Shown piece after piece: positions 1 through 64,000 of a stretch of 64,000 nucleotides of DNA. The notes under the pieces are model-generated. The model was not told the origin of the DNA. It ran no database searches and saw only the letters and a list, made by a program, of their open reading frames with translations. The stretch lies in NCBI RefSeq assembly GCF_030273315.1, contig NZ_CP127174.1, forward strand, positions 2,170,001 to 2,234,000, given 5' to 3'. Both the position numbers and the translations under genes were made by a program. Source of the stretch: Natrialbaceae archaeon AArc-T1-2. Lineage in GTDB: Archaea; Halobacteriota; Halobacteria; Halobacteriales; Natrialbaceae. Each line of letters starts with the position of its first letter. Positions within the stretch are counted from its first letter, which is position 1.

Positions 1-1372
1 GCTTCTCACCCGGGTCGTCCGTTCCGCTGCCGTCCCGCGAGCGATCGCGGACGCCGAAAGCGATCGTCAGCGTGTCCGCGACCCAGACCGCCGCCATGAG
101 CGCGAAGACGGTCGCGATGTCGACCCAGCCGGCGAGAAAGCCGCCCAGCAGCGGGCCGATCGCCTGGCCGGTCGAGTCCAGCCCGGAGTAGATTCCCGCC
201 AGGGTCCCCTCGCGGCCCTCGGGTGCCAGTTCGTACTGGAGCGCCCCGAACGCCGGCCCGCCGAGGCCGGAGACGACGCCGCCGAGAAAGAGCAACGCCG
301 GCGGGGCTGGACGCGTCTCGAAGACGAGCAGGCCAGCGATCACGACCGCCCAGCCGACCTTGCTCGCGATCAGCGGCGGCTTCCGGCCCACGCGGTCGGC
401 GACCGTCCCCCCGATTGGGGTAAACAGCACCATCCCGAGCCCGAAACAACTCCAGGCCAGGCTCACGTAGCCCGGCCCGGCGTCGACGGTCCCCTCGAGC
501 AGCGGTGCCAAAAGCGGGGCGAACGCCCCCGTTCCGAGCTGTGAGACGAGGACGCTGACCCCAGGCGCGACGATCGAGAGCGAGGCGAACGGACGCACGC
601 GAGACGCGTCGGGGATCGCGCGCTCGAGGGCAGCCTCGAGGCGACCTCGGGCGGAACGCTCACCCGTTCGGGCCCGGTTCGTCGGCTCTCCTTCGCTGCA
701 CTCCCGGGTGCTCGTCCGGTCCCGTCGCTCGATCGGCCGGAGGAAGGCAACGAGCGCGAGCGCGCTACAGAGCGTCGCCGCCCCGAGGACGGCAAACGGC
801 GCGGCGTGGCCGCCGACGAACGCGATCGCGCCGCCAACGGCGGGGCCGACCGCGAGCCCGAGCATCCCCGCAGTGCGGTAGGCGCCCATCGCCTGTCCGC
901 GTTCCTCGCCGGGGACGGTGTCGCCGATGTACGCCGTCGTCGCGGGTCCCTTCGCGGCCATTCCTAGGCCGTCGAGTGCCCGGAGCAGGAGGATCGACAG
1001 CGGCGACCACGCGAGCGCCAGCGCGATCACGGCAGCGCCGTTGAGCACCGCGCCGCCGACGATCAGCCGCCGCCGACCGATCCGGTCCGCCAGGTAGCCC
1101 GCGGGAAGCGACCCCAGCGCCCGCACCGCCGCGGGTGCCGCGAAGATCGCCCCGACCACCACCGGCCCGGCACCGAGGTCGTCGGCGTAGGTCGGCAACA
1201 GCGGCAGGACGATCGAGATCGACATCGTCCCGAAGAGGTTCGCGCTCGCGAGCAATGCGAGGTCGCGATCCTCGAGCTGGCCGATCGAGGCGTACTGGTC
1301 ACAGACCGCGCGGGCGAACGTCGCCGCGGCGGTCCGAGCCGCTCCTGTCAAACTTCTTTCATCTGTTTGCAT
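1..1372 (-). CDS. MFS transporter, 3' end outside the window
   Basis: Drug- or metabolite-exporting major facilitator protein of the cell membrane. About 457 codons are visible and the frame stays open to base 1, so the C-terminus lies beyond the window. Two classic MFS motif-A loops are readable, GYLADRIGRRR near residue 96 and GTVADRVGRK near 320, one per six-helix half, with hydrophobic helices around each and a charged central loop rich in Arg/Glu near residues 215-255. The ATG at 1372 gives a short polar N-terminus before the first helix. The substrate cannot be told from sequence. The family call is firm; only the 3' end is missing. Confidence 0.9.
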   Translation of the reverse strand, partial: MQTDERSLTGAARTAAATFARAVCDQYASIGQLEDRDLALLASANLFGTMSISIVLPLLPTYADDLGAGPVVVGAIFAAPAAVRALGSLPAGYLADRIGRRRLIVGGAVLNGAAVIALALAWSPLSILLLRALDGLGMAAKGPATTAYIGDTVPGEERGQAMGAYRTAGMLGLAVGPAVGGAIAFVGGHAAPFAVLGAATLCSALALVAFLRPIERRDRTSTRECSEGEPTNRARTGERSARGRLEAALERAIPDASRVRPFASLSIVAPGVSVLVSQLGTGAFAPLLAPLLEGTVDAGPGYVSLAWSCFGLGMVLFTPIGGTVADRVGRKPPLIASKVGWAVVIAGLLVFETRPAPPALLFLGGVVSGLGGPAFGALQYELAPEGREGTLAGIYSGLDSTGQAIGPLLGGFLAGWVDIATVFALMAAVWVADTLTIAFGVRDRSRDGSGTDDPGEK

Positions 1373-1847
1373 CGTATAGCTGTCGCTGTTCGCGTCGGTT
1401 CGCCCCGCCGAGGTCGTGTACGACGGTCGACGCCGGCACGAACCCGGCACGGAGGCGTCGCTACGGCTTGTGACCGAACGACCTCGAGAACGCGAACACG
1501 TGTGGGATCGACCGCCGGCAGGTGCGACGACGGTCGCCGACGAGTGCGAAGGTCGACAACCAGCGGGCGCGACGGTCGACTGCGTGCAGTCGGCTCGAGG
1601 CGTCCGGACGGATCGTCTTCGAGCCCGACGCCGGCCGACCGCGAACGTACCCTCCCCCGTGTGTGGCGTTCGGCAGTTCACGGACGGGGGAGCGCTACCC
1701 GGGCTGTTCGACAGCAGGAGACGGAACAGTGCCGAGTAGCCAACTGCAGACAGTCCCCGGAGCGACGGCGGACCCGTCAGAAGCGAGTGTTGGTGGTCAT
1801 TCTGACCGTGCGATCGATGTCAACAGGAGAATACGTGAACGTTTCGA
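1373..1847. other. intergenic gap, about 475 bp
   Basis: The start of the MFS gene and the 3' end of the P450 gene flank this gap. Open frames are present but arginine/proline-rich with no domain signature, as expected from GC-rich noncoding DNA. I see no RNA gene, clear repeat or zinc-finger micro-ORF. Confidence 0.5.
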
Positions 1848-3179
1848 TCAGTCCGATCGCTCACGGACGACCAGTTCGATCGGCTCCGACGGCGACAGCG
1901 TCGTCGATAGCCCAAGGTCGACCGTCCTGGACTGGTCGGGTGCCAGCTCGAAGCGGTACCGGCGGGCGATCGTCGCGACGGCCAGCCGGAGGGTGAGCGT
2001 CGCCAGCCGGCGGCCGATACAGGAGCGCGGGCCGACGCCGAAGGGGACGTACGCGAACTCCTCGGCCGGGACGTCCTCGTCGGCCCACCGTTCCGGACGG
2101 AACTGCTCGGGTTCGTCCCACCAGCGCTCGTCGCGGTGGAGCGTGTAGACGGGCAACAACAGCTCCGTGCCGGCCGGCACCTCATAGCCCCGGATCGTGA
2201 CGTCCGCGTTCGGCTCGCGCCAGAGTTCGAACACCGGCGGGTAGAGCCGGAGCGTCTCGTCGACGACTGACGCGACGTAGGAGTCCGGCCCCGGCGATGA
2301 AAGCGAGGGCTCGCCCTCGAGGTCGTCGACTTCGCTCGCCAGTCTCTCGGCGACCTCGGGCGTCCGGGCGAGCGAGAACCACGCGAACTCGAGGGCGGTC
2401 GCCGTCGGCCCGTGGCCGGCGAAAAGAAGCGTGAACAGCTGGTCTTTCAGCTCCTGGTCGGAGAGCTCTCCCTCGTCGGCCGCGTCGACGAGGGCCCCGA
2501 GCACGTCGAAACCCGCCGATTCGGTCTCGCCGTCCCCCTCGCGTCGGTCGGCGATAGCCCGCTCGAGCGTCCCGTCGAACCGGTCGACGGCGGCGTCGAA
2601 CCGGCGGTTCGTCCGCGTGGGCACCCAGTCGGGGACGAACAGCGCGGGCATCTCGAAGCGATCCGCCATCGCCGCGACGAGTTCGTTCGTGGCCGCCGAC
2701 AGCGGTTCGTACCCGTCGCCGAACAGCGTCGCGCCGAAGATCGAGGCGGTCAGCGTTCGCATCTCCGCGCCGACGTCGATCCGCTGGCCGTCCTCCCAGC
2801 GGTCGACGTGACGGCGGGTCTCGGCGACGATCTCGTCGGCGAAACTCGAGACCCGCCGTGCGTCGAAGGCGGGCTCGAGACTCGACCGGATGCGACGCCA
2901 CTGCTCACCTTCGGCCGAGATCACCGCCGTCTCCGCCACGTCGGCAAGCGCCTCGCTCAACACGTCCGCCTTCCGGAATCGGTCGCTCTCGCTCAACAGC
3001 ACTCGTTCGAACGCCGCCGGGTGGGTCACGAGGTAGGGCTCCCGCCGGAGTATCCGCATCCGGACGACGTCGCCCTCGCTCGCGGCCCGTTCGGTGACCC
3101 CCCACGGATCGCGGGCCATCCCGAGCGCGTTTCCCACGACTGGCAACCCCTCGACGGCCGGAACGTCTGATTCGCTCAT
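1848..3179 (-). CDS. cytochrome P450
   Basis: Soluble P450 monooxygenase of 443 residues. Readable landmarks in order: I-helix AGHGPTA (the usual acid/Thr pair of AGxxT is altered to G-P-T), K-helix ETLR, FRPERW, and the haem loop FGVGPRSCIGRR, whose Cys ligates haem. The ATG at 3179 (start MSESDVPAVEG) is chosen because upstream codons give an Arg-rich stretch unlike any P450. The substrate is unknown. It is divergent from a Bat-type regulator at 3263, with only 83 bp between them, so co-regulation is plausible. No ferredoxin or reductase gene is adjacent. Confidence 0.93.
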   Translation of the reverse strand: MSESDVPAVEGLPVVGNALGMARDPWGVTERAASEGDVVRMRILRREPYLVTHPAAFERVLLSESDRFRKADVLSEALADVAETAVISAEGEQWRRIRSSLEPAFDARRVSSFADEIVAETRRHVDRWEDGQRIDVGAEMRTLTASIFGATLFGDGYEPLSAATNELVAAMADRFEMPALFVPDWVPTRTNRRFDAAVDRFDGTLERAIADRREGDGETESAGFDVLGALVDAADEGELSDQELKDQLFTLLFAGHGPTATALEFAWFSLARTPEVAERLASEVDDLEGEPSLSSPGPDSYVASVVDETLRLYPPVFELWREPNADVTIRGYEVPAGTELLLPVYTLHRDERWWDEPEQFRPERWADEDVPAEEFAYVPFGVGPRSCIGRRLATLTLRLAVATIARRYRFELAPDQSRTVDLGLSTTLSPSEPIELVVRERSD

Positions 3180-3233
3180 ACATCCAGGTCGATCGCGTCC
3201 CTCGAAGCCGATTGTCGCGAACAGGCTAGGACA

Positions 3234-3239
3234 TTTATG
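3234..3239 (+). promoter_or_regulatory. TATA-like box of the Bat-type regulator
   Basis: TTTATG lies 24-29 bp before the ATG at 3263, the spacing expected for a leaderless haloarchaeal transcript. Read on the other strand (CATAAA), it lies about 55 bp before the P450 start and could serve both genes. Confidence 0.5.
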
Positions 3240-3262
3240 AGTGCCGTCTGTACGAACGGACG

Positions 3263-3919
3263 ATGAAGTCCGTCCGGCTCGTCGTCGAGTACGACGCGGA
3301 GACGATGCACCCAGCTCACGAACTGGTGTGTGAATCGCCCCGGATCGAGCGGGAGTACCTGCTCGAGGGACGCGCCGACGACGGCGTCGAGACGATCCTG
3401 AGCTACGTCGAGGGCGACCTCGAGCCCTACGAACGGACACTCGAGGCGACGTCCGGACTCCTCGAGTACGACCTCCGGCCGACGGGCGACGGCGGCTTCT
3501 TCGTCTACGCACGCTCGGAACTCGGCGACAGCGGCCGCTCGCTCGAGCGCGCGTTCGATCAGGAGACGATCGTCGTCGTGCCGCCGATCGAGTTCCGACC
3601 CGACCGGACGATGCGACTGACGCTCATCGGCCACCCCGAAGACCTGCAGGCGACGATCGACAACTTTCCCCCGGGGATCGATGCGACCGTCAGCTGGATC
3701 GGCGACCACGCCCAGGCCGTCGAGGGACGCCTGACCGACCGTCAGCGCGAAGCGCTCCAGGTCGCCTGGGACCGGGGCTACTACGACGTGCCCCGGGAGG
3801 GAGACCTCGAGACGGTCGCCGAGGAACTCGGGATTACGACGGCGACGGCCTCGACGCTGCTCCGACGGGCGGAGGCGCGGCTGGTCGAGGACGCGCTGGA
3901 GTGGAACCGGCAGGGATGA
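3263..3919 (+). CDS. Bat-type helix-turn-helix regulator (HTH_10)
   Basis: Transcription regulator of 218 residues. The N-terminal 150 residues resemble the input half of bacterio-opsin-activator-like proteins. The C-terminus carries the HTH_10 signature: LTDRQREALQVAWDRGYYDVP, then LETVAEELGITTATASTLLRRAE, a sigma-70 region-4-like DNA-binding helix pair. No membrane segment or PAS/GAF domain is evident. It is divergent from the P450 gene, which makes that gene the first candidate target, but this is inference from position. Homologues are numerous in haloarchaea and their ligands are mostly unknown. Confidence 0.88.
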   Translation: MKSVRLVVEYDAETMHPAHELVCESPRIEREYLLEGRADDGVETILSYVEGDLEPYERTLEATSGLLEYDLRPTGDGGFFVYARSELGDSGRSLERAFDQETIVVVPPIEFRPDRTMRLTLIGHPEDLQATIDNFPPGIDATVSWIGDHAQAVEGRLTDRQREALQVAWDRGYYDVPREGDLETVAEELGITTATASTLLRRAEARLVEDALEWNRQG

Positions 3920-3946
3920 CGCGACGTACCGGAGCCGTCGACGTCG

Positions 3947-4375
3947 TTACCGGGTGCCTTCGTCCGGATCGCTGTCCGACGTCAGACTCCAGTCGGTGTA
4001 GAACGTCAGTGCGACCGCAGTCGTCACCGCCGCGAGAAAGACGAGCGCCTCGGCGGCCAGCATCGTCGGCGCGAGCTCGAGACGGTGGCCGGAGAGACCA
4101 CTCAGCCACCCGAAGAGCGACCAGCACGCAACCGTCGCGACGGCGAACGCGAAATACGACGACGGTCCCCGATCGCCGTACTGGTCGAGTCCGGCCGCAA
4201 CGACGAGGAGACCGACCCCGGCAGCCGGTGAGACGAGGTCGACGCCGGTGACGAGCGAGACGTCTCGGGCGATCGACGACAACGGTGCGAACGCGAACGC
4301 GAGCGAGACCGCGATCGCGACGACGCGACCGAGCCGGGCGATCGAGTCGGCGGCCGCGTCGAGAGGCCCCGTCAC
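3947..4375 (-). CDS. small integral membrane protein
   Basis: A 142-residue protein with about four hydrophobic segments (near residues 15-38, 44-62, 75-92 and 103-125) and a charged tail. I do not recognise a family. The GTG at 4375 overlaps the TGA stop of the upstream PQQ-propeller gene (GTGA), which indicates translational coupling and decides the start. The partner is an exported propeller protein, so a role at the cell surface together with it is plausible but unproven. Confidence 0.72.
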   Translation of the reverse strand: MTGPLDAAADSIARLGRVVAIAVSLAFAFAPLSSIARDVSLVTGVDLVSPAAGVGLLVVAAGLDQYGDRGPSSYFAFAVATVACWSLFGWLSGLSGHRLELAPTMLAAEALVFLAAVTTAVALTFYTDWSLTSDSDPDEGTR

Positions 4376-5568
4376 GGCCGACGCACCTCGTACACTGCCT
4401 CGCCGATCCGGTGATAGACGACGTCGCCGGAGACGAGCGGCGTCGTCTCGATCCGCGACGGCCTCGAGGTGGGTGACGTCATCTCGGGCTCGACGGCGAA
4501 CCGACGCTCGCCGTCCGTCGCGTCGAGCGCCAGTAGTCCGTCGGCCGTGGCGACGTAGACGGTGTCGTCGCCGACCGCAATGCCGGACTCGGCCGCGGTC
4601 TCGACGGTCCAGCGGTCGTCGCTTGCGAGGTCGACGCCGGTCACCGCCTCCTCCCACGGGTCGGTGACGTAGACGCGCTCCCCGTCGGGGCCGACCGCGA
4701 GACCACCCGCGGCGGGCACCCCCTCGAGCGTCGCCCGCCTCTCGCCGGTCGCCGCCTCGAGGACGACGACGCCCTCGTGGCCGGTGACGAGCGCCCGATC
4801 CTCGCAAGCGACGACCTGCGATCCGAGCGAGAGCGAGAACCCGTCGGGCGTTCCCGACCACACCGTCTCGCCCGTCTCGAGGTCGACCCCGGCGAGTTTT
4901 AGCTCGAGGTTTCGGTTCTCCCGTCTCCGCACGGCAACGATGACGTCCCCGGTCGCACCGGCGTCGTGCCACTGGCCGGGGGATCGCCAGCGTTCGGTTC
5001 CGGTCTCGGTCTCGAGTGCGATCACCCGGCGGTTCCCATCGAGGAAGCTGCTGAAACAGAGGAGGCTTCCAGCGAGCGTCGTCGCGTGGATGCTCCCGTC
5101 GGTGCGGTAGCGCCACCGGAGACGGCGGGTCTCGAGGTCGACGGCGTTCACGTAGACGCTCCGGGAGGGAAGAAACGCCGTCGCGTCGCGAACGCGCGGG
5201 CTCGCGTCGAGCGACCACCGGCGATCCGCGGGGGCGAAGCGCCACTGCTGGTCACCAGACGCCGTGTCGATCGCGACCAGACGACGGTCGCCGGGGACGA
5301 GCAGCGTCTCGTCCCACTGTGCGAACCCGGAGAAGCCGCCCGAATCAGTCGTGTCGATCCGTCGTTCCCAGCCGATCTCGCCGTCGGTCCGGGGACCTGG
5401 ATCGGTCGTCGAGGCCGTGTTACCGCCGTCCCGTTCGGGGTGGTGCCATCCCGGTGACCGCGTCGCCGGCTCGCGGTCGGGCTGGGCGCCGATCCGACGG
5501 ACCGCGACGCTGCCGACGAGCGCGGCGGCGGCCGTCCCGAGAAGGCGGCGTCTGTCGATGGAGGGCAT
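4372..5568 (-). CDS. exported PQQ-like beta-propeller protein
   Basis: A 398-residue protein that starts with a twin-arginine signal (DRRRLLGTAAAALVG), so it is probably exported folded by Tat. The mature part is built of repeated blades of the type GDDTVYVATADGLLALDATDGE and LETGETVW, the PQQ-binding-like (BamB/quinoprotein) repeat. No dehydrogenase catalytic acid is obvious, so a scaffold or binding role is as likely as enzymatic activity. The ATG at 5568 is taken because it places the RR pair just after the start. It forms an operon with the overlapping membrane-protein gene. Confidence 0.85.
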   Translation of the reverse strand: MPSIDRRRLLGTAAAALVGSVAVRRIGAQPDREPATRSPGWHHPERDGGNTASTTDPGPRTDGEIGWERRIDTTDSGGFSGFAQWDETLLVPGDRRLVAIDTASGDQQWRFAPADRRWSLDASPRVRDATAFLPSRSVYVNAVDLETRRLRWRYRTDGSIHATTLAGSLLCFSSFLDGNRRVIALETETGTERWRSPGQWHDAGATGDVIVAVRRRENRNLELKLAGVDLETGETVWSGTPDGFSLSLGSQVVACEDRALVTGHEGVVVLEAATGERRATLEGVPAAGGLAVGPDGERVYVTDPWEEAVTGVDLASDDRWTVETAAESGIAVGDDTVYVATADGLLALDATDGERRFAVEPEMTSPTSRPSRIETTPLVSGDVVYHRIGEAVYEVRRP

Positions 5569-5690
5569 CGTTCGACGATGTCGGGTACGATGACATGTGT
5601 GTTTCGCTACCGACGGCGACCGCGTCGTGCCGATCGGCCGCCTCGAGTCACACCGACAGCCTCTTTCGCGCGCCACCATCCAGTTCCAGT

Positions 5691-7448
5691 ATGACCGACT
5701 ACTTCGAGATCCACGAGCGCGACGGGGCCGCCCGCCTGGGTGAGCTCCGGCTCGAAACGTCCGTCCGGACGCCCGCGCTCGTCGACGACGTCCTCGCAGA
5801 CGCCGGCTCGCTGTGGGCGAGCGACCGCGAGGTGCCCGACGGCGACGACGCCCGCCTCACGGTGTTGCCACACCGGGCGTTCCCGGGCGGGACCGCCGCG
5901 GAGGTTCAGGAATCGTTCGCCGTCGACCACCCCGACGTCGAGTACCCGAGCGCCGCGGTCGTCTCGAGCGAGAGTGCGACGGACCACGGCACGGACGCCT
6001 ACGTCCTCTCGGACGTCCAATCGATCGTCGGCCACGGCGCGGCGCTCGTCGAGGCCGTCGTCGACGCCCGCGAGGCAGTTCCCGAGGACACCGCAGTGAT
6101 CTTCTCCGGCGTCGCCACACCCCGAAACGTCGCCACCCTCGCATACGCTGGCGTCGACTGTTTCGACGCCTCGAGAGCGATCGTAAACGGTACGCAGGGG
6201 ACGTACCTCACGACCGAGAACGAGTACTTCCTCGAGGATCTCGAGGAACTGCCCTGTTCGTGTCCGGCCTGTCGAACGCCTCGTGAGGAGTTTACCCGGG
6301 AGGACTGCGTCGAACACAACCGCAACGCGCTCGCAGCCGAACTTGCCGTCGTCCGCCAGCGCATTCGAGAGGGGCGGCTGCGCGATTACGTGGAGGGCCA
6401 GGCCCGCCACGACCAGTGGCTCACCGCGACGATGCGCGAACTCGACGATCAGTGGGGCTACCTCGAGGAACGGACGCCGATCCTCAGAGAGGCCGAGATC
6501 ACCGCAGCGACCGAGGACACGCTCCGTCGGGTGGAAATCCAGCGCTACGCCGACCGGGTGACCACGCGCTATCGCAACCGGTTTTCGAACCCACTCGTGC
6601 TCGTCCCCTGCTCCGCTCGAAAGCCCTACAGCGACTCCCAGAGTCACAAGCAGTTTCACGACGCCGTCCAGTGGCGCGCTCACCTCGTCTCGATGACCAG
6701 CCCGATCGGCGTCGTTCCCCAAGAACTCGAGACCACCTACCCCGCCCAGCACTACGACACCGTCGTCACGGGCCGGTGGTCGGAAGACGAGATCGAGTTC
6801 GTGAGCGAAGTCCTCCGGCGATACCTCGAGCGCAACTCCTATCCCGACATCGTCGCCCACGTCCCCGACGAGGGCTACCGCGACATCGTAGAGCGGGTCG
6901 AGGACGAACTCGACCTCGAGATCACCTACACCGTCGACGCAGGCGCACACCCGACCGACGACGCCTCGCTCGCGAACCTCCGAGAAGCACTGTCGGGCGA
7001 GCTCAAATACTCGAAACGCGAACGCGAGCACAACACTGTCCGGGCCATCGCGGACTACCTGCTCGGCGACGGCGCGGGCGACGACCTCTTCGAAGACATC
7101 AAAACGACCAGTCGCTATCCGAAGATCCAGGTCCGCGACCGTGCGAACACCCAGCTCGCGACGATGGTCGCCCGCTACGGGACGCTGTCGTTCACGCTCG
7201 AGGGCGCGAAGCGATGGGTCGAGAGCGACGCACCCACCAAACGCGTCGAAATCGACGGCTTCGTCCCCCACGGCAGCGTCCTCGCGCCGGGCGTCGTCGA
7301 CGCCGACGAGGAGATCCGGGTGGGTGACGAGGTCGTCGTCGAGGGTCCCAAGGCGTTCGCCGTCGGCCGCGCAGAGATGTTCGGCCGCGAGATGGTCGAG
7401 AGTTCACGCGGCGTCGCGTGTGAGATCCGCCACGTCGAAGAGACGTAA
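5691..7448 (+). CDS. arcS: archaeosine synthase subunit alpha (ArcS)
   Basis: TGT-paralogue of 585 residues that converts preQ0 at position 15 of archaeal tRNA towards archaeosine. The N-terminal part resembles tRNA-guanine transglycosylase without its full active site. It contains a cysteine cluster (CSCPACRT...DC, near residues 187-205), the ArcS core motif PCSARKPYSDSQSH near residue 305, and a C-terminal PUA RNA-binding domain (about 505-580, KRVEIDGFVPHGSVLAPGV). The ATG at 5691 starts MTDYFEIHERDG, the family N-terminus; longer upstream frames are Arg/Ser-rich and not conserved in type. No tgtA lies beside it. Confidence 0.93.
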   Translation: MTDYFEIHERDGAARLGELRLETSVRTPALVDDVLADAGSLWASDREVPDGDDARLTVLPHRAFPGGTAAEVQESFAVDHPDVEYPSAAVVSSESATDHGTDAYVLSDVQSIVGHGAALVEAVVDAREAVPEDTAVIFSGVATPRNVATLAYAGVDCFDASRAIVNGTQGTYLTTENEYFLEDLEELPCSCPACRTPREEFTREDCVEHNRNALAAELAVVRQRIREGRLRDYVEGQARHDQWLTATMRELDDQWGYLEERTPILREAEITAATEDTLRRVEIQRYADRVTTRYRNRFSNPLVLVPCSARKPYSDSQSHKQFHDAVQWRAHLVSMTSPIGVVPQELETTYPAQHYDTVVTGRWSEDEIEFVSEVLRRYLERNSYPDIVAHVPDEGYRDIVERVEDELDLEITYTVDAGAHPTDDASLANLREALSGELKYSKREREHNTVRAIADYLLGDGAGDDLFEDIKTTSRYPKIQVRDRANTQLATMVARYGTLSFTLEGAKRWVESDAPTKRVEIDGFVPHGSVLAPGVVDADEEIRVGDEVVVEGPKAFAVGRAEMFGREMVESSRGVACEIRHVEET

Positions 7449-7458
7449 CCCGGCCGAA

Positions 7459-9180
7459 CTACTGCGTGTCCTTCTCGACGACGAGGTCCTCGAGGACGAG
7501 CACGTCGAGTCCCATCCCGTAGAAGTCCTTGAGCGCCTGGGTCGGCGTCCGGACGATCGGTTCGGCGTGGTCGTTGAACGAGGTGTTGAGCACGACCGCC
7601 ACGCCGGTGATGTCGGCGAACTCGGAGATGAGCCGATGATAGCGGGGGTGCTGGTCTTCCCGGACCGTCTGGGGTCGCGTCGAGTCGTCGGCCGGGTGCA
7701 AGACGGCCGCGAGGTCGTCGGTCGTTTCAGGGTCGACGTCGTAGGCGTCGATCATGAACGGTGCCGGCTGTCCGTCGACGAGGTAGTCACTCGCCGCCTC
7801 CTCGAGCATCGAGGGGGCGAACGGCCGCCACTCCTCGCGGTGTTTGACGAACCGATTGACCCGGTCTCGAGATTCGGCGGTTCGAGGATCGGCGAGGATG
7901 CTCCTGGCTCCGAGCGCTCGTGGCCCCATCTCCATTCGTCCCTGAAACCAGCCGACGAGCTGACCGTCTGCGAGCCGTTCGGCGACGTATCGCTCGAGGT
8001 CGTCGGGCTCTGCGTACGCGATCTTGTTCGTCTCGAGGGTCGATCTGATCCCGTCGGTCTCGTAGGCGGGGCCGAAGTAGACCGTCGTCTGGCGGTCGAC
8101 GTCCGCCGGACGCTGCGTTGCCCACCCCGCCCCGAGTGCGAGCCCTGCGTCGTGGGCGACGGGCTGGACGAAGACGTCGTCGACGAGCGGCGACTCCCGA
8201 ACGCGCTTGTTCAGTTTGCAGTTGAGCGCGACGCCGCCTGCGAGCGCGACGTTCGCGGCCCCGAGCCGTTCGACGGCCGTCTCCACGATCTCGACGACCG
8301 TCTCCTCGAGCAGTTTCTGAGCCGTGTGTGCGAGGTCTTTCTCCCACTGGTCGAACTCGCCGGGCGTCTCCGTTCGCGGGCGACCGAAGGCGTCCTCGAG
8401 CAACGCGACGCCGTGGCCAGTTCCCCATCGCTTCGTCAGTTTGGTGACGTCGTAGTCGACGCCGGTGTCGATCAGGCTCCGCAAGACGCGTTCGATCTCG
8501 GGGTTGTCCTCGCCGTACGGTGCAAGCCCCATCACCTTCCCTTCGCCGTTGAACATCCGGTAGCCGAGATACTCCGTCACGATGGCAAAAAAGAGTCCGA
8601 GGCTGTTGGGGTGTTCGTACGTACGCACGCGCTCGAGTCGCTCGCTGTCGGCGTCCCAGATCACCGTCGAGTCGTACTCGCCTTTGGCGTCGACCGTGAG
8701 GACGACTCCCTCGTCGAATCCGGAGGGGTGAAACGCGCTCGCAGCGTGACAGCGGTGGTGGGCGATCGTTTCGATCGGTGGAACAGGTGTGGCGAACGAC
8801 TCGAGGCGGGCTTCGACCTGGCGCGTCGGAACGAACCGACTCCGGACCTGGGCAACGAGCGTTTGCTCTAGCGCGGAGAGCTTTCGACCCAGCCCGGGTG
8901 CTCGAATCGCGTCGGTGAGATAGTGCGAAGCGATTTCACCCTGAAGCTGTGGATCGTACGGCAGCAGAATGTGCTCGAGGTCGGAAAGATCGAGGTCGCG
9001 ATAATCGAGACACGCCCGAATCGCGTGCTCGGGGAAGGTCTCCGTCGCGTGTTTTTCGCGCGTGTATCGCTCTTCTTCGACGCCGAAGACGGGAGTGCCG
9101 TCTTCGAAGAGAACAGCACTCGGATCGTGCTGGCCGTAGAGACCGATTGCGGGTTTAAATGCAAGTCGATAGTCTGTCAT
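7459..9180 (-). CDS. NodU/TobZ-family O-carbamoyltransferase
   Basis: Enzyme of 573 residues that transfers a carbamoyl group from carbamoyl phosphate, via carbamoyl-AMP, to a hydroxyl of a sugar or natural product. The N-terminal Kae1-like domain shows AHHRCHAASAF near residue 145 (metal-binding His residues). ALAGGVALNCKLNKR and the C-terminal carbamoyltransferase domain motif WFQGRMEMGPRALGARSI follow. The length fits the family. No glycosyltransferase or biosynthetic cluster is adjacent, so the acceptor is unknown. It is divergent from a small HTH regulator across a perfect inverted repeat (9236-9262). Confidence 0.9.
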   Translation of the reverse strand: MTDYRLAFKPAIGLYGQHDPSAVLFEDGTPVFGVEEERYTREKHATETFPEHAIRACLDYRDLDLSDLEHILLPYDPQLQGEIASHYLTDAIRAPGLGRKLSALEQTLVAQVRSRFVPTRQVEARLESFATPVPPIETIAHHRCHAASAFHPSGFDEGVVLTVDAKGEYDSTVIWDADSERLERVRTYEHPNSLGLFFAIVTEYLGYRMFNGEGKVMGLAPYGEDNPEIERVLRSLIDTGVDYDVTKLTKRWGTGHGVALLEDAFGRPRTETPGEFDQWEKDLAHTAQKLLEETVVEIVETAVERLGAANVALAGGVALNCKLNKRVRESPLVDDVFVQPVAHDAGLALGAGWATQRPADVDRQTTVYFGPAYETDGIRSTLETNKIAYAEPDDLERYVAERLADGQLVGWFQGRMEMGPRALGARSILADPRTAESRDRVNRFVKHREEWRPFAPSMLEEAASDYLVDGQPAPFMIDAYDVDPETTDDLAAVLHPADDSTRPQTVREDQHPRYHRLISEFADITGVAVVLNTSFNDHAEPIVRTPTQALKDFYGMGLDVLVLEDLVVEKDTQ

Positions 9181-9235
9181 GTCTCGTGAAGGTAACGCAA
9201 CCTAGACCAAAATTGAGCGGAGACAAAATGACAGT

Positions 9236-9262
9236 GACGATTTGCTGATCCAGCAAATCGTC
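9236..9262. promoter_or_regulatory. perfect 12-bp inverted repeat, candidate operator
   Basis: GACGATTTGCTG and CAGCAAATCGTC are exact reverse complements separated by ATC. The site lies 56 bp before the carbamoyltransferase start and just upstream of the TATA-like box of the HTH gene. Its size (two 12-bp half-sites) fits a dimeric winged-helix protein. The HTH protein encoded next to it is the obvious candidate to bind here. Confidence 0.7.
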
Positions 9263-9265
9263 GCC

Positions 9266-9271
9266 TATTTG
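9266..9271 (+). promoter_or_regulatory. TATA-like box of the HTH gene
   Basis: TATTTG lies 25-30 bp before the GTG at 9296. This supports that GTG as a leaderless start and argues against the TTG at 9242, which lies inside the inverted repeat. Confidence 0.5.
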
Positions 9272-9295
9272 TTCGGATACATCGATTGTATCCTC

Positions 9296-9655
9296 GTGCA
9301 ACAGGAGCGATCGTCGACCCCGTCCCAGGTCTTTCAGATCCTGGCGGACGACTACGCACGGCGAATCCTCGTCGCGGCGGACCAGGAACCGATGTCCGCG
9401 AAAGATCTCAGTGACGCGTGTGACGCGTCGCTGACGACGGTGTATCGGCGCGTCTCGATGCTCCAAGAACACGGCCTCATCGACGAACGCCGGTCGATCG
9501 GACCGGACGGCGCACACCGAAGCACGTTCGAGACCGCACTCGAGGAGCTGCACGTCGACCTCTCGGAGGGCGAACTGACGATGACACTGGAGACGCGTGA
9601 CGAACTCGCAGACACCTTCACGTCGCTGTGGGATGCCCTTCGTGACGACCGATGA
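9296..9655 (+). CDS. winged-helix (ArsR-like) transcription regulator
   Basis: A 119-residue regulator. The body is a winged helix: QVFQILADDYARRILVAAD, then MSAKDLSDACDASLTTVYRRVSMLQEHGLI, the recognition helix and wing. The GTG at 9296 is preferred on promoter spacing. Its stop overlaps the next start (ATGA), forming an operon with a DUF7521 membrane protein, a pairing common in haloarchaea. It probably regulates its own operon and the divergent carbamoyltransferase through the 9236-9262 palindrome; that is inference. Confidence 0.85.
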   Translation: MQQERSSTPSQVFQILADDYARRILVAADQEPMSAKDLSDACDASLTTVYRRVSMLQEHGLIDERRSIGPDGAHRSTFETALEELHVDLSEGELTMTLETRDELADTFTSLWDALRDDR

Positions 9656-9918
9656 TCGAGGCACCGTTTCTCATCGCGAAACTCATCACGTTCGCGTTGA
9701 GCCTCGCCGTCGCGTATCTGGCCTATCACGGCTACCGACGAAACGACCGCAAACCGATGCTGTACGTCGCTGCCGGGTTCGTGTTCATCGGAGCCGGAGC
9801 GATCTGTGAGGGGCTGCTCTATCTGGTCCTCGGAACCTCGATCGTCTCGGCCGGGCTCATCCAGGCAGCGATCGTCTCGAGCGGGATGATCCTCATTCTT
9901 CTCTCACTGACGAAGTGA
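9652..9918 (+). CDS. DUF7521-type membrane protein
   Basis: An 88-residue protein with three hydrophobic helices (about residues 4-24, 36-58 and 64-84). It overlaps the HTH gene by four bases. This HTH plus three-helix pair is widespread in haloarchaea; the membrane partner may sense or signal to the regulator, but no function is established. It ends in a small hairpin at 9903-9919. Confidence 0.8.
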   Translation: MIEAPFLIAKLITFALSLAVAYLAYHGYRRNDRKPMLYVAAGFVFIGAGAICEGLLYLVLGTSIVSAGLIQAAIVSSGMILILLSLTK

Positions 9919-9919
9919 G
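9903..9919 (+). terminator. short hairpin over the stop codon
   Basis: CTCACT and AGTGAG pair perfectly around GACGA, covering the stop codon of the DUF7521 gene. A G-rich tract, not a T tract, follows, so this is at best a weak terminator candidate. Confidence 0.3.
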
Positions 9920-9935
9920 TGTGGCGACGCCATGA

Positions 9936-9952
9936 GGGGGGGGGGGAGGGGG
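9936..9952 (+). repeat. poly-G tract
   Basis: Eleven consecutive G, then A, then five G, between two convergent genes. Such homopolymers are rare here and prone to slippage. It could be a length polymorphism, a G-quadruplex-forming sequence or a sequencing artefact. Confidence 0.9.
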
Positions 9953-9956
9953 AAAC

Positions 9957-10172
9957 TCACGTCTCACAGGCTGAGCAGCCGGTTCGGCGGCGAACGACGA
10001 GCCAGATAATCCCGAGTGTCACCATGGTCACGATCGTCTGTCCGAGGGTGGCTCCCAGTCCACCTGCAGCGGCACCGCCTGTAACCGCGACTGTGCCAGC
10101 ACCGACACAACAGAGACTCGCAAGTCCTGCGAGTCCCAACAGTGATCCCCGGGACGCCGTATCCGAATCCAT
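9957..10172 (-). CDS. small CC-containing membrane protein
   Basis: A 71-residue protein with two predicted helices (about residues 10-32 and 42-60). The first carries a vicinal SLCCVG cysteine pair and the tail ends in CSACET, a CxxC. Paired cysteines of this kind occur in MerT/MerC-like metal-handling membrane proteins, but the similarity is only in style and no metal-resistance gene is adjacent. Function unknown. Confidence 0.65.
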   Translation of the reverse strand: MDSDTASRGSLLGLAGLASLCCVGAGTVAVTGGAAAGGLGATLGQTIVTMVTLGIIWLVVRRRTGCSACET

Positions 10173-10287
10173 TATCGGCGGGTATGACTACCGCTTGCAT
10201 ATAATTTGGGATGAGTTTGGAACGGATACTGTGACTGTCGTCGACCGAACGCCGGGTTCGGCCGATCGGCGGCCACAGTCGATGGAA

Positions 10288-10740
10288 TCACTCTCCGAGC
10301 GTGATCGCCTCGTCGGCGGCGTTTCCCAGGGCGTCGGAGCGACCGTAGCTTCCGGGCGCGATCGCGACCGTCTCGACGCCGACGCGGCCGGCGTGCTCGA
10401 GTGCGGGTTTGAAGTCGGTGTCACGGGAGGCGATCACGAGCACGTCGAGCGTTCCGTCGGTCGCGAGGGCGGTGGCGTCGACGGCCAGTTTCACGTCGAC
10501 GTCACCGCTGGTGACGACGACTTCGAAGCCGCGAGCTTCGGCCGCCTGGATCAGTCCCGGCGTGGCGTGTTCGTCGAGGTAGAGTCGAAGGATGCCGGTT
10601 CGGCCGAGGCCGGTCGCGACCTCCCGGAGGTCGTCGAGATCGACGTCGAACTCGTCGCGGAGGATGTTCGGCCCGTCGACGAACAGCCCGACGGTCGACG
10701 TCTCGTCGGGCTCGAGACGGGTACGAACGCGGTCGAACAT
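10288..10740 (-). CDS. NYN-domain protein (LabA/TIGR00288-like)
   Basis: A 150-residue PIN-like NYN domain that fills nearly the whole protein. GLFVDGPNILRDEF carries the first acidic residue and Asn; later conserved acidics appear in GDVDVKLAVDA and SRDTDFKPAL, the expected metal-binding positions of an RNase fold. Haloarchaeal homologues are annotated as NYN or TIGR00288 proteins. A nuclease role on RNA is likely from the family but the target is unknown. Confidence 0.88.
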   Translation of the reverse strand: MFDRVRTRLEPDETSTVGLFVDGPNILRDEFDVDLDDLREVATGLGRTGILRLYLDEHATPGLIQAAEARGFEVVVTSGDVDVKLAVDATALATDGTLDVLVIASRDTDFKPALEHAGRVGVETVAIAPGSYGRSDALGNAADEAITLGE

Positions 10741-10856
10741 ACAGTGTCGTACCCGGAGTCCGGAGATAGGTGTGACGAAAATCGGTGGCTCGGTTGAGCT
10801 GCCACCATGTGTCGTCAGATAGACGGCTGACGCGTGTCGGCTACGGATCGCCCACG

Positions 10857-10864
10857 TTTATATA
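10857..10864 (+). promoter_or_regulatory. TATA box of the first HalOD1 gene
   Basis: TTTATATA is centred about 26 bp before the ATG at 10886, a strong match to a haloarchaeal leaderless promoter. Confidence 0.7.
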
Positions 10865-10885
10865 GAACCCCCTGGCAGGGAGGAT

Positions 10886-11161
10886 ATGGCCCAGACGGAG
10901 TCAGTCAGCGTGCAGGTCGTCAGGAAGGTTGCCGACTGCGAAGGTGTCGACCCGGCCGCGTTACAACCGCCGCTTCAAACAGTCATCGATACGGACGCAC
11001 TCGACTCGTTGTTTCGGCTAGGCGACGAAACGACACACGCCGACGGGGTGGTCGAGTTCACGTACAAAGGGTATCCGGTGACCGTCGACAGTACCGGCAG
11101 GGTAGACGTCGCCCAGCCACGTGCGAGCAACGACTGTACGTCGGGCGAGACGACCGAGTGA
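10886..11161 (+). CDS. single-domain HalOD1 protein (copy 1)
   Basis: A 91-residue protein made almost only of a HalOD1 output domain: SVQVVRKVADCEGVDPAALQPPLQ, then IDTDALDSLF and VEFTYKGYPVTVDSTG. The domain usually sits at the end of haloarchaeal response regulators, while short stand-alone versions like this are abundant and unassigned. Two paralogues occur at 41433 and 55472. The last 15 residues are low-complexity. Confidence 0.82.
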   Translation: MAQTESVSVQVVRKVADCEGVDPAALQPPLQTVIDTDALDSLFRLGDETTHADGVVEFTYKGYPVTVDSTGRVDVAQPRASNDCTSGETTE

Positions 11162-11243
11162 CTCCAGTGGAGGGCTGCCCGATCTGACCAGACCCGATCT
11201 GACACGCCGACATCGTTTTCCAGCGCGAATCCGTCTCTCGAGT

Positions 11244-11591
11244 ATGGACGCTGCCAAACCGATCCGGATCGACGACGAGGCGGCACTCGAGTCATTTCTC
11301 GACGATCACGACGTGGCCCTCGTCGAACTGTACACGGAGGGGTGTCCGAAGTGTCAGGCGATGGAGCCGGTGCTCGGCAACGTCGCACGGGCGACCGACG
11401 TCGCCGTCGGCATGGTGAATCCACGGGACGACCCCGCCCTCGTCGATCGATTCGCCGTCCAGTCGGTCCCGTTGCTCGTCCTCTTCGAGGACGGCGACGA
11501 ACGCGCCCGGAAGGCAGAAGGGTTTCAGGGTGTCGATGACGTGATCGCGTTTCTCGAGGAGCACGTTCCCAGCGCCGTCAACGAGAGCTGA
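11244..11591 (+). CDS. thioredoxin-family protein
   Basis: A 115-residue thioredoxin fold. The active site is GCPKC (Cys34, Cys37) instead of WCGPC, and the cis-Pro lies in SVPLLVLF. It has no signal peptide, so it is cytoplasmic. Reduction of protein disulfides is the family role; the CPKC variant should shift redox potential and partner choice. The ATG at 11244 gives a normal short N-terminus. Confidence 0.87.
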   Translation: MDAAKPIRIDDEAALESFLDDHDVALVELYTEGCPKCQAMEPVLGNVARATDVAVGMVNPRDDPALVDRFAVQSVPLLVLFEDGDERARKAEGFQGVDDVIAFLEEHVPSAVNES

Positions 11592-11687
11592 GCGTGAGAG
11601 CGGACGAGAGAGAACGTCGAGTCGACCGTGGTCGGATCTGGCACCCTCACCGCCACCGCTAAGCGGTTCGCGCCTGTTGTTCCGGCA

Positions 11688-13211
11688 ATGGCCGACGCTA
11701 TCGACCTCGTCGAACGGTCGCTCGCGGACGACACCCGCGAGACATTCGATCAACGCGTCGACGACCAAGCGGTCGCTCTCGCCGAGGCGTTGCGGGCGGG
11801 TCGCCTCGACAGTCCCGGCTTCGGACTCGGGCTCGAGCTCGAGATTTACGCCGTCGATGCGGACGGTCGGCTCGCGAGAGTGCCCGACGACGTCTTCGAG
11901 ACGGCCTGTGAGCGAGAGTTCGGACGCCACAACGCCGAGCTCAACACCGATCCGGATCCCTTCGACGACGCGGGAATCGTCGCCCAGGCCGAGCAGCTTC
12001 GTCGTCGGTACCGACGGGCCCAGGAGGCGGCCGGCGAGAACGGACTCGAGTTCGTCCTCGATGCCATGTGGACCGTTCCGCCCGCCGCAGGGACCGACGC
12101 GTACCTGTCGGACGTCCGCGAACGCGACGGGTACACCGTCGCCGAGAACATGACGCCGTCGCCGCGCTACCGGGCGATCGACAACGACGTGATCGCACAC
12201 GCCGGCGGGACGGTGACGCTGTCGGTGCCCGGCGTCGACCGGGAGTTTCCTTCGATGCTGTTCGAGTCGCTGACGAGTTCGATCCAGCCCCACGTTCAGG
12301 TCCCGGACGTCGGGACGTTTCCGCGGTACTACAACACCGCCATCCGGACGCTCGGTCCGGTGCTCGCGCTGGCGACGAACTCCCCGCTTTTACCCCCGGA
12401 TCTGTACGACGTCGACGACCCGTTCGCGTTGCTCGAGAAGACGTACCACGAACTCCGAATTCCCGTCTTCGAGCAGTCGATCGACGACGCCTGGGAGAAA
12501 GTACGGTTTCCCGACGGTCTCGAGCGGACGGTCGACGCGCTGGAGTACCTCGTCGACGACCCGACGTGTGCGCCCTTCCTCAAAGAGTGGCTCTCCGACG
12601 GGGAGCGGGAGACGTTCGGCGAGCGGTTCTGGGAACTGGATCACAAACGAGGCACCTACTGGCGGTGGCTCCGTGCCGTCCTCGGCGGACAGCCGATCGG
12701 CGAGGGAGACGCGTGGTCGATGCGGATCGAGTACCGGCCGTTACCCACTCAGCCGACGATCGTCGACAACGTCGGCGTCCAGTGTCTGGTCGCCGGTCTC
12801 GTCCGCGGCCTCGTCGACGCCGACCACCCGCTCGCTACCCTCGAGGCCGACGCTGCCGAGCGCTGTTTCTACGACGTCGTCACGGACGGCCTCGAGGCAG
12901 ACCTCGCGTGGATCACCGCAGACGGCACGTGGACGAGCGATCCCGACACCATCTACGAGGAGCTGTTCGACTACGCCCGCCGGGGACTGCGGGCGGCGGG
13001 GGCCTCTCCCGAGACGATCGCGGCGTATCTCGAGCCGATCGAACAGCGCTGGCACGAGGAGACGACCCCGAGTGCCTGGAAGCTCGAACTCGTCCGGAGC
13101 CGCCTCGAGCGCGGCGAGAGCTTCGCCGAGGCCGTCCGCGGAATGCAAGCCGAGTACAGAACGCGGGCGGGTACCGGGGAACCGTTCGTACGATGGCCCG
13201 AGGGTCGGTGA
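11688..13211 (+). CDS. GCS2-like (glutamate-cysteine ligase-related) protein
   Basis: A 507-residue protein related to the carboxylate-amine ligase superfamily. FGLGLELEIYAVDADGR resembles the GxEEE/GLELE metal-ATP motif at the start of GCS2 proteins, and HNAELNTDP continues the same sheet. QPHVQVPD and WSMRIEYRPLPTQP resemble the later active-site strands. It is larger than the true GshA of this window (46127-47221) and differs enough to be another ligase or an inactive paralogue. The ATG at 11688 starts MADAIDLVERSL. Substrates unknown. Confidence 0.65.
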   Translation: MADAIDLVERSLADDTRETFDQRVDDQAVALAEALRAGRLDSPGFGLGLELEIYAVDADGRLARVPDDVFETACEREFGRHNAELNTDPDPFDDAGIVAQAEQLRRRYRRAQEAAGENGLEFVLDAMWTVPPAAGTDAYLSDVRERDGYTVAENMTPSPRYRAIDNDVIAHAGGTVTLSVPGVDREFPSMLFESLTSSIQPHVQVPDVGTFPRYYNTAIRTLGPVLALATNSPLLPPDLYDVDDPFALLEKTYHELRIPVFEQSIDDAWEKVRFPDGLERTVDALEYLVDDPTCAPFLKEWLSDGERETFGERFWELDHKRGTYWRWLRAVLGGQPIGEGDAWSMRIEYRPLPTQPTIVDNVGVQCLVAGLVRGLVDADHPLATLEADAAERCFYDVVTDGLEADLAWITADGTWTSDPDTIYEELFDYARRGLRAAGASPETIAAYLEPIEQRWHEETTPSAWKLELVRSRLERGESFAEAVRGMQAEYRTRAGTGEPFVRWPEGR

Positions 13212-13373
13212 CAGCTTTACACCCGGTCATGATTCGTTCAACAGTCGGCTGCCGGGAGTGGCCTCGATACGGGTTCAGTCGGCCGTTCAGTCCACGCAAC
13301 CGTTGACTGGACCATGACTGGTGTATTGCCGGTGACGAAAAGACATTACTTCTCGGAGGCTGTCGATCCGAGT

Positions 13374-14507
13374 ATGCCGCTCCAGACGCCGCCGCTACGT
13401 GGGTTACACGCCGAGCGCGGAGCGAAGTTCACCGAGTTCGGCGGCTGGGACATGCCAGTCGAGTTCGATTCGATCCGCGAGGAACACGCGGCCGTCCGCG
13501 ATGACGCCGGTATCTTCGACGTCTCGCACATGGGCGAGATCCACGTCACCGGCCCGGACGCGACGGAGCTGGTCCAGGGGCTCACGACGAACGACGTCAC
13601 CGACCTCGGAGTCGGAGACGCCCAGTACGCGGCGATGACCGACGAGGACGGCATCATCATCGACGACACCATCGTCTATCGGCTCCCCGGCGAGCGCGAG
13701 ACGCCACCCGGATCTCGCGACGACGACACCGGCGACGGCGAACCGACCTACCTGTTCATCCCCAACGCTGGCACCGACGAGGAAACCCACGAGCGGTGGG
13801 TCGAGTACCGCACCGACCACGACCTCGAGGCGACGGTCGACAACCGGACCGACGAGTACGCGATGTTCGCAGTGCAAGGGCCGAACGCCGTCGACCTCGT
13901 CGACTCGGCCGCCGAGGAACCGGTTGCAGACCTCGATCGGTTCTCGGGGACCGAAGCCACGCTCGCAGGCGTCGAGTGCTGGCTCTCCCGAACGGGATAC
14001 ACCGGCGAAGACGGTTTCGAGGCCGTCGTTCCGTGGAACGAAGCGGAGACGGTCTGGTCGGCGTTCGACTGCCAGCCGTGTGGCCTCGGCGCGCGAGACA
14101 CGCTCCGGATCGAGGCCGGGCTGTTACTCGCCGGCCAGGAGTTCGACCCCGAGTCGAACCCCCGGACGCCCTACGAAGCCGGCATCGACTTCGCCGTGGC
14201 CCTCGAGGCCGAGTTCGTCGGCCGGGACGCGCTGGCGCGGATCGCCGAAACGGGCGTCGAGGAAGAACTCGTCGGCTTCCGGCTCATCGACCGCGGCGTC
14301 CCCCGCAACGGCTACGACATCACGAACACCGACGGCCGCGTGATCGGCACCGTCACGAGCGGGACGATGAGCCCGACTCTCGGGGATCCGGTCGGGCTGG
14401 GCTACGTTCCGACGGAGTACGCCGAACCCGGCACGACCCTGCAGATCGTCGTCCGCGGTCAGTCGAAGAAAGCACGCGTCGAACCCATCCCCTTTATCGA
14501 CACATGA
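13374..14507 (+). CDS. gcvT: aminomethyltransferase, glycine cleavage T-protein
   Basis: T-protein of 377 residues that moves the methylene group from aminomethyl-lipoyl GcvH to tetrahydrofolate and releases ammonia. Readable landmarks: [69 protein letters not shown], and C-terminal barrel motif [18 protein letters not shown]. The stop overlaps the gcvH start (ATGA). The gcvP genes that normally follow in haloarchaea are not in the window. It contains an extra acidic loop near residues 103-122. Confidence 0.96.
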
Positions 14508-14887
14508 GTTTCGAGACACCCGACGACAGACGGTATCTGGAATCGCACGAGTGGGCACACGAACGAGACGGCGTCGTCCGCGTGGGTATCAGCGACTTCG
14601 CCCAGGACGAACTCGGCGACGTCGTCTTCGTCGAACTCCCCGACGAGGGCGAGTCGGTCACGCAGGAAGACGCCTTCGGCGTCGTCGAGTCGATCAAGGC
14701 CGTCTCCGATCTCTACGCGCCGGTAAGCGGCGAGGTCGTCGCGGTCAACGAGGCGGTGTTCGACGCCCCCGAACTCGTCAACGACGAGCCCTACGGCGAG
14801 GGCTGGATGCTCGAGATCGAGCCGGCCGACGGGGACGAACTCGAGGAGCTGTTGACCGCCACCGAGTACGAGGACCAGATCGCATAA
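14504..14887 (+). CDS. gcvH: glycine cleavage H-protein
   Basis: Lipoyl carrier protein of 127 residues that shuttles aminomethyl groups between GcvP, GcvT and the L-protein. The lipoyl site is [12 protein letters not shown] (Lys65), and the N-terminal [21 protein letters not shown] is typical. Translation is coupled to gcvT by a four-base overlap. The last 75 bp (14813-14887) recur in diverged form at 16738-16812, on the far side of the DUF262 gene, so its 3' end may have been rebuilt by an insertion. Confidence 0.96.
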
Positions 14888-14914
14888 GGCGAAGAGTGGT
14901 ACCAGCGCTTCTCG

Positions 14915-16618
14915 TTACCGTTCCAGCGACCAGAGATCGGTCGCCAGTTTCGCCATCTTAGTCGTCCGATCGTCGATGTCGTCCATCGTCCACGAGTCGT
15001 ACTCGGCGGCGATCGCCCGGGTCATCGCGAACCGGGACGTCTCGTAGACCGCTTTCTTCGCGTCGAACGGATTCGCTCCCGCCTCGACGTTCTTGTCCGT
15101 CTCGAGCAGGGTGAGGTTGCCGAGTACGTCCCGTCGCTCCTCGAAGATTGCCTCGGTCGTGTCCAGTTCCGCCGGCCAGGCGTTGTACTTCTCGGCGCTA
15201 AACGCCGCTCGAGGGGCCACGTGCTCGAGATCCGCCTCGGGGAACTCGTCCGCACTCACCCCGTCGAATCGTTTCTCCTCGAGTGCGTAGAGCATGTACC
15301 TCGTCTGGTCGTTGAGCTTCATCCGCTTGTTCTCGATTCCCGCCCGGACCTCCGGGTCGCTCGGAGCCTTCTCGAGAAGCCGTACTCGGATCGACTCGAC
15401 GGGATCGTCGCTGTCGAAGGCAGTAGAGCAGACGTCGGCGTAGAGTCGGTCCAGCTCGCTCCCGGTCGCGTAGTTTGCGACCTTCCAGCGGACGAGAAAC
15501 TTCTCCAGGACCTGCAACGCCTCGATCGCGCGGTTCGGACTCTCGAACTCGCGGAAGATCCGGAGCATGAGCGTTCTCGCCTGTCCGGATTTGAGCATCT
15601 CGAGGTGCTCGAGTTTCGTGTTGATTGCCCCGTTACCCGACTCGTCGTAGCTGTCGATCTCACAGTTGACGAGGTCGACGTAGCGTCTGGACTGTCTGGC
15701 GATGTCCCTGATGAACTCCTCGATGGTGAGACTCGACTCTGGAACGCGCTCGTCGAGGAACGTCTGGAAGACATCGTAAAGCTTGTAGTTCGAGACGCTG
15801 TCGTTGAGGTCCGGCTCTGGCGTCGACATCAGGTAGTGTCGGAAGAACATACTCGGCTTGCGAAGTGCCGGAACGACGGCGTCGACGATGCGTTGCCACT
15901 GCGTCTTGACCTCGTCGTAATCGACGTCGTCTCGCTGTGCCGCGAGGCTGAACAGGTAGTTTTTCATCAGGTCGACCGACGAGAGTTCCATTCCCCTGTC
16001 GTTCAGCGTCTCGAACAGGCGAAACGCCGACTGTTCCCCGTCGCACTCGATCGTGACGAGCGTCATCGACCGAAGCAGTCGCTTCCGGAGGAAATCGACC
16101 TCCTCGATATCGAGATCGTCTAGCTTGTCCGTGTAGAACTCGAACGCCTCCTGCAACAGGCCGTCCTCGGCCTCGTCCCACCGGCGTTCGAGCAACGACT
16201 CGTAGATGTCGTTGTCGAACCGGCTGAGGGTCAGCTTCTGGAAGTCGTCCCGGTCAACCTGCGACTCCCAGAGGTACATGTCGTCGATGTTCTCGGCCGA
16301 CTCCTCCTTCCCCGCCGAGAGATACCGCTCGCGAATCACCATGAGCAGAATCGAAAGCGTCGTAAGCCGCTGCTGGCCGTCGACGACCTCGAGGACGTTG
16401 GGGTCGTTCAGTCCTCCCGAGCGTTCGATGACGACGAGCGAGCCGAGGAAGTGCGTGTCGTCCCCCTCCAGCGCAGTCAGATCCTTCCACAGCGCGTCCC
16501 ACTGCTCTTCTTCCCAAGAATACTGGCGCTGGTAGTCGGGAACCTCGTACCGATAGTTCCGCCTGAAAACGCTCTCGACGGTGTCCTCGTTCGCAGAGAG
16601 GCCGATTCCGCTAGCCAT
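14915..16618 (-). CDS. DUF262/DUF1524 protein, GmrSD-like restriction factor
   Basis: A 567-residue protein. The N-terminal DUF262 (ParB/Srx-like nucleotidase) shows VPDYQRQYSWEEEQW (residues 26-40), FLGSLVVIE and the signature DGQQRLTTLSILL near 80. The C-terminal DUF1524 has an HNH-type core LEHVAPRA, then GNLTLLETDKN. This single-chain fusion of GmrS- and GmrD-like halves is a type IV restriction architecture that cuts modified DNA. It stands alone in reverse orientation between gcvH and a gcvH fragment, which marks it as acquired. A TAATTA box lies 23-28 bp before the ATG. Confidence 0.9.
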   Translation of the reverse strand: MASGIGLSANEDTVESVFRRNYRYEVPDYQRQYSWEEEQWDALWKDLTALEGDDTHFLGSLVVIERSGGLNDPNVLEVVDGQQRLTTLSILLMVIRERYLSAGKEESAENIDDMYLWESQVDRDDFQKLTLSRFDNDIYESLLERRWDEAEDGLLQEAFEFYTDKLDDLDIEEVDFLRKRLLRSMTLVTIECDGEQSAFRLFETLNDRGMELSSVDLMKNYLFSLAAQRDDVDYDEVKTQWQRIVDAVVPALRKPSMFFRHYLMSTPEPDLNDSVSNYKLYDVFQTFLDERVPESSLTIEEFIRDIARQSRRYVDLVNCEIDSYDESGNGAINTKLEHLEMLKSGQARTLMLRIFREFESPNRAIEALQVLEKFLVRWKVANYATGSELDRLYADVCSTAFDSDDPVESIRVRLLEKAPSDPEVRAGIENKRMKLNDQTRYMLYALEEKRFDGVSADEFPEADLEHVAPRAAFSAEKYNAWPAELDTTEAIFEERRDVLGNLTLLETDKNVEAGANPFDAKKAVYETSRFAMTRAIAAEYDSWTMDDIDDRTTKMAKLATDLWSLER

Positions 16619-16684
16619 GCCAGAAACTCACAAATGGCTGTAATTAGAACTTCCGATCGACGTGTTAGGAAGTCCAGGTAAACT

Positions 16685-16705
16685 CACCGGTAGAGACGAC
16701 CGGTG
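16685..16705. repeat. 7-bp inverted repeat upstream of the DUF262 gene
   Basis: CACCGGT and ACCGGTG are separated by 7 bp, in the interval between the DUF262 promoter and the gcvH-like fragment. It could be a small operator or part of the insertion junction. Alone it is weak evidence. Confidence 0.5.
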
Positions 16706-16737
16706 TCGGTACGACGCCGTCCGAAGGCGACGGGCCC

Positions 16738-16812
16738 GAGATCGAACCGGCCGACGAGGACGAACTCGAGGTGCTGTTGACCGCGACGGGGTACGAAGAC
16801 CAGATCACGTGA
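16738..16812 (+). pseudogene. diverged copy of the gcvH 3' end
   Basis: 25 codons ending in TGA read EIEPADEDELEVLLTATGYE then DQIT, against [20 protein letters not shown] then DQIA at the end of gcvH. 65 of 75 bases match and about half of the changed codons are silent. No start or lipoyl region precedes it; upstream in frame there is unrelated sequence back to a TAG at 16666. With 14813-14887 it forms a direct repeat around the DUF262 gene. Confidence 0.9.
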
Positions 16813-16828
16813 GAGGCTCGACAGAGGA

Positions 16829-17944
16829 TCAGAAAAACGGCACCCAGACGGTCGTCGGCAGCACGGTCACGAGATAGAGGGCGACGACGAGCGCGGTTCC
16901 GAAGACGATTCCTGCGGCCGGCGGGTCGACGTGTGTCTCGCCGTGGGCGTAGAAGACTCGCTGGAAGAGTTCGCCGAACAGCGCGGACGCGATTCCGACC
17001 GCCGCGCCGACCAGCAGTGCGACCTCGAGCGAGCCGCTTCCGGCGAGGACGGCCGCATCGTTGTACGGAACCGGTGCGTCCTCGATCTCGTCGGGACCGA
17101 GCGCGACGGCAAGCGCCGCCGTACTCGCCGGCAGGGTGACGTGGTGGGTGACGGGAACGTTCTCGACGCCACAGTTCAGAAACAGCAGCGTCGCCGCGCT
17201 GATCCCGAACGCGAGGAAGGCGCTGCCGGTGACGACGGCGACGTACGCCCCGAGAATGCCGGCGACGAGCCCGGTCGTCGCCACGTGTCCCCACCTGTAC
17301 TGGTGGGGGAGCCACGGTTCGACGACCAGTCGAGCACGGATCCTCGAGCGGACTCCGGACTCGTGTTCGATCCTCTCGGCCGTCGCCTGGCCGCCGTCCG
17401 GCGCGGGCTCGCGTCGTTCGCCCCGTTCGAACGGACTCATGTCGAGGACGTTTCCGCGAACCCTCCCGACGAGACTGTACCTCAGGATCAGCCGGTGAAA
17501 CAGCGCCGAGAGGACGACGCCCATCGCGATCGGATCGTAGGGCATGCCAAGCGTTACAGAGAGTTCGGTGAGCCAGAATCCGAGGACGCCGAATGCGCCG
17601 CCAACCGCGAGGACGTCCGGCTTGGTGCCAAGCGCCCGGGTGACGTTTTTCGCTTCGTGATAGCGAAACCCCGTGTTCAGGTATCCCTGCCGCGCTGCAT
17701 AGGCCGTGGCTGCGGCCCCGCCGCCGAAGCTCACCGCCGGCGAGAACGCGGGTCCGAACGCGACGTCGTCCGTGATCGCGGTCGCACCCGGATCGACCAG
17801 CACTGCCGCTTCGCCGACGATCACGAGAAAGCCGGTGAAAATAAACGCCGGCAGCGCACCGATAGCCGCCCCGAACGCGCCGCCGCCGAAGGCGGCAATA
17901 AGCGACTCCAACGAGAACAGCGCCTCGAGAAGGTCCTCGATCAT
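16829..17944 (-). CDS. polytopic membrane protein, family not recognised
   Basis: A 371-residue protein with roughly eight hydrophobic segments: Gly/Ala-rich helices at residues 10-60, 65-90, 110-160 and 220-370, separated by a charged cytoplasmic-type loop (about 165-210). Conserved-looking stretches include FNCGVENVPVTHH-type text (FLNCGVENVPVTHH) and GTKPDVLAVGG. It appears to be a haloarchaeal conserved protein without an assigned role. The start is the ATG at 17944; a GTG directly before it is the only nearby alternative. Confidence 0.72.
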   Translation of the reverse strand: MIEDLLEALFSLESLIAAFGGGAFGAAIGALPAFIFTGFLVIVGEAAVLVDPGATAITDDVAFGPAFSPAVSFGGGAAATAYAARQGYLNTGFRYHEAKNVTRALGTKPDVLAVGGAFGVLGFWLTELSVTLGMPYDPIAMGVVLSALFHRLILRYSLVGRVRGNVLDMSPFERGERREPAPDGGQATAERIEHESGVRSRIRARLVVEPWLPHQYRWGHVATTGLVAGILGAYVAVVTGSAFLAFGISAATLLFLNCGVENVPVTHHVTLPASTAALAVALGPDEIEDAPVPYNDAAVLAGSGSLEVALLVGAAVGIASALFGELFQRVFYAHGETHVDPPAAGIVFGTALVVALYLVTVLPTTVWVPFF

Positions 17945-18056
17945 CACCGACCATCCCCGTCGAGTTCCGGACGAGAGACGGCGAAGCTAGCCCTCATCTG
18001 TGTTTGTGTATGACTTACCACACCGATAATAGTATTTTATGGCGAACGTGTGTCGA

Positions 18057-18128
18057 ATGACCGTCTACCTATCCAATCCCGAACGGAAGACGGCGACACT
18101 GTTCGACGAACTCGAGAGTGAGATGTGA
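18057..18128 (+). CDS. possible 23-residue small protein
   Basis: Reads MTVYLSNPERKTATLFDELE plus three residues and a stop. A TATA-like TATTTTAT lies at 18033-18040, slightly closer than usual. The composition looks protein-like (charged C-terminus), but length and lack of homologue knowledge make this only a candidate. Confidence 0.25.
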   Translation: MTVYLSNPERKTATLFDELESEM

Positions 18129-18168
18129 CGAGCGACGCTGTCGAGGTCACGCTGTGACAGTCCGACCG

Positions 18169-19035
18169 TCAGTCACGAGCGTCAGGAAACGTCTCCCGTC
18201 CCTCGTCCGTGATCACGCTCTCGAGCAAGGAAACGGGCGTCGCGTCGTAGGCGGGGTTTTCCACGTCGAAGCCCTCGGCGGGTTCGGGCAACACCTCGCT
18301 GCCGGGGCGGAACTCGTTTTCGAAGATGAAGCCCTCGGTGACGAGCTTCGAGGACGAGCCGAGTACGGTGACGGGAACCTCGAGGTGATTCGCCGCGGTC
18401 GCAAGCTGGAAGGTGCCGACGCGGTTGTACAGCGTCTCCTCGACGATGCAGTCCATGCCGACGACGACCCGGTCGCACTCTTCGAGGTAGTGGCCGCCGG
18501 CGCTGTCGGTGATCAACGTGGCCTCGACGCCGGTCATCGACGCGAGTGCGCGGGCGGTCTTGCGGCCGATGTACCGCGGCCGGGCCTCCGTGACGTAGAC
18601 GTCGAACGTCTTGCCCGCGTCGGTCGCGTACTCGAGGGCCTCGAGGACCGTCGAGGAGTAGTCGTGAGTCAGCAGCGTCGCGCCGTCGTCGAGGACGTCG
18701 GCCGCGTTCTCGGCGGCCCGTCGCTTGCCGGACTCGATGCGGGCGACGACCTCGTCGATTCGTTCTGCGGTGCGTGCTTTCGCGTCGTCGACGTCGGCGT
18801 ACTCGCCGTCTGCGACGGTGTCGACGACGTCCCGGACCGCGTTCTGCAGGGAGGCGTGAGAGGGGTTCGCCTGTCTAAGCACCGTGCCGTTTTGCTCGAG
18901 TGCGCGGACGTACTCCTCGACGGTGGCGTACTCCCGGTCGAGCAACTCCTCGAGCGCCCAGGTCGCCTTTACGGCGACCACCGAGGAGCTGTGAGTCTGC
19001 ATTGCCTGAATCTCCTCGACTGTCTCGTCGATCAT
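18169..19035 (-). CDS. eIF2B-like protein (ribose-1,5-bisphosphate isomerase family)
   Basis: A 288-residue member of the eIF2B-alpha / methylthioribose-1-phosphate isomerase superfamily. The N-terminal helical part is followed by a Rossmann-like half with TLLTHDYSSTVLEAL, VYVTEARPRYIGRKTA, VTLITDSAG-type (ATLITDSAGGHYLEECD) and VVGMDCIVEETLYNRVGT. Archaeal members act either in the AMP (NMP) degradation pathway as ribose-1,5-bisphosphate isomerase or are annotated as eIF2B-like. I cannot separate the two here; no RuBisCO or AMP phosphorylase gene is in the window. Confidence 0.85.
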   Translation of the reverse strand: MIDETVEEIQAMQTHSSSVVAVKATWALEELLDREYATVEEYVRALEQNGTVLRQANPSHASLQNAVRDVVDTVADGEYADVDDAKARTAERIDEVVARIESGKRRAAENAADVLDDGATLLTHDYSSTVLEALEYATDAGKTFDVYVTEARPRYIGRKTARALASMTGVEATLITDSAGGHYLEECDRVVVGMDCIVEETLYNRVGTFQLATAANHLEVPVTVLGSSSKLVTEGFIFENEFRPGSEVLPEPAEGFDVENPAYDATPVSLLESVITDEGRETFPDARD

Positions 19036-19179
19036 ACCGGAGTTGACTCTCGTCTACACAAAAGACCTTCCGGGAAAATCGACTCGGGATCACGTCCCGG
19101 AACACTTCGTCGACGCGTGTGCGTCTCGAGTACCGACCGGTTCGAAATAATTACTGTCGTTCGCCGCGATACCTGGCGT

Positions 19180-19476
19180 ATGGATACGGCAACGATTAGA
19201 CGGTCCGGATACGTCTGGCTGATCGTGAGCGGACTGCTCGCTCTCCTCTCGCCCCGCCGTGCGGTCTCGTTCGACGCCAGACTCTGGAACTGTGGCCTCG
19301 AGAACGTCGGCGACCTCGAGCCAAAGCCCTGGCTGGTCAGGTCGACTCGCGCCGTCGGCGTCGGCCTGATCGCGACCGGCGTCGTCGGATACGTCCTCGA
19401 AGGGCGTGCTGGCAGAGAACGGGCCGAGAGCGAAGAGATCGAGATCATCGACGAGACGACCACCGACGTCGATTGA
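19180..19476 (+). CDS. small two-helix membrane protein
   Basis: A 98-residue protein with hydrophobic segments at about residues 10-26 and 58-77 and an acidic tail. The middle has LWNCGLENVGDLEPKPW. The ATG at 19180 follows an AT-richer promoter stretch (AATAATTA at 19146-19153). No family recognised. Confidence 0.68.
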   Translation: MDTATIRRSGYVWLIVSGLLALLSPRRAVSFDARLWNCGLENVGDLEPKPWLVRSTRAVGVGLIATGVVGYVLEGRAGRERAESEEIEIIDETTTDVD

Positions 19477-19520
19477 TACGACTGGACAACGGTGGACGTC
19501 GATGCTGTCGTCCGAGACAG

Positions 19521-20168
19521 TTACAAGTCGTCGTGGTCGCTCACGTCTGGCCCCCGAATCGGAACGAAACTGACGGGGCCACAGTCTAGGCGCTCGAGGC
19601 GTCCGTCCGTTTTCTTCGCGAGGACGAGTCGCTGCTCGGCGATCCCGATCGGCGCGAGGACGAGTCCACCCTCGCGAATCTGCTCACAGATTGGATCAGG
19701 AAACGCCCGGACGGCACAGGTCAGGTAGATCCTGTCGTAGGGGGCGTGTTCGGGCCAGCCTGCCCGGCCGTCGCCGACGCGGACGGAAATCTCGTCGTAG
19801 CCGAGTTCGGCGAACCGTTTCCGGGCGCGCTCGGCGAGGTCGCGGTCGTACTCGATGGTGTAGACGTGTTCCGGGCCGACGATCTCGGCCGTCACGGCGG
19901 CGTGATAGCCGCTGCCCGTGCCGACCTCGAGGACGTCGTCGCCGGGCTCGGGTGCGAGGTGGTCACACATCTCGGCGACGATGCTCGGTGCGCTGATCGT
20001 CGCGCCCTCCCCGAGCGGGATCGGTCGGTCGGCGTAGGACGCGTCTCGCCACGCCTCTGGGACGAACTCGTGTCTGGGAACGGCCCGGAGCGCGTCTTCG
20101 GTCGCTTCGAGTTCGGGGTCGACGTGCTCGACCAGCCGTTCGCGCGCCTCCGTGGGGTCTACGCTCAC
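19521..20168 (-). CDS. pcm: protein-L-isoaspartate O-methyltransferase
   Basis: SAM-dependent repair enzyme of 215 residues that methylates isoaspartate in damaged proteins. Landmarks: VPRHEFVPEAWRDASYADRPIPLGEGATISAPS across residues 30-62, SAM motif VLEVGTGSGYHAAV, and DRIYLTCAV. The GTG at 20168 is chosen: a TATA box (TATAAA, minus strand, about 20232-20237) created at the end of the inserted 107-bp element would start transcription near 20209, downstream of the longer GTG at 20225. The insertion probably altered the promoter of this gene. Confidence 0.92.
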   Translation of the reverse strand: MSVDPTEARERLVEHVDPELEATEDALRAVPRHEFVPEAWRDASYADRPIPLGEGATISAPSIVAEMCDHLAPEPGDDVLEVGTGSGYHAAVTAEIVGPEHVYTIEYDRDLAERARKRFAELGYDEISVRVGDGRAGWPEHAPYDRIYLTCAVRAFPDPICEQIREGGLVLAPIGIAEQRLVLAKKTDGRLERLDCGPVSFVPIRGPDVSDHDDL

Positions 20169-20232
20169 GCTCGAGCGTACGACGGCGAGGTGCAAACACC
20201 CGTCGGTGCGGTAGACACCCGCCACCGCTCGT

Positions 20233-20345
20233 TTATACTGTCGGTCATAGCGACGTGAACACGGCTGGTGACAGCACGGCCAGACACACGTTCAACGGCC
20301 GGATCACCCGGACACCAGCTCACCGGTCCATGACCGACAGTATTA
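20233..20345. mobile_element. MITE-like element, copy A, with TTA target duplication
   Basis: The 107-bp core (20236-20342) begins TACTGTCGGTCAT and ends with the exact reverse complement ATGACCGACAGTA. It is flanked on both sides by TTA (20233-20235, 20343-20345). Inside, GCTGGTG/CACCAGC and CGGCC/GGCCG are nested inverted repeats, so either strand can fold into a long hairpin. It encodes no protein. It differs from copy B at one base (G at 20250). It separates divergent pcm and the AlkP-family gene, and its ends supply TATA-like sequence to both. Confidence 0.92.
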
Positions 20346-20346
20346 C
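20341..20346 (+). promoter_or_regulatory. TATA-like box at the MITE right junction
   Basis: TATTAC spans the element end and its target duplication, 24-29 bp before the ATG at 20370. If used, the promoter of the AlkP-family gene is partly transposon-derived. Confidence 0.5.
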
Positions 20347-20369
20347 TCTCGGGGTCCGTAGACGAGCCC

Positions 20370-21647
20370 ATGGGACAGAACGGGATCGAACGACGCCTCC
20401 GCGAGGAGCGACTCGAGGACGGCGTTCTGTTTCCGGCCTACGAGGACTACTGCGTCGCGAACGTTCCGGAGACGGCGCTCGCGATGCTCTCGTCCGGGTT
20501 CGACCGGGCGCTTCCCGATCGGGTCCTCGAGGACGTCGCGACCGCCGTCGACCACGTCGTTCTCGTCGTGGTAGACGGGTTCGGCTACGAGGTGTGGCAG
20601 CGTGCGTACCGCGACCACGCGTTCCTCTCGCGACTCACCATCCGCGGGACGGTGACGCCGCTGACGTCGGTATACCCATCGGAGACGGCGTCGGCGCTGA
20701 CGACGCTTTACACGGGGCGCGATCCGATCGAGCACGGACTGCTCGGCTGGTACCAGTACCTCGAGTCCGTCGGTCGCGACGTCGTGACGCTTCCGTTTAC
20801 GACGCTTTCGGGCGAGGCGCTCGTAGACGTCGCTCCGGACGCGGACGCGAACGAGTTGTTCGCGGGGACGTCGCTGTACGAACGAGCGCGTGCGGCCGGA
20901 ATCGACGTGTGGACGATCCAGCCGGCCGATTACGTCGGCTCCGGATACACGCGGGCGGCGACCGCCGGTGCCGAACGGGCGGGCTACGACGGAGCGAGCG
21001 AGTTCGCCCGCTCGATTCGACGAACGCTCGAGGCCGCCGCCGGGCCGACGCTCGTCCACGCCTACGAGCCGACGCTCGACGAACTCGCCCACGCCGGTGG
21101 GACCGACACTCGACGCTACCGGACGGCCCTCGGTGAGATCGCGGACGCGCTCGAGCGTGAACTGCTCCAGGAGCTCGCCCCGGCCGTCGCCGAACGAACC
21201 GTACTGATCGTGACGGCCGACCACGGAATCGTCGACACCGTCCCCGAAGAGAACGTCGACCCGACCGCGTGGGACGACTGGGACCGACTTCAGGAGACGT
21301 TTCGACGCGACGCCGACGGCGAGCCCCGGCTCCCGACGGGCAGCCCGCGAAACGTTCACGTCCACGTCCGGCCGGACCGGCTCGCGGACGCCCGGGAAAT
21401 CCTCGAGCGAAACCTCGACGGGCTGGTGTTCGACCGGCGGGAGGCACTCGAGCGGGACCTGTTCGGACTCGGCTCGCGGTCCGGGCTGTTCGACCAACGG
21501 TGTGGCGACCTGATCGCCGTTCACCGGAATCGCGGCGTCTGCTGGCGGGCCGGGGATCGCAAGCTGGTCGGGATGCACGGCGGGCTGACCCCGGCGGAGA
21601 TGCTGGTGCCGTTTGCCACGGCTCGCCTCGATACGCTCCGGGGGTGA
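20370..21647 (+). CDS. alkaline phosphatase-superfamily phosphodiesterase
   Basis: A 425-residue metal-dependent hydrolase of the type I phosphodiesterase / nucleotide pyrophosphatase group. The first metal site is VVDGFGYE; the nucleophile region YPSETASALTTLYTGRDP carries Ser/Thr; the second site includes TADHGIVDTVP; and GMHGGLTPAEMLVP near the end is the closing His motif. No signal peptide is evident, so it is probably cytoplasmic. Substrate unknown. The ATG at 20370 gives a normal hydrophilic N-terminus. Confidence 0.87.
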   Translation: MGQNGIERRLREERLEDGVLFPAYEDYCVANVPETALAMLSSGFDRALPDRVLEDVATAVDHVVLVVVDGFGYEVWQRAYRDHAFLSRLTIRGTVTPLTSVYPSETASALTTLYTGRDPIEHGLLGWYQYLESVGRDVVTLPFTTLSGEALVDVAPDADANELFAGTSLYERARAAGIDVWTIQPADYVGSGYTRAATAGAERAGYDGASEFARSIRRTLEAAAGPTLVHAYEPTLDELAHAGGTDTRRYRTALGEIADALERELLQELAPAVAERTVLIVTADHGIVDTVPEENVDPTAWDDWDRLQETFRRDADGEPRLPTGSPRNVHVHVRPDRLADAREILERNLDGLVFDRREALERDLFGLGSRSGLFDQRCGDLIAVHRNRGVCWRAGDRKLVGMHGGLTPAEMLVPFATARLDTLRG

Positions 21648-21813
21648 TCACAGCGACGAGGCATCGACCCGGCCCTCGTTGGACGCCCGATAGGCATCCT
21701 CGCGATCGTGGCCCGACGACGCCGAAGATCTCGCCGCGTTCAACCGAGAACGTGCTGTCCTCTACGGCGACGAATCCGCCGTACTCATTGCGGAGGTTCT
21801 CGACTTCGATCAT
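21648..21813 (-). pseudogene. ABC-transporter ATPase relic
   Basis: The first 35 codons are a clear ABC ATPase N-terminus (MIEVENLRNEYGGF, then VERGEIFGVVGP) that stops exactly where the Walker A NGAGKT should follow. In another frame the sequence continues EDAYRASNEGRVDASSL and a stop, which could be the last residues of the same or a neighbouring gene, so a large internal deletion is likely. It lies directly behind the AlkP gene and no functional ABC partner is adjacent. Confidence 0.8.
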
Positions 21814-21905
21814 CGACTACGCCGACCCAGGGATCGATCTCAGCAAAAGTGAGCGATCCGTAGAATCACGAGCCGGAAACGGTCCGGACGTGTGCCACAT
21901 ACAAA

Positions 21906-21920
21906 GTTTGATTATTAATT
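21906..21920 (+). promoter_or_regulatory. AT-rich promoter of the lipoprotein gene
   Basis: TTTGATTATTAATT covers the -32 to -18 region before the ATG at 21938 and is the strongest A/T run nearby. It is taken as the TATA element. Confidence 0.5.
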
Positions 21921-21937
21921 GTGATGATATCCCACTC

Positions 21938-22459
21938 ATGCAGTCCGAAACGACAATGTATACGCGCAGACGGTTCGGGGGACTCGTCGCGCTGGGTGCG
22001 GTGGCGCTGAGCGGCTGTATCGGCGACGACGACGAACCGGTAGAAGACGATGACGAGGAGGTAGACGACGAGGAGGTAGACGATGAGGTCGGCGTCGAGG
22101 ACCAACCCGACGACGCCGCCGCGATGTTCGTGACGCCGGACGACGGCGACACGGTCGAGTCGCCGGTCGAGATCGAAGCCGAGGTCGAGGGGGTCGAACT
22201 CGCGCCGGCCGGCGAGGCCGTCGTGGGCGAGGGACACCTGCACGTGCTCGTCGACCAGGACTGTCTCGAGGACGGCGAGACCTTCCCCGGTCCGAGCGAC
22301 GAGGCCGAAGAGGACGGCTTCTATCACTGGGGCGACGGCCAGTCCGAGGGAGAGATCGAACTCGAGCCCGGCGAGTACGACCTGTGTCTCCAGCTGGCCG
22401 ACGGGCCACATCGCGCGTTCGGCGAGACCGACGAGATCACGATCACTGTCGAGGAGTGA
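21938..22459 (+). CDS. DUF4399-like acidic lipoprotein
   Basis: A 173-residue exported protein. The N-terminus has a twin-arginine-like YTRRRFGGLVALG followed by the lipobox ALSGC, so the mature Cys is lipid-anchored. An acidic D/E linker (residues 30-50) leads to a domain reading FVTPDDGDTVESPVEIEAEVEG, GEGHLHVLVDQDC and LEPGEYDLCLQLADGPHRAF, as in DUF4399 proteins. The ligand is unknown. An ATG six codons later (21956) is an alternative start; promoter spacing favours 21938. Confidence 0.82.
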   Translation: MQSETTMYTRRRFGGLVALGAVALSGCIGDDDEPVEDDDEEVDDEEVDDEVGVEDQPDDAAAMFVTPDDGDTVESPVEIEAEVEGVELAPAGEAVVGEGHLHVLVDQDCLEDGETFPGPSDEAEEDGFYHWGDGQSEGEIELEPGEYDLCLQLADGPHRAFGETDEITITVEE

Positions 22460-22608
22460 TACGGGTTGCTGTGCCGATGTCCCGGTGCAACCGCAGAACG
22501 GTCGCGGGTGCGCCGGGACAGGCGGACAACGGTCCGTATGAGAACGGCTCCCGGCACTGGAGGGTATCGAACCGAGCGTATAGGGTGACAGACGCCGAAG
22601 CTCCCGCT

Positions 22609-23028
22609 ATGACACAGGTCCGGACCGTCCCTGCCTCACACGGGACCCGCCTCGAGGTCTCCCACGTCGTCGCCGAACCGCCGGCAGCCGCGTGGGACCT
22701 CCTCGTCGACACCCACCGCTGGCCCGACTGGGGCCCGACGATCACCGGCGTCGAGGCTACCGACCGGCGGATCCGGACCGGCACGACCGGCCGGATTCAG
22801 CTCGCCGCCGGCCCGTGGCTGCCGTTCGAGATCACCGACTGCGATCCCGAGGCCCGATCCTGGACGTGGAACGTCGCGTGCGTTCCCGCGACCTGCCACC
22901 GGGTCGAGACCCTGGGCGAGGAGCGCTGTCGGATCGTCTTCGAGCTCCCCACCGTCGCCGCGGGCTACGTCCCCGTCTGTCTGCGGGCCCTCGAGGCGCT
23001 CGCGGACTGTCTCGAGGAAGGTGTGTAA
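22609..23028 (+). CDS. SRPBCC-fold protein (polyketide cyclase/START-like)
   Basis: A 139-residue START/SRPBCC fold with the typical opening AEPPAAAWDLLVDTHRWPDWGPTI, a central DCDPEARSWTWNVA and a C-terminal amphipathic helix. These bind hydrophobic ligands or lipids; the ligand is not predictable. The ATG at 22609 fits the family start. It is convergent with the flavin reductase gene, with 4 bp between them. Confidence 0.82.
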   Translation: MTQVRTVPASHGTRLEVSHVVAEPPAAAWDLLVDTHRWPDWGPTITGVEATDRRIRTGTTGRIQLAAGPWLPFEITDCDPEARSWTWNVACVPATCHRVETLGEERCRIVFELPTVAAGYVPVCLRALEALADCLEEGV

Positions 23029-23032
23029 CGAG

Positions 23033-23641
23033 TCAGGGCGGACGCTCCAGCGAGAATCGGTCGTCGGTCCGGGTGTACTGGCTCCCCGCCAGCCGCCCGA
23101 TGGCGTCGACCTCGCCGACGTCGACCCGCCCGTCGGTCGTCACCGATTCGTCGAGGTGGACGTACCTGACGTCCCCGAGGACGAGCGTCGAGCCGCCGAC
23201 GTCGATCAGCTCCCGGCGGGTACACTCGAGTGCCGCCGTCGCTCCGGCCACGCGCGGGACGTCGACGACGCTCGAGTCGGCTCGCTCGAGGTCGGCGTGG
23301 TCGAACTCGCTCTCGCCGGGAGGCAGCGTCGCGCTCGTCTCGTTCATCGCCTCCGCCAGTTCCTCGGTGACGAGGTTGAGGACGAACTCGCCGGTCGCAC
23401 GGACGTTGCGCGGGGTGTCTTTCAGCCCGTCGGGGCCGTTGACGGGCGCGAACAGGACGACCGGTGGCTCGACCGACGCCACCGTAACGAAGCTGTACGG
23501 CGCGAGGTTGTCGACGCCGTCGGGGCTGTGAGAGCTCACCCAGCCGATCGGCCGGGGAACGATGAGACTCGAGAGCACGCGATACAGCGATCGCTCGCGG
23601 TCGTCGACGTCGATCGCGATCGCGTCGTCGGTCCCGGTCAT
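23033..23641 (-). CDS. flavin reductase / FMN-binding split-barrel protein
   Basis: A 202-residue FMN-binding split barrel. LSSLIVPRPIGWVSS, NLAPYSFVTVASVEPPVV and DTPRNVRATGEFVLNLVT are the canonical flavin-contact strands. It may reduce free flavin with NAD(P)H or serve a partner oxygenase; neither is adjacent. The start overlaps the stop of the M28 peptidase gene (ATGA), so the two are co-translated. Confidence 0.9.
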   Translation of the reverse strand: MTGTDDAIAIDVDDRERSLYRVLSSLIVPRPIGWVSSHSPDGVDNLAPYSFVTVASVEPPVVLFAPVNGPDGLKDTPRNVRATGEFVLNLVTEELAEAMNETSATLPPGESEFDHADLERADSSVVDVPRVAGATAALECTRRELIDVGGSTLVLGDVRYVHLDESVTTDGRVDVGEVDAIGRLAGSQYTRTDDRFSLERPP

Positions 23642-24966
23642 CGGCTCGCCCCCGTCCCGTCGTCGTCGGGCCAGTCACCGGTGACCCGCATCCCGGTCGC
23701 CAGGTCCTCGGCCTCGAGGTCGGCCGCAATCGCGTCCCGGTCGCGTCGGTCGATCGTGACGTCCTCGCGGGCGAGGAAGACGACGAGATCGGTCAGGAGA
23801 ATCGCCTGCTCGCGGAGGTCGCGGGGCTCGAGTTTCTCGAGCGTGTCCGCGGCCGTATGCCCCCAGCCGCGGCCGCGGTCATCCGACGTGCTCGTCACGT
23901 GATAGCCCGGGACGCCGTGGGCGACGAACGGCCAGTGGTCGCTGTGGGGGCTCTGTCGGGGCACCGTCTCGATCGGGTGGTCGTACCGGTCGGCGACCGT
24001 CTCGGCGGCGGCCTCGAGGTCGTCGAAGCCGTGGGTATAAAGCGACAGCGTCCGGTTCCCGACGACCCCGTCGTTGTTGACGACCGCCGCGATCGACGCG
24101 AGATCGACGGTCTCGGCGTGGTGGTGTGAGCCGACGAGGCCGACCTCCTCCGCGCCGTAGGCGACGAACTCGACGCGGGTCTCGAGGTCGTCCTCGCGGG
24201 CCGCGAGCGCGTTCGCGAGTTCGACGACCATGGCGGTGCCGGCGGCGTTGTCCAGTGCGCCCTCGGCGACGTCGTGGGCGTCGATGTGGCTCGTGACGAG
24301 TACTCGCTCGTTGGTGTCGGGGCCGAGTTCGGCGTGGACATTCTGGCTCTCTGCTGGCCCGATCTCGGCGTCGACGGCGACCGAGACGGGTTCGTCCTCG
24401 TAGCGACGACAGAGACGCGCACCGGTCTCGCTCGAGACGCCCACCGCCGGAATCTCGCCGATCGGGTGGTCGTCGGTGCCGACGCTGCCCGTCGGCGGCA
24501 GCTGTCCATCGACGTGATTTCGGTAGACGAAGCCGGCGGCCCCGTGCTCGACGGCGTGGTAGTACTTCTCCCGTCGGTGGAGATACCGATCGTAGTAGTC
24601 GGGGACGTCGCTGCGAACGACGACGATCGCCCCCTCGAGGTCGGCCGTCTCGAAGTCCGCGGGGAGGCCGTAGCCGAGATCGACGAGCGGTCCCGTGACC
24701 GTCTCGGCCGGGCTCCGTGGTAGGGCGATGCACTCGAGGCGGTCGTCGCCGGCGTCGATTTCGCTGTCGCCTCGCGTCCAGCCCTGGATCTCGACGGGCT
24801 CGAGGCGGGCGTTTCGCGCGCCGGCGTCGGCGAGGGCGTCGCGGGTCAGTTCCGCCGCCACACGCTCGCCCTCGCTGCCGGCCATACGGGTACCGACGTC
24901 GACGAGGTTTTCGAGGTGGCTCCAGCCGACGTCGCTCGTAAATACGTCACCGATCCAGGTGGCCAT
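23638..24966 (-). CDS. M28-family metallopeptidase
   Basis: A 442-residue aminopeptidase-type enzyme. A PA insert (about residues 105-190, LEGAIVVVRSDVPDYYDR, YYHAVEHGAAGFVYRN) precedes the M28 catalytic core: VTSHIDAHDVAEGALDNAAG gives a zinc His and the bridging Asp, YGAEEVGLVGS the catalytic and ligand Glu pair, and GWGHTAADT the late His. No signal peptide, so it is probably intracellular. The ATG at 24966 starts MATWIGDVFTSDVGW. It is the first gene of a pair with the flavin reductase. Confidence 0.92.
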   Translation of the reverse strand: MATWIGDVFTSDVGWSHLENLVDVGTRMAGSEGERVAAELTRDALADAGARNARLEPVEIQGWTRGDSEIDAGDDRLECIALPRSPAETVTGPLVDLGYGLPADFETADLEGAIVVVRSDVPDYYDRYLHRREKYYHAVEHGAAGFVYRNHVDGQLPPTGSVGTDDHPIGEIPAVGVSSETGARLCRRYEDEPVSVAVDAEIGPAESQNVHAELGPDTNERVLVTSHIDAHDVAEGALDNAAGTAMVVELANALAAREDDLETRVEFVAYGAEEVGLVGSHHHAETVDLASIAAVVNNDGVVGNRTLSLYTHGFDDLEAAAETVADRYDHPIETVPRQSPHSDHWPFVAHGVPGYHVTSTSDDRGRGWGHTAADTLEKLEPRDLREQAILLTDLVVFLAREDVTIDRRDRDAIAADLEAEDLATGMRVTGDWPDDDGTGASR

Positions 24967-25053
24967 AGTCGTCCCTGTCGGTGGTAGCACCTAACCGTTC
25001 GGAAATCAGTGACGACGGAGACGCGTCTCGGCCGTCGAATGTGATATGAATGG

Positions 25054-25358
25054 TGGACCCCGCGATTGCCCGGCGTTCCGGTCGGGGGAATCCCGGTCGC
25101 GTTCTCCACCCCGCGACCCGTCGAGCGACAGGTGTCCGACGGTCCACTGCTCGCTTCCGCGCCTGATGGGCTGTCGCCGGTTAACCACGATGGGGTGTCC
25201 CTGCGGACGGCCACCGTGGACCGCTGTCCCCGACGGACGAGGCTTCCACGTTCGCTCCCGGGGCCCCGGCCGGTCTGACCGGACGCCCGCGGGCTTCGGT
25301 CCCCGCTAAAGGCCATAAGGCGGGTTGTGAGCAGGGCCTAGCTGCCCGACCTAGTCCA
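25054..25358 (-). ncRNA. signal recognition particle 7S RNA
   Basis: On the minus strand the helix-8 core reads ATCAGGCGCGGAAGCGAGCA: the symmetric loop, GGAA tetraloop and AGCA that bind SRP54. Near the 5' end, GCGGGGACCGAAGCCCGCG matches the archaeal Alu-domain/helix-5 start. The ends TGGAC and GTCCA pair as helix 1. Those ends define 305 nt, the size of known haloarchaeal 7S RNA. A TTAAGC box lies about 25 bp upstream. Its protein partner SRP54 is encoded at 47316-48710. The exact ends are inferred from pairing. Confidence 0.93.
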
Positions 25359-25510
25359 GTTTCTTCTAGTCGCCTCCCGCTTAAGGGCCTTTCGCCTTCG
25401 AAACCGGCACCCGGCGTGGGGGCGGACCGACATCAGAGCGGGGCGAAGCACCGTCTCCTCGGCCGGGAGGGAGTTTGCGAATTTATGACCGAGAGTATCG
25501 TACGCCCGCT

Positions 25511-26674
25511 ATGGACCAGCGAGCGACAGTCGACGACGGCGAACGACGAACGCTGCAGGTACTTGCCGTCGTCGTCGGTGTCCTCGCCGTACTCGTCGTC
25601 TTACCGTATCTCACGTACGTCCTCGCGGCCGTCGTCCTCGCGTACGTCCTGTTCCCGCTCCAGCGGACGCTCGCACCCCGTCTCGGTCGGTCCGTCGCTG
25701 CACTCGTCGGACTCGTCGTCGCGACGATCGCGATCCTGGCTCCGATCACGGTCCTCGTAAGCGTCGCCGTCGAACAGGCACTCGAGCTCGCGGACGCACT
25801 CGCGGCCGGGGACGTCGACGTCGACGCCTTCGAGACACAGCTGGCCGAGTACGGCATCGACGTCGACGTCGAAGCGCTGTACTGGGCGCTCGAGGAGCCG
25901 ATCGAGGCCGGCGCACGCGGACTCGCCGCCGATGCCCTGGGGATCGTCGGCGGACTGCCGGGCGTGTTGATCGGCGTGCTCGTGTTGTTGTTCGTGCTCT
26001 ATTCGCTGTTGCGTGACGGCGACCGTCTCCTCGAGTGGACCACGTCGGTGATGCCGCTGCGCGAGGAGGTGCAAGCGGAACTGATCGACCGGCTCGACCG
26101 GCTCATGTACGCCTCGGTCGTCGCGAACGTCGCCGTCGCGGCCGTCCAGGCGATTCTGACGGTGATCGGGCTGGCGATCGTCGGAATTCCGGGCCTCGCG
26201 TTCTTTGGGATCCTCACGTTTTTGTTCGCGCTGTTGCCTCTCGTCGGCGCGTTCGCCGTCTGGGCACCGATCGCGATCTACCTGGCCGTCGTCGACCAGC
26301 TGCTCGCCGGCGCGTTCTTGCTCGTCTACGGGAGCCTGGTCAGCCTCTCCGATAACTTCCTCCGGCCGATTACCGTCGGTCGGGGCGCAGACCTCGACGC
26401 GGCGACCGTCATCGTCGGCATCTTCGGCGGCGTCGCCATCTTCGGCATCTTAGGCATCTTCTTCGGCCCCGTCATCCTCGGTGCGTCCAAGACGATCCTC
26501 GAAGTGTACGCGCGAGAACGGGACTCGACCCGCGAGCGCAGACACGAGCACGAGTACGAGCGTGAACGCGAACCCGGGACACTCGAGTCCGGGTCGCGTC
26601 CGGAGCCCGGACTCGTCGGCGTTCGACTGCGCGGCGGGGCGGAACGTCCATCGAGCGACACTCGAGAGGGGTGA
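25511..26674 (+). CDS. AI-2E/YdiK-family transporter
   Basis: A 387-residue membrane protein of the PerM/AI-2 exporter family with about seven helices: two N-terminal (about residues 20-75), a soluble loop (100-150), then a C-terminal bundle with GLAIVGIPGLAFFGILTFLFALLP and VGIFGGVAIFGILGIFFGPVI. The last 55 residues form a hydrophilic Arg/Glu-rich tail. Family members export AI-2 or act as Na+(Li+)/H+ antiporters, and the latter is plausible in a halophile. The ATG at 25511 is preferred to one 12 codons upstream. Confidence 0.87.
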   Translation: MDQRATVDDGERRTLQVLAVVVGVLAVLVVLPYLTYVLAAVVLAYVLFPLQRTLAPRLGRSVAALVGLVVATIAILAPITVLVSVAVEQALELADALAAGDVDVDAFETQLAEYGIDVDVEALYWALEEPIEAGARGLAADALGIVGGLPGVLIGVLVLLFVLYSLLRDGDRLLEWTTSVMPLREEVQAELIDRLDRLMYASVVANVAVAAVQAILTVIGLAIVGIPGLAFFGILTFLFALLPLVGAFAVWAPIAIYLAVVDQLLAGAFLLVYGSLVSLSDNFLRPITVGRGADLDAATVIVGIFGGVAIFGILGIFFGPVILGASKTILEVYARERDSTRERRHEHEYEREREPGTLESGSRPEPGLVGVRLRGGAERPSSDTREG

Positions 26675-26681
26675 CCCGTCA

Positions 26682-27161
26682 TCAGACGATCGGTTCGCTC
26701 TCGCCGTAGACCGCGATCACGACCGCCGCTGTGTACGTCCCCGACTCAGCGCGGGCCGTCTCGACGCGGATGCGGGGATCGCCAAGTTCCCACTCCCGAA
26801 GGTCGCTCCCGGCGGCGAGGCCCTCGAGGACGCGAGTCTCGACGTCGGCGGCGTCGATCTCGCCGGCGGCCTCGTAGAACAGTCCAGGGCCGTCCTCGAC
26901 GGACTGCACCCAGCCGAGTGCCGCGCTGACGCTGCTCGGTCCCGCGGCCGTCGCCGCCGCCTCGACGACGGTCAGGCGGTTCCCGGCGGGGCCGAGGTCG
27001 GGCGCGGTGCCGACTGCCTCGACGTCGACGCCGGCGGGGATCACCGAGGAGACAGGGACGAGGTTGTAGTTCTCGATCCCCGCGTCGGCGAGTGCGGCGT
27101 CGTAGGCGGCCATCTCCGTCGGGGCCGTCGCCGCCCCCCAGACGACTCGAATCGTGCTCAT
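26682..27161 (-). CDS. pdaD: pyruvoyl-dependent arginine decarboxylase
   Basis: A 159-residue proenzyme that self-cleaves between Ser38 and Ser39 in NLVPVSSVIPAG to create the pyruvoyl cofactor, then decarboxylates arginine to agmatine. LGWVQSVEDGPGLFYEAAG and the closing TYTAAVVIAVYG are family landmarks. In archaea agmatine feeds polyamines and the agmatidine modification of tRNA-Ile2. The ATG at 27161 gives the family start MSTIRVVWGA. It is convergent with the AI-2E gene. Confidence 0.92.
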   Translation of the reverse strand: MSTIRVVWGAATAPTEMAAYDAALADAGIENYNLVPVSSVIPAGVDVEAVGTAPDLGPAGNRLTVVEAAATAAGPSSVSAALGWVQSVEDGPGLFYEAAGEIDAADVETRVLEGLAAGSDLREWELGDPRIRVETARAESGTYTAAVVIAVYGESEPIV

Positions 27162-27270
27162 GGCCGTCCGTCGGGGATCGGTGTCGTAAGGCCTTGCGAT
27201 TCCGATGCCGGAGCCGGGCGCGACCGCCGGTTCGACAACCTTTAGCAGTCGCCGGACCCAAGCGAGGGCC

Positions 27271-29061
27271 ATGAGTTCCGTCCCCGACCGCTCCGAGGTC
27301 GACCAGCAGTACAAGTGGGACCTCGAGAGCGTCTACGCGACCGACGACGACTGGGAGGCCGCCTCCGAAGAGGTCTCCGACCTGATCGAGGAGCTCGCCG
27401 CCTACGAAGGAACGGCGACCGAAGACGCCACGACCCTGCTCGAGGTGCTCGAACTGCGCGATTCGGTTATGCGAGAGGTCTCGACGGTCGCAGCTTACGC
27501 CCGGATGCGCCGCGACGAGGACACGACCAACCAGGAGGCCCAGGCGATGTTCGCACGCGCCCAGTCGCTCGTCACCGACGCCCAGTCTGCGGCGTCGTTT
27601 CTCGAGCCCGAACTCCAGTCGCTCTCCCGCGAGGAGTTCGACGAGTTCCGGACAGCCGAGCCCGACCTCGAGACCTACGACCACTACGTCGACGACGTCC
27701 TCCGGATGAAACCTCACACTCGCTCGAGCGAGGTCGAGGAACTGCTCGCGGACTTAAGCGAGGTGACGGGTGCGACGGGCGAGGTCTACACCATGCTTTC
27801 GAACGCCGACATGGCGTTTCCGACCGTCGAGGGCCCCGAGGGCGAGCCCGTCGAGATCACCCAGAGCAACGTCGTCACCCTCCTCAAGCGGCCCGACCGG
27901 GAGTTCCGCCAGCGCGTCTACGAGGGGTACTTCGACGAGTGGGCGTCGATGCGCAACACGGTCTCGACGACCTACGAGAAAAGCGTCACAGCCGACGTGA
28001 AACTGGCCCAAGCACGGAACTACGACACCGCCCGCGAGGCCGCCCTCGACGGCCCGAACGTGCCCGTCTCCGTCTACGACACCCTCGTCGAGACGGTCAC
28101 CGACAACCTCGAGACGCTCCATCGCCACGCCGAACTCAAACGCGAGGCCCTCGAGGTCGACGAGCTCCGGATGTGGGACATCTACATGCCGCTGACCGGC
28201 GGCGAAGGCCCCGATGTCGAGTACAACGACGCCCGTGAGCACATCGTCGAGGCACTCGCCCCGCTCGGCGAGGCCTACCAGTCCCGCGTCGCCGAGGGAC
28301 TCGACTCCCAGTGGGTCGACGTCTACGAGACCGACGGCAAGCAGTCCGGTGCCTACTCCGGCGGCACCTACGACACCCAGCCCTTTATCCTGATGAACTA
28401 CCAGGACGACGTCTCCTCGATGTTCACGCTGGCTCACGAACTCGGCCACTCGATGCACTCCGAGCTGACGAAAGACGAACAGCCCTACGTCTACGCCGAC
28501 TACGAGATCTTCGTCGCCGAGGTCGCGAGCACCGTCAACGAGGCCTTGCTCACCGAACACTTACTCGAGACCGTCGACGACGAGTCGTTCCGTCGTCACG
28601 TCCTGAACGAGTTCGTAGAGCGGGTGCGCTCGACGCTGTATCGCCAGACGCTGTTCGCCGAGTTCGAACACCGCGTCCACGAACTCGAGGAAGCGGGCGA
28701 GCCGCTGACTGCCGACCGCTTAGACCAACTCTACCGCGGGCTCAAAGACGCATACTACGAACCGGCCGTCCTCGACGACCGCATCGCCCGCGAGTGGATG
28801 CGGATCCCGCACTTCTATCGGGCCTTCTACGTCTACCAGTACGCCACCGGCATCTCGGCGGCGCTTGCCATCGTCGAGCGCATCCTCGAAGAGGGCGACG
28901 ACGCCGCTGCCGACTACCGCGAGTTCCTCCGGCGCGGCTCCCGGGAGTACCCCCTCGAGCTCTTGCGGACCGCCGGCGTCGACATGAGCACGTCCGAGCC
29001 GATCGAACGCGCACTCGCGAGCTACGAGAGACGTCTCGAGGAGATGGCGTCGCTCACGTAG
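27271..29061 (+). CDS. pepF: oligoendopeptidase F
   Basis: M3-family zinc metallopeptidase of 596 residues, cytoplasmic, that cleaves short peptides. The zinc motif HELGHSMH lies near residue 388 and the downstream Glu ligand in EIFVAEVASTVNEAL. The N-terminal helical half and YVYQYATGISAAL near the C-terminus are typical. Length matches the family. The ATG at 27271 gives MSSVPDRSEVDQQYKWDLES, the conserved start. Its 3' end faces the DUF389 gene, 15 bp away. Confidence 0.95.
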   Translation: MSSVPDRSEVDQQYKWDLESVYATDDDWEAASEEVSDLIEELAAYEGTATEDATTLLEVLELRDSVMREVSTVAAYARMRRDEDTTNQEAQAMFARAQSLVTDAQSAASFLEPELQSLSREEFDEFRTAEPDLETYDHYVDDVLRMKPHTRSSEVEELLADLSEVTGATGEVYTMLSNADMAFPTVEGPEGEPVEITQSNVVTLLKRPDREFRQRVYEGYFDEWASMRNTVSTTYEKSVTADVKLAQARNYDTAREAALDGPNVPVSVYDTLVETVTDNLETLHRHAELKREALEVDELRMWDIYMPLTGGEGPDVEYNDAREHIVEALAPLGEAYQSRVAEGLDSQWVDVYETDGKQSGAYSGGTYDTQPFILMNYQDDVSSMFTLAHELGHSMHSELTKDEQPYVYADYEIFVAEVASTVNEALLTEHLLETVDDESFRRHVLNEFVERVRSTLYRQTLFAEFEHRVHELEEAGEPLTADRLDQLYRGLKDAYYEPAVLDDRIAREWMRIPHFYRAFYVYQYATGISAALAIVERILEEGDDAAADYREFLRRGSREYPLELLRTAGVDMSTSEPIERALASYERRLEEMASLT

Positions 29062-29076
29062 CGAGAACGGGGGAGG

Positions 29077-30354
29077 TTAGGCGGCGTACTCGACGGTCTC
29101 GACACGGACCGCCACCGACTCGCCGGTTCGGTCCTCGATCCGGTCTGCGACGTCGCTTGCGAACGCGTCGGAGTCGGCCTCGCCCTCTTCGGCGAGGACG
29201 ATCGTCACCGTCCGCGGACCGGTAAACGGCGACAGATCCCCGTACTGAGTCTGGATCGAGACGGCACTGAGGTTCTCGTAGGCGGGGTCCTCGAGCGTCT
29301 CGTCCGTGGCACTCGCGACCGACCTGTCGACGGCGACCTGTTCGGCCGTGGCGACGCCGACCGAGAGCGTGAGTCCAACGACGACGATCGCGAGGATGCC
29401 GACGCTCACGAGCGACCGGTCGGTGGCTCGATTCCGGTCGGGACGCTCTTTCTGCCGGTAGCCGAACGACAGCAGGACGGCGAGGACGGCGAGGTTGATC
29501 AGGATCATCGTCACGACCAGCAAGGTCGCCGTCCCGATCGCGAGCGCCGGCTCGAGCCAGGCGATCGAGAGCCCGGTCGCAGCCGCCGTCGGGATCAACG
29601 CGGCGGCGATCATGACGCCGATGATCGAGGTCGGCCCCTTCGTCGTCAGCCCGATCCCGGCGGCTGCCCCGGCGGCCAGCCCGACGACCAGCGAGAGCGC
29701 GTTCGGAGCGAGCCGCACGCCGAACAGCTCGAGCGTGGACAGCTCGAGCGTGTCCGGGGTGAAGCCACCGAACCGGAACCCGAAACCGAGTACCGCCGCG
29801 GCCCCGACCGCGAGTCCGAGACCGTACAGCTGCATCCAGAGGCTGTCGACGATCATCTTCCGATCGCTCGTCACGAAACCGACGCTCGCGGTGAGCGCTG
29901 GCCCGATGATCGGCGCGATCACCATCGAGCCGACGACGATCGCTGGCGAGTCGAGCAACAACCCGGCGGTTGCGATCAGCGCGCTGCAGACCATCAACGC
30001 AACGTAGGACATCGTATCGCGGCTCAGGTCCCGCGCTTTGGTGCGTAACTCGACGCCAGTTAGGGGCTCGTACTCGCCCGCGTATCGCTCCTCGAGCAGC
30101 TCTGCGGTCTCGGTTACCGCCGTCTCGGTGCTCCCCACGATCGTGTACTCCCCCGTCTCTATCCCGCGCTCCTCGAGGGCATCGAGGACGTTCCCGACGG
30201 CGTTGCTCGGTACCGGAACCTCGAGTAACACCATCTCTCGATGGTCGCTCCTGTCCTCGAGCGAGAGCGTGACGAACGTCAGATCCGCGTCCGCGAGCAC
30301 CTCGCGGGCCGCCTCGAGGTCGTCGCGGGCGACGGCGATCCGGAGGAGACGCAC
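29077..30354 (-). CDS. TIGR00341/DUF389 membrane protein (copy 1)
   Basis: A 425-residue protein. A soluble N-terminal ferredoxin-like part (residues 1-120) opens VRLLRIAVARDDLEA; a DUF389 bundle of about six helices follows with [21 protein letters not shown] and [19 protein letters not shown]; and a C-terminal soluble tail ends it. Function unknown. The GTG at 30354 is chosen because the paralogue at 36256-37545 begins with the same pattern (VRLVQLTIP) also from GTG. Confidence 0.88.
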   Translation of the reverse strand: MRLLRIAVARDDLEAAREVLADADLTFVTLSLEDRSDHREMVLLEVPVPSNAVGNVLDALEERGIETGEYTIVGSTETAVTETAELLEERYAGEYEPLTGVELRTKARDLSRDTMSYVALMVCSALIATAGLLLDSPAIVVGSMVIAPIIGPALTASVGFVTSDRKMIVDSLWMQLYGLGLAVGAAAVLGFGFRFGGFTPDTLELSTLELFGVRLAPNALSLVVGLAAGAAAGIGLTTKGPTSIIGVMIAAALIPTAAATGLSIAWLEPALAIGTATLLVVTMILINLAVLAVLLSFGYRQKERPDRNRATDRSLVSVGILAIVVVGLTLSVGVATAEQVAVDRSVASATDETLEDPAYENLSAVSIQTQYGDLSPFTGPRTVTIVLAEEGEADSDAFASDVADRIEDRTGESVAVRVETVEYAA

Positions 30355-30436
30355 GGAACGTTCGAGAACGGGTATCGGGAAAAACCTCTGCCATGCGCTC
30401 GCCCGGGATTGTTCGGTGCCGGACGAAGGTTCGACG

Positions 30437-30886
30437 CTAGGGCAAGCGAACGACCGAGAGCCAGAACTCTTCGAGCGATCGGATCGCGTCGATGAACCCG
30501 TCGGGGTCGACGGGCTTTCTGAGGTAGGCGTTGGCACAGAGTTCGTACGACCTGACGACGTCGTCGTGTGCGTCCGAACTCGTCAGGACGATCACCGGAA
30601 TCGTCTGAAGATTGGAATCGTTTCTGATCTCTTCGAGCACCTCCTCGCCGTTTTTTCGAGGGAGATTCAGATCGAGCAGAATAATCGCCGGACGCGGTGC
30701 GTCGACGTAGTCGCCGCGCTGGTGACAGAACTCGAGTGCGTCGACCCCATCCTCGACGACGTGTAAATTGTTCGCAATGCTCCCATCTTTGAACGCCTCC
30801 CGTGTGAGTCGGACGTCGCCGGGATTGTCTTCGACGAGAAGGATGTCAACCGGATCTGGCCCGTCTTGGCCGCTCATTGTGTTCAC
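30437..30886 (-). CDS. stand-alone receiver-domain response regulator
   Basis: A 149-residue CheY-like receiver of the Rcp1 type with no output domain. The acidic pair lies in LLVEDNPGDVRL, the phospho-acceptor Asp in IILLDLNLPRKNGEEVLEE, and the switch Thr/Lys in IVLTSSD and LRKPVDPDGF. Its start lies inside the 3' end of the upstream histidine kinase gene (overlap of up to 41 bases), so they form a two-component operon. An ATG three codons later (MSGQDGPDP) is an alternative start. Confidence 0.92.
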   Translation of the reverse strand: MNTMSGQDGPDPVDILLVEDNPGDVRLTREAFKDGSIANNLHVVEDGVDALEFCHQRGDYVDAPRPAIILLDLNLPRKNGEEVLEEIRNDSNLQTIPVIVLTSSDAHDDVVRSYELCANAYLRKPVDPDGFIDAIRSLEEFWLSVVRLP

Positions 30887-32960
30887 CTATCGCGGGGAGC
30901 GCAAATGAAAACGTCGTTCCCTCACCGGGCTCTGAGTCGACCCGGATCGTGCCGCCGTGACGTTCGACGATCCGCTGACAGAGCGCGAGGCCGATTCCCG
31001 TGCCGCTGGATTCGTGACGACTGTGTGCACGATGGAACAACTCGAAGACGCGATCCTGGTCGTCCGAATCGATCCCGATTCCCTCGTCGCGGACCGATAC
31101 CGTCCACTCCGTGCCGTTCCGGGTTGCGGAGACGTGAATCCGTGGTGGATCGTCGCCGCTGTACTCGATGGCGTTTTCGAAGAGGTTCTGGAACAGCTGT
31201 CGGAGCTGGTTCGGGTCGCCGCTGACGCGTGGAAGCGACGCCGCCGTAATCGTCGCGTCGGTCTCGTCGATTTTGACCTGGAGGTCGTCGCGGACGTCCT
31301 CGAGGACGGCCTCCAGATCGACCGGCTCTAACGGATCGCCCTCCGTTTCCACCCGGGAGTACTCGAGCAGACCGTCGATCATCGACCGCATCCGGTCGGC
31401 CCCGTCGACGGCGAACGACAGGAACTCCGTGCCGTCCTCGTCGAGTTCGTCCTCGTAGCGTCGCTCGATGAGCTGGAGGTACGACGAGACCATCCGCAAC
31501 GGCTCCTGTAAGTCGTGTGAGGCCGCGTACGCGAACTGCTCTAACCGCTCGTTCGACTCCTCGAGGTCGGCGACCAGCTGTTCGAGTTCCGTCTGGTACT
31601 GGTAGCGTTCGATCGTCTCCGCGAGTATGTTGGCGACGCTCTGGACGAACGTGACGTCCTGGTCGGTGAACGTTCGGCGGGCGGTGTCGTGCACGCCGAG
31701 GATCCCCCACGGTTCGTCGAACGGACCGACGACGATGCTGATGCCGCTTCGGACGTCGTGGCTCGTCAACAACTCGGGGCCGTCGAACCGCGTTTCCGTC
31801 TCGAGGTCCTCGACGACGATTGGACGGTCGTTTGCGAGCGTGTAGGCGGCCTGGGAATCCGCCTCGACGGCTGACACCGTCTCCTCTCCGACAAGACCGT
31901 CCGCCCAGCCGACGCCATGGCGAAGGAGGAGGTCGTCGCTTCCCGCCTCGAGGTCGAGCACTTTGCAGTGCTCGGCATCGAGGACGTCCGCCACCTGCCG
32001 GGTCGCGTCGTGCATGAGCTCGTCGAGATCGTCCGTTTCGAGCGCGAGCTGTCCGAGATCGGCGACGACCTGTTGCTGGCGGGCTCGCCGTCTCAAGTGT
32101 CGCTCGCGTTGCTTTCGACCGGAGACGTCGCGTCCGACCCCCGCAAGCACCGTCTCGCCCGCCGGGTTGTCGAGCGTCGAGGCGACGAACTCGTAAGGAA
32201 CGTACTCGCCGTCTTTCGTGAACAGTTCCGCCTCGATCTGTATGTGTCCGGTTTCGAACCCCTCCGCGATCACGTCCTCGATCCGATCGCGTTCGTCCTC
32301 GTCGAAAAATCCCATGGCGCTCATCGACTCGATTTCTGCGTCCGTGTATCCCGTCACCTCGACGAGGCTCTCGTTCCAGCGCTGTAGCGTCCCGTCCGCC
32401 TCGAGCACGTAGAAGACGTCGGTCACGGCGTCGAGCACCTCGTCGGTGTACAGTTTGTAGCGTTCGAGGCGATCGACCGCGTCCTCTAGGGTCTCCTGTG
32501 TGTCGTGCAGCTCCCGGTTGCGCTGCTCGAGCTGGTGCGTTCTCGTCTTGGCTTTGCCGTCGTGGACGCCCACGGCAAAGCCCGCGGCGCTGCTTAGCGC
32601 CGTCAGGATCGGCACCGACGTCGCGGGATCCGAAACGCCGCCTTCGGGCTGGAGGTGATAGACGACGAGCACCGTCGTCATCGCGCCGAATCCGCCGAGA
32701 CACCAGCTGGCGACGTCGGGATAGAACCGGTGGGCAACGCCGGAGCGCGACAGCCAGTAACCACTTCCTACGAGGATCCCGCCAGGAACGACGACCAGCA
32801 GGGTGACAACGAAAACGTTGCCGGCCGGTTCGCCCTGACTTAGCTGAGCGAAAGCGCGACCGACGGCAAGCATAATATACAGCCCGCCGAGAACGACGAT
32901 GGTGCGTCTCGACCCGCCCGTGAGAGAAGCCGTTTCAACGAGTCCACTACCGCCTATCAC
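30846..32960 (-). CDS. membrane PAS-GAF sensor histidine kinase
   Basis: A 704-residue kinase. Four hydrophobic helices lie in residues 20-135, a coiled coil near 145-170, PAS at about 172-290 (DAVTDVFYVLEADGTLQRWN), GAF at about 305-455 (VADVLDAEHCKVLDLEAG), HisKA with ASHDLQEPLRMVSSYL, and HATPase with NLFENAIEYS, DEGIGID and GTGIGLALCQRIVERHGG. It phosphorylates the overlapping receiver protein by context. The signal is unknown; GAF suggests a small ligand or chromophore. The start is a GTG supported by a TATA-like box at 32987-32994. Confidence 0.92.
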   Translation of the reverse strand: MIGGSGLVETASLTGGSRRTIVVLGGLYIMLAVGRAFAQLSQGEPAGNVFVVTLLVVVPGGILVGSGYWLSRSGVAHRFYPDVASWCLGGFGAMTTVLVVYHLQPEGGVSDPATSVPILTALSSAAGFAVGVHDGKAKTRTHQLEQRNRELHDTQETLEDAVDRLERYKLYTDEVLDAVTDVFYVLEADGTLQRWNESLVEVTGYTDAEIESMSAMGFFDEDERDRIEDVIAEGFETGHIQIEAELFTKDGEYVPYEFVASTLDNPAGETVLAGVGRDVSGRKQRERHLRRRARQQQVVADLGQLALETDDLDELMHDATRQVADVLDAEHCKVLDLEAGSDDLLLRHGVGWADGLVGEETVSAVEADSQAAYTLANDRPIVVEDLETETRFDGPELLTSHDVRSGISIVVGPFDEPWGILGVHDTARRTFTDQDVTFVQSVANILAETIERYQYQTELEQLVADLEESNERLEQFAYAASHDLQEPLRMVSSYLQLIERRYEDELDEDGTEFLSFAVDGADRMRSMIDGLLEYSRVETEGDPLEPVDLEAVLEDVRDDLQVKIDETDATITAASLPRVSGDPNQLRQLFQNLFENAIEYSGDDPPRIHVSATRNGTEWTVSVRDEGIGIDSDDQDRVFELFHRAHSRHESSGTGIGLALCQRIVERHGGTIRVDSEPGEGTTFSFALPAIGEHNERPRRARSG

Positions 32961-32986
32961 GAGCGGGTCGATAATGTGCGTTACGT

Positions 32987-32994
32987 CTTATTAT
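32987..32994 (-). promoter_or_regulatory. TATA-like box of the histidine kinase operon
   Basis: On the minus strand ATAATAAG lies 27-34 bp before the GTG start at 32960, as expected for a leaderless transcript. No other A/T cluster is as well placed. Confidence 0.5.
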
Positions 32995-33039
32995 CTGGAG
33001 TCGAAGGTATGGGAAATAATAGTATTCTGGTTCAACGAC

Positions 33040-33080
33040 CGACTCCCTCGACGTCTCTCACCCCGACCTCGAGGGAGTCG
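33040..33080. repeat. 12-bp perfect inverted repeat, extendable to 17
   Basis: CGACTCCCTCGA and TCGAGGGAGTCG are exact reverse complements 17 bp apart; past one mismatch four more bases pair. It lies 70-110 bp beyond the stop of the alcohol dehydrogenase gene and 80-120 bp before the kinase start, both on the minus strand. An A/T-rich stretch follows on that strand, so it may terminate adh transcription or act as an operator for the kinase. Confidence 0.75.
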
Positions 33081-33101
33081 TTCGTGTATTCCGATCGCCG
33101 T

Positions 33102-33131
33102 CGACCCGACCCGACCCGATCCGACCCGATC
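33102..33131. repeat. pentanucleotide tandem repeat
   Basis: Six consecutive units of CGACC or CGATC, just beyond the alcohol dehydrogenase stop codon. It is short and probably slippage-derived. Confidence 0.8.
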
Positions 33132-33149
33132 CGCTCCCGACCTCGATTC

Positions 33150-34190
33150 TCAAGGCGTGACGACCGCCCGGCCCTCGATCTCGCCGTGCTCGAGCCGCTC
33201 GGCGACGGTGTTTATCTCCTCGAGATCGTACCGGTCGGTGTGTAACTCGACGTCGCCGCGTTCGACCAGCGCGACCAGTTCCTGGAGTTCGGTGTACTGA
33301 CCCACGAGCGTTCCCCGGTAGGAGAACTCGCCGTCGACCAGCGCCTGGCAGGGTTCGTGGATGTGGCCGCCGTAGCCGATCACGTGGTGGTCGCCGCCGG
33401 CGGCGACGATCTCGGGTGCGTAGCCGGCCGTCTCGTCGGTGCCGACGAAGTCGAGCACCTGCTGGGCGCCCTCGTCGTCGGTGAGGTCGGCGATGACGTC
33501 GGGGAGGTCCTGCTCGCTCGAGTCGACGGTCTCGGTGACACCGAAGTTCTCGGCCAGTTCGAGGGCCTCGTCTTTGACGTCGACGGCGACGACGTCGGCG
33601 GCGCTCATCGCCTCGAGACACTGGATCCCGATGTGTCCGAGTCCACCGATGCCGATGGCGACGGCGGTGTCGCCGGGGTTCAGCTCGTCGACGGCCTTCT
33701 TGGCGGCGTGGTAGGCGGTGATGCCGGCGTCGGCGTGGGGGGCGATCTCGGTCGGGTCGACGCCATCGGGAAGCGGAATGACCGCCCGTTCGTTGGTCAG
33801 CAGGTACTCGGCGAAACCCCCGTCGGTGGTGAGCCCGTTGAAGGCCATGTTCTCGCAGTACATGTCCTCACCCAGCCGGCAGGGTCGACAGATACCACAC
33901 GTTTGGACGGGGTGACAGATGACCGGGTCGCCCTCTTCGACGAGGGTGACTTCGTCGCCGATCTTGGCGACGATTCCCGCATTCTCGTGGCCCAGCGTCA
34001 TCGGTAGCTCCTGTGGGGCGTAGTCGGTCCACATCCCCTCGATGATGTGGTTGTCCGTCTGGCACCAGCCCGCGCCCTCGACCTCGACGACGACGTCGTC
34101 GGACCGCTCGGCCGTCGGCCGGTCGACCTCGTCGATCGAGAGGGCGTCGCTCATGTCGTCGGTGTACTCGTGGAGTCTCGCGGCGTGCAT
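33150..34190 (-). CDS. zinc-dependent alcohol dehydrogenase
   Basis: A 346-residue MDR-family NAD(P)-dependent enzyme. Catalytic zinc ligands are in GAGWCQTDNHIIEG and GHENAG. The structural zinc loop CGICRPCRLGEDMYCENM has its four cysteines. The nucleotide-binding fold has IGIGGLGHIGIQCLEAM. The N-terminus and the active-site segment resemble secondary-alcohol dehydrogenases found with propane monooxygenases. It is divergent from the amidohydrolase/DUF59 pair, suggesting a shared pathway for 2-propanol/acetone-type metabolism; that is inference. Confidence 0.92.
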   Translation of the reverse strand: MHAARLHEYTDDMSDALSIDEVDRPTAERSDDVVVEVEGAGWCQTDNHIIEGMWTDYAPQELPMTLGHENAGIVAKIGDEVTLVEEGDPVICHPVQTCGICRPCRLGEDMYCENMAFNGLTTDGGFAEYLLTNERAVIPLPDGVDPTEIAPHADAGITAYHAAKKAVDELNPGDTAVAIGIGGLGHIGIQCLEAMSAADVVAVDVKDEALELAENFGVTETVDSSEQDLPDVIADLTDDEGAQQVLDFVGTDETAGYAPEIVAAGGDHHVIGYGGHIHEPCQALVDGEFSYRGTLVGQYTELQELVALVERGDVELHTDRYDLEEINTVAERLEHGEIEGRAVVTP

Positions 34191-34218
34191 GGGTCCACGT
34201 TGCGAGTCAACACACGGC

Positions 34219-34227
34219 AATAAAAAT
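34219..34227 (-). promoter_or_regulatory. TATA-like box of the alcohol dehydrogenase gene
   Basis: On the minus strand ATTTTTATT lies 29-37 bp before the ATG at 34190, implying a leader of only a few bases. Confidence 0.5.
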
Positions 34228-34408
34228 CCTCGCGCCCGGCAGGCCGTTCCCGCCGATTTCGCGGGGCGGTACGCCCGACCGGTCCCGATCAAGCCGTCGT
34301 TTCCTCGCGAGGCGACGGCGTCCTCGAGACGGCCACGAGTAACGTCGTATTGGTGGAATTGTACGGACTTGGCGAGGGTCACGCTCGCTGAGAGCCAGGG
34401 AAAGAGTG

Positions 34409-35497
34409 ATGGACTATGGTGTGTATTCGCATGCCACAATGTACCACCAGAACGGCGAGGACGTGTTCGTCGTCGACGCACACGTCCACCTGTGGGATGC
34501 GACCGAAGAGAACATCACACACAACGGGGGCGAGGAGTTCATCCAGTGCTTCTATGACTACCACACAACGTTCACGCCGGAAGAGCGCGAGTGGGAGATG
34601 TCGGAGTATCGATACTATGGCCCCGATCGGATGGTCGAGGACCTCTTCGGCAACGCCGCCGCCGACATGGCCATCTTCCAGCCGACGTACCTCACCGATT
34701 TCTACGAGGAGGGGTTCAACACAACCGAACAAAACGCCGAACTCGCGACCGAGTATCCCGAGCGGTTCGTCCTCAACGGTACCTTCGATCCCCGGGACGG
34801 CGAGGAGGGCCTCGAGTACTTAGAGCAGCTCCACGACACCTACGACATCCCGGGCGTGAAACTGTACACCGCCGAGTGGCGAGACGACTCGAAGGGGTGG
34901 CGACTCGACGACGAGGAGGCCTTCGAGTTCTTAGAGAAGTGTGCCGAACTCGGCATCGAGAACATCCACCCGCACAAGGGGCCGACGATCCGGCCGCTGA
35001 ACCGCGACGCCTTCGACGTGAAAGACGTCGACGATGCCGCGTCGTCGTTCCCCGAACTCAACTTTATCGTCGAACACGTCGGGCTTCCCAGGCTCGATGA
35101 CTTCTGCTGGATCGCCGCCCAGGAGACCAACGTCTACGGCGGCCTCGCGGTCGCTGCGCCGTTCGCCCAGAATCGACCGGGCAAGTTCTCGGAGATCATG
35201 TCCGAACTGCTGTGGTGGCTCGGCGAGGACCGCCTGCTCTTTGGCTCGGACTACGCACTCTGGAACCCCGACTGGCTCGTCGAGGAAGTGATGGAGGCCG
35301 AACTCACCGCGGAACACCGCGCGGAGTACGGCGTCGAATGGGACGTGGAGACGAAAAAGAAGGTGATGGGCGAAAACGCCGCCGAACTGTACGACATCGA
35401 CGTCGAGGAGAAGAAACGCCAGTTCCAAGAAGACGAAATCAGCACCGAGTTCGGACTCGAGGATCACTACGGCGAACCCGCGGCGGCCGACGACTGA
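34409..35497 (+). CDS. amidohydrolase-2 protein of diiron-monooxygenase cluster type
   Basis: A 362-residue TIM-barrel protein. VVDAHVHLWD gives the first metal HxH, GVKLYTAEW the strand-4 Lys region, HPHKGPTI and FIVEHVGLPRL the later His positions, and LFGSDYALWNPDW the final Asp. The opening MDYGVYSHATMYHQNGEDVF and overall pattern match amidohydrolase-family proteins encoded beside propane/acetone monooxygenases (prm/mim clusters), thought to aid maturation. The ATG at 34409 is preferred over the GTG directly before it. The TGA overlaps the next ATG. Confidence 0.85.
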   Translation: MDYGVYSHATMYHQNGEDVFVVDAHVHLWDATEENITHNGGEEFIQCFYDYHTTFTPEEREWEMSEYRYYGPDRMVEDLFGNAAADMAIFQPTYLTDFYEEGFNTTEQNAELATEYPERFVLNGTFDPRDGEEGLEYLEQLHDTYDIPGVKLYTAEWRDDSKGWRLDDEEAFEFLEKCAELGIENIHPHKGPTIRPLNRDAFDVKDVDDAASSFPELNFIVEHVGLPRLDDFCWIAAQETNVYGGLAVAAPFAQNRPGKFSEIMSELLWWLGEDRLLFGSDYALWNPDWLVEEVMEAELTAEHRAEYGVEWDVETKKKVMGENAAELYDIDVEEKKRQFQEDEISTEFGLEDHYGEPAAADD

Positions 35498-36252
35498 TGG
35501 CGGGACCGCGGCGAGACACGGTGCTCGAGGCCCTCGAGCCCGTAACGGACCCGGAGCTGGATCGCTCGATCGTCGAACTGGAGTACGTCGAGGAGATCGA
35601 CGTCGACGGCGAGGCGGTGACGGTGACGATCACGCTCCCGACGGCGTGGTGTTCGCCGGCCTTTGCCTGGATGATGACCGTCGACGCCCGCGACGCACTC
35701 GAGGCGCTGCCGTCGGTCGAAACGGCGACGGTCGTCCTCGAAGATCACATGCACGAAACGGAGATCACCCGCGGCGTCAACGAGCGACGTTCCTTCGAAG
35801 AGACGTTTCCCGACGCCGACGGCGGCGTCGAGGCCGTCCGGGCGGAACTGGACCGCAAGGCCCGGATCGCCCGCCAGTACGACGCCGTCGAGGCGCTGCT
35901 CGAGGCCGGTCTCGAGCCGGCACAGGTCGTCGACCTCCGACTCGGTGACCTCGAGGGGATCGGCGACGGTGAGAAAGCGACGGTGTACCTCCACGACCGG
36001 GCCGTGGCAGTGACCGTCCCCGCAGCCCCGCTCGTGTCCTACCTCGAGAAAGCGCGCGAGACCGGCGTCGCCACGGACGCCGACGACGTGCTGTTCAGGA
36101 CGCCCGAGGGAGAGGTCGTCGACCCCGGCGGGTTCGAGGTCGTCCACCGCCGGGGACGACTCGCGAAGGTGAACATGTCCGGTCAGGCCGGGATCTGTAG
36201 CGGCCTCCACGAAGCGAGACGTGGACGTCTCGAGGAATCCACCGGTGATTGA
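35497..36252 (+). CDS. DUF59 (MIP18-like) metal-cluster assembly protein
   Basis: A 251-residue protein. The N-terminal DUF59 domain (residues 1-90) reads LEALEPVTDPELDRSIVELEYVEEI and has a Cys in TLPTAWCSPAFAWMM, where family members carry their reactive cysteine. The rest (95-251) is a partner-specific extension with a CSGLHEARRGR tail. It overlaps the amidohydrolase gene (TGATG), so the two products are made together. Iron insertion into a partner metalloenzyme is the likely role; the enzyme itself is absent from the window. Confidence 0.82.
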   Translation: MAGPRRDTVLEALEPVTDPELDRSIVELEYVEEIDVDGEAVTVTITLPTAWCSPAFAWMMTVDARDALEALPSVETATVVLEDHMHETEITRGVNERRSFEETFPDADGGVEAVRAELDRKARIARQYDAVEALLEAGLEPAQVVDLRLGDLEGIGDGEKATVYLHDRAVAVTVPAAPLVSYLEKARETGVATDADDVLFRTPEGEVVDPGGFEVVHRRGRLAKVNMSGQAGICSGLHEARRGRLEESTGD

Positions 36253-36255
36253 AAA

Positions 36256-37545
36256 TCACCGACCGACGACCTCGACGTATCGCACCTCGACTTCGACGGA
36301 TTCGTCAGTGTGCTGGTCGACCCGGTCGTGTATCCGTTCGGTGAGGTCGGGATACTGTTCGCCGGGTGGCCCACCGATCGTGACCACGACGCGCTCGGGA
36401 CTCTGGAACGGGTAGTCGTCGCCGAGGGTGACCTGGAGGTCGATGAGCTGTAGCTCCTCGTCTTCCGCCTCGAGGAGGTCCTCGACGTCCTCGCGGGCGT
36501 CCTCCTCGAAGGTGCCGGCGAGATACGAGGTGTAGGTGATCCCGGCGAGAAACGCAGAGAGGATCAAGACGACGAGCGCGAGCGCGCCGATCTGTCGTCG
36601 AACCCGCCGCTGGGTCACGTCGAGGTCGAACAGGCTCTCGGGGCGATAGCCGGCGTACCACAGCGTGGCCAGCCCCGCGAGGTTGACCGAGAGCACGTTG
36701 ACGAACACGAGTACCGTCGAGCCGATCGCGGCCGTCGGTTGGCCGAACGCGATCGCGATGCCCGCTGCTGCGGCGGGCGGGATGAGCGCCGCGGCGATCA
36801 TGACGCCCACGAGCGCGACCGAGACGCCGGTCGAGATGCTCAGGATGCCGGCGACGCCAGCGCCCAGCGCGATCACGAGCGAGAGCAGATCCGGCGCGAG
36901 TCGCTCGGCGATCTCGTCGACGGCCGCGATGTTCATTCCGGGTGGGACGATGTTGCCCATCCTGACCAGCCACGCGAAGATGGCTGCGGAACCGATCGCG
37001 AGACAGACACCGAGTATCTGGTACTTCGCGCCGCGGTACAGCAGGTCCGGTTCGTCGAGCACCGTTCCGATGCCCGCCCCCAGTGCGGGACCGATCAGCG
37101 GCGCAATCACCATCGAGCCGACGACGACCGCCGGCGAGTCGAGCAACAGGCCGGCCGTGGCCACCAGCGCGCTGACGACCGTCAGCGTCACGTAGATGCC
37201 AAAGGTTGGCGTCAGGTCCTCGGCGTGTGTCTGCAGTTCCTGGCGCGAGATCCGATCCTCGCCGACGCTGCCCTCTGCGTACTCCTCGCGCAACGCCTCG
37301 AACTTCCGGGAGACGACCGTCTCGGCGTCGACGACGACCGTGTAGGAGTCCTCCCCGATTCCCTCGTCGTGGATCGCATCAAGCACCGACTCGACCGCCT
37401 GGGAGGGCAACGGAAAGTAGACGACCGCCGTGTACTCCCGGCCGCTCGTCTCGTCGGTGACGACGTAGTCGATGCCCTCGTCTTCGAGCACCTCGAGGAT
37501 CGTCTCTCGTTTGCCCGTCGGAATCGTCAACTGTACGAGACGCAC
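36256..37545 (-). CDS. TIGR00341/DUF389 membrane protein (copy 2)
   Basis: A 429-residue paralogue of the protein at 29077-30354 with the same layout: soluble start [20 protein letters not shown], a DUF389 helix bundle with [21 protein letters not shown] and [20 protein letters not shown], and an acidic soluble tail. It starts at a GTG. Its 3' end meets the DUF59 gene 3 bp away, convergent. Function unknown; two copies within 7 kb but not in tandem. Confidence 0.88.
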
Positions 37546-37637
37546 GGTCGAGGATGACGGAGGCGGGGGTCATAATTCCGGGGTTACGTGTGAGACGAGG
37601 TCGTCGACCGCTTGCCGCTCCGATCCGTCTCGCGGCC

Positions 37638-37643
37638 CTTATG
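37638..37643 (+). promoter_or_regulatory. TATA-like box of engB
   Basis: CTTATG lies 25-30 bp before the ATG at 37668. This decides between two in-frame ATGs, since the upstream one (37641) lies inside the box. Confidence 0.45.
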
Positions 37644-37667
37644 CCGGCCGACGGCGTAGCCTCGGGC

Positions 37668-38285
37668 ATGTTCGATACGCGCCCGGACCGCGAGGCGGAG
37701 GTCGTCCTCGTCGGCCGCTCGAACGTCGGCAAGTCGACGCTCATGCGGGAACTGACCGGTCACAGCTTCGACACCGGCGGGAAACCGGGCGTCACCCGCG
37801 AGCCGAATCACTACGACTGGACGGCCGAGGACTTCGTCATCACCGATCTGCCCGGCTTTGGCTTCATGAGCGGCGTCGAGGAGGGCCGTCGCGAACAGAT
37901 CAAGACCGACATCGTCCACTACCTCGAGGCGTACGCCGAGAACGTCCTCGTCGCGATTCTCGTCGTCGACGGCAAGAGCGTGATCGACATCATCGACCGT
38001 CACTCCGGCCCCGAGGAAGTCCCCTACGACGTCGAGATGTTTCACTTCCTGCGAGACCTCGAGGTCCCCGTCGTCGTCGCGGTCAACAAGATGGACAAGG
38101 TCGACGACGAGGACGAGCGCCTGGACGAACTCTGTGAGCGACTCGGTCTCTACCCGCCGTGGCAACAGTGGCAAGACACCATCGCCCCCATCAGCGCCAA
38201 GCGTGGACAGATCGAACCCCTGACCGAGGCCGTACGAACGCACCTCCACGAGCAGAATCGGGACGATCTGTTCACGTTCTTCTAG
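37668..38285 (+). CDS. engB: GTP-binding protein EngB (YihA family)
   Basis: A 205-residue GTPase. G1 [10 protein letters not shown]3 DLPGFGFM, G4 NKMDKV and G5 PISAKRG are all present; the G2 Thr lies in GKPGVTREP. In bacteria EngB assists ribosome large-subunit assembly, and archaeal members are presumed similar. The ATG at 37668 starts [16 protein letters not shown], the usual haloarchaeal N-terminus. It is convergent with the dehydrogenase gene, 10 bp apart. Confidence 0.95.
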
Positions 38286-38295
38286 CGTCTCTTCA

Positions 38296-39231
38296 TCACA
38301 CGACTCGGTTGTGCAACTCCTCGCCGGCCTCGAGTCGCTCGACGTTCTCGCGGACGAGCTCGCCGACATCGCGGTAGTAGTCTTTCGTGTAGGCCGCACA
38401 GTGAGGCGTGACGATCACTTCGTCTAGCTCCCACAGCGGCGAGGAATCGGGGAGTGGTTCGGTCTCGAAGACGTCCAGTGCCGCGCCCGCGATCGCGCCC
38501 GCCTCGAGGGCGTCGATCAACGCGGACTCGTCGACGACGTCGCCGCGACCGACGTTGACGACGTAGGCGTCCTCGCGCATCGCCTCGAAGACCTCGGCGT
38601 CGATCAGGTCGCGTGTCGTCTCAGAAAGCGGCAGCGTGACGACGACGAACGCGGCGTCGGCGACCGCCTCGAGCAACGCGTCGGTCGGGTAGACCTCCTC
38701 GAAGCCGGGGACGGGATCGCCGGAGCGACGGACGCCGGTCGTCCGGACGCCCAGCGAGCCGACGACCTCGGCGACGCCGCGTCCGAGCGTCCCGGTACCG
38801 ACGACGCAGGCCGTCGTCCCGGGGAGCGTAAACGCCTCGTCCCATGCGGGGCGGTCCCAGGTCCGCTCGGTTTGATTCGTGACGTGGACGTGGAGCCGAC
38901 GGGAAAAGGCAAGCAGGTAGCCTGCGACGGTCTCACCGACCGTCCGGCCGTGAATCCCCGTGCTGTTCGTGAGGACGGTGCCGTGTTCTTCGAACGCGTC
39001 GAACGGAAAGCGGTCGACGCCAGCCTGGATCGAGTGAACCCACTCGAGATCCCAGAATGCGTCGCGGTGCTCGAGGGTGACGACGGCGTCACAGTCGTCG
39101 ATTCGGTCGTCGTCGATCACGCAGACGTCGACTGACAGGTCCGAAAGCTCTGTGACGAGCTGGTCGGGCGGAAAGACGGCTTCGACGGACTCGTGGACGC
39201 CCAGTCGCGACAGCTCGAGAGTCGGTGGCAT
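38296..39231 (-). CDS. D-2-hydroxyacid dehydrogenase
   Basis: A 311-residue NAD(P)-dependent enzyme. The nucleotide-binding motif is VVGTGTLGRGVAEV. Catalytic residues: Arg in NVGRGDVVDESAL, Glu in DVFETEPLP and His in VTPHCAAYT. The DH-DUF N-terminal half has STGIHGRTVGETVAGYLL. It resembles haloarchaeal Ddh enzymes acting on D-2-hydroxy acids such as 2-hydroxyisocaproate or 2-ketopantoate; the exact substrate is undecided. The ATG at 39231 starts MPPTLELSRLG. Confidence 0.92.
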   Translation of the reverse strand: MPPTLELSRLGVHESVEAVFPPDQLVTELSDLSVDVCVIDDDRIDDCDAVVTLEHRDAFWDLEWVHSIQAGVDRFPFDAFEEHGTVLTNSTGIHGRTVGETVAGYLLAFSRRLHVHVTNQTERTWDRPAWDEAFTLPGTTACVVGTGTLGRGVAEVVGSLGVRTTGVRRSGDPVPGFEEVYPTDALLEAVADAAFVVVTLPLSETTRDLIDAEVFEAMREDAYVVNVGRGDVVDESALIDALEAGAIAGAALDVFETEPLPDSSPLWELDEVIVTPHCAAYTKDYYRDVGELVRENVERLEAGEELHNRVV

Positions 39232-39500
39232 ACGCGTCGCTACGAACGAGTCGGGGTTCAATCTTCGGTCGAAGACGGGCGGCTCGGGTGAAAACCATCG
39301 TCACACGGGGCTCGGTGGGGGTAACTCTTCGTCATAGCCGCCCCACGTGGAAGTGAGACGCGAGGGGTTTTCGGTCTGTCGCTCGGGTACGACTCCGACG
39401 AGCGTGTCACAGTGATTAATGCCCCGCGTTCTATGGTTGCACCAGAACAAACAACCACCCTCTGTGGATAACACCATTCATGGGGGATTCTAGTGAGACG
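39232..39500. other. intergenic, lower-GC gap beside the IS element
   Basis: No gene found. The part near 39440-39490 is less GC-rich than the surroundings, which fits sequence outside the core genome. The missing half of the DUF7344 gene broken at 41003 is not here in any frame I could read. Confidence 0.4.
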
Positions 39501-39508
39501 AGTCAACT

Positions 39509-39532
39509 GCCCCGCGCACGGTGGCGCGGGGC
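39509..39532. repeat. IS right-end hairpin
   Basis: GCCCCGCGC and GCGCGGGGC pair perfectly around six bases. It lies about 100 bp past the tnpB stop, where IS605-group elements carry the right-end hairpin. The TCAA tetranucleotide just outside (39503-39506) is typical of the cleavage site of that group. Confidence 0.65.
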
Positions 39533-39700
39533 TTGTCAGTGTCAGTGAACTCCGCCTCTGCCGACCGTAGTTAGTCGGACGAGACAAATCCCCGGTTCGG
39601 CGTTGACGAGACGCGTCGCGTCTCGTTCGCACATCAGGTTTCGCAGAAACCTGAGGACGTCACCGTTCCTGACTTCAGGGCGAGTTGACTGTCGCCCGTC
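39515..39700 (-). ncRNA. candidate omega RNA (reRNA) at the tnpB 3' end
   Basis: TnpB proteins use an RNA transcribed from the 3' end of tnpB through the right end, with the guide outside the element. Here this interval holds a 9-bp hairpin over the tnpB stop codon (39634-39654), a 10-bp palindrome (39606-39626, ACGAGACGCG and its complement) and the right-end hairpin. The limits are approximate and expression is unproven. Confidence 0.45.
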
Positions 39701-40845
39701 CGCCGAGACGACTGTAGGCCCCGACGGACAAACCGCCACCCAACATTCTTTGCACCCACGTAATCCGCATTCTGTGTTGCACCGCAGGATTCACACTCAA
39801 ACTCCGCCTGTTGCACCCTATTCCCTTCGCTCGTATGCCCACACTCGGGACACCGACGACTCGTGTTCTTCGGACTGACAAGCTCGACACGAATCCCGTG
39901 GGCTTCAGCCTTGTACTCCACAAGGTCAACGAGTTGCCGGTGTGCCCACTGGTGGAACTCCTTGACAGGTGGCGCACGCTCTCGAATGTGCTTCAGGTTC
40001 TCGAAGGCGATGTATTCGCAGTCGTGTGTGCGTGCTTCTTCGAGAATCTGATTAGCGACCTGATGAAGTTGGTCACGGAGATACCGTGATTCTCTCCCAC
40101 TCATCTGCTGGATCGTCCGATGGGCAGATTGTGTCCCAGTCTGCTGAAGGTTCCCACGGATCCGTTCGAACTCCCGGTGGCGGTGCCTGAGTTCTCTCCC
40201 CGATGCGAAGTACGCAGTGCTGGTGGTGGCGATGTTGACGATGCCGAGGTCAACGCCGAGAACTGTCCTGTCCTCGTCGTCATCCTGTTTTTCGACCTGC
40301 TTCTCGGGCTTCGGCTTGCGAAATCCGAGGTGGAGGTAGTAGTCACCACCACGTTTTGACAGCGTAGACTCCGTTACTTCCCACTCGTCATCGGTGAGGT
40401 ATTCGTATTGATACCCGCCTTCTTCGTCGGGGAGGTTCAGGTCACACCGAATCCGCCCATCGACGGTGGAGAGCGATACAGACCCGTCATCAAACAGCGT
40501 CATCGTCCGGGTGTCGTATTTCACCGTGTTACTGGTAAACTCCGGTCGAGACGTTTTGTAGTGTTCGTCAAGGTCTTCGATTGCTTCGACACCATCGAGT
40601 GCGGCTGCGGCCTGATGGGTGGCGAGGATTGCGTGCTGGCTCCCGAGACGTGTTTCCTCCAACACCGTGTCGTAGGCGAGGTCCTGGAGGTAGGTTTTCC
40701 GCGTCTCACCAACGTCCCATCCGATGCGGCTACTGATGTTACAGGCAGTTTTCCACTCAGTGATGGTGGCGTCGAGCAAGTCCTGTTGCTCGTCGGTGAG
40801 GATGGGTCGGGTGATTGCGGTACGTCTCAGGTAGTCGTCTGCCAC
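39634..40845 (-). CDS. tnpB: TnpB (IS1341-type OrfB), RuvC nuclease
   Basis: RNA-guided nuclease-like protein of 403 residues. The RuvC acidic residues are in VLGVDLGIVNIAT and IAFENLKHIRE; a zinc finger has CPECGH and CESCGA; the last RuvC Asp is in NADYVGAKN. All appear intact, so it may be active. The GTG at 40845 (start MADDYLRRTAITRPIL) is the usual N-terminus; the longer reading runs into the IS left-end hairpins. The C-terminal tail of about 25 residues overlaps the putative guide-RNA region. Confidence 0.92.
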   Translation of the reverse strand: MADDYLRRTAITRPILTDEQQDLLDATITEWKTACNISSRIGWDVGETRKTYLQDLAYDTVLEETRLGSQHAILATHQAAAALDGVEAIEDLDEHYKTSRPEFTSNTVKYDTRTMTLFDDGSVSLSTVDGRIRCDLNLPDEEGGYQYEYLTDDEWEVTESTLSKRGGDYYLHLGFRKPKPEKQVEKQDDDEDRTVLGVDLGIVNIATTSTAYFASGRELRHRHREFERIRGNLQQTGTQSAHRTIQQMSGRESRYLRDQLHQVANQILEEARTHDCEYIAFENLKHIRERAPPVKEFHQWAHRQLVDLVEYKAEAHGIRVELVSPKNTSRRCPECGHTSEGNRVQQAEFECESCGATQNADYVGAKNVGWRFVRRGLQSSRRTGDSQLALKSGTVTSSGFCET

Positions 40846-40910
40846 GAGTTTCAATAGATGATAGAGGTACTTAATGTTTCGTGGTATGTGGCGGCAAGTG
40901 TCGGCTTCAA

Positions 40911-40982
40911 CCCCGCCCACGGTGTTGACGCAAATCGGAGATTTGCGAAAGCCGAAAACCGAAGGTTTTCGGAAGGGCGGGG
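40911..40982. repeat. nested three-stem structure at the IS left end
   Basis: CCCCGCCC (40911-40918) pairs with GGGCGGGG (40975-40982). Inside are two perfect hairpins: CGCAAATC-GGA-GATTTGCG (40929-40947) and CCGAAAACC-GAA-GGTTTTCGG (40952-40972). The three stems make a compact cloverleaf-like fold. It lies just upstream of tnpB, where subterminal hairpins recognised by TnpA belong; three-stem forms are richer than the single hairpin usual in this group. Confidence 0.85.
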
Positions 40983-41002
40983 AATCCGCCTTGGTTTTCT
41001 TT

Positions 41003-41152
41003 GAATTCTGTCTGAAGACCCTCTAACGTCTTCTCCCCCTCGTGAACGTCCTCTGGCACGTCTACGGTATCTTGTTGTGGATTGTGGACGAGTAAGGCGA
41101 CGAGCAGTCTGCGGCGATGAACGTTCGATAACGCCTCGAAATACTCGTCCAT
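41003..41152 (-). pseudogene. DUF7344 regulator broken at the IS left end
   Basis: The first 50 residues (MDEYFEALSNVHRRRLLVAL, then LLVHNPQQDT, ending LQTEF) are a clear DUF7344 winged-helix start. After that the frame enters the IS end. The expected rest (YHNHLPKL-type helix) is not found on either side of the element. The intact paralogue at 41795 shows the complete form. Confidence 0.8.
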
Positions 41153-41432
41153 ACCCTCTGTTATTTTGAGCTACTCACGCATGTGTGTTGCGCCTTAACA
41201 TACAGGTACTTTCCCTGTCCTGATCGGTCACTACCACGTAGATCGACTCTCAGTCGATGCCGCACTCGCGCTGAGTTCAGCACGACTTGCTTGAACTATT
41301 CAGCTTCTGTCAGGAGTGGCGTGACCGACTCAGAGCGTGTAGTCAGCACAACGACTCCATTTTTCAGGCATTTACCTTTGGATCACCGCTCAGTATGCGT
41401 CTCTATCACCGGTAGTCGAACGACGTCACGAC
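41153..41432. other. intergenic, AT-richer gap
   Basis: About 280 bp with visibly lower GC. On the plus strand a stop-free stretch (near 41277-41417, ...LLELFSFCQEWRDR...) reads like protein but has no start or family I know; it may be a relic. Nothing else is supportable. Confidence 0.4.
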
Positions 41433-41699
41433 ATGGCGGAGACGGCGATCACCGAGAAGGTCGTTACGAAAGTCGCGGACCGAGAAGGCGTCCCCATGAC
41501 CGAGCTCGGGCCACCGTTGTACCGGGCGATCAATCCGGCTGCGCTCGATGCGCTGGTTCGAAGCTTCGAGGACAAACAACGCGCCGGAAGCGTCGAGGTG
41601 GCGTTTGCGTACAACGGATACCGCGTCACCGTTCGCGACGATCGGACGGTTCGGATCGACGACGGTACGGACGACGATTCGCCCGAAACCGACGAGTAA
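41433..41699 (+). CDS. single-domain HalOD1 protein (copy 2)
   Basis: An 88-residue HalOD1 domain: ITEKVVTKVADREGVPMTELGPPLY, INPAALDALV, VEVAFAYNGYRVTVRDD. Alignable by eye over its length with the copies at 10886 and 55472. It sits next to a DUF7344 gene beside the IS element, in the accessory patch. An output domain without receiver or sensor; role unknown. Confidence 0.82.
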   Translation: MAETAITEKVVTKVADREGVPMTELGPPLYRAINPAALDALVRSFEDKQRAGSVEVAFAYNGYRVTVRDDRTVRIDDGTDDDSPETDE

Positions 41700-41794
41700 C
41701 GACCGGTTCGTTTTCTGGTTTGTATGGCGAGTACCATGCCAGCCTAAATGGTTTGGGATAACCGGGATGGCATCATCTCGTATATGGAAACCTA

Positions 41795-42142
41795 ATGTCC
41801 ACACTCGAGACGGACGTCGTCCACTCGTTGCTAGCCGACCGTCGTCGCCGGTATCTGCTGTGGATACTCCACGAGAGAGATGCCGTCGACGTCGAAGAGC
41901 TCTCGAGCCGAATCGCGACGCGAGAAGCGGAACCGACACAGCCGAATACGGACGACCGTCGGCAGCGGGTCGAGATCTCGTTGCACCACAATCACCTCCC
42001 GCGACTCGCCGACCACGGTGTAATCGAGTACGACGCGGAACGTGGTACCGTCTCGGCCACGTCACGTCTGGACGAGCTCGCGTCGACGATCGAACGGCCG
42101 GTCGCCGTGTCGGATTCGCAGGGCTCGTCCCCGCCGCTGTAA
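41795..42142 (+). CDS. DUF7344 winged-helix protein
   Basis: A 115-residue intact DUF7344 protein: VVHSLLADRRRRYLLWILHER, VDVEELSSRIATREA, then the recognition helix VEISLHHNHLPRLADHGVIEYD. Such proteins are presumed DNA-binding regulators. A TATATGG box lies shortly upstream. The broken relative at 41003-41152 lies on the other side of the HalOD1 gene, so the patch once held two. Confidence 0.8.
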   Translation: MSTLETDVVHSLLADRRRRYLLWILHERDAVDVEELSSRIATREAEPTQPNTDDRRQRVEISLHHNHLPRLADHGVIEYDAERGTVSATSRLDELASTIERPVAVSDSQGSSPPL

Positions 42143-42209
42143 CGACCGGGCTTAACACAGACGCTTCGCTGGCACGAGAACCCACTCGAGGTGGAATCGG
42201 ACGCGATCG

Positions 42210-43298
42210 TCAGTACTCCGGGAGCCGATCCGATCGGTCGGAGCCGTCGACGAACGGCAGCGACGCTCTCCTCGCCGGTACCTCCTCGCCGTCGACGCGA
42301 ACCGTTAGCTCGTCCGCATCGAGCCCCCACTCGACGATCGCGAGTGCGATCGGCGTCTCGAGCAGCGGACTCGCCTCGGCGCGGGTCACCTCGCCGACGC
42401 TCGCGTCGCCGTCGAAGACGGCGGCACCCGGTTCGGGGACCGCCTCGCTCTTGCACTCGAGTCCGATCAGCTGTCGGCTCGGCTGGCCCCGGTTTTCGAC
42501 CCGGGAGACGACCTCCTGGCCGACGTAACAGCCCTTCTCGAAGTCCAGGGCGTTTCGCAGCCCCAGCACGTTTGGAATCGTCCCTTCGAGTTCGGTCACA
42601 AAAAGCGGCGAGCCGGCCTCGAGAGTGAGCGTGTCCCAGGTGCGATAGCCGAACGGAGCGGCGTTGAGTCCCTGCGTCTCGAGGGTATCGTAGACCGCGT
42701 CGGCGCTTTCGGCCGCACAGATCACCTCGTAGCTCTCCTCGCCAGTCAGGGCGTCAGTCCTGACGACGGTCACGCCGACGTCTCCCATCGAGCCACGGAC
42801 GAACGAGTAGCGCCGGTCGGGGGAGGCCGCGCCGTTGAGGACGCTCGCGACCTTCTCGGTCGCCTGGGGGCCGTGGACGCCGAAGACTGCGAACTCGTCG
42901 GTCGCAACGTGGATCTCGACGTCCTGAATGAAGACTTTCTCCCGCCACTCGGTAGCGAGTTCTTCGGCCCGATCCGGAGGGGTGAAAAGCAAGAGCCGCT
43001 CGCCCGCGTTGTAGACGTACAACTCGAGTTCGATCCCTCCCTGGGGATCGAGAACGAGCGCGTAACACCCTTCGCCGTCCGCGTCGGGGACGCGGTTCGA
43101 GACGACGTTGTCGACGTACTCGCGGCGATCGTCGCCCTCGACGACGACCACGCCGTAGGCGGGTTCGAACAGCCCGACGCCGTTTCTGACGGCGCGGTGG
43201 GCTCGCTCGGGTCGTCCGTAGTGTTCGACGACTCGCCTCCCGTCTCGCTTGTCGAACGTCGCGCCGTGGTCGGCGTGGATAGACTCGATGACGGTCAT
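42210..43298 (-). CDS. ygfZ: YgfZ/GcvT-like folate-binding protein
   Basis: A 362-residue protein of the GcvT fold without glycine-cleavage context. The diagnostic YgfZ motif is FEKGCYVGQEVVSRVENRG near residue 260; the N-terminal half has LVLDPQGGIELELYVYN and the tetrahydrofolate-pocket region. YgfZ proteins use folate in iron-sulfur cluster assembly or repair. It differs clearly from the true GcvT at 13374. The ATG at 43298 gives MTVIESIHADHGATF. Confidence 0.9.
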   Translation of the reverse strand: MTVIESIHADHGATFDKRDGRRVVEHYGRPERAHRAVRNGVGLFEPAYGVVVVEGDDRREYVDNVVSNRVPDADGEGCYALVLDPQGGIELELYVYNAGERLLLFTPPDRAEELATEWREKVFIQDVEIHVATDEFAVFGVHGPQATEKVASVLNGAASPDRRYSFVRGSMGDVGVTVVRTDALTGEESYEVICAAESADAVYDTLETQGLNAAPFGYRTWDTLTLEAGSPLFVTELEGTIPNVLGLRNALDFEKGCYVGQEVVSRVENRGQPSRQLIGLECKSEAVPEPGAAVFDGDASVGEVTRAEASPLLETPIALAIVEWGLDADELTVRVDGEEVPARRASLPFVDGSDRSDRLPEY

Positions 43299-43355
43299 GC
43301 TGTAGGCAAGACTCCGGACGGTATCAGGAGTTTCGATCGATGCGGCGACGGAGCG

Positions 43356-43652
43356 TCAAAACGGGATCCGTTCCCGGAGCCACTCGACCAGGGATTCGTC
43401 CTCGTCGGTAGCCGGCGCGTCTGGAATCACGCGCTCGTCGGGTTTGATCACCGTGCGCCCGTCGTTGGACTCGACTTCGATGAGGCCGTCGTCTTTCAGG
43501 CGCTCGAGTGCCGTCTCGAGATCGTCGATCTCCGTCGAGACGGCGGCCCGGAGTTCGAAGACGGTCATCCCGTCGTCCGCCCGATTCACGAGCGCGTCGA
43601 GTACCGCCACCTCGGTATCGCTGCGGTTTCGGTACTCACGCTTTGCTCTCAT
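43356..43652 (-). CDS. DUF6432 winged-helix-like protein
   Basis: A 98-residue haloarchaeal protein: MRAKREYRNRSDTEVAVLDALV, then MTVFELRAAVSTEIDDLETALERLKDDGLIEVE, a winged-helix pattern, and a C-terminal SLVEWLRERIPF. Probably DNA-binding but without known target. The ATG at 43652 is chosen because it matches the family N-terminus. Confidence 0.78.
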   Translation of the reverse strand: MRAKREYRNRSDTEVAVLDALVNRADDGMTVFELRAAVSTEIDDLETALERLKDDGLIEVESNDGRTVIKPDERVIPDAPATDEDESLVEWLRERIPF

Positions 43653-43792
43653 CCATGTGGGTATTCGACAAGCCAGGATTTGACGTTTATCGTTCCACTC
43701 TCGACAGCCGATACGTCCACGGCGGTACGACAGTCTTTTCTTCGATATGGTATGCGGTACGTTTTTGCCTTTGCGGGCGGGTGTAGTATTCA

Positions 43793-44710
43793 ATGGGCCT
43801 GCGATGTTCGCTGCTCGGGCACGACTTCGGTGAGACCGAGGTCGAGCGCGAGCGCGACGAACAAGGCAGCGAGGTCGTGGTAACCGTCCGCGAGTACCAG
43901 GAGTGTACCCGGTGTTCCGAACGCCGCGTCGTCACCGAAAGCACCGAGGTAACGAGCACGACCCCGGAGTCGATCGACGCCGAGTTCGACGGCCCCGAAG
44001 CGACGGCCGTCGACACGCAGGGGGCCGATCCGGTCGGCGACGTCTCCGGGTCCGACCCGACGGTCGAGGCCGAGTCCAAGCCCGAGCACGCTGGCAATCT
44101 CGAAACCACCAGTGCCGAGGTGATCGACGACGGCGACGACACGGAGCAGGGGGCGACTCTCGAGACCCCGCCGTCCGACGGAGACGCGACGGACGACGAT
44201 TCGATCCCAACCGACGAGAACGGCGAGCCGATCACCGACGACGCCGAAATCCTCGAGGACGAGCCGGATTCGCCCACGGACCGAGAACACGGCGAGTGGC
44301 CGAAATCAGACGACGTCGGCCCCCCGGTAGCGGAAGCCGAGCCGTCGACGTGGCCAGACGCCGACGCCGCACAAGAGTCGGGAGAGCGCGTGAATCCGGC
44401 GTCGTCGACGACTGCTGACGCCACCGGGTCGGCCGGCGAGGACGACGACGCCGTCTTCGTCGATGCCGACACCGACACCGTCGGCCGCGGCGATTCGGGC
44501 GTCGAGGACGACGCGGAATCGGGAACCGGCATTGCGAGTGCTCAATCCGCTCCAGCGCCCGGCGAAGCCGTCGTCCGTGGAGGCGATCCCACCGAATTCT
44601 TCTGTCCGGAGTGTTCGTTCGTCGCTCCCGAGGACCGCGCCTCGTTACGCGTCGGCGACATCTGTCCCGAGTGTCGGAACGGCTACCTCGGAGAACGTGA
44701 CCGGCGCTGA
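43793..44710 (+). CDS. DUF7093 protein: two zinc sites and a long acidic linker
   Basis: A 305-residue protein. The N-terminus MGLRCSLLGHDFGE, with REYQECTRCSERRVV, forms one zinc ribbon. Residues 60-265 are a low-complexity D/E/T/P-rich linker, surely disordered. The C-terminus FFCPECSFVAPEDRASLRVGDICPECRNGYL forms a second CxxC pair. The arrangement suggests two binding heads on a flexible acidic tether. Function unknown. Confidence 0.78.
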   Translation: MGLRCSLLGHDFGETEVERERDEQGSEVVVTVREYQECTRCSERRVVTESTEVTSTTPESIDAEFDGPEATAVDTQGADPVGDVSGSDPTVEAESKPEHAGNLETTSAEVIDDGDDTEQGATLETPPSDGDATDDDSIPTDENGEPITDDAEILEDEPDSPTDREHGEWPKSDDVGPPVAEAEPSTWPDADAAQESGERVNPASSTTADATGSAGEDDDAVFVDADTDTVGRGDSGVEDDAESGTGIASAQSAPAPGEAVVRGGDPTEFFCPECSFVAPEDRASLRVGDICPECRNGYLGERDRR

Positions 44711-44880
44711 CGCAGCCGACACGGTTTGACGACGAGTTCACGAGCGAACCGTCAGCGACTCGGTGATCGACCGACAGACGGTATCGTACTCGCCGTATGC
44801 CCCATCGGGACTCGAGAGACGAGTAACCACACCCGAGAGCTATGAAAAGAGGTAAACACTCCCCCGTGTATCCAAAACCC

Positions 44881-45264
44881 ATGAAAGAGTACAAGATGCG
44901 TCGCGGTGAATATCTTGAGGAACGGATTCCGGATATGGAATCGACAGTCGAGGAGTATTTCGGATCCATCACGGACACACAGGAGTACAAAGGAAGCGAC
45001 CTCTACGTGATCGGAGAGCCGGACAATCCCGTCTTCGAGAGGATCGTCGTCGGGACCGTCGAATACTCCGGCAAGAAGGACAAACTCGGCGTCGAGTTCC
45101 ATGAACGCGATCCCACGGAGCTTGGCCCCGACGAGCTCGAGGCCGCGGAGGATGCCGTCGATGCGAAAAACGACTTCTTGCTCGAGGCGACCGGCCGGGA
45201 CGCGAAATCCCGTCGCGACTCGATGAAACGCGCCGTCGAGGACGACCCGGACCACGACCTCTGA
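44881..45264 (+). CDS. DUF5611 protein
   Basis: A 127-residue haloarchaeal protein: MKEYKMRRGEYLEERIPDME, VEEYFGSITDTQEYKGSDLYVIG, ERIVVGTVEYSGKKDKLGVEFHERDPTEL. Compact alpha/beta and highly charged, with no catalytic signature. The ATG at 44881 is preferred over an ATG 13 codons upstream because the family begins MKEYKMRRG. Function unknown. Confidence 0.8.
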   Translation: MKEYKMRRGEYLEERIPDMESTVEEYFGSITDTQEYKGSDLYVIGEPDNPVFERIVVGTVEYSGKKDKLGVEFHERDPTELGPDELEAAEDAVDAKNDFLLEATGRDAKSRRDSMKRAVEDDPDHDL

Positions 45265-45411
45265 CCGTCGTCCGGACGTCTCGCGACGGCGAAATCGAAC
45301 GCCGCCCGTCGGCATCACCTCGTATCGGGCTGCAACGTCGGCGTTCGCTCGCGGTTCGGGAGCCGGGGCAGTCCGAAACCGATTTGGGGGTGACGAAACA
45401 GCACTCGAGTA

Positions 45412-45594
45412 ATGGACCTGCAGGCGTTTCTCGTAGCGACGCTGGCCGCACACGTCGGATTTGCAATCTTCGTGACCGCCCACGCCTACGTGACCGGCCG
45501 CGAGGCTGGTAACTGGCCGTACCTGACGCTGGCGATCGGACTGGCAGGAGTCGCGGGCTATTTCTTCTACGACCGCGACGAACCCGCGATCTAA
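45412..45594 (+). CDS. two-helix mini membrane protein
   Basis: A 60-residue protein with helices at about residues 4-25 and 35-52 and the ending FFYDRDEPAI. A normal start and haloarchaeal composition support a real gene. Family and role unknown. Confidence 0.68.
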   Translation: MDLQAFLVATLAAHVGFAIFVTAHAYVTGREAGNWPYLTLAIGLAGVAGYFFYDRDEPAI

Positions 45595-45615
45595 GACGAC
45601 TTAATGCTTACAGCG

Positions 45616-45716
45616 ATAGCGAGGCGAAAGCCCATCGGCTTTAGCTATTGACCTCCTCCTCCGCGTGAACGCGGAGGAATCCCACCACGGGATTTCAGGC
45701 CGAGTGTAGCGGCCTG
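45616..45716. ncRNA. four-hairpin structured stretch, possible IS-derived RNA
   Basis: Four consecutive perfect hairpins in 101 bp: AAAGCC-CATC-GGCTTT (45627-45642, with outer ATAGC/GCTAT), CCTCCGCG-TGAA-CGCGGAGG (45658-45677), AATCCC-ACCAC-GGGATT (45678-45694), and CAGGCCG-AGTGTAG-CGGCCTG (45696-45716). No ORF. The TTGACCTCCTCC and GGAATCCC contexts resemble ends of haloarchaeal IS200/IS605-group elements, so a solo end or palindrome-associated (PATE-like) relic is likely; the strand of any RNA is unknown. Confidence 0.6.
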
Positions 45717-45953
45717 TTAACCCTGTCAGAAAATATATCCCAAGTAGCTAGGAATGTCACTTATTGCTGTCGGTAGTGTCTCAACACACGCTCCCGTCGT
45801 GGGAGCAGGCACCTGGCCTCCCCCACCACAGGCCGAACCCCTCCCCACCCCAAACCCAACCCCATCGAGTCTCTCTTTCCGACACACCCCGTCGCCACGA
45901 GGCTGCCGGGGAGACGACAGACGGTTTATACCCTCTCGCGAGAACCCTCGAGT
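45717..45953. other. intergenic gap
   Basis: Follows the hairpin array; contains an A/T-rich run near 45727-45740 (AAAATATATCCC) and a C/A-rich run near 45815-45895. No gene seen. Confidence 0.4.
45925..45930 (+). promoter_or_regulatory. TATA box of the zinc-finger micro-protein
   Basis: TTTATA lies 24-29 bp before the ATG at 45954, ideal for leaderless expression. It is the main support for the short gene being real. Confidence 0.6.
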
Positions 45954-46118
45954 ATGGCCGCTACGACCCACCGGTGTATCTGTGGGGCGACGCTTCGGTT
46001 TCGACAGGACCTTCGGAAAGAACAGCAGGGAATTTATCCGACCTGGAAGTGCAAAGACTGTGGGACGCCGGTCCCCGGCAAGATTGCAGAGAAACTCAGA
46101 CACCAACACCCATCCTAG
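45954..46118 (+). CDS. 54-residue zinc-finger micro-protein
   Basis: Starts MAATTHRCICGATLRFRQDL and continues with a WKCKDCGTPVPGK knuckle: one CxC and one CxxC, four cysteines able to bind one zinc. Haloarchaea encode many such one-domain CPxCG-like proteins, some linked to biofilm and motility phenotypes. The TATA box at 45925 has perfect spacing. It is easily missed because of its length. It ends 8 bp before the stop of convergent gshA. Confidence 0.75.
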   Translation: MAATTHRCICGATLRFRQDLRKEQQGIYPTWKCKDCGTPVPGKIAEKLRHQHPS

Positions 46119-46126
46119 TGCGTCGA

Positions 46127-47221
46127 CTACCGCAAGTCGCGGCCGGATCGCAAGAGCAACGACTCACAGAGCGCGTCGACGCCGTTCGTGTTGCGGAGCC
46201 GACGCTGTTTGCTCGCGCCGCTTTCTCGCTCGTAGACCGTTTTGATGCCGTCGATCCCGAGTCGTTCACACTCCCGATCGACGAGGTCGCCGAGTTCGAC
46301 GGTGCTCTCACAGTCCTGGTCGATGAACGTCGCGTCGTGGCCGTACCGGATCGCCCGCCACTTGTTCTCGTCGAGTAACTCCCGGCGGTGTTCGTGACTC
46401 GAGGCTCCGTCCTCGTAGGCCTCTGCCAGCGCCTCGACGAGTGCGTGTGAGTATTCGACGAAGGCCATCACGACGTCGGGATCTGCCTGGCCGTCGGGAG
46501 TGCGGATCTCGACGGAACCGTGTCCGGTGTGTGGCCGGACGTCGTACCAGAGTTCGCCCCGGTCGCCGATCGCACCGGTCTCGAGCATCCGTCGTTCGAA
46601 GCGATCGAACGCCTCGTAGTCCTCGAAGTACGTCGGCATCCCGGTGTTGGGCAGCCCCTCGAAGATCTTCGCGCGGGCGGAGGCGAGGCCGGTGTCGAAG
46701 CCGTTCCAGTACGGGGAGTTCACAGACAGCGCGAGCATGACGGGGACGTACCAGCGCAACTCGTTTGCGATCCAGACCGCCTTGTCCGCGTCGTCGACCC
46801 CGACGTGGACGTGCAACCCAGCCGTCGTGTTTCGGTGTTGGGGGTACTGGATGCGCTCGAGTTGTGAGCGATAGCGGGGTTTCTCGGCGTGTTCGAGCTC
46901 GCGCCACGTCGCCAGCGGGTGGAGGCCGGCGGCGGCGATCTCGAAGCCGTGCTCGCGGGCGTGGTCGACGAGCGCCCGCCGAATCGAGAGGAGCGCGTCT
47001 CGAGCCTCCTCCGGCGCTTCGATCAGCGGCGTCTGAGTCTCGATGACGAACTTGAACAGTTCGTGGTCGAGTCGACCCTCGAGGATTTCGGGCGGATCGT
47101 GTTCGTAGACGAGTTCGTCGGTGCCGCTTGTCGGACGGCCGCGTTCGTCGACGACGAAACACTCCTCTTCGATTCCCAGCGTGCCCATCCGCGTGAACGA
47201 TTCCGGCGACCCGCGTTCCAT
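46127..47221 (-). CDS. gshA: glutamate-cysteine ligase (haloarchaeal type)
   Basis: A 364-residue enzyme that makes gamma-glutamylcysteine, the main low-molecular-weight thiol of haloarchaea. ATP/Mg motif [26 protein letters not shown] and [13 protein letters not shown] are the GCS2 signatures. The ATG at 47221 starts [16 protein letters not shown], the family N-terminus. A GTATTTA box lies about 30 bp upstream. It follows srp54 on the same strand after 94 bp, so it probably has its own promoter. No glutathione synthetase is present, as expected. Confidence 0.94.
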
Positions 47222-47315
47222 CGTGTCGCCGTTTCGGGCGAGACGGTAAATACGGTTTGGAGTCGGAATCGCACGTGGCGTCTGGCGTCGACGGCTTCGA
47301 TCGACCGGGCGGAGA

Positions 47316-48710
47316 TCAGAACGGACCCATACCGCCCATGCCGCCACCACCGCCACCGCCGCCTTGCTGTTGCATCTTTTGCATCATCCGTTGCATCTCC
47401 TGTTCGGAGCCCATTCCCTGGAACTGCTTGATCGTCTTTTCCATCATCTTGTACTGCTCTAACAGCTCCCGGACGCGCTCTTCGCTCGTGCCCGAACCGC
47501 GGGCGATGCGCTCGATCTGGCTCGCGCCGATCGCTTTCGGATACTCCTTTTCGGCTTCGGTCATCGAGTCCATGATGACGCTGAACGTCCGCAGTCGGTC
47601 CTGGGTGACGTCCATCGCGTCGTCGGGCAGCTGGTCTTTGATCCCGCCGCCGAAGCCGGGGATCATGTCCATCACCTGATCCAGTGGCCCCATGTTGTTC
47701 ATCGCCTCCATCTGTTTTTGCATGTCGTTCAAGGTGAACTGGCCCTGAAGCATGTCCTCGGGATCCCAGTCTTCCTCTTCGATCTCCGTCTGCTGCATGG
47801 CGCGTTCGACGCGCTCGGCGAGCTGGCCGAGATCGCCCATGCCGAGCAGCCGCGAGATGAAGCCCTCGGGCTCGAAGCGTTCGACGTCCTCGACCTCCTC
47901 GCCGGTGCCGAGGAAGGCGATCGAGGAATCGGTCTGGTCGACGGCGGTCAGTGCGCCACCACCTTTCGCGGTCCCGTCGAGCTTGGTGATGGCGACGCCG
48001 TCGATGCCGACGGACTCGTCGAACTGCTTTGCCTGGTCTTTCGCGCCCTGGCCGATGGCAGCGTCGAGTACCAGGAGTGAGGTGTCGGGGTCGACGACCG
48101 ACTCGATCTCTTCGATCTCCTCGATCAGCTCGTCCTCTAAGGCGTGGCGACCGGCCGTGTCCACGATGTGGACGTCGGCCTCGCTTGTCTCCGCGAGGCC
48201 GTCGCGAGCGATCTCGACGGGATCGTCGGCGTCGGGATCGCCGTAGAAGTCGACCTCCGCCCGTTCGCACATCTGTTTGGCCTGGTCGTACGCGCCCGGG
48301 CGGAAGGTGTCCGTCTGGATCACGGCAGGCCGGAGCCCTTTCGTCGAAAACCACCACGCCATCTTCGCGGACGTGGTCGTCTTCCCCGACCCCTGCAGCC
48401 CTGCGAGCAGGATCGTCTGTTCCTCGAGTGGCAGTTCGGTCGACTTGCCGATGAGGTCGACCAGCTCCTCATAGACGATGTGCAAGACGAAATCGCGCGC
48501 CGGCGTCCCCGCCGGGGGCTCTTCCTCGAGGGCGCGTTCTTTGATCGAGTCCGACAGCTCCATCACGAGCGAGACGTCGACGTCGGCCTGCAACAGCGAC
48601 CGTTGAATCTCCTTGACGACCTCCTCGACGTCCTCCTCCGAAATGCGGGACTTCCCGCGGAGTTTGTCGAGGGTGCCGCGGAGAGAACTTCCGAGATCGT
48701 CGAGTACCAT
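47316..48710 (-). CDS. ffh: signal recognition particle SRP54 GTPase
   Basis: A 464-residue SRP54: N domain (about 1-88), G domain with [37 protein letters not shown] and [11 protein letters not shown], and a methionine-rich M domain (about 300-430, with [17 protein letters not shown]) that binds signal sequences and SRP RNA helix 8. The tail is Met/Gln/Gly-rich and ends GGMGGMGPF. Its RNA partner is at 25054-25358. The ATG at 48710 gives [14 protein letters not shown]. Confidence 0.97.
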
Positions 48711-48796
48711 TTGACGGAGATAGGAGGCGACGGCGTTAAAGGCTTTTTCTCCACGCTGTCAGCAGATATTTCGGCTCGCGGACCTAGCCACCGCGT

Positions 48797-49027
48797 ATGG
48801 GCACCGATTCGCGTGACGACGTCGAACGCGATCCGGACGGTTCGATTACCGTCACCGAGGAGGACTCGATCACGGTCACCGACGAAGGCGGCTTCTACGT
48901 CGCGAAAGACGAGGAGACCGGCGTCTCGAGCCAGGGCGAGACCAGAGCCGACGCCATCGAACGGCTCGAGCGGGCGCTCGAGGTCTACGTGGAATCGATC
49001 GATGAAGACGGTGACGACTGGCTGTAA
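48797..49027 (+). CDS. HicB-like protein without HicA
   Basis: A 76-residue protein with the HicB partial RNase H fold: GGFYVAKDEETGVSSQGETRADAIERLERALEVYVES. HicB normally neutralises the mRNase HicA, but no HicA-like dsRBD gene flanks it, and the DNA-binding C-terminal extension is absent. Orphan HicB proteins are common in archaea and may be regulators. Divergent from srp54. Confidence 0.78.
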   Translation: MGTDSRDDVERDPDGSITVTEEDSITVTDEGGFYVAKDEETGVSSQGETRADAIERLERALEVYVESIDEDGDDWL

Positions 49028-49134
49028 ATGAAAGTCAATTACGACCGCTAGCGAAGACGGCCGTTCGATGCCGAATTGACGCGATGGCGAAACTACATTA
49101 GGTTATTTTCTACGTATTTCGGAATTAGAAATGG

Positions 49135-49140
49135 TTATAG
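49135..49140 (+). promoter_or_regulatory. TATA box of wtpABC
   Basis: TTATAG lies 27-32 bp before the ATG at 49167, in an unusually A/T-rich stretch (49090-49140). ATTTC and GAAAT flank GGAATTA at 49116-49132 just upstream, a possible small operator. Confidence 0.5.
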
Positions 49141-49166
49141 TGCTGGGCGAGAGTAATCAGTATCGT

Positions 49167-50117
49167 ATGACTCACAGCGGCGATCACGACGGCGGCTATG
49201 CGAGCCGTCGTGCGGTTCTCACCGCAGTCGGGAGCGCCACAGGCGTCTGCGTCGCCGGCTGTCTCGGGGGTAACACCGACACGGTGAGCGTGCTGTCGGC
49301 CGGGAGTCTCGCACAGACGTTCGAGGACCACGTCGGCCCGGCGTTCGAGGACGAGACGGGGATCGCCGTCCACGGCGAGTACTACGGAGCGAACGCGGTG
49401 ATGCGGATGGTCGAGGATCGAACCAAACACCCCGACGTGATCGTAAGCGCCGACGCAACCCTCCTTCGCGATCGACTCTACGGCGAGTTCACCGACTGGG
49501 ACGTCGAGTTCGCGGCAAACAGCGTCGGCATCGGCTACAACGACGAGACGTCGTTCGGACGGGGCCTCGAGGACGGCGAGCCGTGGTACGACCTCGCGAG
49601 AGCGACTGAGGAAGGCGACCTCGCGATCGGCGATCCCGACCTCGATCCGCTCGGTTACCGTGCGGTTCAGGCGTTCGAACTCGCCGAACGCGAACACGAC
49701 CTCGAGGGATTCCGCGACGAGCTGCTCGAGCTGGTCTACGAGGAGCCCGAAGAGCCCCAGATGATGGCCGGCGTCGAGAGCGGCTCCCGTGCCGGTGCGG
49801 TCGTCTATCGGAACATGGCGGTCGATCACGGCATGCCCTTCCACGAGTTTCCCGACGAGTACAACTTCGCCGACCCCGAGCTAGCCGACCACTACGCGAC
49901 CGTCGAGTACACCACCGACGAGGAGGGATACACGGCCGAGGGACGGCCGGTGCTGTACAACGCGACGGTCCACGAGACGGCCGACGCCCCGGAGGCGGGC
50001 CGCCAGCTCGTCGAATTTCTCGCGGACAACCCCGGCCTGCTCGAGGACGCCGGACTGACCGTCGGCGACGCGCTCCCGCGGCCGACTGGAGACGTCCCGG
50101 AGGCGATCGACGTATGA
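49167..50117 (+). CDS. wtpA: tungstate/molybdate ABC substrate-binding lipoprotein
   Basis: A 316-residue exported binding protein. A twin-arginine-like SRRAVLTAVG precedes the lipobox VCVAGC; the mature protein reads VSVLSAGSLAQTFEDHVGPAFEDETGI, YYGANAVMRMVEDRTKHPDVIVSAD and GAVVYRNMAVDHG, as in WtpA/ModA. First gene of a three-gene ABC operon overlapping the permease gene. Tungstate versus molybdate preference cannot be read from sequence; WtpA is favoured over ModA by the archaeal layout. Confidence 0.88.
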   Translation: MTHSGDHDGGYASRRAVLTAVGSATGVCVAGCLGGNTDTVSVLSAGSLAQTFEDHVGPAFEDETGIAVHGEYYGANAVMRMVEDRTKHPDVIVSADATLLRDRLYGEFTDWDVEFAANSVGIGYNDETSFGRGLEDGEPWYDLARATEEGDLAIGDPDLDPLGYRAVQAFELAEREHDLEGFRDELLELVYEEPEEPQMMAGVESGSRAGAVVYRNMAVDHGMPFHEFPDEYNFADPELADHYATVEYTTDEEGYTAEGRPVLYNATVHETADAPEAGRQLVEFLADNPGLLEDAGLTVGDALPRPTGDVPEAIDV

Positions 50118-50932
50118 GTCTCGCCAGGTCGACGTCCACACGTGAGTCGAGTCGGCTGCCGGAACTGCTCGTCCCGGTCGTCCTCGGCGGACTCATCCTC
50201 GTCTACTTCGCACTCCCATTTGTCGCCTTCCTCGCCCGAACCGGGACGGCGGATCTCCTCGCCGGACTCTCCTCGCCGGAGGCCCAGGTGGCGATTCGTA
50301 ACTCGTTGCTCACCGCGCCTGTCTCGACGGCGATCGCGACCGTCTTCGGCGTTCCGCTGGCGTACGTCCTCGCTCGCAGCACCTTCGTCGGGAAACGGCT
50401 CGTCGAGGCGCTGGTCGTCCTGCCGCTTATCGTGCCACCCGTCGTCGGCGGGGCGATGATCCTCACGGCTGTCGGCCGGTTCACCCCGATCGGCTCGGCC
50501 GCGGCTGCCGTCGGCATCTCGCTCACCGACAGCCTGCTCGGCGTCATCCTCGCCCAGACGTTCGTCTCCGCCCCGTTCGTCGTCATCACCGCTCGAGCGG
50601 GCTTTGGGGCCGTCGACGAACGGTTAGAGCAGGCCTCCAGGTCGCTGGGCTACGGGCCGCTCGCGACGTTCTGGAACGTCTCAGTGCCGCTTTCTCGCGG
50701 TGCGATCCTCGCGGGGATCGTCCTCACCTTCGCCCGGGCGATCGGAGAGTTCGGCGCGACGATGATGGTCGCGTACAACCCGCGAACGATGCCCACCCGA
50801 ATCTGGGTCGATTTCATCGCCGGCGGCATCGACGCGATCGTCCCGCTCGCGCTCGCGTTGCTCGCTATCACGCTACTCGTCCTCGCGGCCGTCCAGCGGT
50901 TCGGTCGGGTGCCGACGGTGATCGACCGATGA
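50114..50932 (+). CDS. wtpB: tungstate/molybdate ABC permease
   Basis: A 272-residue permease with about six helices and the coupling loop EQASRSLGYGPLATFWNVSVPL (EAA motif) followed by GAILAGIVLTFARAIGEFGATMMVA, diagnostic of the ModB/WtpB/CysT group. It overlaps wtpA by four bases and wtpC by four bases. It forms the membrane pore with the WtpC ATPase. Confidence 0.92.
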   Translation: MSLARSTSTRESSRLPELLVPVVLGGLILVYFALPFVAFLARTGTADLLAGLSSPEAQVAIRNSLLTAPVSTAIATVFGVPLAYVLARSTFVGKRLVEALVVLPLIVPPVVGGAMILTAVGRFTPIGSAAAAVGISLTDSLLGVILAQTFVSAPFVVITARAGFGAVDERLEQASRSLGYGPLATFWNVSVPLSRGAILAGIVLTFARAIGEFGATMMVAYNPRTMPTRIWVDFIAGGIDAIVPLALALLAITLLVLAAVQRFGRVPTVIDR

Positions 50933-52026
50933 TCCTCGAACTCGAGGAACTCACCCACCGCTACGGGACCGAGTCGGCCCTCGAGGACGTCTCCTTCGGT
51001 CTCGAGGCCGGCGAACTCGTCGCCGTGCTCGGTCCGAGCGGCTGTGGGAAGACGACGCTCGTCCAGGCGATTGCCGGCCACGTCTCTCCGACCGCGGGCC
51101 GGATACGGCTTCGCGGCGAGGACGTCACCGACGCTCCGCCCGAAGCGCGCCACGTCGGGCTGGTCTTCCAGGAATCGACGCTGTATCCACACATGACCGT
51201 CGGCGAGAACGTCGCGTACGGACTCGCAGCACGCGACGTCGAACCTGGCCGGCGAGACGAGATCGTGACCGACTACCTCGAGCTCGTCGATCTCTCCGAA
51301 CAGCGCGAGGCCTACCCCGGGGAGCTAAGCGGTGGCCAGCGACGCCGCGTCGAACTCGCGCGGGCACTCGCGCCACAGCCGGACCTGCTGTTGCTCGACG
51401 AGCCGCTGTCGGCGCTCGACCGGACGCTTCGCGAACGGTTGCGAGGGGAGGTCGCACGCATCCAGCGCGAGACCGGCGTCACGACGCTGTTCGTCACCCA
51501 CGACCAGGAGGAGGCGATGGCGCTCGCCGATCGCCTCGTCGTGATGAACGACGGCAGCGTCTCCGCGGTGGGCACGCCGCGGTCGCTCTATGAGTCTCCG
51601 CCGACCCCGTTCGTGGCGTCGTTTCTCGGCCGGTCGAACGCACTCTCGGCGACCGTCGTCGGTTGCGACCCACTCACCGTCGCGGTGGACACGCAGGAGC
51701 TACGACTCGAGGGCGTCGACGCCGACGTCTCGGAAGCCGACCCCGTCACGTGTCACGTCCGACCGGACGACCTCTCGCTTTCCCCGCCAGAGGCCGCCGA
51801 TCCGGATACCTCGGTGCCGGCCGAGGTCGTCCGCGTTGCCGACGTCGGTCGCCGGTACGAGGCGACCATCCGGCTCGAGACCGGCGAACAGCTCGTCGTC
51901 GAACGGACCACGAACCCGCCGAACACTGGCGACGAGGTCGCCGTCGAGGTTCCCGCACAGAGCGTAACGGTGTTCTGTGCCAACGACGGCGACCGCGTCG
52001 TCTCCCCTGCCTCGACGAAGCCGTGA
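50929..52026 (+). CDS. wtpC: tungstate/molybdate ABC ATPase
   Basis: A 365-residue ATPase. Walker A GPSGCGKTT, Q-loop VGLVFQESTLYPH, signature LSGGQRRRVELARAL, Walker B LLLLDEPLSALD and the H-loop THDQEEAM are intact. The C-terminal 120 residues form a TOBE-like regulatory domain (HVRPDDLSLSPPEA) that may bind the oxyanion and inhibit transport. Last gene of the operon. Confidence 0.93.
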   Translation: MILELEELTHRYGTESALEDVSFGLEAGELVAVLGPSGCGKTTLVQAIAGHVSPTAGRIRLRGEDVTDAPPEARHVGLVFQESTLYPHMTVGENVAYGLAARDVEPGRRDEIVTDYLELVDLSEQREAYPGELSGGQRRRVELARALAPQPDLLLLDEPLSALDRTLRERLRGEVARIQRETGVTTLFVTHDQEEAMALADRLVVMNDGSVSAVGTPRSLYESPPTPFVASFLGRSNALSATVVGCDPLTVAVDTQELRLEGVDADVSEADPVTCHVRPDDLSLSPPEAADPDTSVPAEVVRVADVGRRYEATIRLETGEQLVVERTTNPPNTGDEVAVEVPAQSVTVFCANDGDRVVSPASTKP

Positions 52027-52079
52027 TCCCGTTCTCGTTCGCCCGAACACACTTGTCTCTCCCGTGTGATGACTCGAGC

Positions 52080-52316
52080 ATGAGTCGACTGGTCGAACAC
52101 GACGCCCAGGGACCGCGAAAACTGACCGAAGACGACATCGATCCGGAGAAAGGCGACGTCGCGATCTGTCAGTGCGGGCTCGCCGACTCCTATCCGTTCT
52201 GTGACGGCAGCCACCGACGGACCGAAGACGAAGACGCCGACGCCGTCTACGACTACGACGTCGACGACGCCGACCGTCGCCCCGTCGCGGAGATCGTCCA
52301 CGCCGACGAGGAGTGA
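52080..52316 (+). CDS. CDGSH iron-sulfur domain protein
   Basis: A 78-residue protein with one CDGSH zinc-finger-like [2Fe-2S] site: CQCGLADSYPFCDGSH gives the three Cys and one His ligands. The tail is acidic. CDGSH proteins take part in electron or cluster transfer. The ATG at 52080 lies 53 bp after the wtpC stop, so it may be read through from that operon. Confidence 0.92.
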   Translation: MSRLVEHDAQGPRKLTEDDIDPEKGDVAICQCGLADSYPFCDGSHRRTEDEDADAVYDYDVDDADRRPVAEIVHADEE

Positions 52317-52386
52317 CTCACGAGCGGTCCGGACCCGCCGCCGACGGGACTATGTGACTCGCCCACGAAACCCCGGCCAGAGACGG

Positions 52387-52698
52387 ATGGCCGACAAACG
52401 GCGACTCGGGCGATTCCTCCGGTCGAAACTCGAGGAGGCGGGCGAACAGTACGAGGAGCTGCGCCGCTCGACCGACGAACAACTCGAGGAGGCCAGAGAG
52501 GCCTACCAGGTGGCAAAACGCGCACGGCAGTTGCCGACCGACGAGGAGGGACGAGCGAAGATCGTCTGTCGCCGCCACGCCGAACGGCGTGCGGCCCAGC
52601 TGGACGAGCAGTACCGGCCGGCGTGTTACGAGGCGGACCATCCGGACTGCGAGGGCTGCGTCGAGGACGTTCACGAGGGCCGGATCGAGACGTGGTGA
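52387..52698 (+). CDS. DUF7091 small Cys-containing protein
   Basis: A 103-residue protein with a long N-terminal coiled-coil helix (EEAGEQYEELRRSTDEQLEEAREAYQ, residues 17-42), then CRRHAERRAAQLDEQYRPACYEADHPDCEGC with four cysteines that could bind zinc. Conserved in haloarchaea without a role. It is 80 bp upstream of leuS. Confidence 0.75.
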   Translation: MADKRRLGRFLRSKLEEAGEQYEELRRSTDEQLEEAREAYQVAKRARQLPTDEEGRAKIVCRRHAERRAAQLDEQYRPACYEADHPDCEGCVEDVHEGRIETW

Positions 52699-52778
52699 GC
52701 GGTCGAACCGACCGCCGGCGGCCGTGGCCGAACAATCATATAGTTCGCCTCCGGAGGGGAGATAAGAGCGTACCGAAG

Positions 52779-55421
52779 ATGACGAGACACTACGATCACG
52801 AGGAAGTCCAGGAGTTCTGGCAGTACGTCTGGGATCGAGACGACGTCTACGCCCTCCCCGAGGACGCCGAGGACCCGACGTACGTGCTCGGAATGTTTCC
52901 GTACACGTCCGGCGACGTCCACATGGGCCACGTCAGAAACTACGCGATCACGGACGCCTACGCCCGCTACCGGCGAATGCGCGGTGACGACGTACTCCAC
53001 CCGATGGGGTGGGACGCGTTCGGACTGCCCGCAGAAAACGCCGCCCTCGAGCGGTACACGGATCCCGAGTCGTGGACTCAAGTGTGTATCTCCCGGATGC
53101 GCGAACAGCTCGAGGAACTCGGTTTCGGCTACGACTGGTCCCGCGAGATCACCACCTGCGAACCCGACTACTACCGCTGGAACCAGTGGCTGTTCACCCG
53201 CTTCTACGAGAACGACCTCGTCGAGTACGAGGCGGCGATGGTCAACTGGTGTCCCGACTGTGAGACGGTACTCGCCGACGCCCAGGTCGAGACCGACGGC
53301 GACAGCCGTCGCTGCTGGCGGTGTGAGACGTCCGTCCAGCGACGCGAACTCGACCAGTGGTTCTTCACGATCACCGACTACGCCGAGGAGCTGTACGCGG
53401 GGTTAGACGACCTCGAGAGCTGGCCCGACGGCGTCTGTGAGATCCAGCGTAACTGGATCGGGCGCCAGGAGGGCGCCGAGGTCACCTTTTCGACCCCTGC
53501 AGGCGACGTCGAGGTGTTCACCACGCGCCCGGAGACGGTCTACGGCGCGACCTTCCTCGCGCTCTCGCCCAGTCACGACCTCGTCGAGGAACTCGCTGAC
53601 GGCGAGGACGACCTCGCGGTAGCCGTCGACGACCTCCGGGAGGGCCAACCCGGCGAGGCCGGCTACGACGGCGTCGACACCGGCGTCCGGGCGACCCATC
53701 CCCTGACCGACGAGAAGCTGCCGGTCTACGTCGCCCCCTACGTCTTAGAGGACGTCGGCACCGGCGCGGTGATGGGCGTTCCGGCACACAACGAACGCGA
53801 CCACGCCTTCGCACGAGAGCAGGGCCTTCCGATCGAGGCGGTGATCGAACCCGACGACGGCGAGATGTCCTGCCCCGAGGAGCCCTACACCGGCGAGGGC
53901 ACGCTCCGGGAAAGCGACGACTACGACGGCCTCGAGAGCGCCGTCGCCGCTGACCGCCTGTGCGAGGAGGTCGACGCGATCGAACCTGCGACGACGTATC
54001 GCTTGCGGGACTGGCTCATCTCCCGGCAACGATACTGGGGGACGCCGATCCCGATCGTCCACTGCGAGGCGTGTGGTCACGTCCCTGTTCCCGACGACCA
54101 GTTGCCGGTCGAACTCCCCGAGTTCGTCCACACGACGGGCAACCCGCTCGCAGCACAGGAGTCGTTCGTCGAGACGACCTGTCCCGACTGTGGCGGACCG
54201 GCCGAACGCGAGACCGACACGATGGACACCTTCGTCGACTCCTCGTGGTACTTCCTGCGCTATCTCTCGCCCGACCTCGCCGAGGCACCGTTCGACGCCG
54301 AGGTCGCCGAGGAGACCCTCCCCGTCGACGTCTACGTCGGCGGCGAGGAACACGCCACCTTACACCTGCTGTACGTGCGCTTTTTCACGAAGGCGCTTGC
54401 GGATCTCGGCCTGCTCGAGGTTCGCGAACCGATCGAACGGCTCGTCAGCCAGGGAACGGTGCTGTACGACGGCGAGAAGATGTCTGCCTCGAAAGGCAAC
54501 GTCGTCGCCCCCCAGGAGTACGGCGCGGAGACGACGCGGCTGTTCGTCCTCTCGGCTGCCCATCCCGAACAGGACTTCGAGTGGACGGCGAACGACGTCC
54601 GTGGCGTCTACGACCTCCAGCAGACGCTGTACGGGATGGTGGCCGAGTTCGTCGAGGGACCGCTCGGTCGAGACGAACGAACGCGCCGGGACGAGCACCT
54701 CGAGCGGGAGATCGATCGAACGATCGCCGCCGTCGAGACGGAGTACGATCGATTCCGGTTCCACCGGGCCATCACCGAGATCCAGGAGCTGGCCCGGCTG
54801 TTACGCCGCTACCGGGAGTACGGCCGGCCACACGACGACGTCTACCGCCGGGGGCTGTTGACCGTCGCAGCCGTACTCTCGCCTGCGGCACCACATCTCG
54901 CCGAGGAGCTCTGGAACCGCCTCGGCGGCGACGGACTCGTCGTCCAGGCCGACTGGCCGGAGCCCACCGGCGACGTGTCGACGTACAGACTCGAGCGACG
55001 CCTCGTCGAACGAACCCGCGAGGACGTCCGGGACATCGTCGGCGTCGCGGACATCGACGATCCCGAACGGATCGAGCTGGTTGTCGCCCCGGCCTGGCAG
55101 CATCGCGTCCACGAACTCGTCCGCGAGGCCGACGCCGACGCCGCCGCCGTCGTCGAACGGGTTCGTGGCGACGACGCGATCGATCGCGAGGCCGAAGCCG
55201 CCGCGTACGCCGCCGACCTCGCCGAACGGGCGACGGTCGATCCGGTGCTGTCGTGTGAGCGCGAACTGTCCGTTCTCGAGCGTGCCGGCTGGCTCCTCGA
55301 AGACGAGTTCGACGCGACGGTGACCGTTCGCAAAGCGACCGAAGACGACGCACTGTCGGCGAAAGCCAGTCCGGGCAAGCCAGCGATACACATCGGCAAC
55401 GAGACAGGACACGATATGTGA
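52779..55421 (+). CDS. leuS: leucyl-tRNA synthetase, bacterial-like
   Basis: An 880-residue class I enzyme. HIGH box as HMGHVRNYAITDAY, then HPMGWDAFGLPAENAA, both of the bacterial LeuRS type; CP1 editing domain (about 220-410, TTRPETVYGATFLAL, MGVPAHNERDHAF); zinc knuckles CPDC...CWRC and CPDCGG; KMSKS as EKMSASKGN near residue 570; C-terminal anticodon-binding helices. The ATG at 52779 gives MTRHYDHEEVQEFWQ. The bacterial-type core suggests ancient transfer into haloarchaea. Confidence 0.96.
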   Translation: MTRHYDHEEVQEFWQYVWDRDDVYALPEDAEDPTYVLGMFPYTSGDVHMGHVRNYAITDAYARYRRMRGDDVLHPMGWDAFGLPAENAALERYTDPESWTQVCISRMREQLEELGFGYDWSREITTCEPDYYRWNQWLFTRFYENDLVEYEAAMVNWCPDCETVLADAQVETDGDSRRCWRCETSVQRRELDQWFFTITDYAEELYAGLDDLESWPDGVCEIQRNWIGRQEGAEVTFSTPAGDVEVFTTRPETVYGATFLALSPSHDLVEELADGEDDLAVAVDDLREGQPGEAGYDGVDTGVRATHPLTDEKLPVYVAPYVLEDVGTGAVMGVPAHNERDHAFAREQGLPIEAVIEPDDGEMSCPEEPYTGEGTLRESDDYDGLESAVAADRLCEEVDAIEPATTYRLRDWLISRQRYWGTPIPIVHCEACGHVPVPDDQLPVELPEFVHTTGNPLAAQESFVETTCPDCGGPAERETDTMDTFVDSSWYFLRYLSPDLAEAPFDAEVAEETLPVDVYVGGEEHATLHLLYVRFFTKALADLGLLEVREPIERLVSQGTVLYDGEKMSASKGNVVAPQEYGAETTRLFVLSAAHPEQDFEWTANDVRGVYDLQQTLYGMVAEFVEGPLGRDERTRRDEHLEREIDRTIAAVETEYDRFRFHRAITEIQELARLLRRYREYGRPHDDVYRRGLLTVAAVLSPAAPHLAEELWNRLGGDGLVVQADWPEPTGDVSTYRLERRLVERTREDVRDIVGVADIDDPERIELVVAPAWQHRVHELVREADADAAAVVERVRGDDAIDREAEAAAYAADLAERATVDPVLSCERELSVLERAGWLLEDEFDATVTVRKATEDDALSAKASPGKPAIHIGNETGHDM

Positions 55422-55471
55422 TCGAACCGGCAAAGACAAGTTCTTCCACTCCTCCTTGACGGATAGACCAC

Positions 55472-55747
55472 ATGATGAAAGAGGGGAACAACGGAGTCGA
55501 ACAATCCCAGCACATGACTCCGAGCCAGGCCGTCGTCGAGGCCGTCGCCGACGCCGAGAGCGTTCCACCCGAATCGCTGTGCCCGCCGGAGTACGACCCG
55601 TTACACAGCGTGATCGATCCGCAGGCGCTCGACGCCCTTTTCGAACCCAGGGCGGACGGGACGCCGCGGTCGTCGGGTCGCGTCTCGTTCACGTTCTGTG
55701 GCTACGACGTCACCGTCGACTCCGACGGAACGGTCACACTCGAGTGA
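55472..55747 (+). CDS. single-domain HalOD1 protein (copy 3)
   Basis: A 91-residue protein: QAVVEAVADAESVPPESLCPPEYDPL, IDPQALDALF, GRVSFTFCGYDVTVDSDGTVTLE. It retains the DAL-F and Y-VTV pattern shared with the copies at 10886 and 41433 but has a longer N-terminus. The second Met codon (55475) may be the true start. Role unknown. Confidence 0.82.
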   Translation: MMKEGNNGVEQSQHMTPSQAVVEAVADAESVPPESLCPPEYDPLHSVIDPQALDALFEPRADGTPRSSGRVSFTFCGYDVTVDSDGTVTLE

Positions 55748-55807
55748 GCCGATCGTCGGAAATCACAGGGACGATAGAAACGACGATCCAAACCGAATCG
55801 AACCACC

Positions 55808-56089
55808 GTGACTGTCGCCGAAGAACGGATCGAGCGCCTCGAGGACCTCGCTCGAGCGGCTGCCACTGACTGTCACGAACAGCGGGCACGATACTACGTT
55901 CGACTGGCCCGCCGGATCGCGGAACGGAATCGGCTGTCGCTGCCGAAGCGGTTCAAGCGATTCACGTGTGATGAGTGCGACCGGTACCTCCGACCCGGAA
56001 AGAACGCCCGCGTCAGACTCGGAGACGGCCACGTCGTCGTCACGTGTGACTGTGGCTCCCAGGCCCGGTATCCGTACGACGACGGCTAG
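55808..56089 (+). CDS. rnp4: ribonuclease P protein component 4 (Rpp21)
   Basis: A 93-residue archaeal Rpp21 subunit of RNase P, which trims tRNA 5' leaders. An N-terminal helix pair (ARYYVRLARRIAERNRLSLPK) is followed by a zinc ribbon with CDECDRYLRPGKNARVRL and CDCGSQARYPY. Starts at GTG. Groups with the downstream YhbY-like RNA-binding gene, a linkage seen in many archaea. Confidence 0.95.
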   Translation: MTVAEERIERLEDLARAAATDCHEQRARYYVRLARRIAERNRLSLPKRFKRFTCDECDRYLRPGKNARVRLGDGHVVVTCDCGSQARYPYDDG

Positions 56090-56165
56090 CGACTGCGGAC
56101 TCCGGCGGTCGCTGTGACGTTTCGATTCGCGAAGATTGAAACCGCTCGCGGACTTCTCACCTCGC

Positions 56166-56414
56166 ATGGACGATCAAGAACTAAGACGGCGCGCACACGA
56201 TCTCGACGTGACCGTCTGGGTCGGCAAAAGCGGTCTCGAGGCGGTCGTCGACGAACTCGACGACCAGCTTACAGACCGAGAACTCGTGAAGGTGAAGTTC
56301 CTCAGAGCCGCGAGAGCGGGGAGTTCGACGGACGAGAAGGCGGCCGAGCTGGCAGACCGGGTGGACGCGGACCTCGTCGACGTCCGGGGCCACACCGCAG
56401 TGTTGTACCGATGA
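56166..56414 (+). CDS. YhbY-family (CRM) RNA-binding protein
   Basis: An 82-residue CRM domain with VTVWVGKSGLEAVVDELDDQL and VKVKFLRAAR, the GxxG-like loop and basic strand that contact rRNA. Probably works in ribosome maturation, next to the RNase P subunit gene. The ATG at 56166 starts MDDQELRRRAHDL. The stop overlaps the mscS start (ATGA). Confidence 0.9.
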   Translation: MDDQELRRRAHDLDVTVWVGKSGLEAVVDELDDQLTDRELVKVKFLRAARAGSSTDEKAAELADRVDADLVDVRGHTAVLYR

Positions 56415-57319
56415 GTGCTCCGGTTCTCGAGACGGAACTCGGTCCGGTCGGATCTGCCCTCGAGGACGCCGGTCTCGACGCGACGGTCGCGAACACACTC
56501 GAGGGAGTGGTCCTCTTCATCGCCGCGTTCGTCGTCGTCTACGGCCTCGGGCGGACGGTCGTGTTACCTGTTCTCAGCCGGACGTTCGACCGACGCGACC
56601 TCGACGAACACGCCCAGAAACCGCTGTTGTTGATCGGCCGATTCGGTGTCGTCTTCGTCGCCGTCGCTGTCGCCTTCGGGTTTGCAGATTACGGTAACTT
56701 CCTCGTCTCGATGGCCGGCATCGCCGCAGCCGGGGCGTTGGCGGTTGGGCTGGCGATGCAAAACGTCATCGCGAACTTCGTCGCGGGCGTCTTCATCTAC
56801 ACCGACAAACCGTTTCGGATCGGCGACTGGATCGAGTGGGACGGCGGCGAGTACGCTGGCGTCGTCGAGGACATCAGTCTCCGTGTCACACGGGTCCGGA
56901 CCTTCGACAACGAGTTGCTCACCGTTCCGAACGGCGACCTCACCGGCGGCGTCATCAAAAACCCCGTCGACGGGGAGAAACTGCGCCTGAAGTTCGTCTT
57001 CGGCATCGGCTACGGCGACGACATCGAGCGGGCAAGCGAGATCATCGTCGAGGAGGCAGAACGGCACCCGGAGATCATGGACGAGCCCGCCCCGAGCGTG
57101 CGACTCACCGAACTCGGCGACTCCGACGTCGGTCTGCAGTCGCGGTTCTGGATTCCCCAGCCGTCCCGCGCCGACGTCGTTCGGATCAGAGGCGAGTACG
57201 TCACGAGCGTGAAAGAGCGGTTCGACGAGGAAGGGGTCGACATCCCCTATCCCGTTCGTACGCTCGAGGGTAGTCTCGATCTGCGCGACGCCGAACGGAT
57301 CGCCTCGATGGCGGAGTGA
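56411..57319 (+). CDS. mscS: MscS-family mechanosensitive channel
   Basis: A 302-residue channel: N-terminal helices (about 28-50, 75-100), pore helix MAGIAAAGALAVGLAMQNVIANFVAGVFI with the Gly/Ala packing of TM3, the beta domain FRIGDWIEWDGGEYAGVVEDISLRVTRVRTFDNELLTVPNG, and the C-terminal alpha/beta domain. It releases solutes on osmotic downshock. Overlaps the YhbY gene by four bases. Confidence 0.94.
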   Translation: MSAPVLETELGPVGSALEDAGLDATVANTLEGVVLFIAAFVVVYGLGRTVVLPVLSRTFDRRDLDEHAQKPLLLIGRFGVVFVAVAVAFGFADYGNFLVSMAGIAAAGALAVGLAMQNVIANFVAGVFIYTDKPFRIGDWIEWDGGEYAGVVEDISLRVTRVRTFDNELLTVPNGDLTGGVIKNPVDGEKLRLKFVFGIGYGDDIERASEIIVEEAERHPEIMDEPAPSVRLTELGDSDVGLQSRFWIPQPSRADVVRIRGEYVTSVKERFDEEGVDIPYPVRTLEGSLDLRDAERIASMAE

Positions 57320-57412
57320 GACCGCCACCGAACGCGATCGAGGACAGCCTGCCGCGCTCGATCGTTGCGACCAGAAGAAAAGCCCAATTAGCTGGAGCTC
57401 CGGGTATCGTAC

Positions 57413-57733
57413 ATGGGACTTGGCAGTACTGCAAAGAAGATCCAGGCGCTGTCGGATCACGCCGAGCAGATGTACAAGCAGGTACAGGAACTCCAGGGTC
57501 GGATCACCCGCCTCGAGGAAGAAGTCGACGAGACCCACGAGACGGTGACGACCCTCGATCACGAGCTGGCCGAACAGCGGGCGTTACTCGTCGCGATGGC
57601 CGAAGAGCAAGGGCTCGACGCCGAGGCGATTCTCGCGGAGGCGGCGATCGAGGAAGCAGAAGACGACGACGCAGCCGACGCCGACGACGAGGCGACCGTC
57701 GAGGACGCACCAGCCGCAGAGTCCGGCGAGTAA
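57413..57733 (+). CDS. DUF5798 coiled-coil protein
   Basis: A 106-residue protein, one long coiled coil (KKIQALSDHAEQMYKQVQEL and LEEEVDETHETVTTLDHELAEQ) with an acidic tail. It looks prefoldin- or scaffold-like but lacks the prefoldin beta strands. Its TAA stop codon is the left target duplication of the MITE copy B, so the insertion hit the stop and preserved it. Confidence 0.8.
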   Translation: MGLGSTAKKIQALSDHAEQMYKQVQELQGRITRLEEEVDETHETVTTLDHELAEQRALLVAMAEEQGLDAEAILAEAAIEEAEDDDAADADDEATVEDAPAAESGE

Positions 57734-57843
57734 TACTGTCGGTCATACCGACGTGAACACGGCTGGTGACAGCACGGCCAGACACACGTTCAACGGCCGG
57801 ATCACCCGGACACCAGCTCACCGGTCCATGACCGACAGTATAA
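57731..57843. mobile_element. MITE-like element, copy B, with TAA target duplication
   Basis: The 107-bp core (57734-57840) matches copy A (20236-20342) at 106 of 107 bases; C at 57748 replaces G at 20250. Same 13-bp terminal inverted repeats, same orientation, flanked by TAA on both sides (57731-57733 and 57841-57843). The left TAA is the stop codon of the DUF5798 gene. The right junction reads CAGTATAAGG, a TATA-like box pointing toward cysK, 140 bp away. Confidence 0.93.
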
Positions 57844-57983
57844 GGCACGACCGACCAGATCGATACACATCGATCGTGACACGATCGCGCGTTCGCTGAC
57901 TGTTGTCCGGCCACGTCGACCGTAGCGACTCGAAACCAGTGGCGACACAAGAGCTAACAGCTGGGGCAACATTTGCCAGCACG

Positions 57984-58964
57984 ATGACGACCCACGAGCG
58001 ACCGTTGGACTCCGTCCTCGAGACCGTCGGCGAGACGCCCCTCGTCCGGATACACGACGCCCCCGAGGACGTTCCCGTCTACGCGAAACTCGAGTCGTTC
58101 AACCCCGGTGCCAGCGTCAAGGATCGCATCGGCGTCTACATGCTCGAGCGGCTACTCGAACGGGGCGACCTCGAGCCCGGCGGGACGGTCATCGAGCCGA
58201 CGGCGGGAAACACGGGTATCGGGCTGGCGATCGCGGCCGGCCAGCTCGGTCTGAATGCGGTTTTCGTCGTCCCGGAGAAGTTCAGCGTCGAGAAACAACA
58301 GCTGATGGCCGCACTGGGTGCAGAAGTGATCAACACGCCGACCGAGGACGGCATGGGCGGTGCGATTTCCCGCGCTCACGACCTCGCCGAGGAGTTCGAC
58401 GACGCGGTCGTTCCCCAGCAGTTCTCGAATCCGCTGAACGCCGACGCTCACTACGAGACGACCGCACCCGAGGTCTATGAGGCGCTCGAGGGCGAGGTCG
58501 GCGCGATCGTCGTCGGCTGTGGGACCGCGGGCACGCTCGTGGGGATGGCGCGCTACGCGTTCGAGCGCGAACCCGCCACCTACGTCGCCGCCGTCGAACC
58601 CGAAGGGTCGCTGTTCGGCGAGTTTCTCGGCGAAGACTGCGAGGAAGGCGAGTACAAGATCGAGGGGATCGGCACCCACGAGCCGTCGACCAACGACCTG
58701 TTCGAACCCGAGCTGGTCGACGACGTGTACGCGATCGGCGATCGGGAGACCCACAAGGAGCTGACCCGGCTCGCACGCGAGGAGGGCCACCTGGTCGCCT
58801 CGAGTGCCGCCGCGGCGAGCGTCGCCGCCAAACGGGTCGCTCGTCGGATCGACGCAGGCGAGCTCGCAGTTCCCCACGAGACGGTCGTGACCGTATTTCC
58901 CGACTCGAGCGAGCGATACCTCTCGAAGGGGATCTATCGGTCGTTCGAGGAGTGGACAGGATGA
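57984..58964 (+). CDS. cysK: cysteine synthase (PLP-dependent)
   Basis: A 326-residue fold-type II PLP enzyme. PLP Lys46 in NPGASVKDRIG; PTAGNTGIGLAIAA (phosphate/O-acetylserine loop); GCGTAGTLVGMARY (glycine-rich PLP phosphate cup); late Ser in ASSAAAASV. Makes cysteine from O-acetylserine or O-phosphoserine with sulfide; a cystathionine-synthase-like role cannot be excluded. The ATG at 57984 gives MTTHERPLDSVLETVGETPLV. Confidence 0.92.
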   Translation: MTTHERPLDSVLETVGETPLVRIHDAPEDVPVYAKLESFNPGASVKDRIGVYMLERLLERGDLEPGGTVIEPTAGNTGIGLAIAAGQLGLNAVFVVPEKFSVEKQQLMAALGAEVINTPTEDGMGGAISRAHDLAEEFDDAVVPQQFSNPLNADAHYETTAPEVYEALEGEVGAIVVGCGTAGTLVGMARYAFEREPATYVAAVEPEGSLFGEFLGEDCEEGEYKIEGIGTHEPSTNDLFEPELVDDVYAIGDRETHKELTRLAREEGHLVASSAAAASVAAKRVARRIDAGELAVPHETVVTVFPDSSERYLSKGIYRSFEEWTG

Positions 58965-58969
58965 CCGTC

Positions 58970-59605
58970 TCAGCTGATGCCGGCCGTCCGAACGTCCGGC
59001 TCTACACCGTCGCCCTCCGAAACCTCGATGAGACCGTCGAACAGCTGTTTGAGCGTGTTCATCGTCTCGTCGTCGTGGGCCGTCGAGTCGATCACGTAGA
59101 TTCCGAGTGCGTCGGCGCTTTGGACCCGTCCGGTGAAGACGTGCAGGAACCGAAAGACGGTCTTGAGATCGGTGTACATAAGCAGCGTCGAGATCGAGTG
59201 CAACAGGATCCGGTTTCTGGACAGTCCGCGGCTCTCGTAGAACTCCTGGAGGAACTCCGAGACGCCGATCCCGACTCCGGTCATGTCGACCGGAGAGGAG
59301 GCGTACTTGATCCGGGGATCGGCCTCGGTCGTCTCCACGCCTCGCTGTCTCGAGACGCAGTCGACGATCCCGACGTCGACGTCTGCGATCGTGGTGTCGG
59401 GGCCGAGACGGCCGTCGAACGTCGAGAGGACCTTATCCGCGCTGTCTTTCGTAGTGACGACGATCGATCCCTCCCCTCGCGTGGCCCCACTGGCGAGTAC
59501 GTCCAGTCCGAGGTTGCGTTTTCCCGTCAACGGCTCGCCGGTAAGGAGCACGTTCGTCCCGGGATCGAGATCGGCGGTCGGGACCACCGTGGCGAGATCA
59601 TACAT
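58970..59605 (-). CDS. RecA/KaiC-like ATPase-fold protein (DUF7504 type)
   Basis: A 211-residue RecA-superfamily protein. The P-loop position reads GEPLTGKRNL: the final Ser/Thr of GKS/T is replaced by Arg, so ATP hydrolysis is doubtful. VVTTKDSADKVL, then IVDCVSRQRG and NRILLHSISTLLMYTD (Walker B-like) follow the family order. Haloarchaeal members sit near regulators of light, phage or gas-vesicle type but are unassigned. Convergent with cysK, 5 bp apart. Confidence 0.83.
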   Translation of the reverse strand: MYDLATVVPTADLDPGTNVLLTGEPLTGKRNLGLDVLASGATRGEGSIVVTTKDSADKVLSTFDGRLGPDTTIADVDVGIVDCVSRQRGVETTEADPRIKYASSPVDMTGVGIGVSEFLQEFYESRGLSRNRILLHSISTLLMYTDLKTVFRFLHVFTGRVQSADALGIYVIDSTAHDDETMNTLKQLFDGLIEVSEGDGVEPDVRTAGIS

Positions 59606-59804
59606 AGCAGACGTTCACATCCATCGTCGACTCTATCCCCCTGTACACGTCGGCGTCTGCTATGACAATGCGGGAATCGGCTTATAGAACTTATGATTGG
59701 ACACGATGGCGGTCCGCTCGACGCTCGGTTCGAGGCGCTCTCGCGGGCGGATCGTCGTCCGAGCGGGCGTAGATATTTCACCGCGACGGCAGTAGTCGTT
59801 CGGC

Positions 59805-61508
59805 ATGCCGATTCGTGACTCCGTACCGTCGGTGCCGTCCGATCTCGAGATTGCCCGCTCGATCGACCTCACACCGATCGAAGACGTCGCCACGACGCTT
59901 GGACTCTCGAGCGACGACCTCGAACGCTACGGCGACCACAAGGCGAAACTCACGAGCGAGGCGGTCGACGACGCCCTCGCAAGCGAGGCCGACGGCACGC
60001 TCGTGTTCCTGACGGCGATGACGGCGACGCCCGCAGGTGCGGGCAAGACGGTCACCGGCGTCGGCCTCGGACAGGCGCTCGAGCGACTCGGCGAGCGCGT
60101 CGTCGTGGCGATCCGGGAACCGTCCCAGGGGCCAGTCTTCGGCATCAAAGGCGGCGCAGCCGGCGGCGGCTACTCGCAGGTTCTCCCGATGGAGGAGATC
60201 AACCTGCATTTCACCGGCGACATCCACGCCGTGACCGCCGCTCACAACCTGATCGCGGCGACGCTCGACGCCCACGTTCACCACGGAAACGACCTCGGGA
60301 TCGACGTCCGCAACGTCGACTGGAAGCGTGCGCTGGACGTCAACGACCGCGCGCTTCGGGAGACCGTGGTCGGACTTGGCGGCTCGAGCAACGGCGTCCC
60401 TCGCGAGGACGGCTTCCTGATCACCGCCGCCTCGGAGGTGATGGCCGTACTCTGTCTGGCGAGCGATCTGCCGGACCTCAAACGCCGAATCGGCCGGATC
60501 GTCGTCGCCGCAGACAGCGAAGGCGAGCCGGTCACCGTCGACGACCTCGCGGTCACCGACGCGGTCGCGACCCTGCTTTCCGACGCGCTCCGGCCCAACC
60601 TCGTCGGCACCGTCGAGGGGACGCCCGCGTTCGTCCACGGCGGCCCGTTCGCGAACATCGCCCACGGCACCAACACGCTCGTCGCCGACCGCGTCGGTCT
60701 CGCACTTGCGGACTACGTCGTCACCGAGGGCGGGTTCGCCGCCGATCTCGGCTTCGAGAAGTTCGCCAACGTCGTCGCCCGCGAGGGCGTCGTCCCCGAC
60801 GTCGCCGTCCTCGTGGCCACGGTCCGGGGGCTGAAACACCACGGGCTCGAGCTGTGGCCGATAGAGGAGGAGCGACTCGCCGCGGAGGACGTCGACGCCG
60901 TCCGGGCTGGCTTCGAGAACCTCGCTCACCACGCCGGCGTGCTCGAGCGCTTCGGCGTCCCCTACGTCGTCGCGATCAACCGCTTCGCCGACGACACCGT
61001 CGCCGAACTCGAGGCCGTCCTCGAGGCCTGCGAGGAGCGGGGGATGCCGGTCGCCGTCTCGGCGGTCCACGCCCGCGGCGGCGAGGGCGGGATCGAACTC
61101 GCCGAGATCGTTCGCGAGCTGGCCGGGACCGGCTCGTTTTCACCGCTGTACGACCTCGAGGAGTCACTGGAGACGAAACTCGAGACCGTCGCCCGCGAGG
61201 TCTACGGCGCTGCAGACGTCGCGTTCACCGACGACGCCCGCGCCGACCTCGAGCGACTCGAGCGCGACGGCTTCGGGGAACTCCCGGTCTGTGTCTCGAA
61301 GACCCAGCACTCCCTGACCGACGACCCCGCGAAGAAGGGTGCACCCGAGGACTGGACGCTGACGGTCCGGGAACTGTATCCTTCCGCGGGAGCGGGCTTC
61401 GTCGTTGCACTCACCGGCGACGTGCTTACCATGCCCGGCCTGCCGGCCGACCCTGCAGCCGAAGCGATCGAACTCGAGGACGACGGCACCGTCCACGGCC
61501 TATTCTAG
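59805..61508 (+). CDS. fhs: formate-tetrahydrofolate ligase
   Basis: A 567-residue enzyme that loads formate on tetrahydrofolate with ATP. The P-loop is TPAGAGKTVTGVGL, GAGK instead of the usual GEGK. FGIKGGAAGGGYSQVLPMEEINLHFTGD and GGPFANIAHGTNTL are signature regions; EGGFAADLGFEKFANV follows. Supplies or uses one-carbon units from the glycine cleavage system. The 3' end overlaps the convergent disulfide reductase gene by nine bases. Confidence 0.94.
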   Translation: MPIRDSVPSVPSDLEIARSIDLTPIEDVATTLGLSSDDLERYGDHKAKLTSEAVDDALASEADGTLVFLTAMTATPAGAGKTVTGVGLGQALERLGERVVVAIREPSQGPVFGIKGGAAGGGYSQVLPMEEINLHFTGDIHAVTAAHNLIAATLDAHVHHGNDLGIDVRNVDWKRALDVNDRALRETVVGLGGSSNGVPREDGFLITAASEVMAVLCLASDLPDLKRRIGRIVVAADSEGEPVTVDDLAVTDAVATLLSDALRPNLVGTVEGTPAFVHGGPFANIAHGTNTLVADRVGLALADYVVTEGGFAADLGFEKFANVVAREGVVPDVAVLVATVRGLKHHGLELWPIEEERLAAEDVDAVRAGFENLAHHAGVLERFGVPYVVAINRFADDTVAELEAVLEACEERGMPVAVSAVHARGGEGGIELAEIVRELAGTGSFSPLYDLEESLETKLETVAREVYGAADVAFTDDARADLERLERDGFGELPVCVSKTQHSLTDDPAKKGAPEDWTLTVRELYPSAGAGFVVALTGDVLTMPGLPADPAAEAIELEDDGTVHGLF

Positions 61509-62846
61509 CTGTCCGTTGAGCACCTTCGCGGCCGTGAGGATCGGGTCCCAGACGGGGCTAAACGGTGGCGCGTACGCGAGATCGAGATTCTCGAGTTCCG
61601 AGACCGTCAGTTCCGCGTGCAAGGCCGTCGCGACGGTGTCGATTCGCTTGACACCCTCCTGCCCGACGAGACTCGCTCCGAGAACGCGCTCGCTCTCGCG
61701 GTCGGCCACGAGCGTCACGGTGAGTTCGCTCGCGCCAGGGTAGTAGTTGGCTCGTGACGCGGCGTCGATCGTGACCGAGACGGGGTCGAAGCCGGCCTCT
61801 CTGGCTTCGTCCTCGTCGACGATACCCGTCCGCGATGCCCCGAGTTCGAACGCCTTCACGATCGCCGTACCGGCGATGTCGCCGGTCTCGGTCGGTGAGC
61901 CGGCCACCGTCTGGCCGATCGCCCGACCCGCGCGATTCGCCGTCAGTCCGAGCGGGACGTGGGCGGGCTCGCCGGTGACGACGTGGCGCTCCTCGGCGCA
62001 GTCACCGGCGGCGTAGACGTTCTCGTCGTTCGTCCGGCCGTACTCGTCGGTCGCGATGGCTCCGGTCTCGCCGATCTCGATGCCTGCGTCTTCGGCCAGC
62101 GAGACGTTCGGCGCGACGCCGACGCCGACGATCACGACGTCCGCCGGGACGGACTCCTCGTCCTCGAGTTCGACCGCCTCGACCCGCCCGTCGCCGGTAA
62201 AGCCCTCGACGGCCGTCTCGAGGTGGAGGGAGACGCCCTGCTCGCGGAGGTGGTTCTCGACGACGCCGGCGGCCGTCTCGCCGAAGGGCGCGAGGATGGT
62301 GGGCAACATCTCGAACATCGAGACCTCGAGGCCACGTCCGGCCAGTGCCTCGGCCATCTCGACGCCGACGTAGCCGCCGCCGACGATCGCCGCCCGTTCG
62401 AGATCGTCGCTCACGTCGTCCTCGATCGCGTCCGCCGCGTCCATGTCGTGGATCGTGAACACGCCCTCGAGGTCGATGCCGTCAAACGGCGGCTCGATCG
62501 CCCGCGCGCCGGTCCCGATCAGCAGGTGATCGTAGGACTGTTCGAACCGCTCGCCGTCTCTCTCGACTGTGACCGTCTCGGCGTCGGGGTCGACCTCGAC
62601 GACCTCGTGGCCCGTCCGGAGATCGATGTCGCGTTCCTCGCGAAACGTTTCGGGCGTCACGCTGACGAGGTCCTCGAGGTCCTCGATCTCGCCTTTGACG
62701 TAGTAGGGCATCCCGCAGGCGGCGTAGGAGACCCACTCGCCGCGCTCGAAGACGGTCACATCGAGTCCCGGTTCGTCCCGTTTCGCCTTGCTCGCCGCGC
62801 TCATCCCCGCTGCGTCGCCACCGACGATCACGAACCGTTCGTCCAT
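61500..62846 (-). CDS. CoA-disulfide reductase-like FAD oxidoreductase
   Basis: A 448-residue pyridine nucleotide-disulfide oxidoreductase of the CoADR/NADH-oxidase class. FAD motif VIVGGDAAGMSAAS; the single redox Cys44 in SYAACGMPYYVKG; NAD motif AAIVGGGYVGVEMAEAL; C-terminal dimer domain with ASLVGQEGVKRIDTVATAL. Reduces CoA disulfide, persulfide or related thiols. A TTTAGAA box lies upstream. Near the DsrE/TusA pair, so a role in sulfur-redox metabolism is plausible. Confidence 0.9.
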   Translation of the reverse strand: MDERFVIVGGDAAGMSAASKAKRDEPGLDVTVFERGEWVSYAACGMPYYVKGEIEDLEDLVSVTPETFREERDIDLRTGHEVVEVDPDAETVTVERDGERFEQSYDHLLIGTGARAIEPPFDGIDLEGVFTIHDMDAADAIEDDVSDDLERAAIVGGGYVGVEMAEALAGRGLEVSMFEMLPTILAPFGETAAGVVENHLREQGVSLHLETAVEGFTGDGRVEAVELEDEESVPADVVIVGVGVAPNVSLAEDAGIEIGETGAIATDEYGRTNDENVYAAGDCAEERHVVTGEPAHVPLGLTANRAGRAIGQTVAGSPTETGDIAGTAIVKAFELGASRTGIVDEDEAREAGFDPVSVTIDAASRANYYPGASELTVTLVADRESERVLGASLVGQEGVKRIDTVATALHAELTVSELENLDLAYAPPFSPVWDPILTAAKVLNGQLE

Positions 62847-63060
62847 GCAGCCGTGTAGACGCTCTCGTTTCTAAAGCGTTCCTCAGCCGTCACAACGACG
62901 TACAATATATCGAACGCGTCTGGCCAAGGCCAAATCAGGCATTTTACATGACCGGCTACGTAATAGGGGGAGAGCAACGTCGACGCCGACGGTGTCAACG
63001 ACGGGTGATATACGAACGTAACGCTAGCCGATACTGGCGACGAGTCCGCCCAGCAGACGG
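62847..63060. other. intergenic gap, 214 bp
   Basis: Lies between two minus-strand genes. It contains an A/T-rich motif (GTACAATATATC near 62900) whose GTACAATA also appears before the tusA gene near 63921. No gene seen. Confidence 0.4.
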
Positions 63061-63648
63061 CTAGACGAGCAGCTGGATGTCCGACTCGGCCATGTGCTGG
63101 ATCGCGGTGGCCGCGCCGACACCGGTGGTGACGCCGTCGTAGAAGTCGTCTTCGTCGTAATCCATCAGCTCGATCGTCATCTGACAGGCCTGCAGATCGA
63201 CGCCCTGATCCAGCGAGAGCTCGATCAGCTCCTCGATAGTGGCGGTCTCGTTGTCGGCGATCTTCTTTCGCATCATCTTGGTGGCCATCGCGTCCATGCC
63301 GGGCAGGGCCGCCACGGCGTTTGGCACCGGCATGTTCGGGTTGCCGACGGCGCTGAGTTTGAGCTCTCTGGCCTTTTCCTCGTGGAGGATGTCGAGTCCC
63401 CAGAACGTGTGGAAGACGACGACGTCCCAGCCGAAGGCGGCGGCCGTACTCCCGAGGATAAGCGGCGGGTACGCCATGTCGAGTGTCCCCTGCGTGGCGA
63501 CGATCGTCATCTTCTTCCCGCCGTCGGCCGTCTCGAGGTCGGCCAGCGACGACTCGAGCTCGTCGACGCGTTCACGAAGCGCCTGGAAGTCGGCGGCGTC
63601 GACCGCGGGATCGGCGTCGTCGGCCGGTGTGGGGTTGTCCGTACTCAT
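63061..63648 (-). CDS. DsrE/DsrF/DrsH-like protein
   Basis: A 195-residue protein. The first 45 residues form a charged coiled coil (FQALRERVDELESSLADLE). Then a DsrE-like fold: KMTIVATQGTLDMAYPPLILGS, WDVVVFHTFWGLDILHE, and LDQGVDLQACQMTIELM, where the Cys is the likely sulfur-carrying residue. Probably a peroxiredoxin-like or sulfur-relay partner of TusA, 1 bp away in the same operon. Confidence 0.9.
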   Translation of the reverse strand: MSTDNPTPADDADPAVDAADFQALRERVDELESSLADLETADGGKKMTIVATQGTLDMAYPPLILGSTAAAFGWDVVVFHTFWGLDILHEEKARELKLSAVGNPNMPVPNAVAALPGMDAMATKMMRKKIADNETATIEELIELSLDQGVDLQACQMTIELMDYDEDDFYDGVTTGVGAATAIQHMAESDIQLLV

Positions 63649-63649
63649 C

Positions 63650-63895
63650 TCAGTCAGTCTTCTGTACGTAGTGTTTGTAGACGCCGTCGCCCTCGACCTG
63701 CTCGAGGAGATCGACGCCGTCGGTGCCCGCTGCCCAGCCGTCGATGTCGCTCATGCTCCCCGAATCCGTCGCCACCACCTCGAGGACGTCACCCTCTGCT
63801 AGGTCGTCGATCGCCTGTTTCGTCTTGACGACCGGCATCGGGCAGGACTGTCCTTTCACGTCGAGTGTCTCCGTAACGTCGTATTCCGTGCTCAT
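63650..63895 (-). CDS. TusA-family sulfurtransferase
   Basis: An 81-residue protein with the conserved sulfur-carrier motif VKGQSCPMPVVKTKQAID (Cys18). Accepts persulfide sulfur and passes it to thiolation or sulfur-oxidation partners, here most likely the DsrE-like protein encoded right behind it. A TATTG-type box near 63924 and an imperfect GGTAT/ATACC repeat lie upstream. Confidence 0.92.
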   Translation of the reverse strand: MSTEYDVTETLDVKGQSCPMPVVKTKQAIDDLAEGDVLEVVATDSGSMSDIDGWAAGTDGVDLLEQVEGDGVYKHYVQKTD

Positions 63896-64000
63896 GATTA
63901 TTTGTATTGGGTATGATGTACAATACCACTGCGTTGGATAAAAACGTACCGGTCACACTGGTAACCACGCCGTGTTACGCCCGTTCGTTGTGCTGGACGG

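Follow-up and report, generated by a model that had tools for sequence, protein, structure and literature searches.

The 107-bp sequence that occurs twice in the window (the whole stretch of 64,000 nucleotides analyzed here) belongs to a young, parasitic family of non-autonomous miniature transposons (MITEs) of a salt-loving archaeon. The family has the features by which MITEs are recognized: its elements are short and non-coding, end in terminal inverted repeats (TIRs), occur as dispersed copies with target-site duplications (TSDs), and have counterpart empty sites. Comparison of sequences indicates, with a probability of roughly 80%, that these 107-bp elements are moved in trans by the IS630-type transposase of a 1072-bp insertion sequence (IS), with duplication of a TNA target.

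The two window copies and their family

The preliminary description had reported the pair, its 13-bp TIRs and its TTA and TAA duplications, all of which were verified by reading (Table 1), and had interpreted the sequence as a non-coding MITE, which is borne out by the short TIR-bounded structure, the many copies, and the TNA duplications. The two copies are identical at 106 of 107 bases, and the inverted ends of both are perfect. Exact TACTGTCGGTCAT has four matches in the window, all at the ends of these copies; a fifth match, at 25485, carries one mismatch and is isolated. The DUF5798 gene remained intact after insertion of copy 2, because the duplicated TAA is its stop codon. In the region 20225-20370 of the window, copy 1 occupies the whole gap between divergent genes for a PCMT-like methyltransferase (minus strand) and a phosphodiesterase-like protein (plus strand), ending 27 bp upstream of the ATG of the latter, and it probably lies within, or substitutes for, the promoters of both.

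Table 1. Positions of the two MITE copies, their inverted ends, and their target duplications in the window.
Feature	Position	Strand	Basis or remark
MITE copy 1, 107 bp	20236..20342	+	read directly; 107-mer search
Copy 1 left TSD, TTA	20233..20235	.	sequence; in relative G016, one CGTTTA without interruption here
Copy 1 left 13-bp TIR, TACTGTCGGTCAT	20236..20248	+	subterminal box GTGAAC next
Copy 1 right 13-bp TIR	20330..20342	-	sequence
Copy 1 right TSD, TTA	20343..20345	.	sequence
Copy 2 left TSD, TAA	57731..57733	.	stop codon of DUF5798 gene 57413-57733
MITE copy 2, 107 bp	57734..57840	+	sequence; 107-mer search
Copy 2 left 13-bp TIR	57734..57746	+	sequence
Copy 2 right 13-bp TIR	57828..57840	-	sequence
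Copy 2 right TSD, TAA	57841..57843	.	sequence

Empty sites, which the preliminary description had proposed seeking in close strains, were found in relatives for both copies. Ten relatives share the gene order at copy 2 (a pyridoxal-phosphate enzyme gene following the DUF5798 gene) and lack the element, with 69-207 bp and no such ends between the genes. The flanks of copy 1, minus the element and one TTA, align across the junction to relative G016 (CCACCGCTCGTTTA...), and no such ends were found in the G016 locus that matches them. Occupation of the same loci in relatives, named beforehand as evidence against a transposon, was thus not encountered; the claim of two separate insertions stands, and that of recent activity is supported. 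In the distant genome G394, a 95-bp element is nested inside a host element, and excision of the nested element together with one TCA (3 bp) restores exactly 107 bp, a result that also excludes a 2-bp TA duplication as the reading of the flanks.

Speaking of a pair understated the family, although both copies are real. The search for further copies, advised at the outset, gave 37 matches to the 107-mer in the 3.36-Mb genome of origin, G000 (E ≤ 0.001), and additional copies in related haloarchaea; 17 of the 37 are full-length and 92-100% identical, the rest mostly 71-84%. The exact 13-mer end is present 65 times in this genome, versus none for the reversed control. Target duplications were surveyed in 106 elements, drawn from five genomes, whose ends each have no more than one mismatch. 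An exact 3-bp TNA duplication flanks 72 of them (TCA 38, TGA 25, TTA 6, TAA 3) and a 4-bp duplication none; the remaining 34, without an exact duplication, are read as products of decay or of recombination between copies. Among 27 copies in G000 with intact duplications, 14 have a TNA that coincides precisely with the stop codon of an open frame of 150 codons or more, versus 12% of nearby TNA sites. Insertion at a stop leaves the gene intact because TGA and TAA are TNA words, and the excess may come from selection against insertions within genes.

Exactly 107 bp is the length of 71 of the 106 surveyed elements, and the others span 98-110 bp. Their interiors form groups, with no similarity detected from one genome to another: the inner 57 positions of G000 and G394 elements are 28% identical, compared with 29.5% for shuffled sequence, while the 13-bp ends do not differ and most of the GTGAAC box is conserved. 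Ancient elements may have retained only the parts required by the transposase, or new interiors may have been captured between the ends; under either origin, a favored end spacing would account for the length of about 107 bp. Two further size classes in G000, of ~167 bp (TACTGTCGGACAGAAGTACGTAAACG...) and 76-78 bp (TACTGCCGGACGTACGTCGTGAACG...), also carry exact TNA duplications, and all classes have in common the tip TACTRYCGG and a box near ACGTRAAC ~18-25 bases inward. The 76-78-bp class is a G+C-rich hairpin, a near-perfect palindrome around GATTCTCGCC...GGCGAGAATC seen at G000 12505-12582 and in about 10 similar places (L371-L375); once inserted, such an element could serve as a transcription terminator.

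Several composite arrangements were also observed. At L147 of G394 (478-631), two direct copies of the 23-bp TACTGTCGGACAGAGGTGGTTGA precede a complete 107-bp element, tandem single ends that look as if they came from aborted or one-ended events. Pairs of 107-bp elements lie back to back, 0-3 bp apart, at L205 of G394 (17572-17785) and at L198 (4191-4407), suggesting insertion at a TNA made by an earlier copy. In G135, elements of 204-209 bp (L184 at 2921, L145 at 1500) consist of a 107-type element interrupted by a sequence with TAGGGATTATCGTAG...CTACGATAATCCCTA ends, which is another small mobile repeat family.

Among 392 genomes of the order, the end sequence is strongly enriched in G000, G087, G135, and G394, and also in G001, a congener. 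Perfect copies occur in only one of the 146 genomes of the family of G394, namely G394 itself, which has 46, and in two of the seven genomes of the genus of G087. This very patchy distribution is compatible with bursts and loss as well as with horizontal transfer. Plasmid records gave no match to the 107-bp element, and viral contigs containing the 14-mer, at a level of matches expected by chance, have no MITE-like short TIR pair.

A candidate helper and the alternatives to it

A lone TACTGTCGG end at C1:2849337 proved to be the start of a 1072-bp IS (2849337-2850408) flanked by TCA duplications, and a second copy near 905 kb, identical at 1070 of 1072 positions, is flanked by TTA duplications. 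The left end of the first copy reads TCA|TACTGTCGGCTAAAAG and its right end GAGTA|TCA. Lone ends at 1733499/1763707 and 849551/853389 were considered as the ends of long elements and rejected, as they delimit no consistent elements. The 1072-bp IS contains two overlapping ORFs with HTH_33, HTH_32, and DDE_3 domains and a match to the NCBIfam IS630 model; the aligned catalytic ORF has a D99-E134 spacing of 34 residues. A C-AAAAAAA-G slippery site at the overlap, kept in most relatives examined, suggests that -1 ribosomal slippage would join the ORFs into a product of 340 aa.

The IS shares with the MITEs the 9-bp tip TACTGTCGG and a similar subterminal ACGTRAA box. Beyond TACT, 15 of 24 positions agree between its right end and the left end of the 107-bp element, and 17 of 24 between its right end and the 167-bp class, a similarity that 0.0002 of shuffles attain; for the right end of the 107-bp element, agreement is weak (12 of 24 positions, p about 0.03). 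A matching IS, whose absence, like that of a third copy, the preliminary description had named as a reason for doubt, is present in the form of this IS630-family element with the same tip. On these grounds, trans-mobilization by its transposase is a well-supported inference. The chemistry would be of the cut-and-paste kind: the transposase, a DDE enzyme of the Tc1/mariner type, would bind bipartite ends composed of the TACTRYCGG tip and the box near ACGTRAAC, cut the element out, and reinsert it at T-N-A, where a 3-bp stagger would produce the TNA duplication. Selection for mobility would then keep only the ends and a favored length near 107 bp, the interior drifting freely.

The doubt that carries most weight concerns which transposase is involved. 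The 107-bp elements might instead be moved by an enzyme whose own element has the complete TACTGTCGGTCAT end, either an IS630 relative that was not found or some other transposase, which has been lost from these genomes or resides in an unsampled strain; the resident 1072-bp IS would then drive only the 167-bp class. This class is indeed closer to the resident IS than the 107-bp class is, and in G394, where MITEs are most numerous, the 1072-bp IS is present only as fragments; no copy of it was found in the incomplete congener G001. Nevertheless, the resident IS matches the MITEs in tip and in TNA duplication, its near-identical copies co-occur with near-identical MITE copies in G000, and no IS with a full TACTGTCGGTCAT end was found among the end pairs in the loci read, which makes an absent helper rather unlikely.

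Far less credit is due to the helper proposed in the preliminary description, an IS1031-type element of the IS5 family. IS1031 itself makes TNA duplications, and IS5/IS4-type transposases are present in G000. The preliminary description was correct as to the duplication. Its choice of helper is unsupported and was rejected: PF01609 (IS4/IS5) has 38 matches in G394 and 13 in G000, and of 30 such loci read, covering five genomes, none is bounded by correctly arranged TACTGTCGG-like ends. An active 284-aa element has different boundaries, and the same-tip, TNA-duplicating IS630 element, present twice in the genome, explains both ends and duplication. Least probable of all, to the point of being barely tenable, is that the sequence is a conserved functional element (an RNA gene, terminator, or regulatory hairpin) and not a transposon. 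Its folding energy beats that of 200 shuffles on both strands, and the position of about half of the copies in G000 coincides exactly with an ORF end, but the same loci in relatives lack it, and the TNA duplications are exact and the distribution patchy. A palindromic RNA structure was rejected because the terminal and subterminal repeats account for the pairing, with inner positions pairing at 0.30.

TA and TNA duplication within the IS630 family

ISY100 and IS630 insert at TA and duplicate it, sharing the mechanism of Tc1/mariner elements (PMC2170065). The 1072-bp IS resembles them in its HTH_32/HTH_33 and DDE_3 domains, its match to the NCBIfam IS630 model, and its short inverted repeats, and its clade differs from them in duplicating TNA. 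It is described here as a variant IS630 branch, related by sequence, because TNA replaces the canonical TA. No report of TNA duplication for IS630 turned up in the papers searched, a set distinct from ISfinder.

The catalytic ORF was compared with 80 relatives taken from named haloarchaeal genomes. TNA duplications accompany relatives of the 1072-bp IS across many haloarchaeal genera, and in the close group 35 elements of ~1.07 kb have exact TNA repeats, with TCA, TGA, TTA, and TAA all seen, several of them in one genome. In IS630 elements that are less closely related, with similar tips, the flanks are TA and the third base is not shared; sister branches in haloarchaea duplicate TA, and another IS630 type in G000 itself (L385, three copies) is of the TA kind. 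A maximum-likelihood tree built from 48 catalytic sequences requires a single change to divide its 23 TNA from its 18 TA elements, compared with 13.6 changes on average when the labels are shuffled; the dividing branch has moderate support (88/46), and L472 and L478 are long branches. Tentatively, a haloarchaeal IS630 branch may have changed once from TA to TNA and given rise to MITEs that are kept as ends plus a length of about 107 bp, their interiors freely replaced, as the transposase complex would measure the spacing of the ends.

Relation to other small mobile repeats and implications

RUP of pneumococcus is a non-coding MITE of about 107 bp that is flanked by TA and mobilized in trans by the helper IS630-Spn1. 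Judged by these characters, RUP is like the 107-bp elements in being short, non-coding, and associated with an IS630-type helper, and unlike them in its TA flanks and duplication, its sequence, and the domain of its host. By structure the 107-bp elements belong with MITEs and, by their inferred helper, would be grouped with IS630-mobilized MITEs such as RUP.

The closest published haloarchaeal kind is SMR-A of Haloquadratum walsbyi (HqIRS42, 43, 55), non-coding elements of ~110 bp with prominent TIRs and up to 54 copies per genome, comprising several families of equal length without sequence similarity, whose mobilization has been called "enigmatic" (PMC3119063). The likeness lies in length, TIRs, non-coding character, multiple copies, and the existence of unrelated families of equal length. 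SMR-A elements reportedly lack a target duplication, have ends unlike those of any transposon, and target IS605/PATE palindromes (PMC3119063). The 107-bp elements are not placed among them because they duplicate TNA, and their tip matches an IS630 element; the comparison was made with the published description of SMR-A, and the two kinds may still be related.

Each transposase family is treated as having one invariable target duplication as its hallmark, the 2-bp TA duplication being the textbook case for IS630/Tc1/mariner (PMC2170065). Closely related TA and TNA clades with similar tips open the way to swaps that locate the residues responsible for the stagger, and 107-bp MITEs with unrelated interiors make length control of short elements by the transpososome directly testable. 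For the ~110-bp mobile repeats found in haloarchaea, the findings also suggest which sort of mobilizer should be sought.

Follow-up and report, generated by a model that had tools for sequence, protein, structure and literature searches.

Bacterial propane/acetone monooxygenase clusters (prmABCD and mimABCD, encoding group V soluble diiron monooxygenases or SDIMOs) attract study because of their part in alkane cycling and in the degradation of pollutants, and two of their genes are mentioned without a function in the literature examined. Behind the prmABCD or mimABCD genes stands a set composed of an amidohydrolase, a zinc alcohol dehydrogenase and a DUF59 protein, an arrangement seen both in the loci we compared and in a published account (PMC4428276). 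The homologues sit just 3' of the monooxygenase alpha, reductase, beta and coupling genes and 5' of a GroEL gene, and this arrangement was found in Aminobacter, Caballeronia, Paracoccus, Ponticoccus, Bradyrhizobium and Gemmobacter plasmids. In the proteome of Actinomycetospora chiangmaiensis, as given in PMC7176365, the amidohydrolase makes up 3.2% of protein, next to 3.8% for MimC and 4.0% for MimG, an abundance more in keeping with an enzyme than with a helper present in traces.

The same three gene types are found together in a haloarchaeal window of 64,000 nucleotides, by which we mean the whole stretch of DNA that was analyzed. The features of the locus are as follows.

33150 to 34190, minus strand: zinc-dependent medium-chain alcohol dehydrogenase of 346 amino acids (P0003), from translation, Pfam and solved-chain matches.
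34191 to 34438, no strand assigned: putative divergent promoter region between the dehydrogenase and AMH, from comparison with 12 related loci.
34439 to 35497, plus strand: AMH, an amidohydrolase-2 (PF04909) TIM-barrel protein of 352 amino acids (P0002), from Pfam and an AlphaFold2 model.
35497 to 36252, plus strand: DUF59/MIP18-type protein of 251 amino acids (P0001), from Pfam, a structure model and hhalign, with an N-terminal DUF59 domain (about residues 1-100) and a C-terminal inactive-tyrosine-recombinase-like domain (about residues 105-250).

The three families named in a preliminary description of this DNA were all matched in Pfam (Amidohydro_2, DUF59/FeS_assembly_P and the ADH domains). 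That description held the genes to be partly overlapping, which is true of AMH and the DUF59 gene, sharing one base (TGATG at 35495-35499), but not of the dehydrogenase, which starts at 34190 on the opposite strand and diverges from AMH with about 250 bp between them; its apparent overlap resulted from an over-extended reading frame (33150-34481). The DUF59 gene starts at 35497, and a frame of 346 amino acids opening at 35212 is likewise over-extended. An in-frame ATG lies upstream of AMH at 34409, but the start was placed at 34439 because a stop follows the upstream ATG in the relative L001 (a reading made by eye). A stretch resembling CTGAAAAAGAGTAATGTG, located about 30-45 bases upstream of the AMH start, is partly conserved among the 12 related loci.

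AMH is 49-59% identical to the amidohydrolases of the bacterial prm/mim clusters, and the resemblance originally proposed is therefore correct; a closer similarity to decarboxylases outside such clusters would have counted against it, but AMH is much nearer to the prm/mim proteins than to any solved decarboxylase. The likeness extends to the dehydrogenase and to the DUF59 protein, which carries the same C-terminal extension. There are also differences. The dehydrogenase gene is divergent in most haloarchaea and co-directional in prm/mim, and the genome to which the window belongs lacks both the hydroxylase subunits (no PF02332 match in a profile search) and the cluster-type GroEL. The earlier statement that no monooxygenase occurs in the 64 kb applies to the diiron type but not to monooxygenases in general, given a cytochrome P450 at about 1848-3179 of the window (PF00067, E 1.5e-75).

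One explanation is that the trio helps to mature a soluble diiron monooxygenase whose genes lie at another place in the genome, and in bacteria the same gene set is indeed found behind prmABCD/mimABCD. We regard it as extremely improbable and have rejected it. The PF02332 family was found in 3 of 292 haloarchaeal genomes and in none of the 87 that bear AMH (0/87). When the same search was applied to 8 other records, it recovered the family in 6, and these comprised all three whose monooxygenase is annotated. A MimG-type GroEL chaperonin (E 1e-50) was absent from 31/31 AMH-bearing haloarchaeal genomes, that of the window among them, with both bacterial controls positive (2/2). Furthermore, the majority of AMH-bearing bacteria sampled also lack PF02332. 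The other option of the preliminary description, that haloarchaea use the set otherwise, is thus supported and has to be widened to most of these bacteria, and its image of accessory genes deprived of their enzyme does not survive, the premise of a maturation accessory being its weak part. The absence of a diiron oxygenase from every genome with the triad had been put forward as counting against that description; it holds for the haloarchaea sampled but not for bacteria, some of which have both.

The conservation of the locus goes far beyond chance in haloarchaeal and bacterial loci. AMH is present in 87/292 haloarchaeal genomes (distinct genomes, E below 1e-160). In all 73 haloarchaeal loci compared (L001-L069, L073, L074, L076 and L112, with five bacterial loci outside the count and L109 representing the same place as L067), a DUF59 gene lies within 200 bp directly 3' of AMH on the same strand, and in 67 of these 73 a dehydrogenase occurs no more than 2 kb from AMH. 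Three of the six remaining loci begin at a contig end (L053, L068 and L074), one has its dehydrogenase at 2,018 bp (L047), and two (L046 and L064) have none within the stretch examined. AMH and the DUF59 protein are consequently a near-obligate gene pair, which the alcohol dehydrogenase joins in most loci. Clustering of neighbours in the haloarchaeal loci revealed no shared gene as widespread as the trio members and indicated no pathway. The pairing reaches distant AMH paralogues of haloarchaea (25-33% identity), with DUF59 directly downstream in 20/20 examined and a short-chain dehydrogenase no more than 2.7 kb away in 10/20; these 20 were drawn from 33 places at E up to 3e-26, and one further place, L127, came from a plasmid collection. 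The other five PF04909 genes of the window's genome have no adjacent DUF59 gene by coordinates, and the pairing is therefore specific to the AMH clade.

Bacteria show the same association. In the phylum of genome G292, AMH occurs in 28 of 246 genomes, the DUF59 match adjoins it in every case (28/28), and the dehydrogenase comes next in 24 of the 28, forming a trio operon with frequent 4-base overlaps. PF02332 exceeded its cut-off in 9 of these 28 genomes and lay within about 6 kb of AMH in 4 (G358, G391, G423 and G488). Several of the 28 are in short contigs, for which completeness figures are not given, and SDIMO absence is therefore weaker evidence here. Among neighbours of the bacterial loci, clusters of IclR-type regulators (9/25) and glyoxalase-fold proteins (5/25) were observed, one member of each having been checked with Pfam together with the Thermomicrobium IclR gene. 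A quick tree of AMH, with SH-aLRT as its support measure, placed the haloarchaeal sequences in one clade (100) and required at least 5 changes of SDIMO linkage, where the label of SDIMO absence carried by rows L111, L123, L070 and L072 does not rest on a genome-wide search (for L111 the search covered the plasmid), and the alpha-subunit frame of row L108, which was labelled as linked, continues into another frame and is perhaps broken. That the trio recurs with SDIMO clusters in several bacterial lineages indicates that it is connected in some way with the function of the monooxygenase or with what this enzyme produces. Nevertheless, a soluble diiron monooxygenase is missing from every sampled haloarchaeon with AMH and from most of the sampled bacteria with AMH, which suggests that the trio is a small metabolic pathway of its own and not a group of leftover helpers.

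AMH scored well over the curated PF04909 cut-off (154.9 bits vs 26.4, E 5e-45) and its AlphaFold2 model has a mean pLDDT of 91.4. A PDB sequence search with AMH alone as query returned nothing but chance matches to repeat proteins; a profile search reached 3irs and matched LigW decarboxylases in short stretches. Structural neighbours were again 3irs and mononuclear-metal decarboxylases and hydrolases. The PF04909 members compared (2,6-dihydroxybenzoate and 5-carboxyvanillate decarboxylases, 2-pyrone-4,6-dicarboxylate hydrolase and the unknown 3irs) share with AMH the TIM-barrel fold (VIA Z 20-27) and the His/Asp ligand pattern, but identity in structural alignments is only 11-19% and AMH has its DUF59 partner. 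In an alignment of 115 AMH/DUF59 rows, from which duplicates, short pieces and stop-bearing rows were excluded, residues D13, H15, K141, H179, H213 and D271 are kept, which places a Lys on strand 4 and His or Asp on strands 1, 5, 6 and 8. In the amidohydrolase superfamily such a set could bind two metals.

Could AMH itself be the missing oxygenase? Three reports (PMC10811679, PMC10401708, PMC7782822) place amidohydrolase-related dinuclear oxygenases (AibH2, PtmU3 and SfbO) in PF04909. Like these, AMH could hold two metals and has an iron-handling partner gene, and the DUF59 protein could load iron. However, the strand-8 His of AibH2 (H340, three residues after the strand-8 Asp), one of the six metal ligands of that type, is replaced by Leu/Ile in 115/115 AMH rows, a position placed by motif; the partner is a DUF59 protein and not a Rieske ferredoxin, with no Rieske-type family among conserved neighbours in the clustering; and the closest folds are non-oxygenase members. 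Structures of such oxygenases (ARO) were not among the best 50 structural neighbours, a listing that is itself compatible with ARO likeness. The replaced ligand led us to set aside an AibH2-like oxygenase, and this role for AMH appears very unlikely.

The DUF59 protein also exceeded its curated cut-off (PF01883, 62.4 bits vs 23.5, E 5e-17), and its model (mean pLDDT 93.2) matched CIAO2B with Z 12.7-12.8. Proteins of the MIP18/SufT type have roles in the assembly of iron-sulfur and other metal centres. The protein shares with the MIP18/CIAO2B/SufT/PaaD group the fold of the N-terminal domain and the invariant Cys52 (115/115 alignment rows), and differs from it in adjoining AMH and in adding a C-terminal domain with a conserved Cys234, which is near-invariant, as is His84. 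This C-terminal half resembles in its model an inactive tyrosine recombinase: taken as a domain within the full-length model it matched Cre (1drg) with Z 10.4 and rmsd 3.5 over 100 residues, and hhalign related it to ten integrases of its own genome with a probability of 90.8 (controls 0.5 and 5.4). The GLRxxE motif is presumably the site of the recombinase catalytic Arg, and Arg is not kept in that column, where D, T, S, E and A are commonest (107/115 rows).

The CIAO2B match and the known tasks of MIP18/SufT-type proteins would also be compatible with a trio that matures or protects some other, unrecognized metalloenzyme encoded elsewhere. We find this quite unlikely, since the trio has no further conserved neighbour and the DUF59 gene tracks AMH even to distant paralogues associated with other dehydrogenases, so that AMH is the more probable client.

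The dehydrogenase matched ADH_N (3e-26) and ADH_zinc_N (1.5e-22) in Pfam. Its closest solved chain is 1h2b (E 3e-97), and it matched the secondary alcohol dehydrogenase ADH-A of Rhodococcus ruber (2xaa/3jv7) at E 3e-59. By sequence it thus resembles a secondary alcohol dehydrogenase of the ADH-A type, a candidate for NAD-dependent activity on, for example, 2-propanol. In this organism the trio could serve an oxygenase-free use of 2-propanol and acetone, in which the dehydrogenase would produce acetone, an acetone carboxylase would convert it to acetoacetate, and AMH and the DUF59 protein would handle a side product. Indeed, the window's genome contains an acetone carboxylase operon (G000:C1, about 913-919 kb) with a gamma subunit (PF08882, E 1.6e-43), an alpha-like Hydantoinase_B gene and a beta subunit (E 5e-229 to the solved beta subunit 5svb). 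However, this operon lies more than 1 Mb from the trio, 82 of the 87 trio genomes lack a strong gamma subunit, and of the 9 genomes that have one (E up to 1e-40), 5 contain the trio (one-sided p 0.09). These figures make the scheme unlikely, though less so than the other alternatives. Acetone carboxylase as a general partner was rejected, the trio being present in 6/24 PF08882 carriers vs 87/292 genomes overall (Fisher p 0.82).

On balance, we favour a trio that is a self-contained catabolic module and not the remnant of a monooxygenase cluster. Its central catalyst would be AMH, a TIM-barrel enzyme that needs a metal and works on a small carbonyl compound as a lyase, hydrolase or hydratase. 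For the DUF59 protein, the invariant Cys52 and the near-invariant His84 and Cys234 led us to propose that it serves AMH as a dedicated metal-centre maturation factor or as a subunit. The dehydrogenase would convert the substrate between its alcohol and carbonyl forms. Where the trio lies in a prm/mim cluster, the monooxygenase would feed this pre-existing module (e.g., propane to 2-propanol to acetone), and elsewhere the alcohol or ketone would be taken up directly. In bacteria the DUF59 protein may also contribute to the maturation of diiron centres, as DUF59 proteins accompany diiron enzymes as well (the PaaD family, to which weak NCBIfam matches were obtained).

Searches of the open-access literature brought up no paper that treats the amidohydrolase and its DUF59 partner as a separate two-gene unit. 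We tentatively propose, as a bolder possibility that we hold with less assurance than the module itself, a two-component enzyme class, so far unrecognized, that archaea share with bacteria. Its catalyst, a TIM-barrel protein of PF04909, would need a DUF59 assembly protein of its own and would cooperate with a dehydrogenase, the substrates being small alcohols or ketones. What are called "accessory genes" in propane/acetone clusters would then be one member of this class that was placed beside a monooxygenase on several occasions, while its DUF59 partner would have gained a domesticated tyrosine-recombinase fold for docking or metal handling. Since the trio is free-standing in organisms without an SDIMO, the functions of its genes can be tested on their own, and AMH would offer a concrete client for a dedicated DUF59 protein, a member of a family with few known targets.

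The window's haloarchaeal genome (3.36 Mb, three contigs, completeness 99.2%) encodes a trio composed of an amidohydrolase-2 protein (AMH; PF04909), the DUF59 protein behind it (PF01883) and a zinc alcohol dehydrogenase, all three identified by translation and Pfam. These and neighboring features are, in window positions:

33150-34190, minus strand: zinc alcohol dehydrogenase, 346 aa
34439-35497, plus strand: AMH, amidohydrolase-2 protein, 352 aa
35497-36252, plus strand: DUF59 protein, 251 aa
35800-36250: recombinase-like domain fused to the DUF59 domain, with near-invariant Cys234
about 1848-3179, minus strand: cytochrome P450 (PF00067, E 1.5e-75), about 30 kb from the trio
29077-30537 and 36256-37545, minus strand: two DUF389 genes, one on each side of the region
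39634-40920, minus strand: ORF with a C-terminal zinc-finger pattern, by which we take it to resemble an IS200/IS605-type TnpB/OrfB protein

The preliminary description saw here adjacent, partly overlapping accessory genes of a monooxygenase cluster, an observation that is sound once corrected. The three families are present and the AMH and DUF59 genes have one base in common, but the dehydrogenase gene is divergent from AMH and does not overlap it. Similarly, the stated lack of any monooxygenase in the 64 kb holds for the diiron type but not for the cytochrome P450. An element ahead of AMH (about 34395-34415) is partly conserved among related loci.

The proposed resemblance to bacterial propane/acetone (prm/mim) clusters was confirmed. 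AMH shares 49-59% identity with its best matches among bacterial plasmid proteins, and the same gene types occur at six monooxygenase-bearing plasmid loci, where annotated genes for monooxygenase alpha, reductase, beta and coupling proteins are followed by the AMH homologue and then by DUF59 and GroEL, with an alcohol dehydrogenase also within that stretch. The legend of Fig. 5 in PMC9213486 likewise marks an amidohydrolase and an iron-sulfur assembly protein.

The suggestion that the oxygenase lies elsewhere in the genome did not hold. A genome-wide profile search found no match to PF02332, the hydroxylase family of soluble diiron monooxygenases (SDIMOs), in the window's genome; the same search detected the family in six of eight other records, among them each of the three in which a monooxygenase is annotated. 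Among 292 haloarchaeal genomes, 87 carry AMH (E < 1e-160) and three carry PF02332 (G063, G094 and G216), with no overlap, a pattern that is not significant as exclusion (p 0.56) given only three carriers. The frequency of PF02332 among AMH carriers did differ between haloarchaea (0/87) and a bacterial sample (9/28; p 1e-6). A dedicated GroEL-like chaperonin of SDIMO clusters was also sought, and was absent from all 31 AMH-bearing haloarchaea tested and found in both bacterial controls. The genomes of the three PF02332 carriers (hydroxylase subunits at loci L116-L121) have no AMH of the window's clade.

The trio itself is conserved. DUF59 lies on the same strand within 200 bp of AMH at 73 of 73 haloarchaeal loci and the dehydrogenase within 2 kb at 67 (65 divergent, 2 downstream); clustering of neighbors in haloarchaeal flanks of up to 10 kb revealed no further gene shared on this scale. 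In the bacterial phylum of a Nitriliruptoraceae bacterium (G292), AMH occurs in 28 of 246 genomes, adjoined by a DUF59 match in all 28 and with the dehydrogenase next in 24, mostly through four-base overlaps, as in a tight operon. Only nine of these 28 have PF02332 over the cut-off, four of them within about 6 kb. Thermomicrobium roseum has an orphan trio with an IclR regulator upstream and PF02332 genes some 370 kb off on the same plasmid, and Peribacillus and Rhizobium have orphan AMH and DUF59 without this dehydrogenase. In the phylogenetic tree, haloarchaeal AMH sequences form a single clade separate from those linked to SDIMO, a linkage for which the tree requires at least five changes. 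With the set present but SDIMO lacking in every sampled haloarchaeon that has AMH, and in most of the sampled bacteria that do, the better interpretation of the trio is a self-standing module that came to be joined by monooxygenases rather than accessories bereft of their enzyme.

Haloarchaeal paralogues of AMH exist at 25-33% identity, and in all 20 loci examined (L179-L198), out of 33 listed, a DUF59 gene lies directly downstream; a short-chain dehydrogenase is within 2.7 kb in 10 of the 20. These loci represent a second PF04909 family, each with DUF59 behind; a relative at L127 is clustered with thiolase and 2-oxoacid dehydrogenase genes. Of the six PF04909 and six PF01883 genes in the window's genome, only the window's pair is adjacent by coordinates. 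Both patterns argue that DUF59 works with AMH rather than with a monooxygenase.

Residues 1-100 of the DUF59 protein match CIAO2B and other DUF59 structures. Cys52 is invariant, and Cys234 and His84 are kept in 114 and 108 of 115 rows. For the C-terminal half, Pfam gave no match in the window protein; this half resembles the beginning of the catalytic domain of Cre (Z 10.4, rmsd 3.5, 100 residues) and aligned with a profile of ten same-genome tyrosine recombinases at an hhalign probability of 90.8 (two control profiles, 0.5 and 5.4). This domain would resemble an inactive tyrosine recombinase; activity is not expected because other residues occupy the catalytic Arg position.

The AlphaFold2 model of AMH is confident (mean pLDDT 91.4). 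Its nearest solved fold is 3irs, of unknown function (Z 27.4), followed by PF04909 decarboxylases and hydrolases (Z about 20-23), enzymes that use a single metal. Lys141, His179 and His213 are kept in 115 of 115 aligned rows, Asp271 in 114, Asp13 in 111 and His15 in 110, four rows being gapped at both of the last two positions. Because the superfamily also contains dinuclear oxygenases, according to PMC10811679, PMC10401708 and PMC7782822, AMH itself could be imagined as the missing, AibH2-like oxygenase. This is unlikely: three residues past the Asp of strand 8, where AibH2 has a His ligand, all 115 AMH rows carry Leu or Ile, the position having been placed by motif.

There is good support for a free-standing trio and for the pairing of AMH with DUF59; what the trio does biochemically is inferred. 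Relatives of the dehydrogenase include 1h2b, an alcohol dehydrogenase, and the secondary alcohol dehydrogenase of Rhodococcus ruber. Elsewhere in the genome (C1, about 913-919 kb; L223 8305-13723) lies an acetone carboxylase operon with gamma, alpha-like and beta genes (beta subunit E 5e-229 to the solved enzyme), so the organism could use acetone without an oxygenase. An aldehyde ferredoxin oxidoreductase homologue is nearby. Across the class, the trio occurs in six of 24 haloarchaeal genomes with PF08882, no more than expected. Glyoxalase-fold and IclR genes lie near some bacterial loci, with the full trio or not, and PMC7176365 gives the Mim-cluster amidohydrolase of an acetone-degrading actinobacterium as roughly equal in abundance to the monooxygenase small subunit. 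Without fixing the exact reaction, the kinship of the dehydrogenase, the acetone carboxylase, the abundance of the Mim amidohydrolase and the glyoxalase-fold and IclR neighbors together point to C3 alcohols and ketones.
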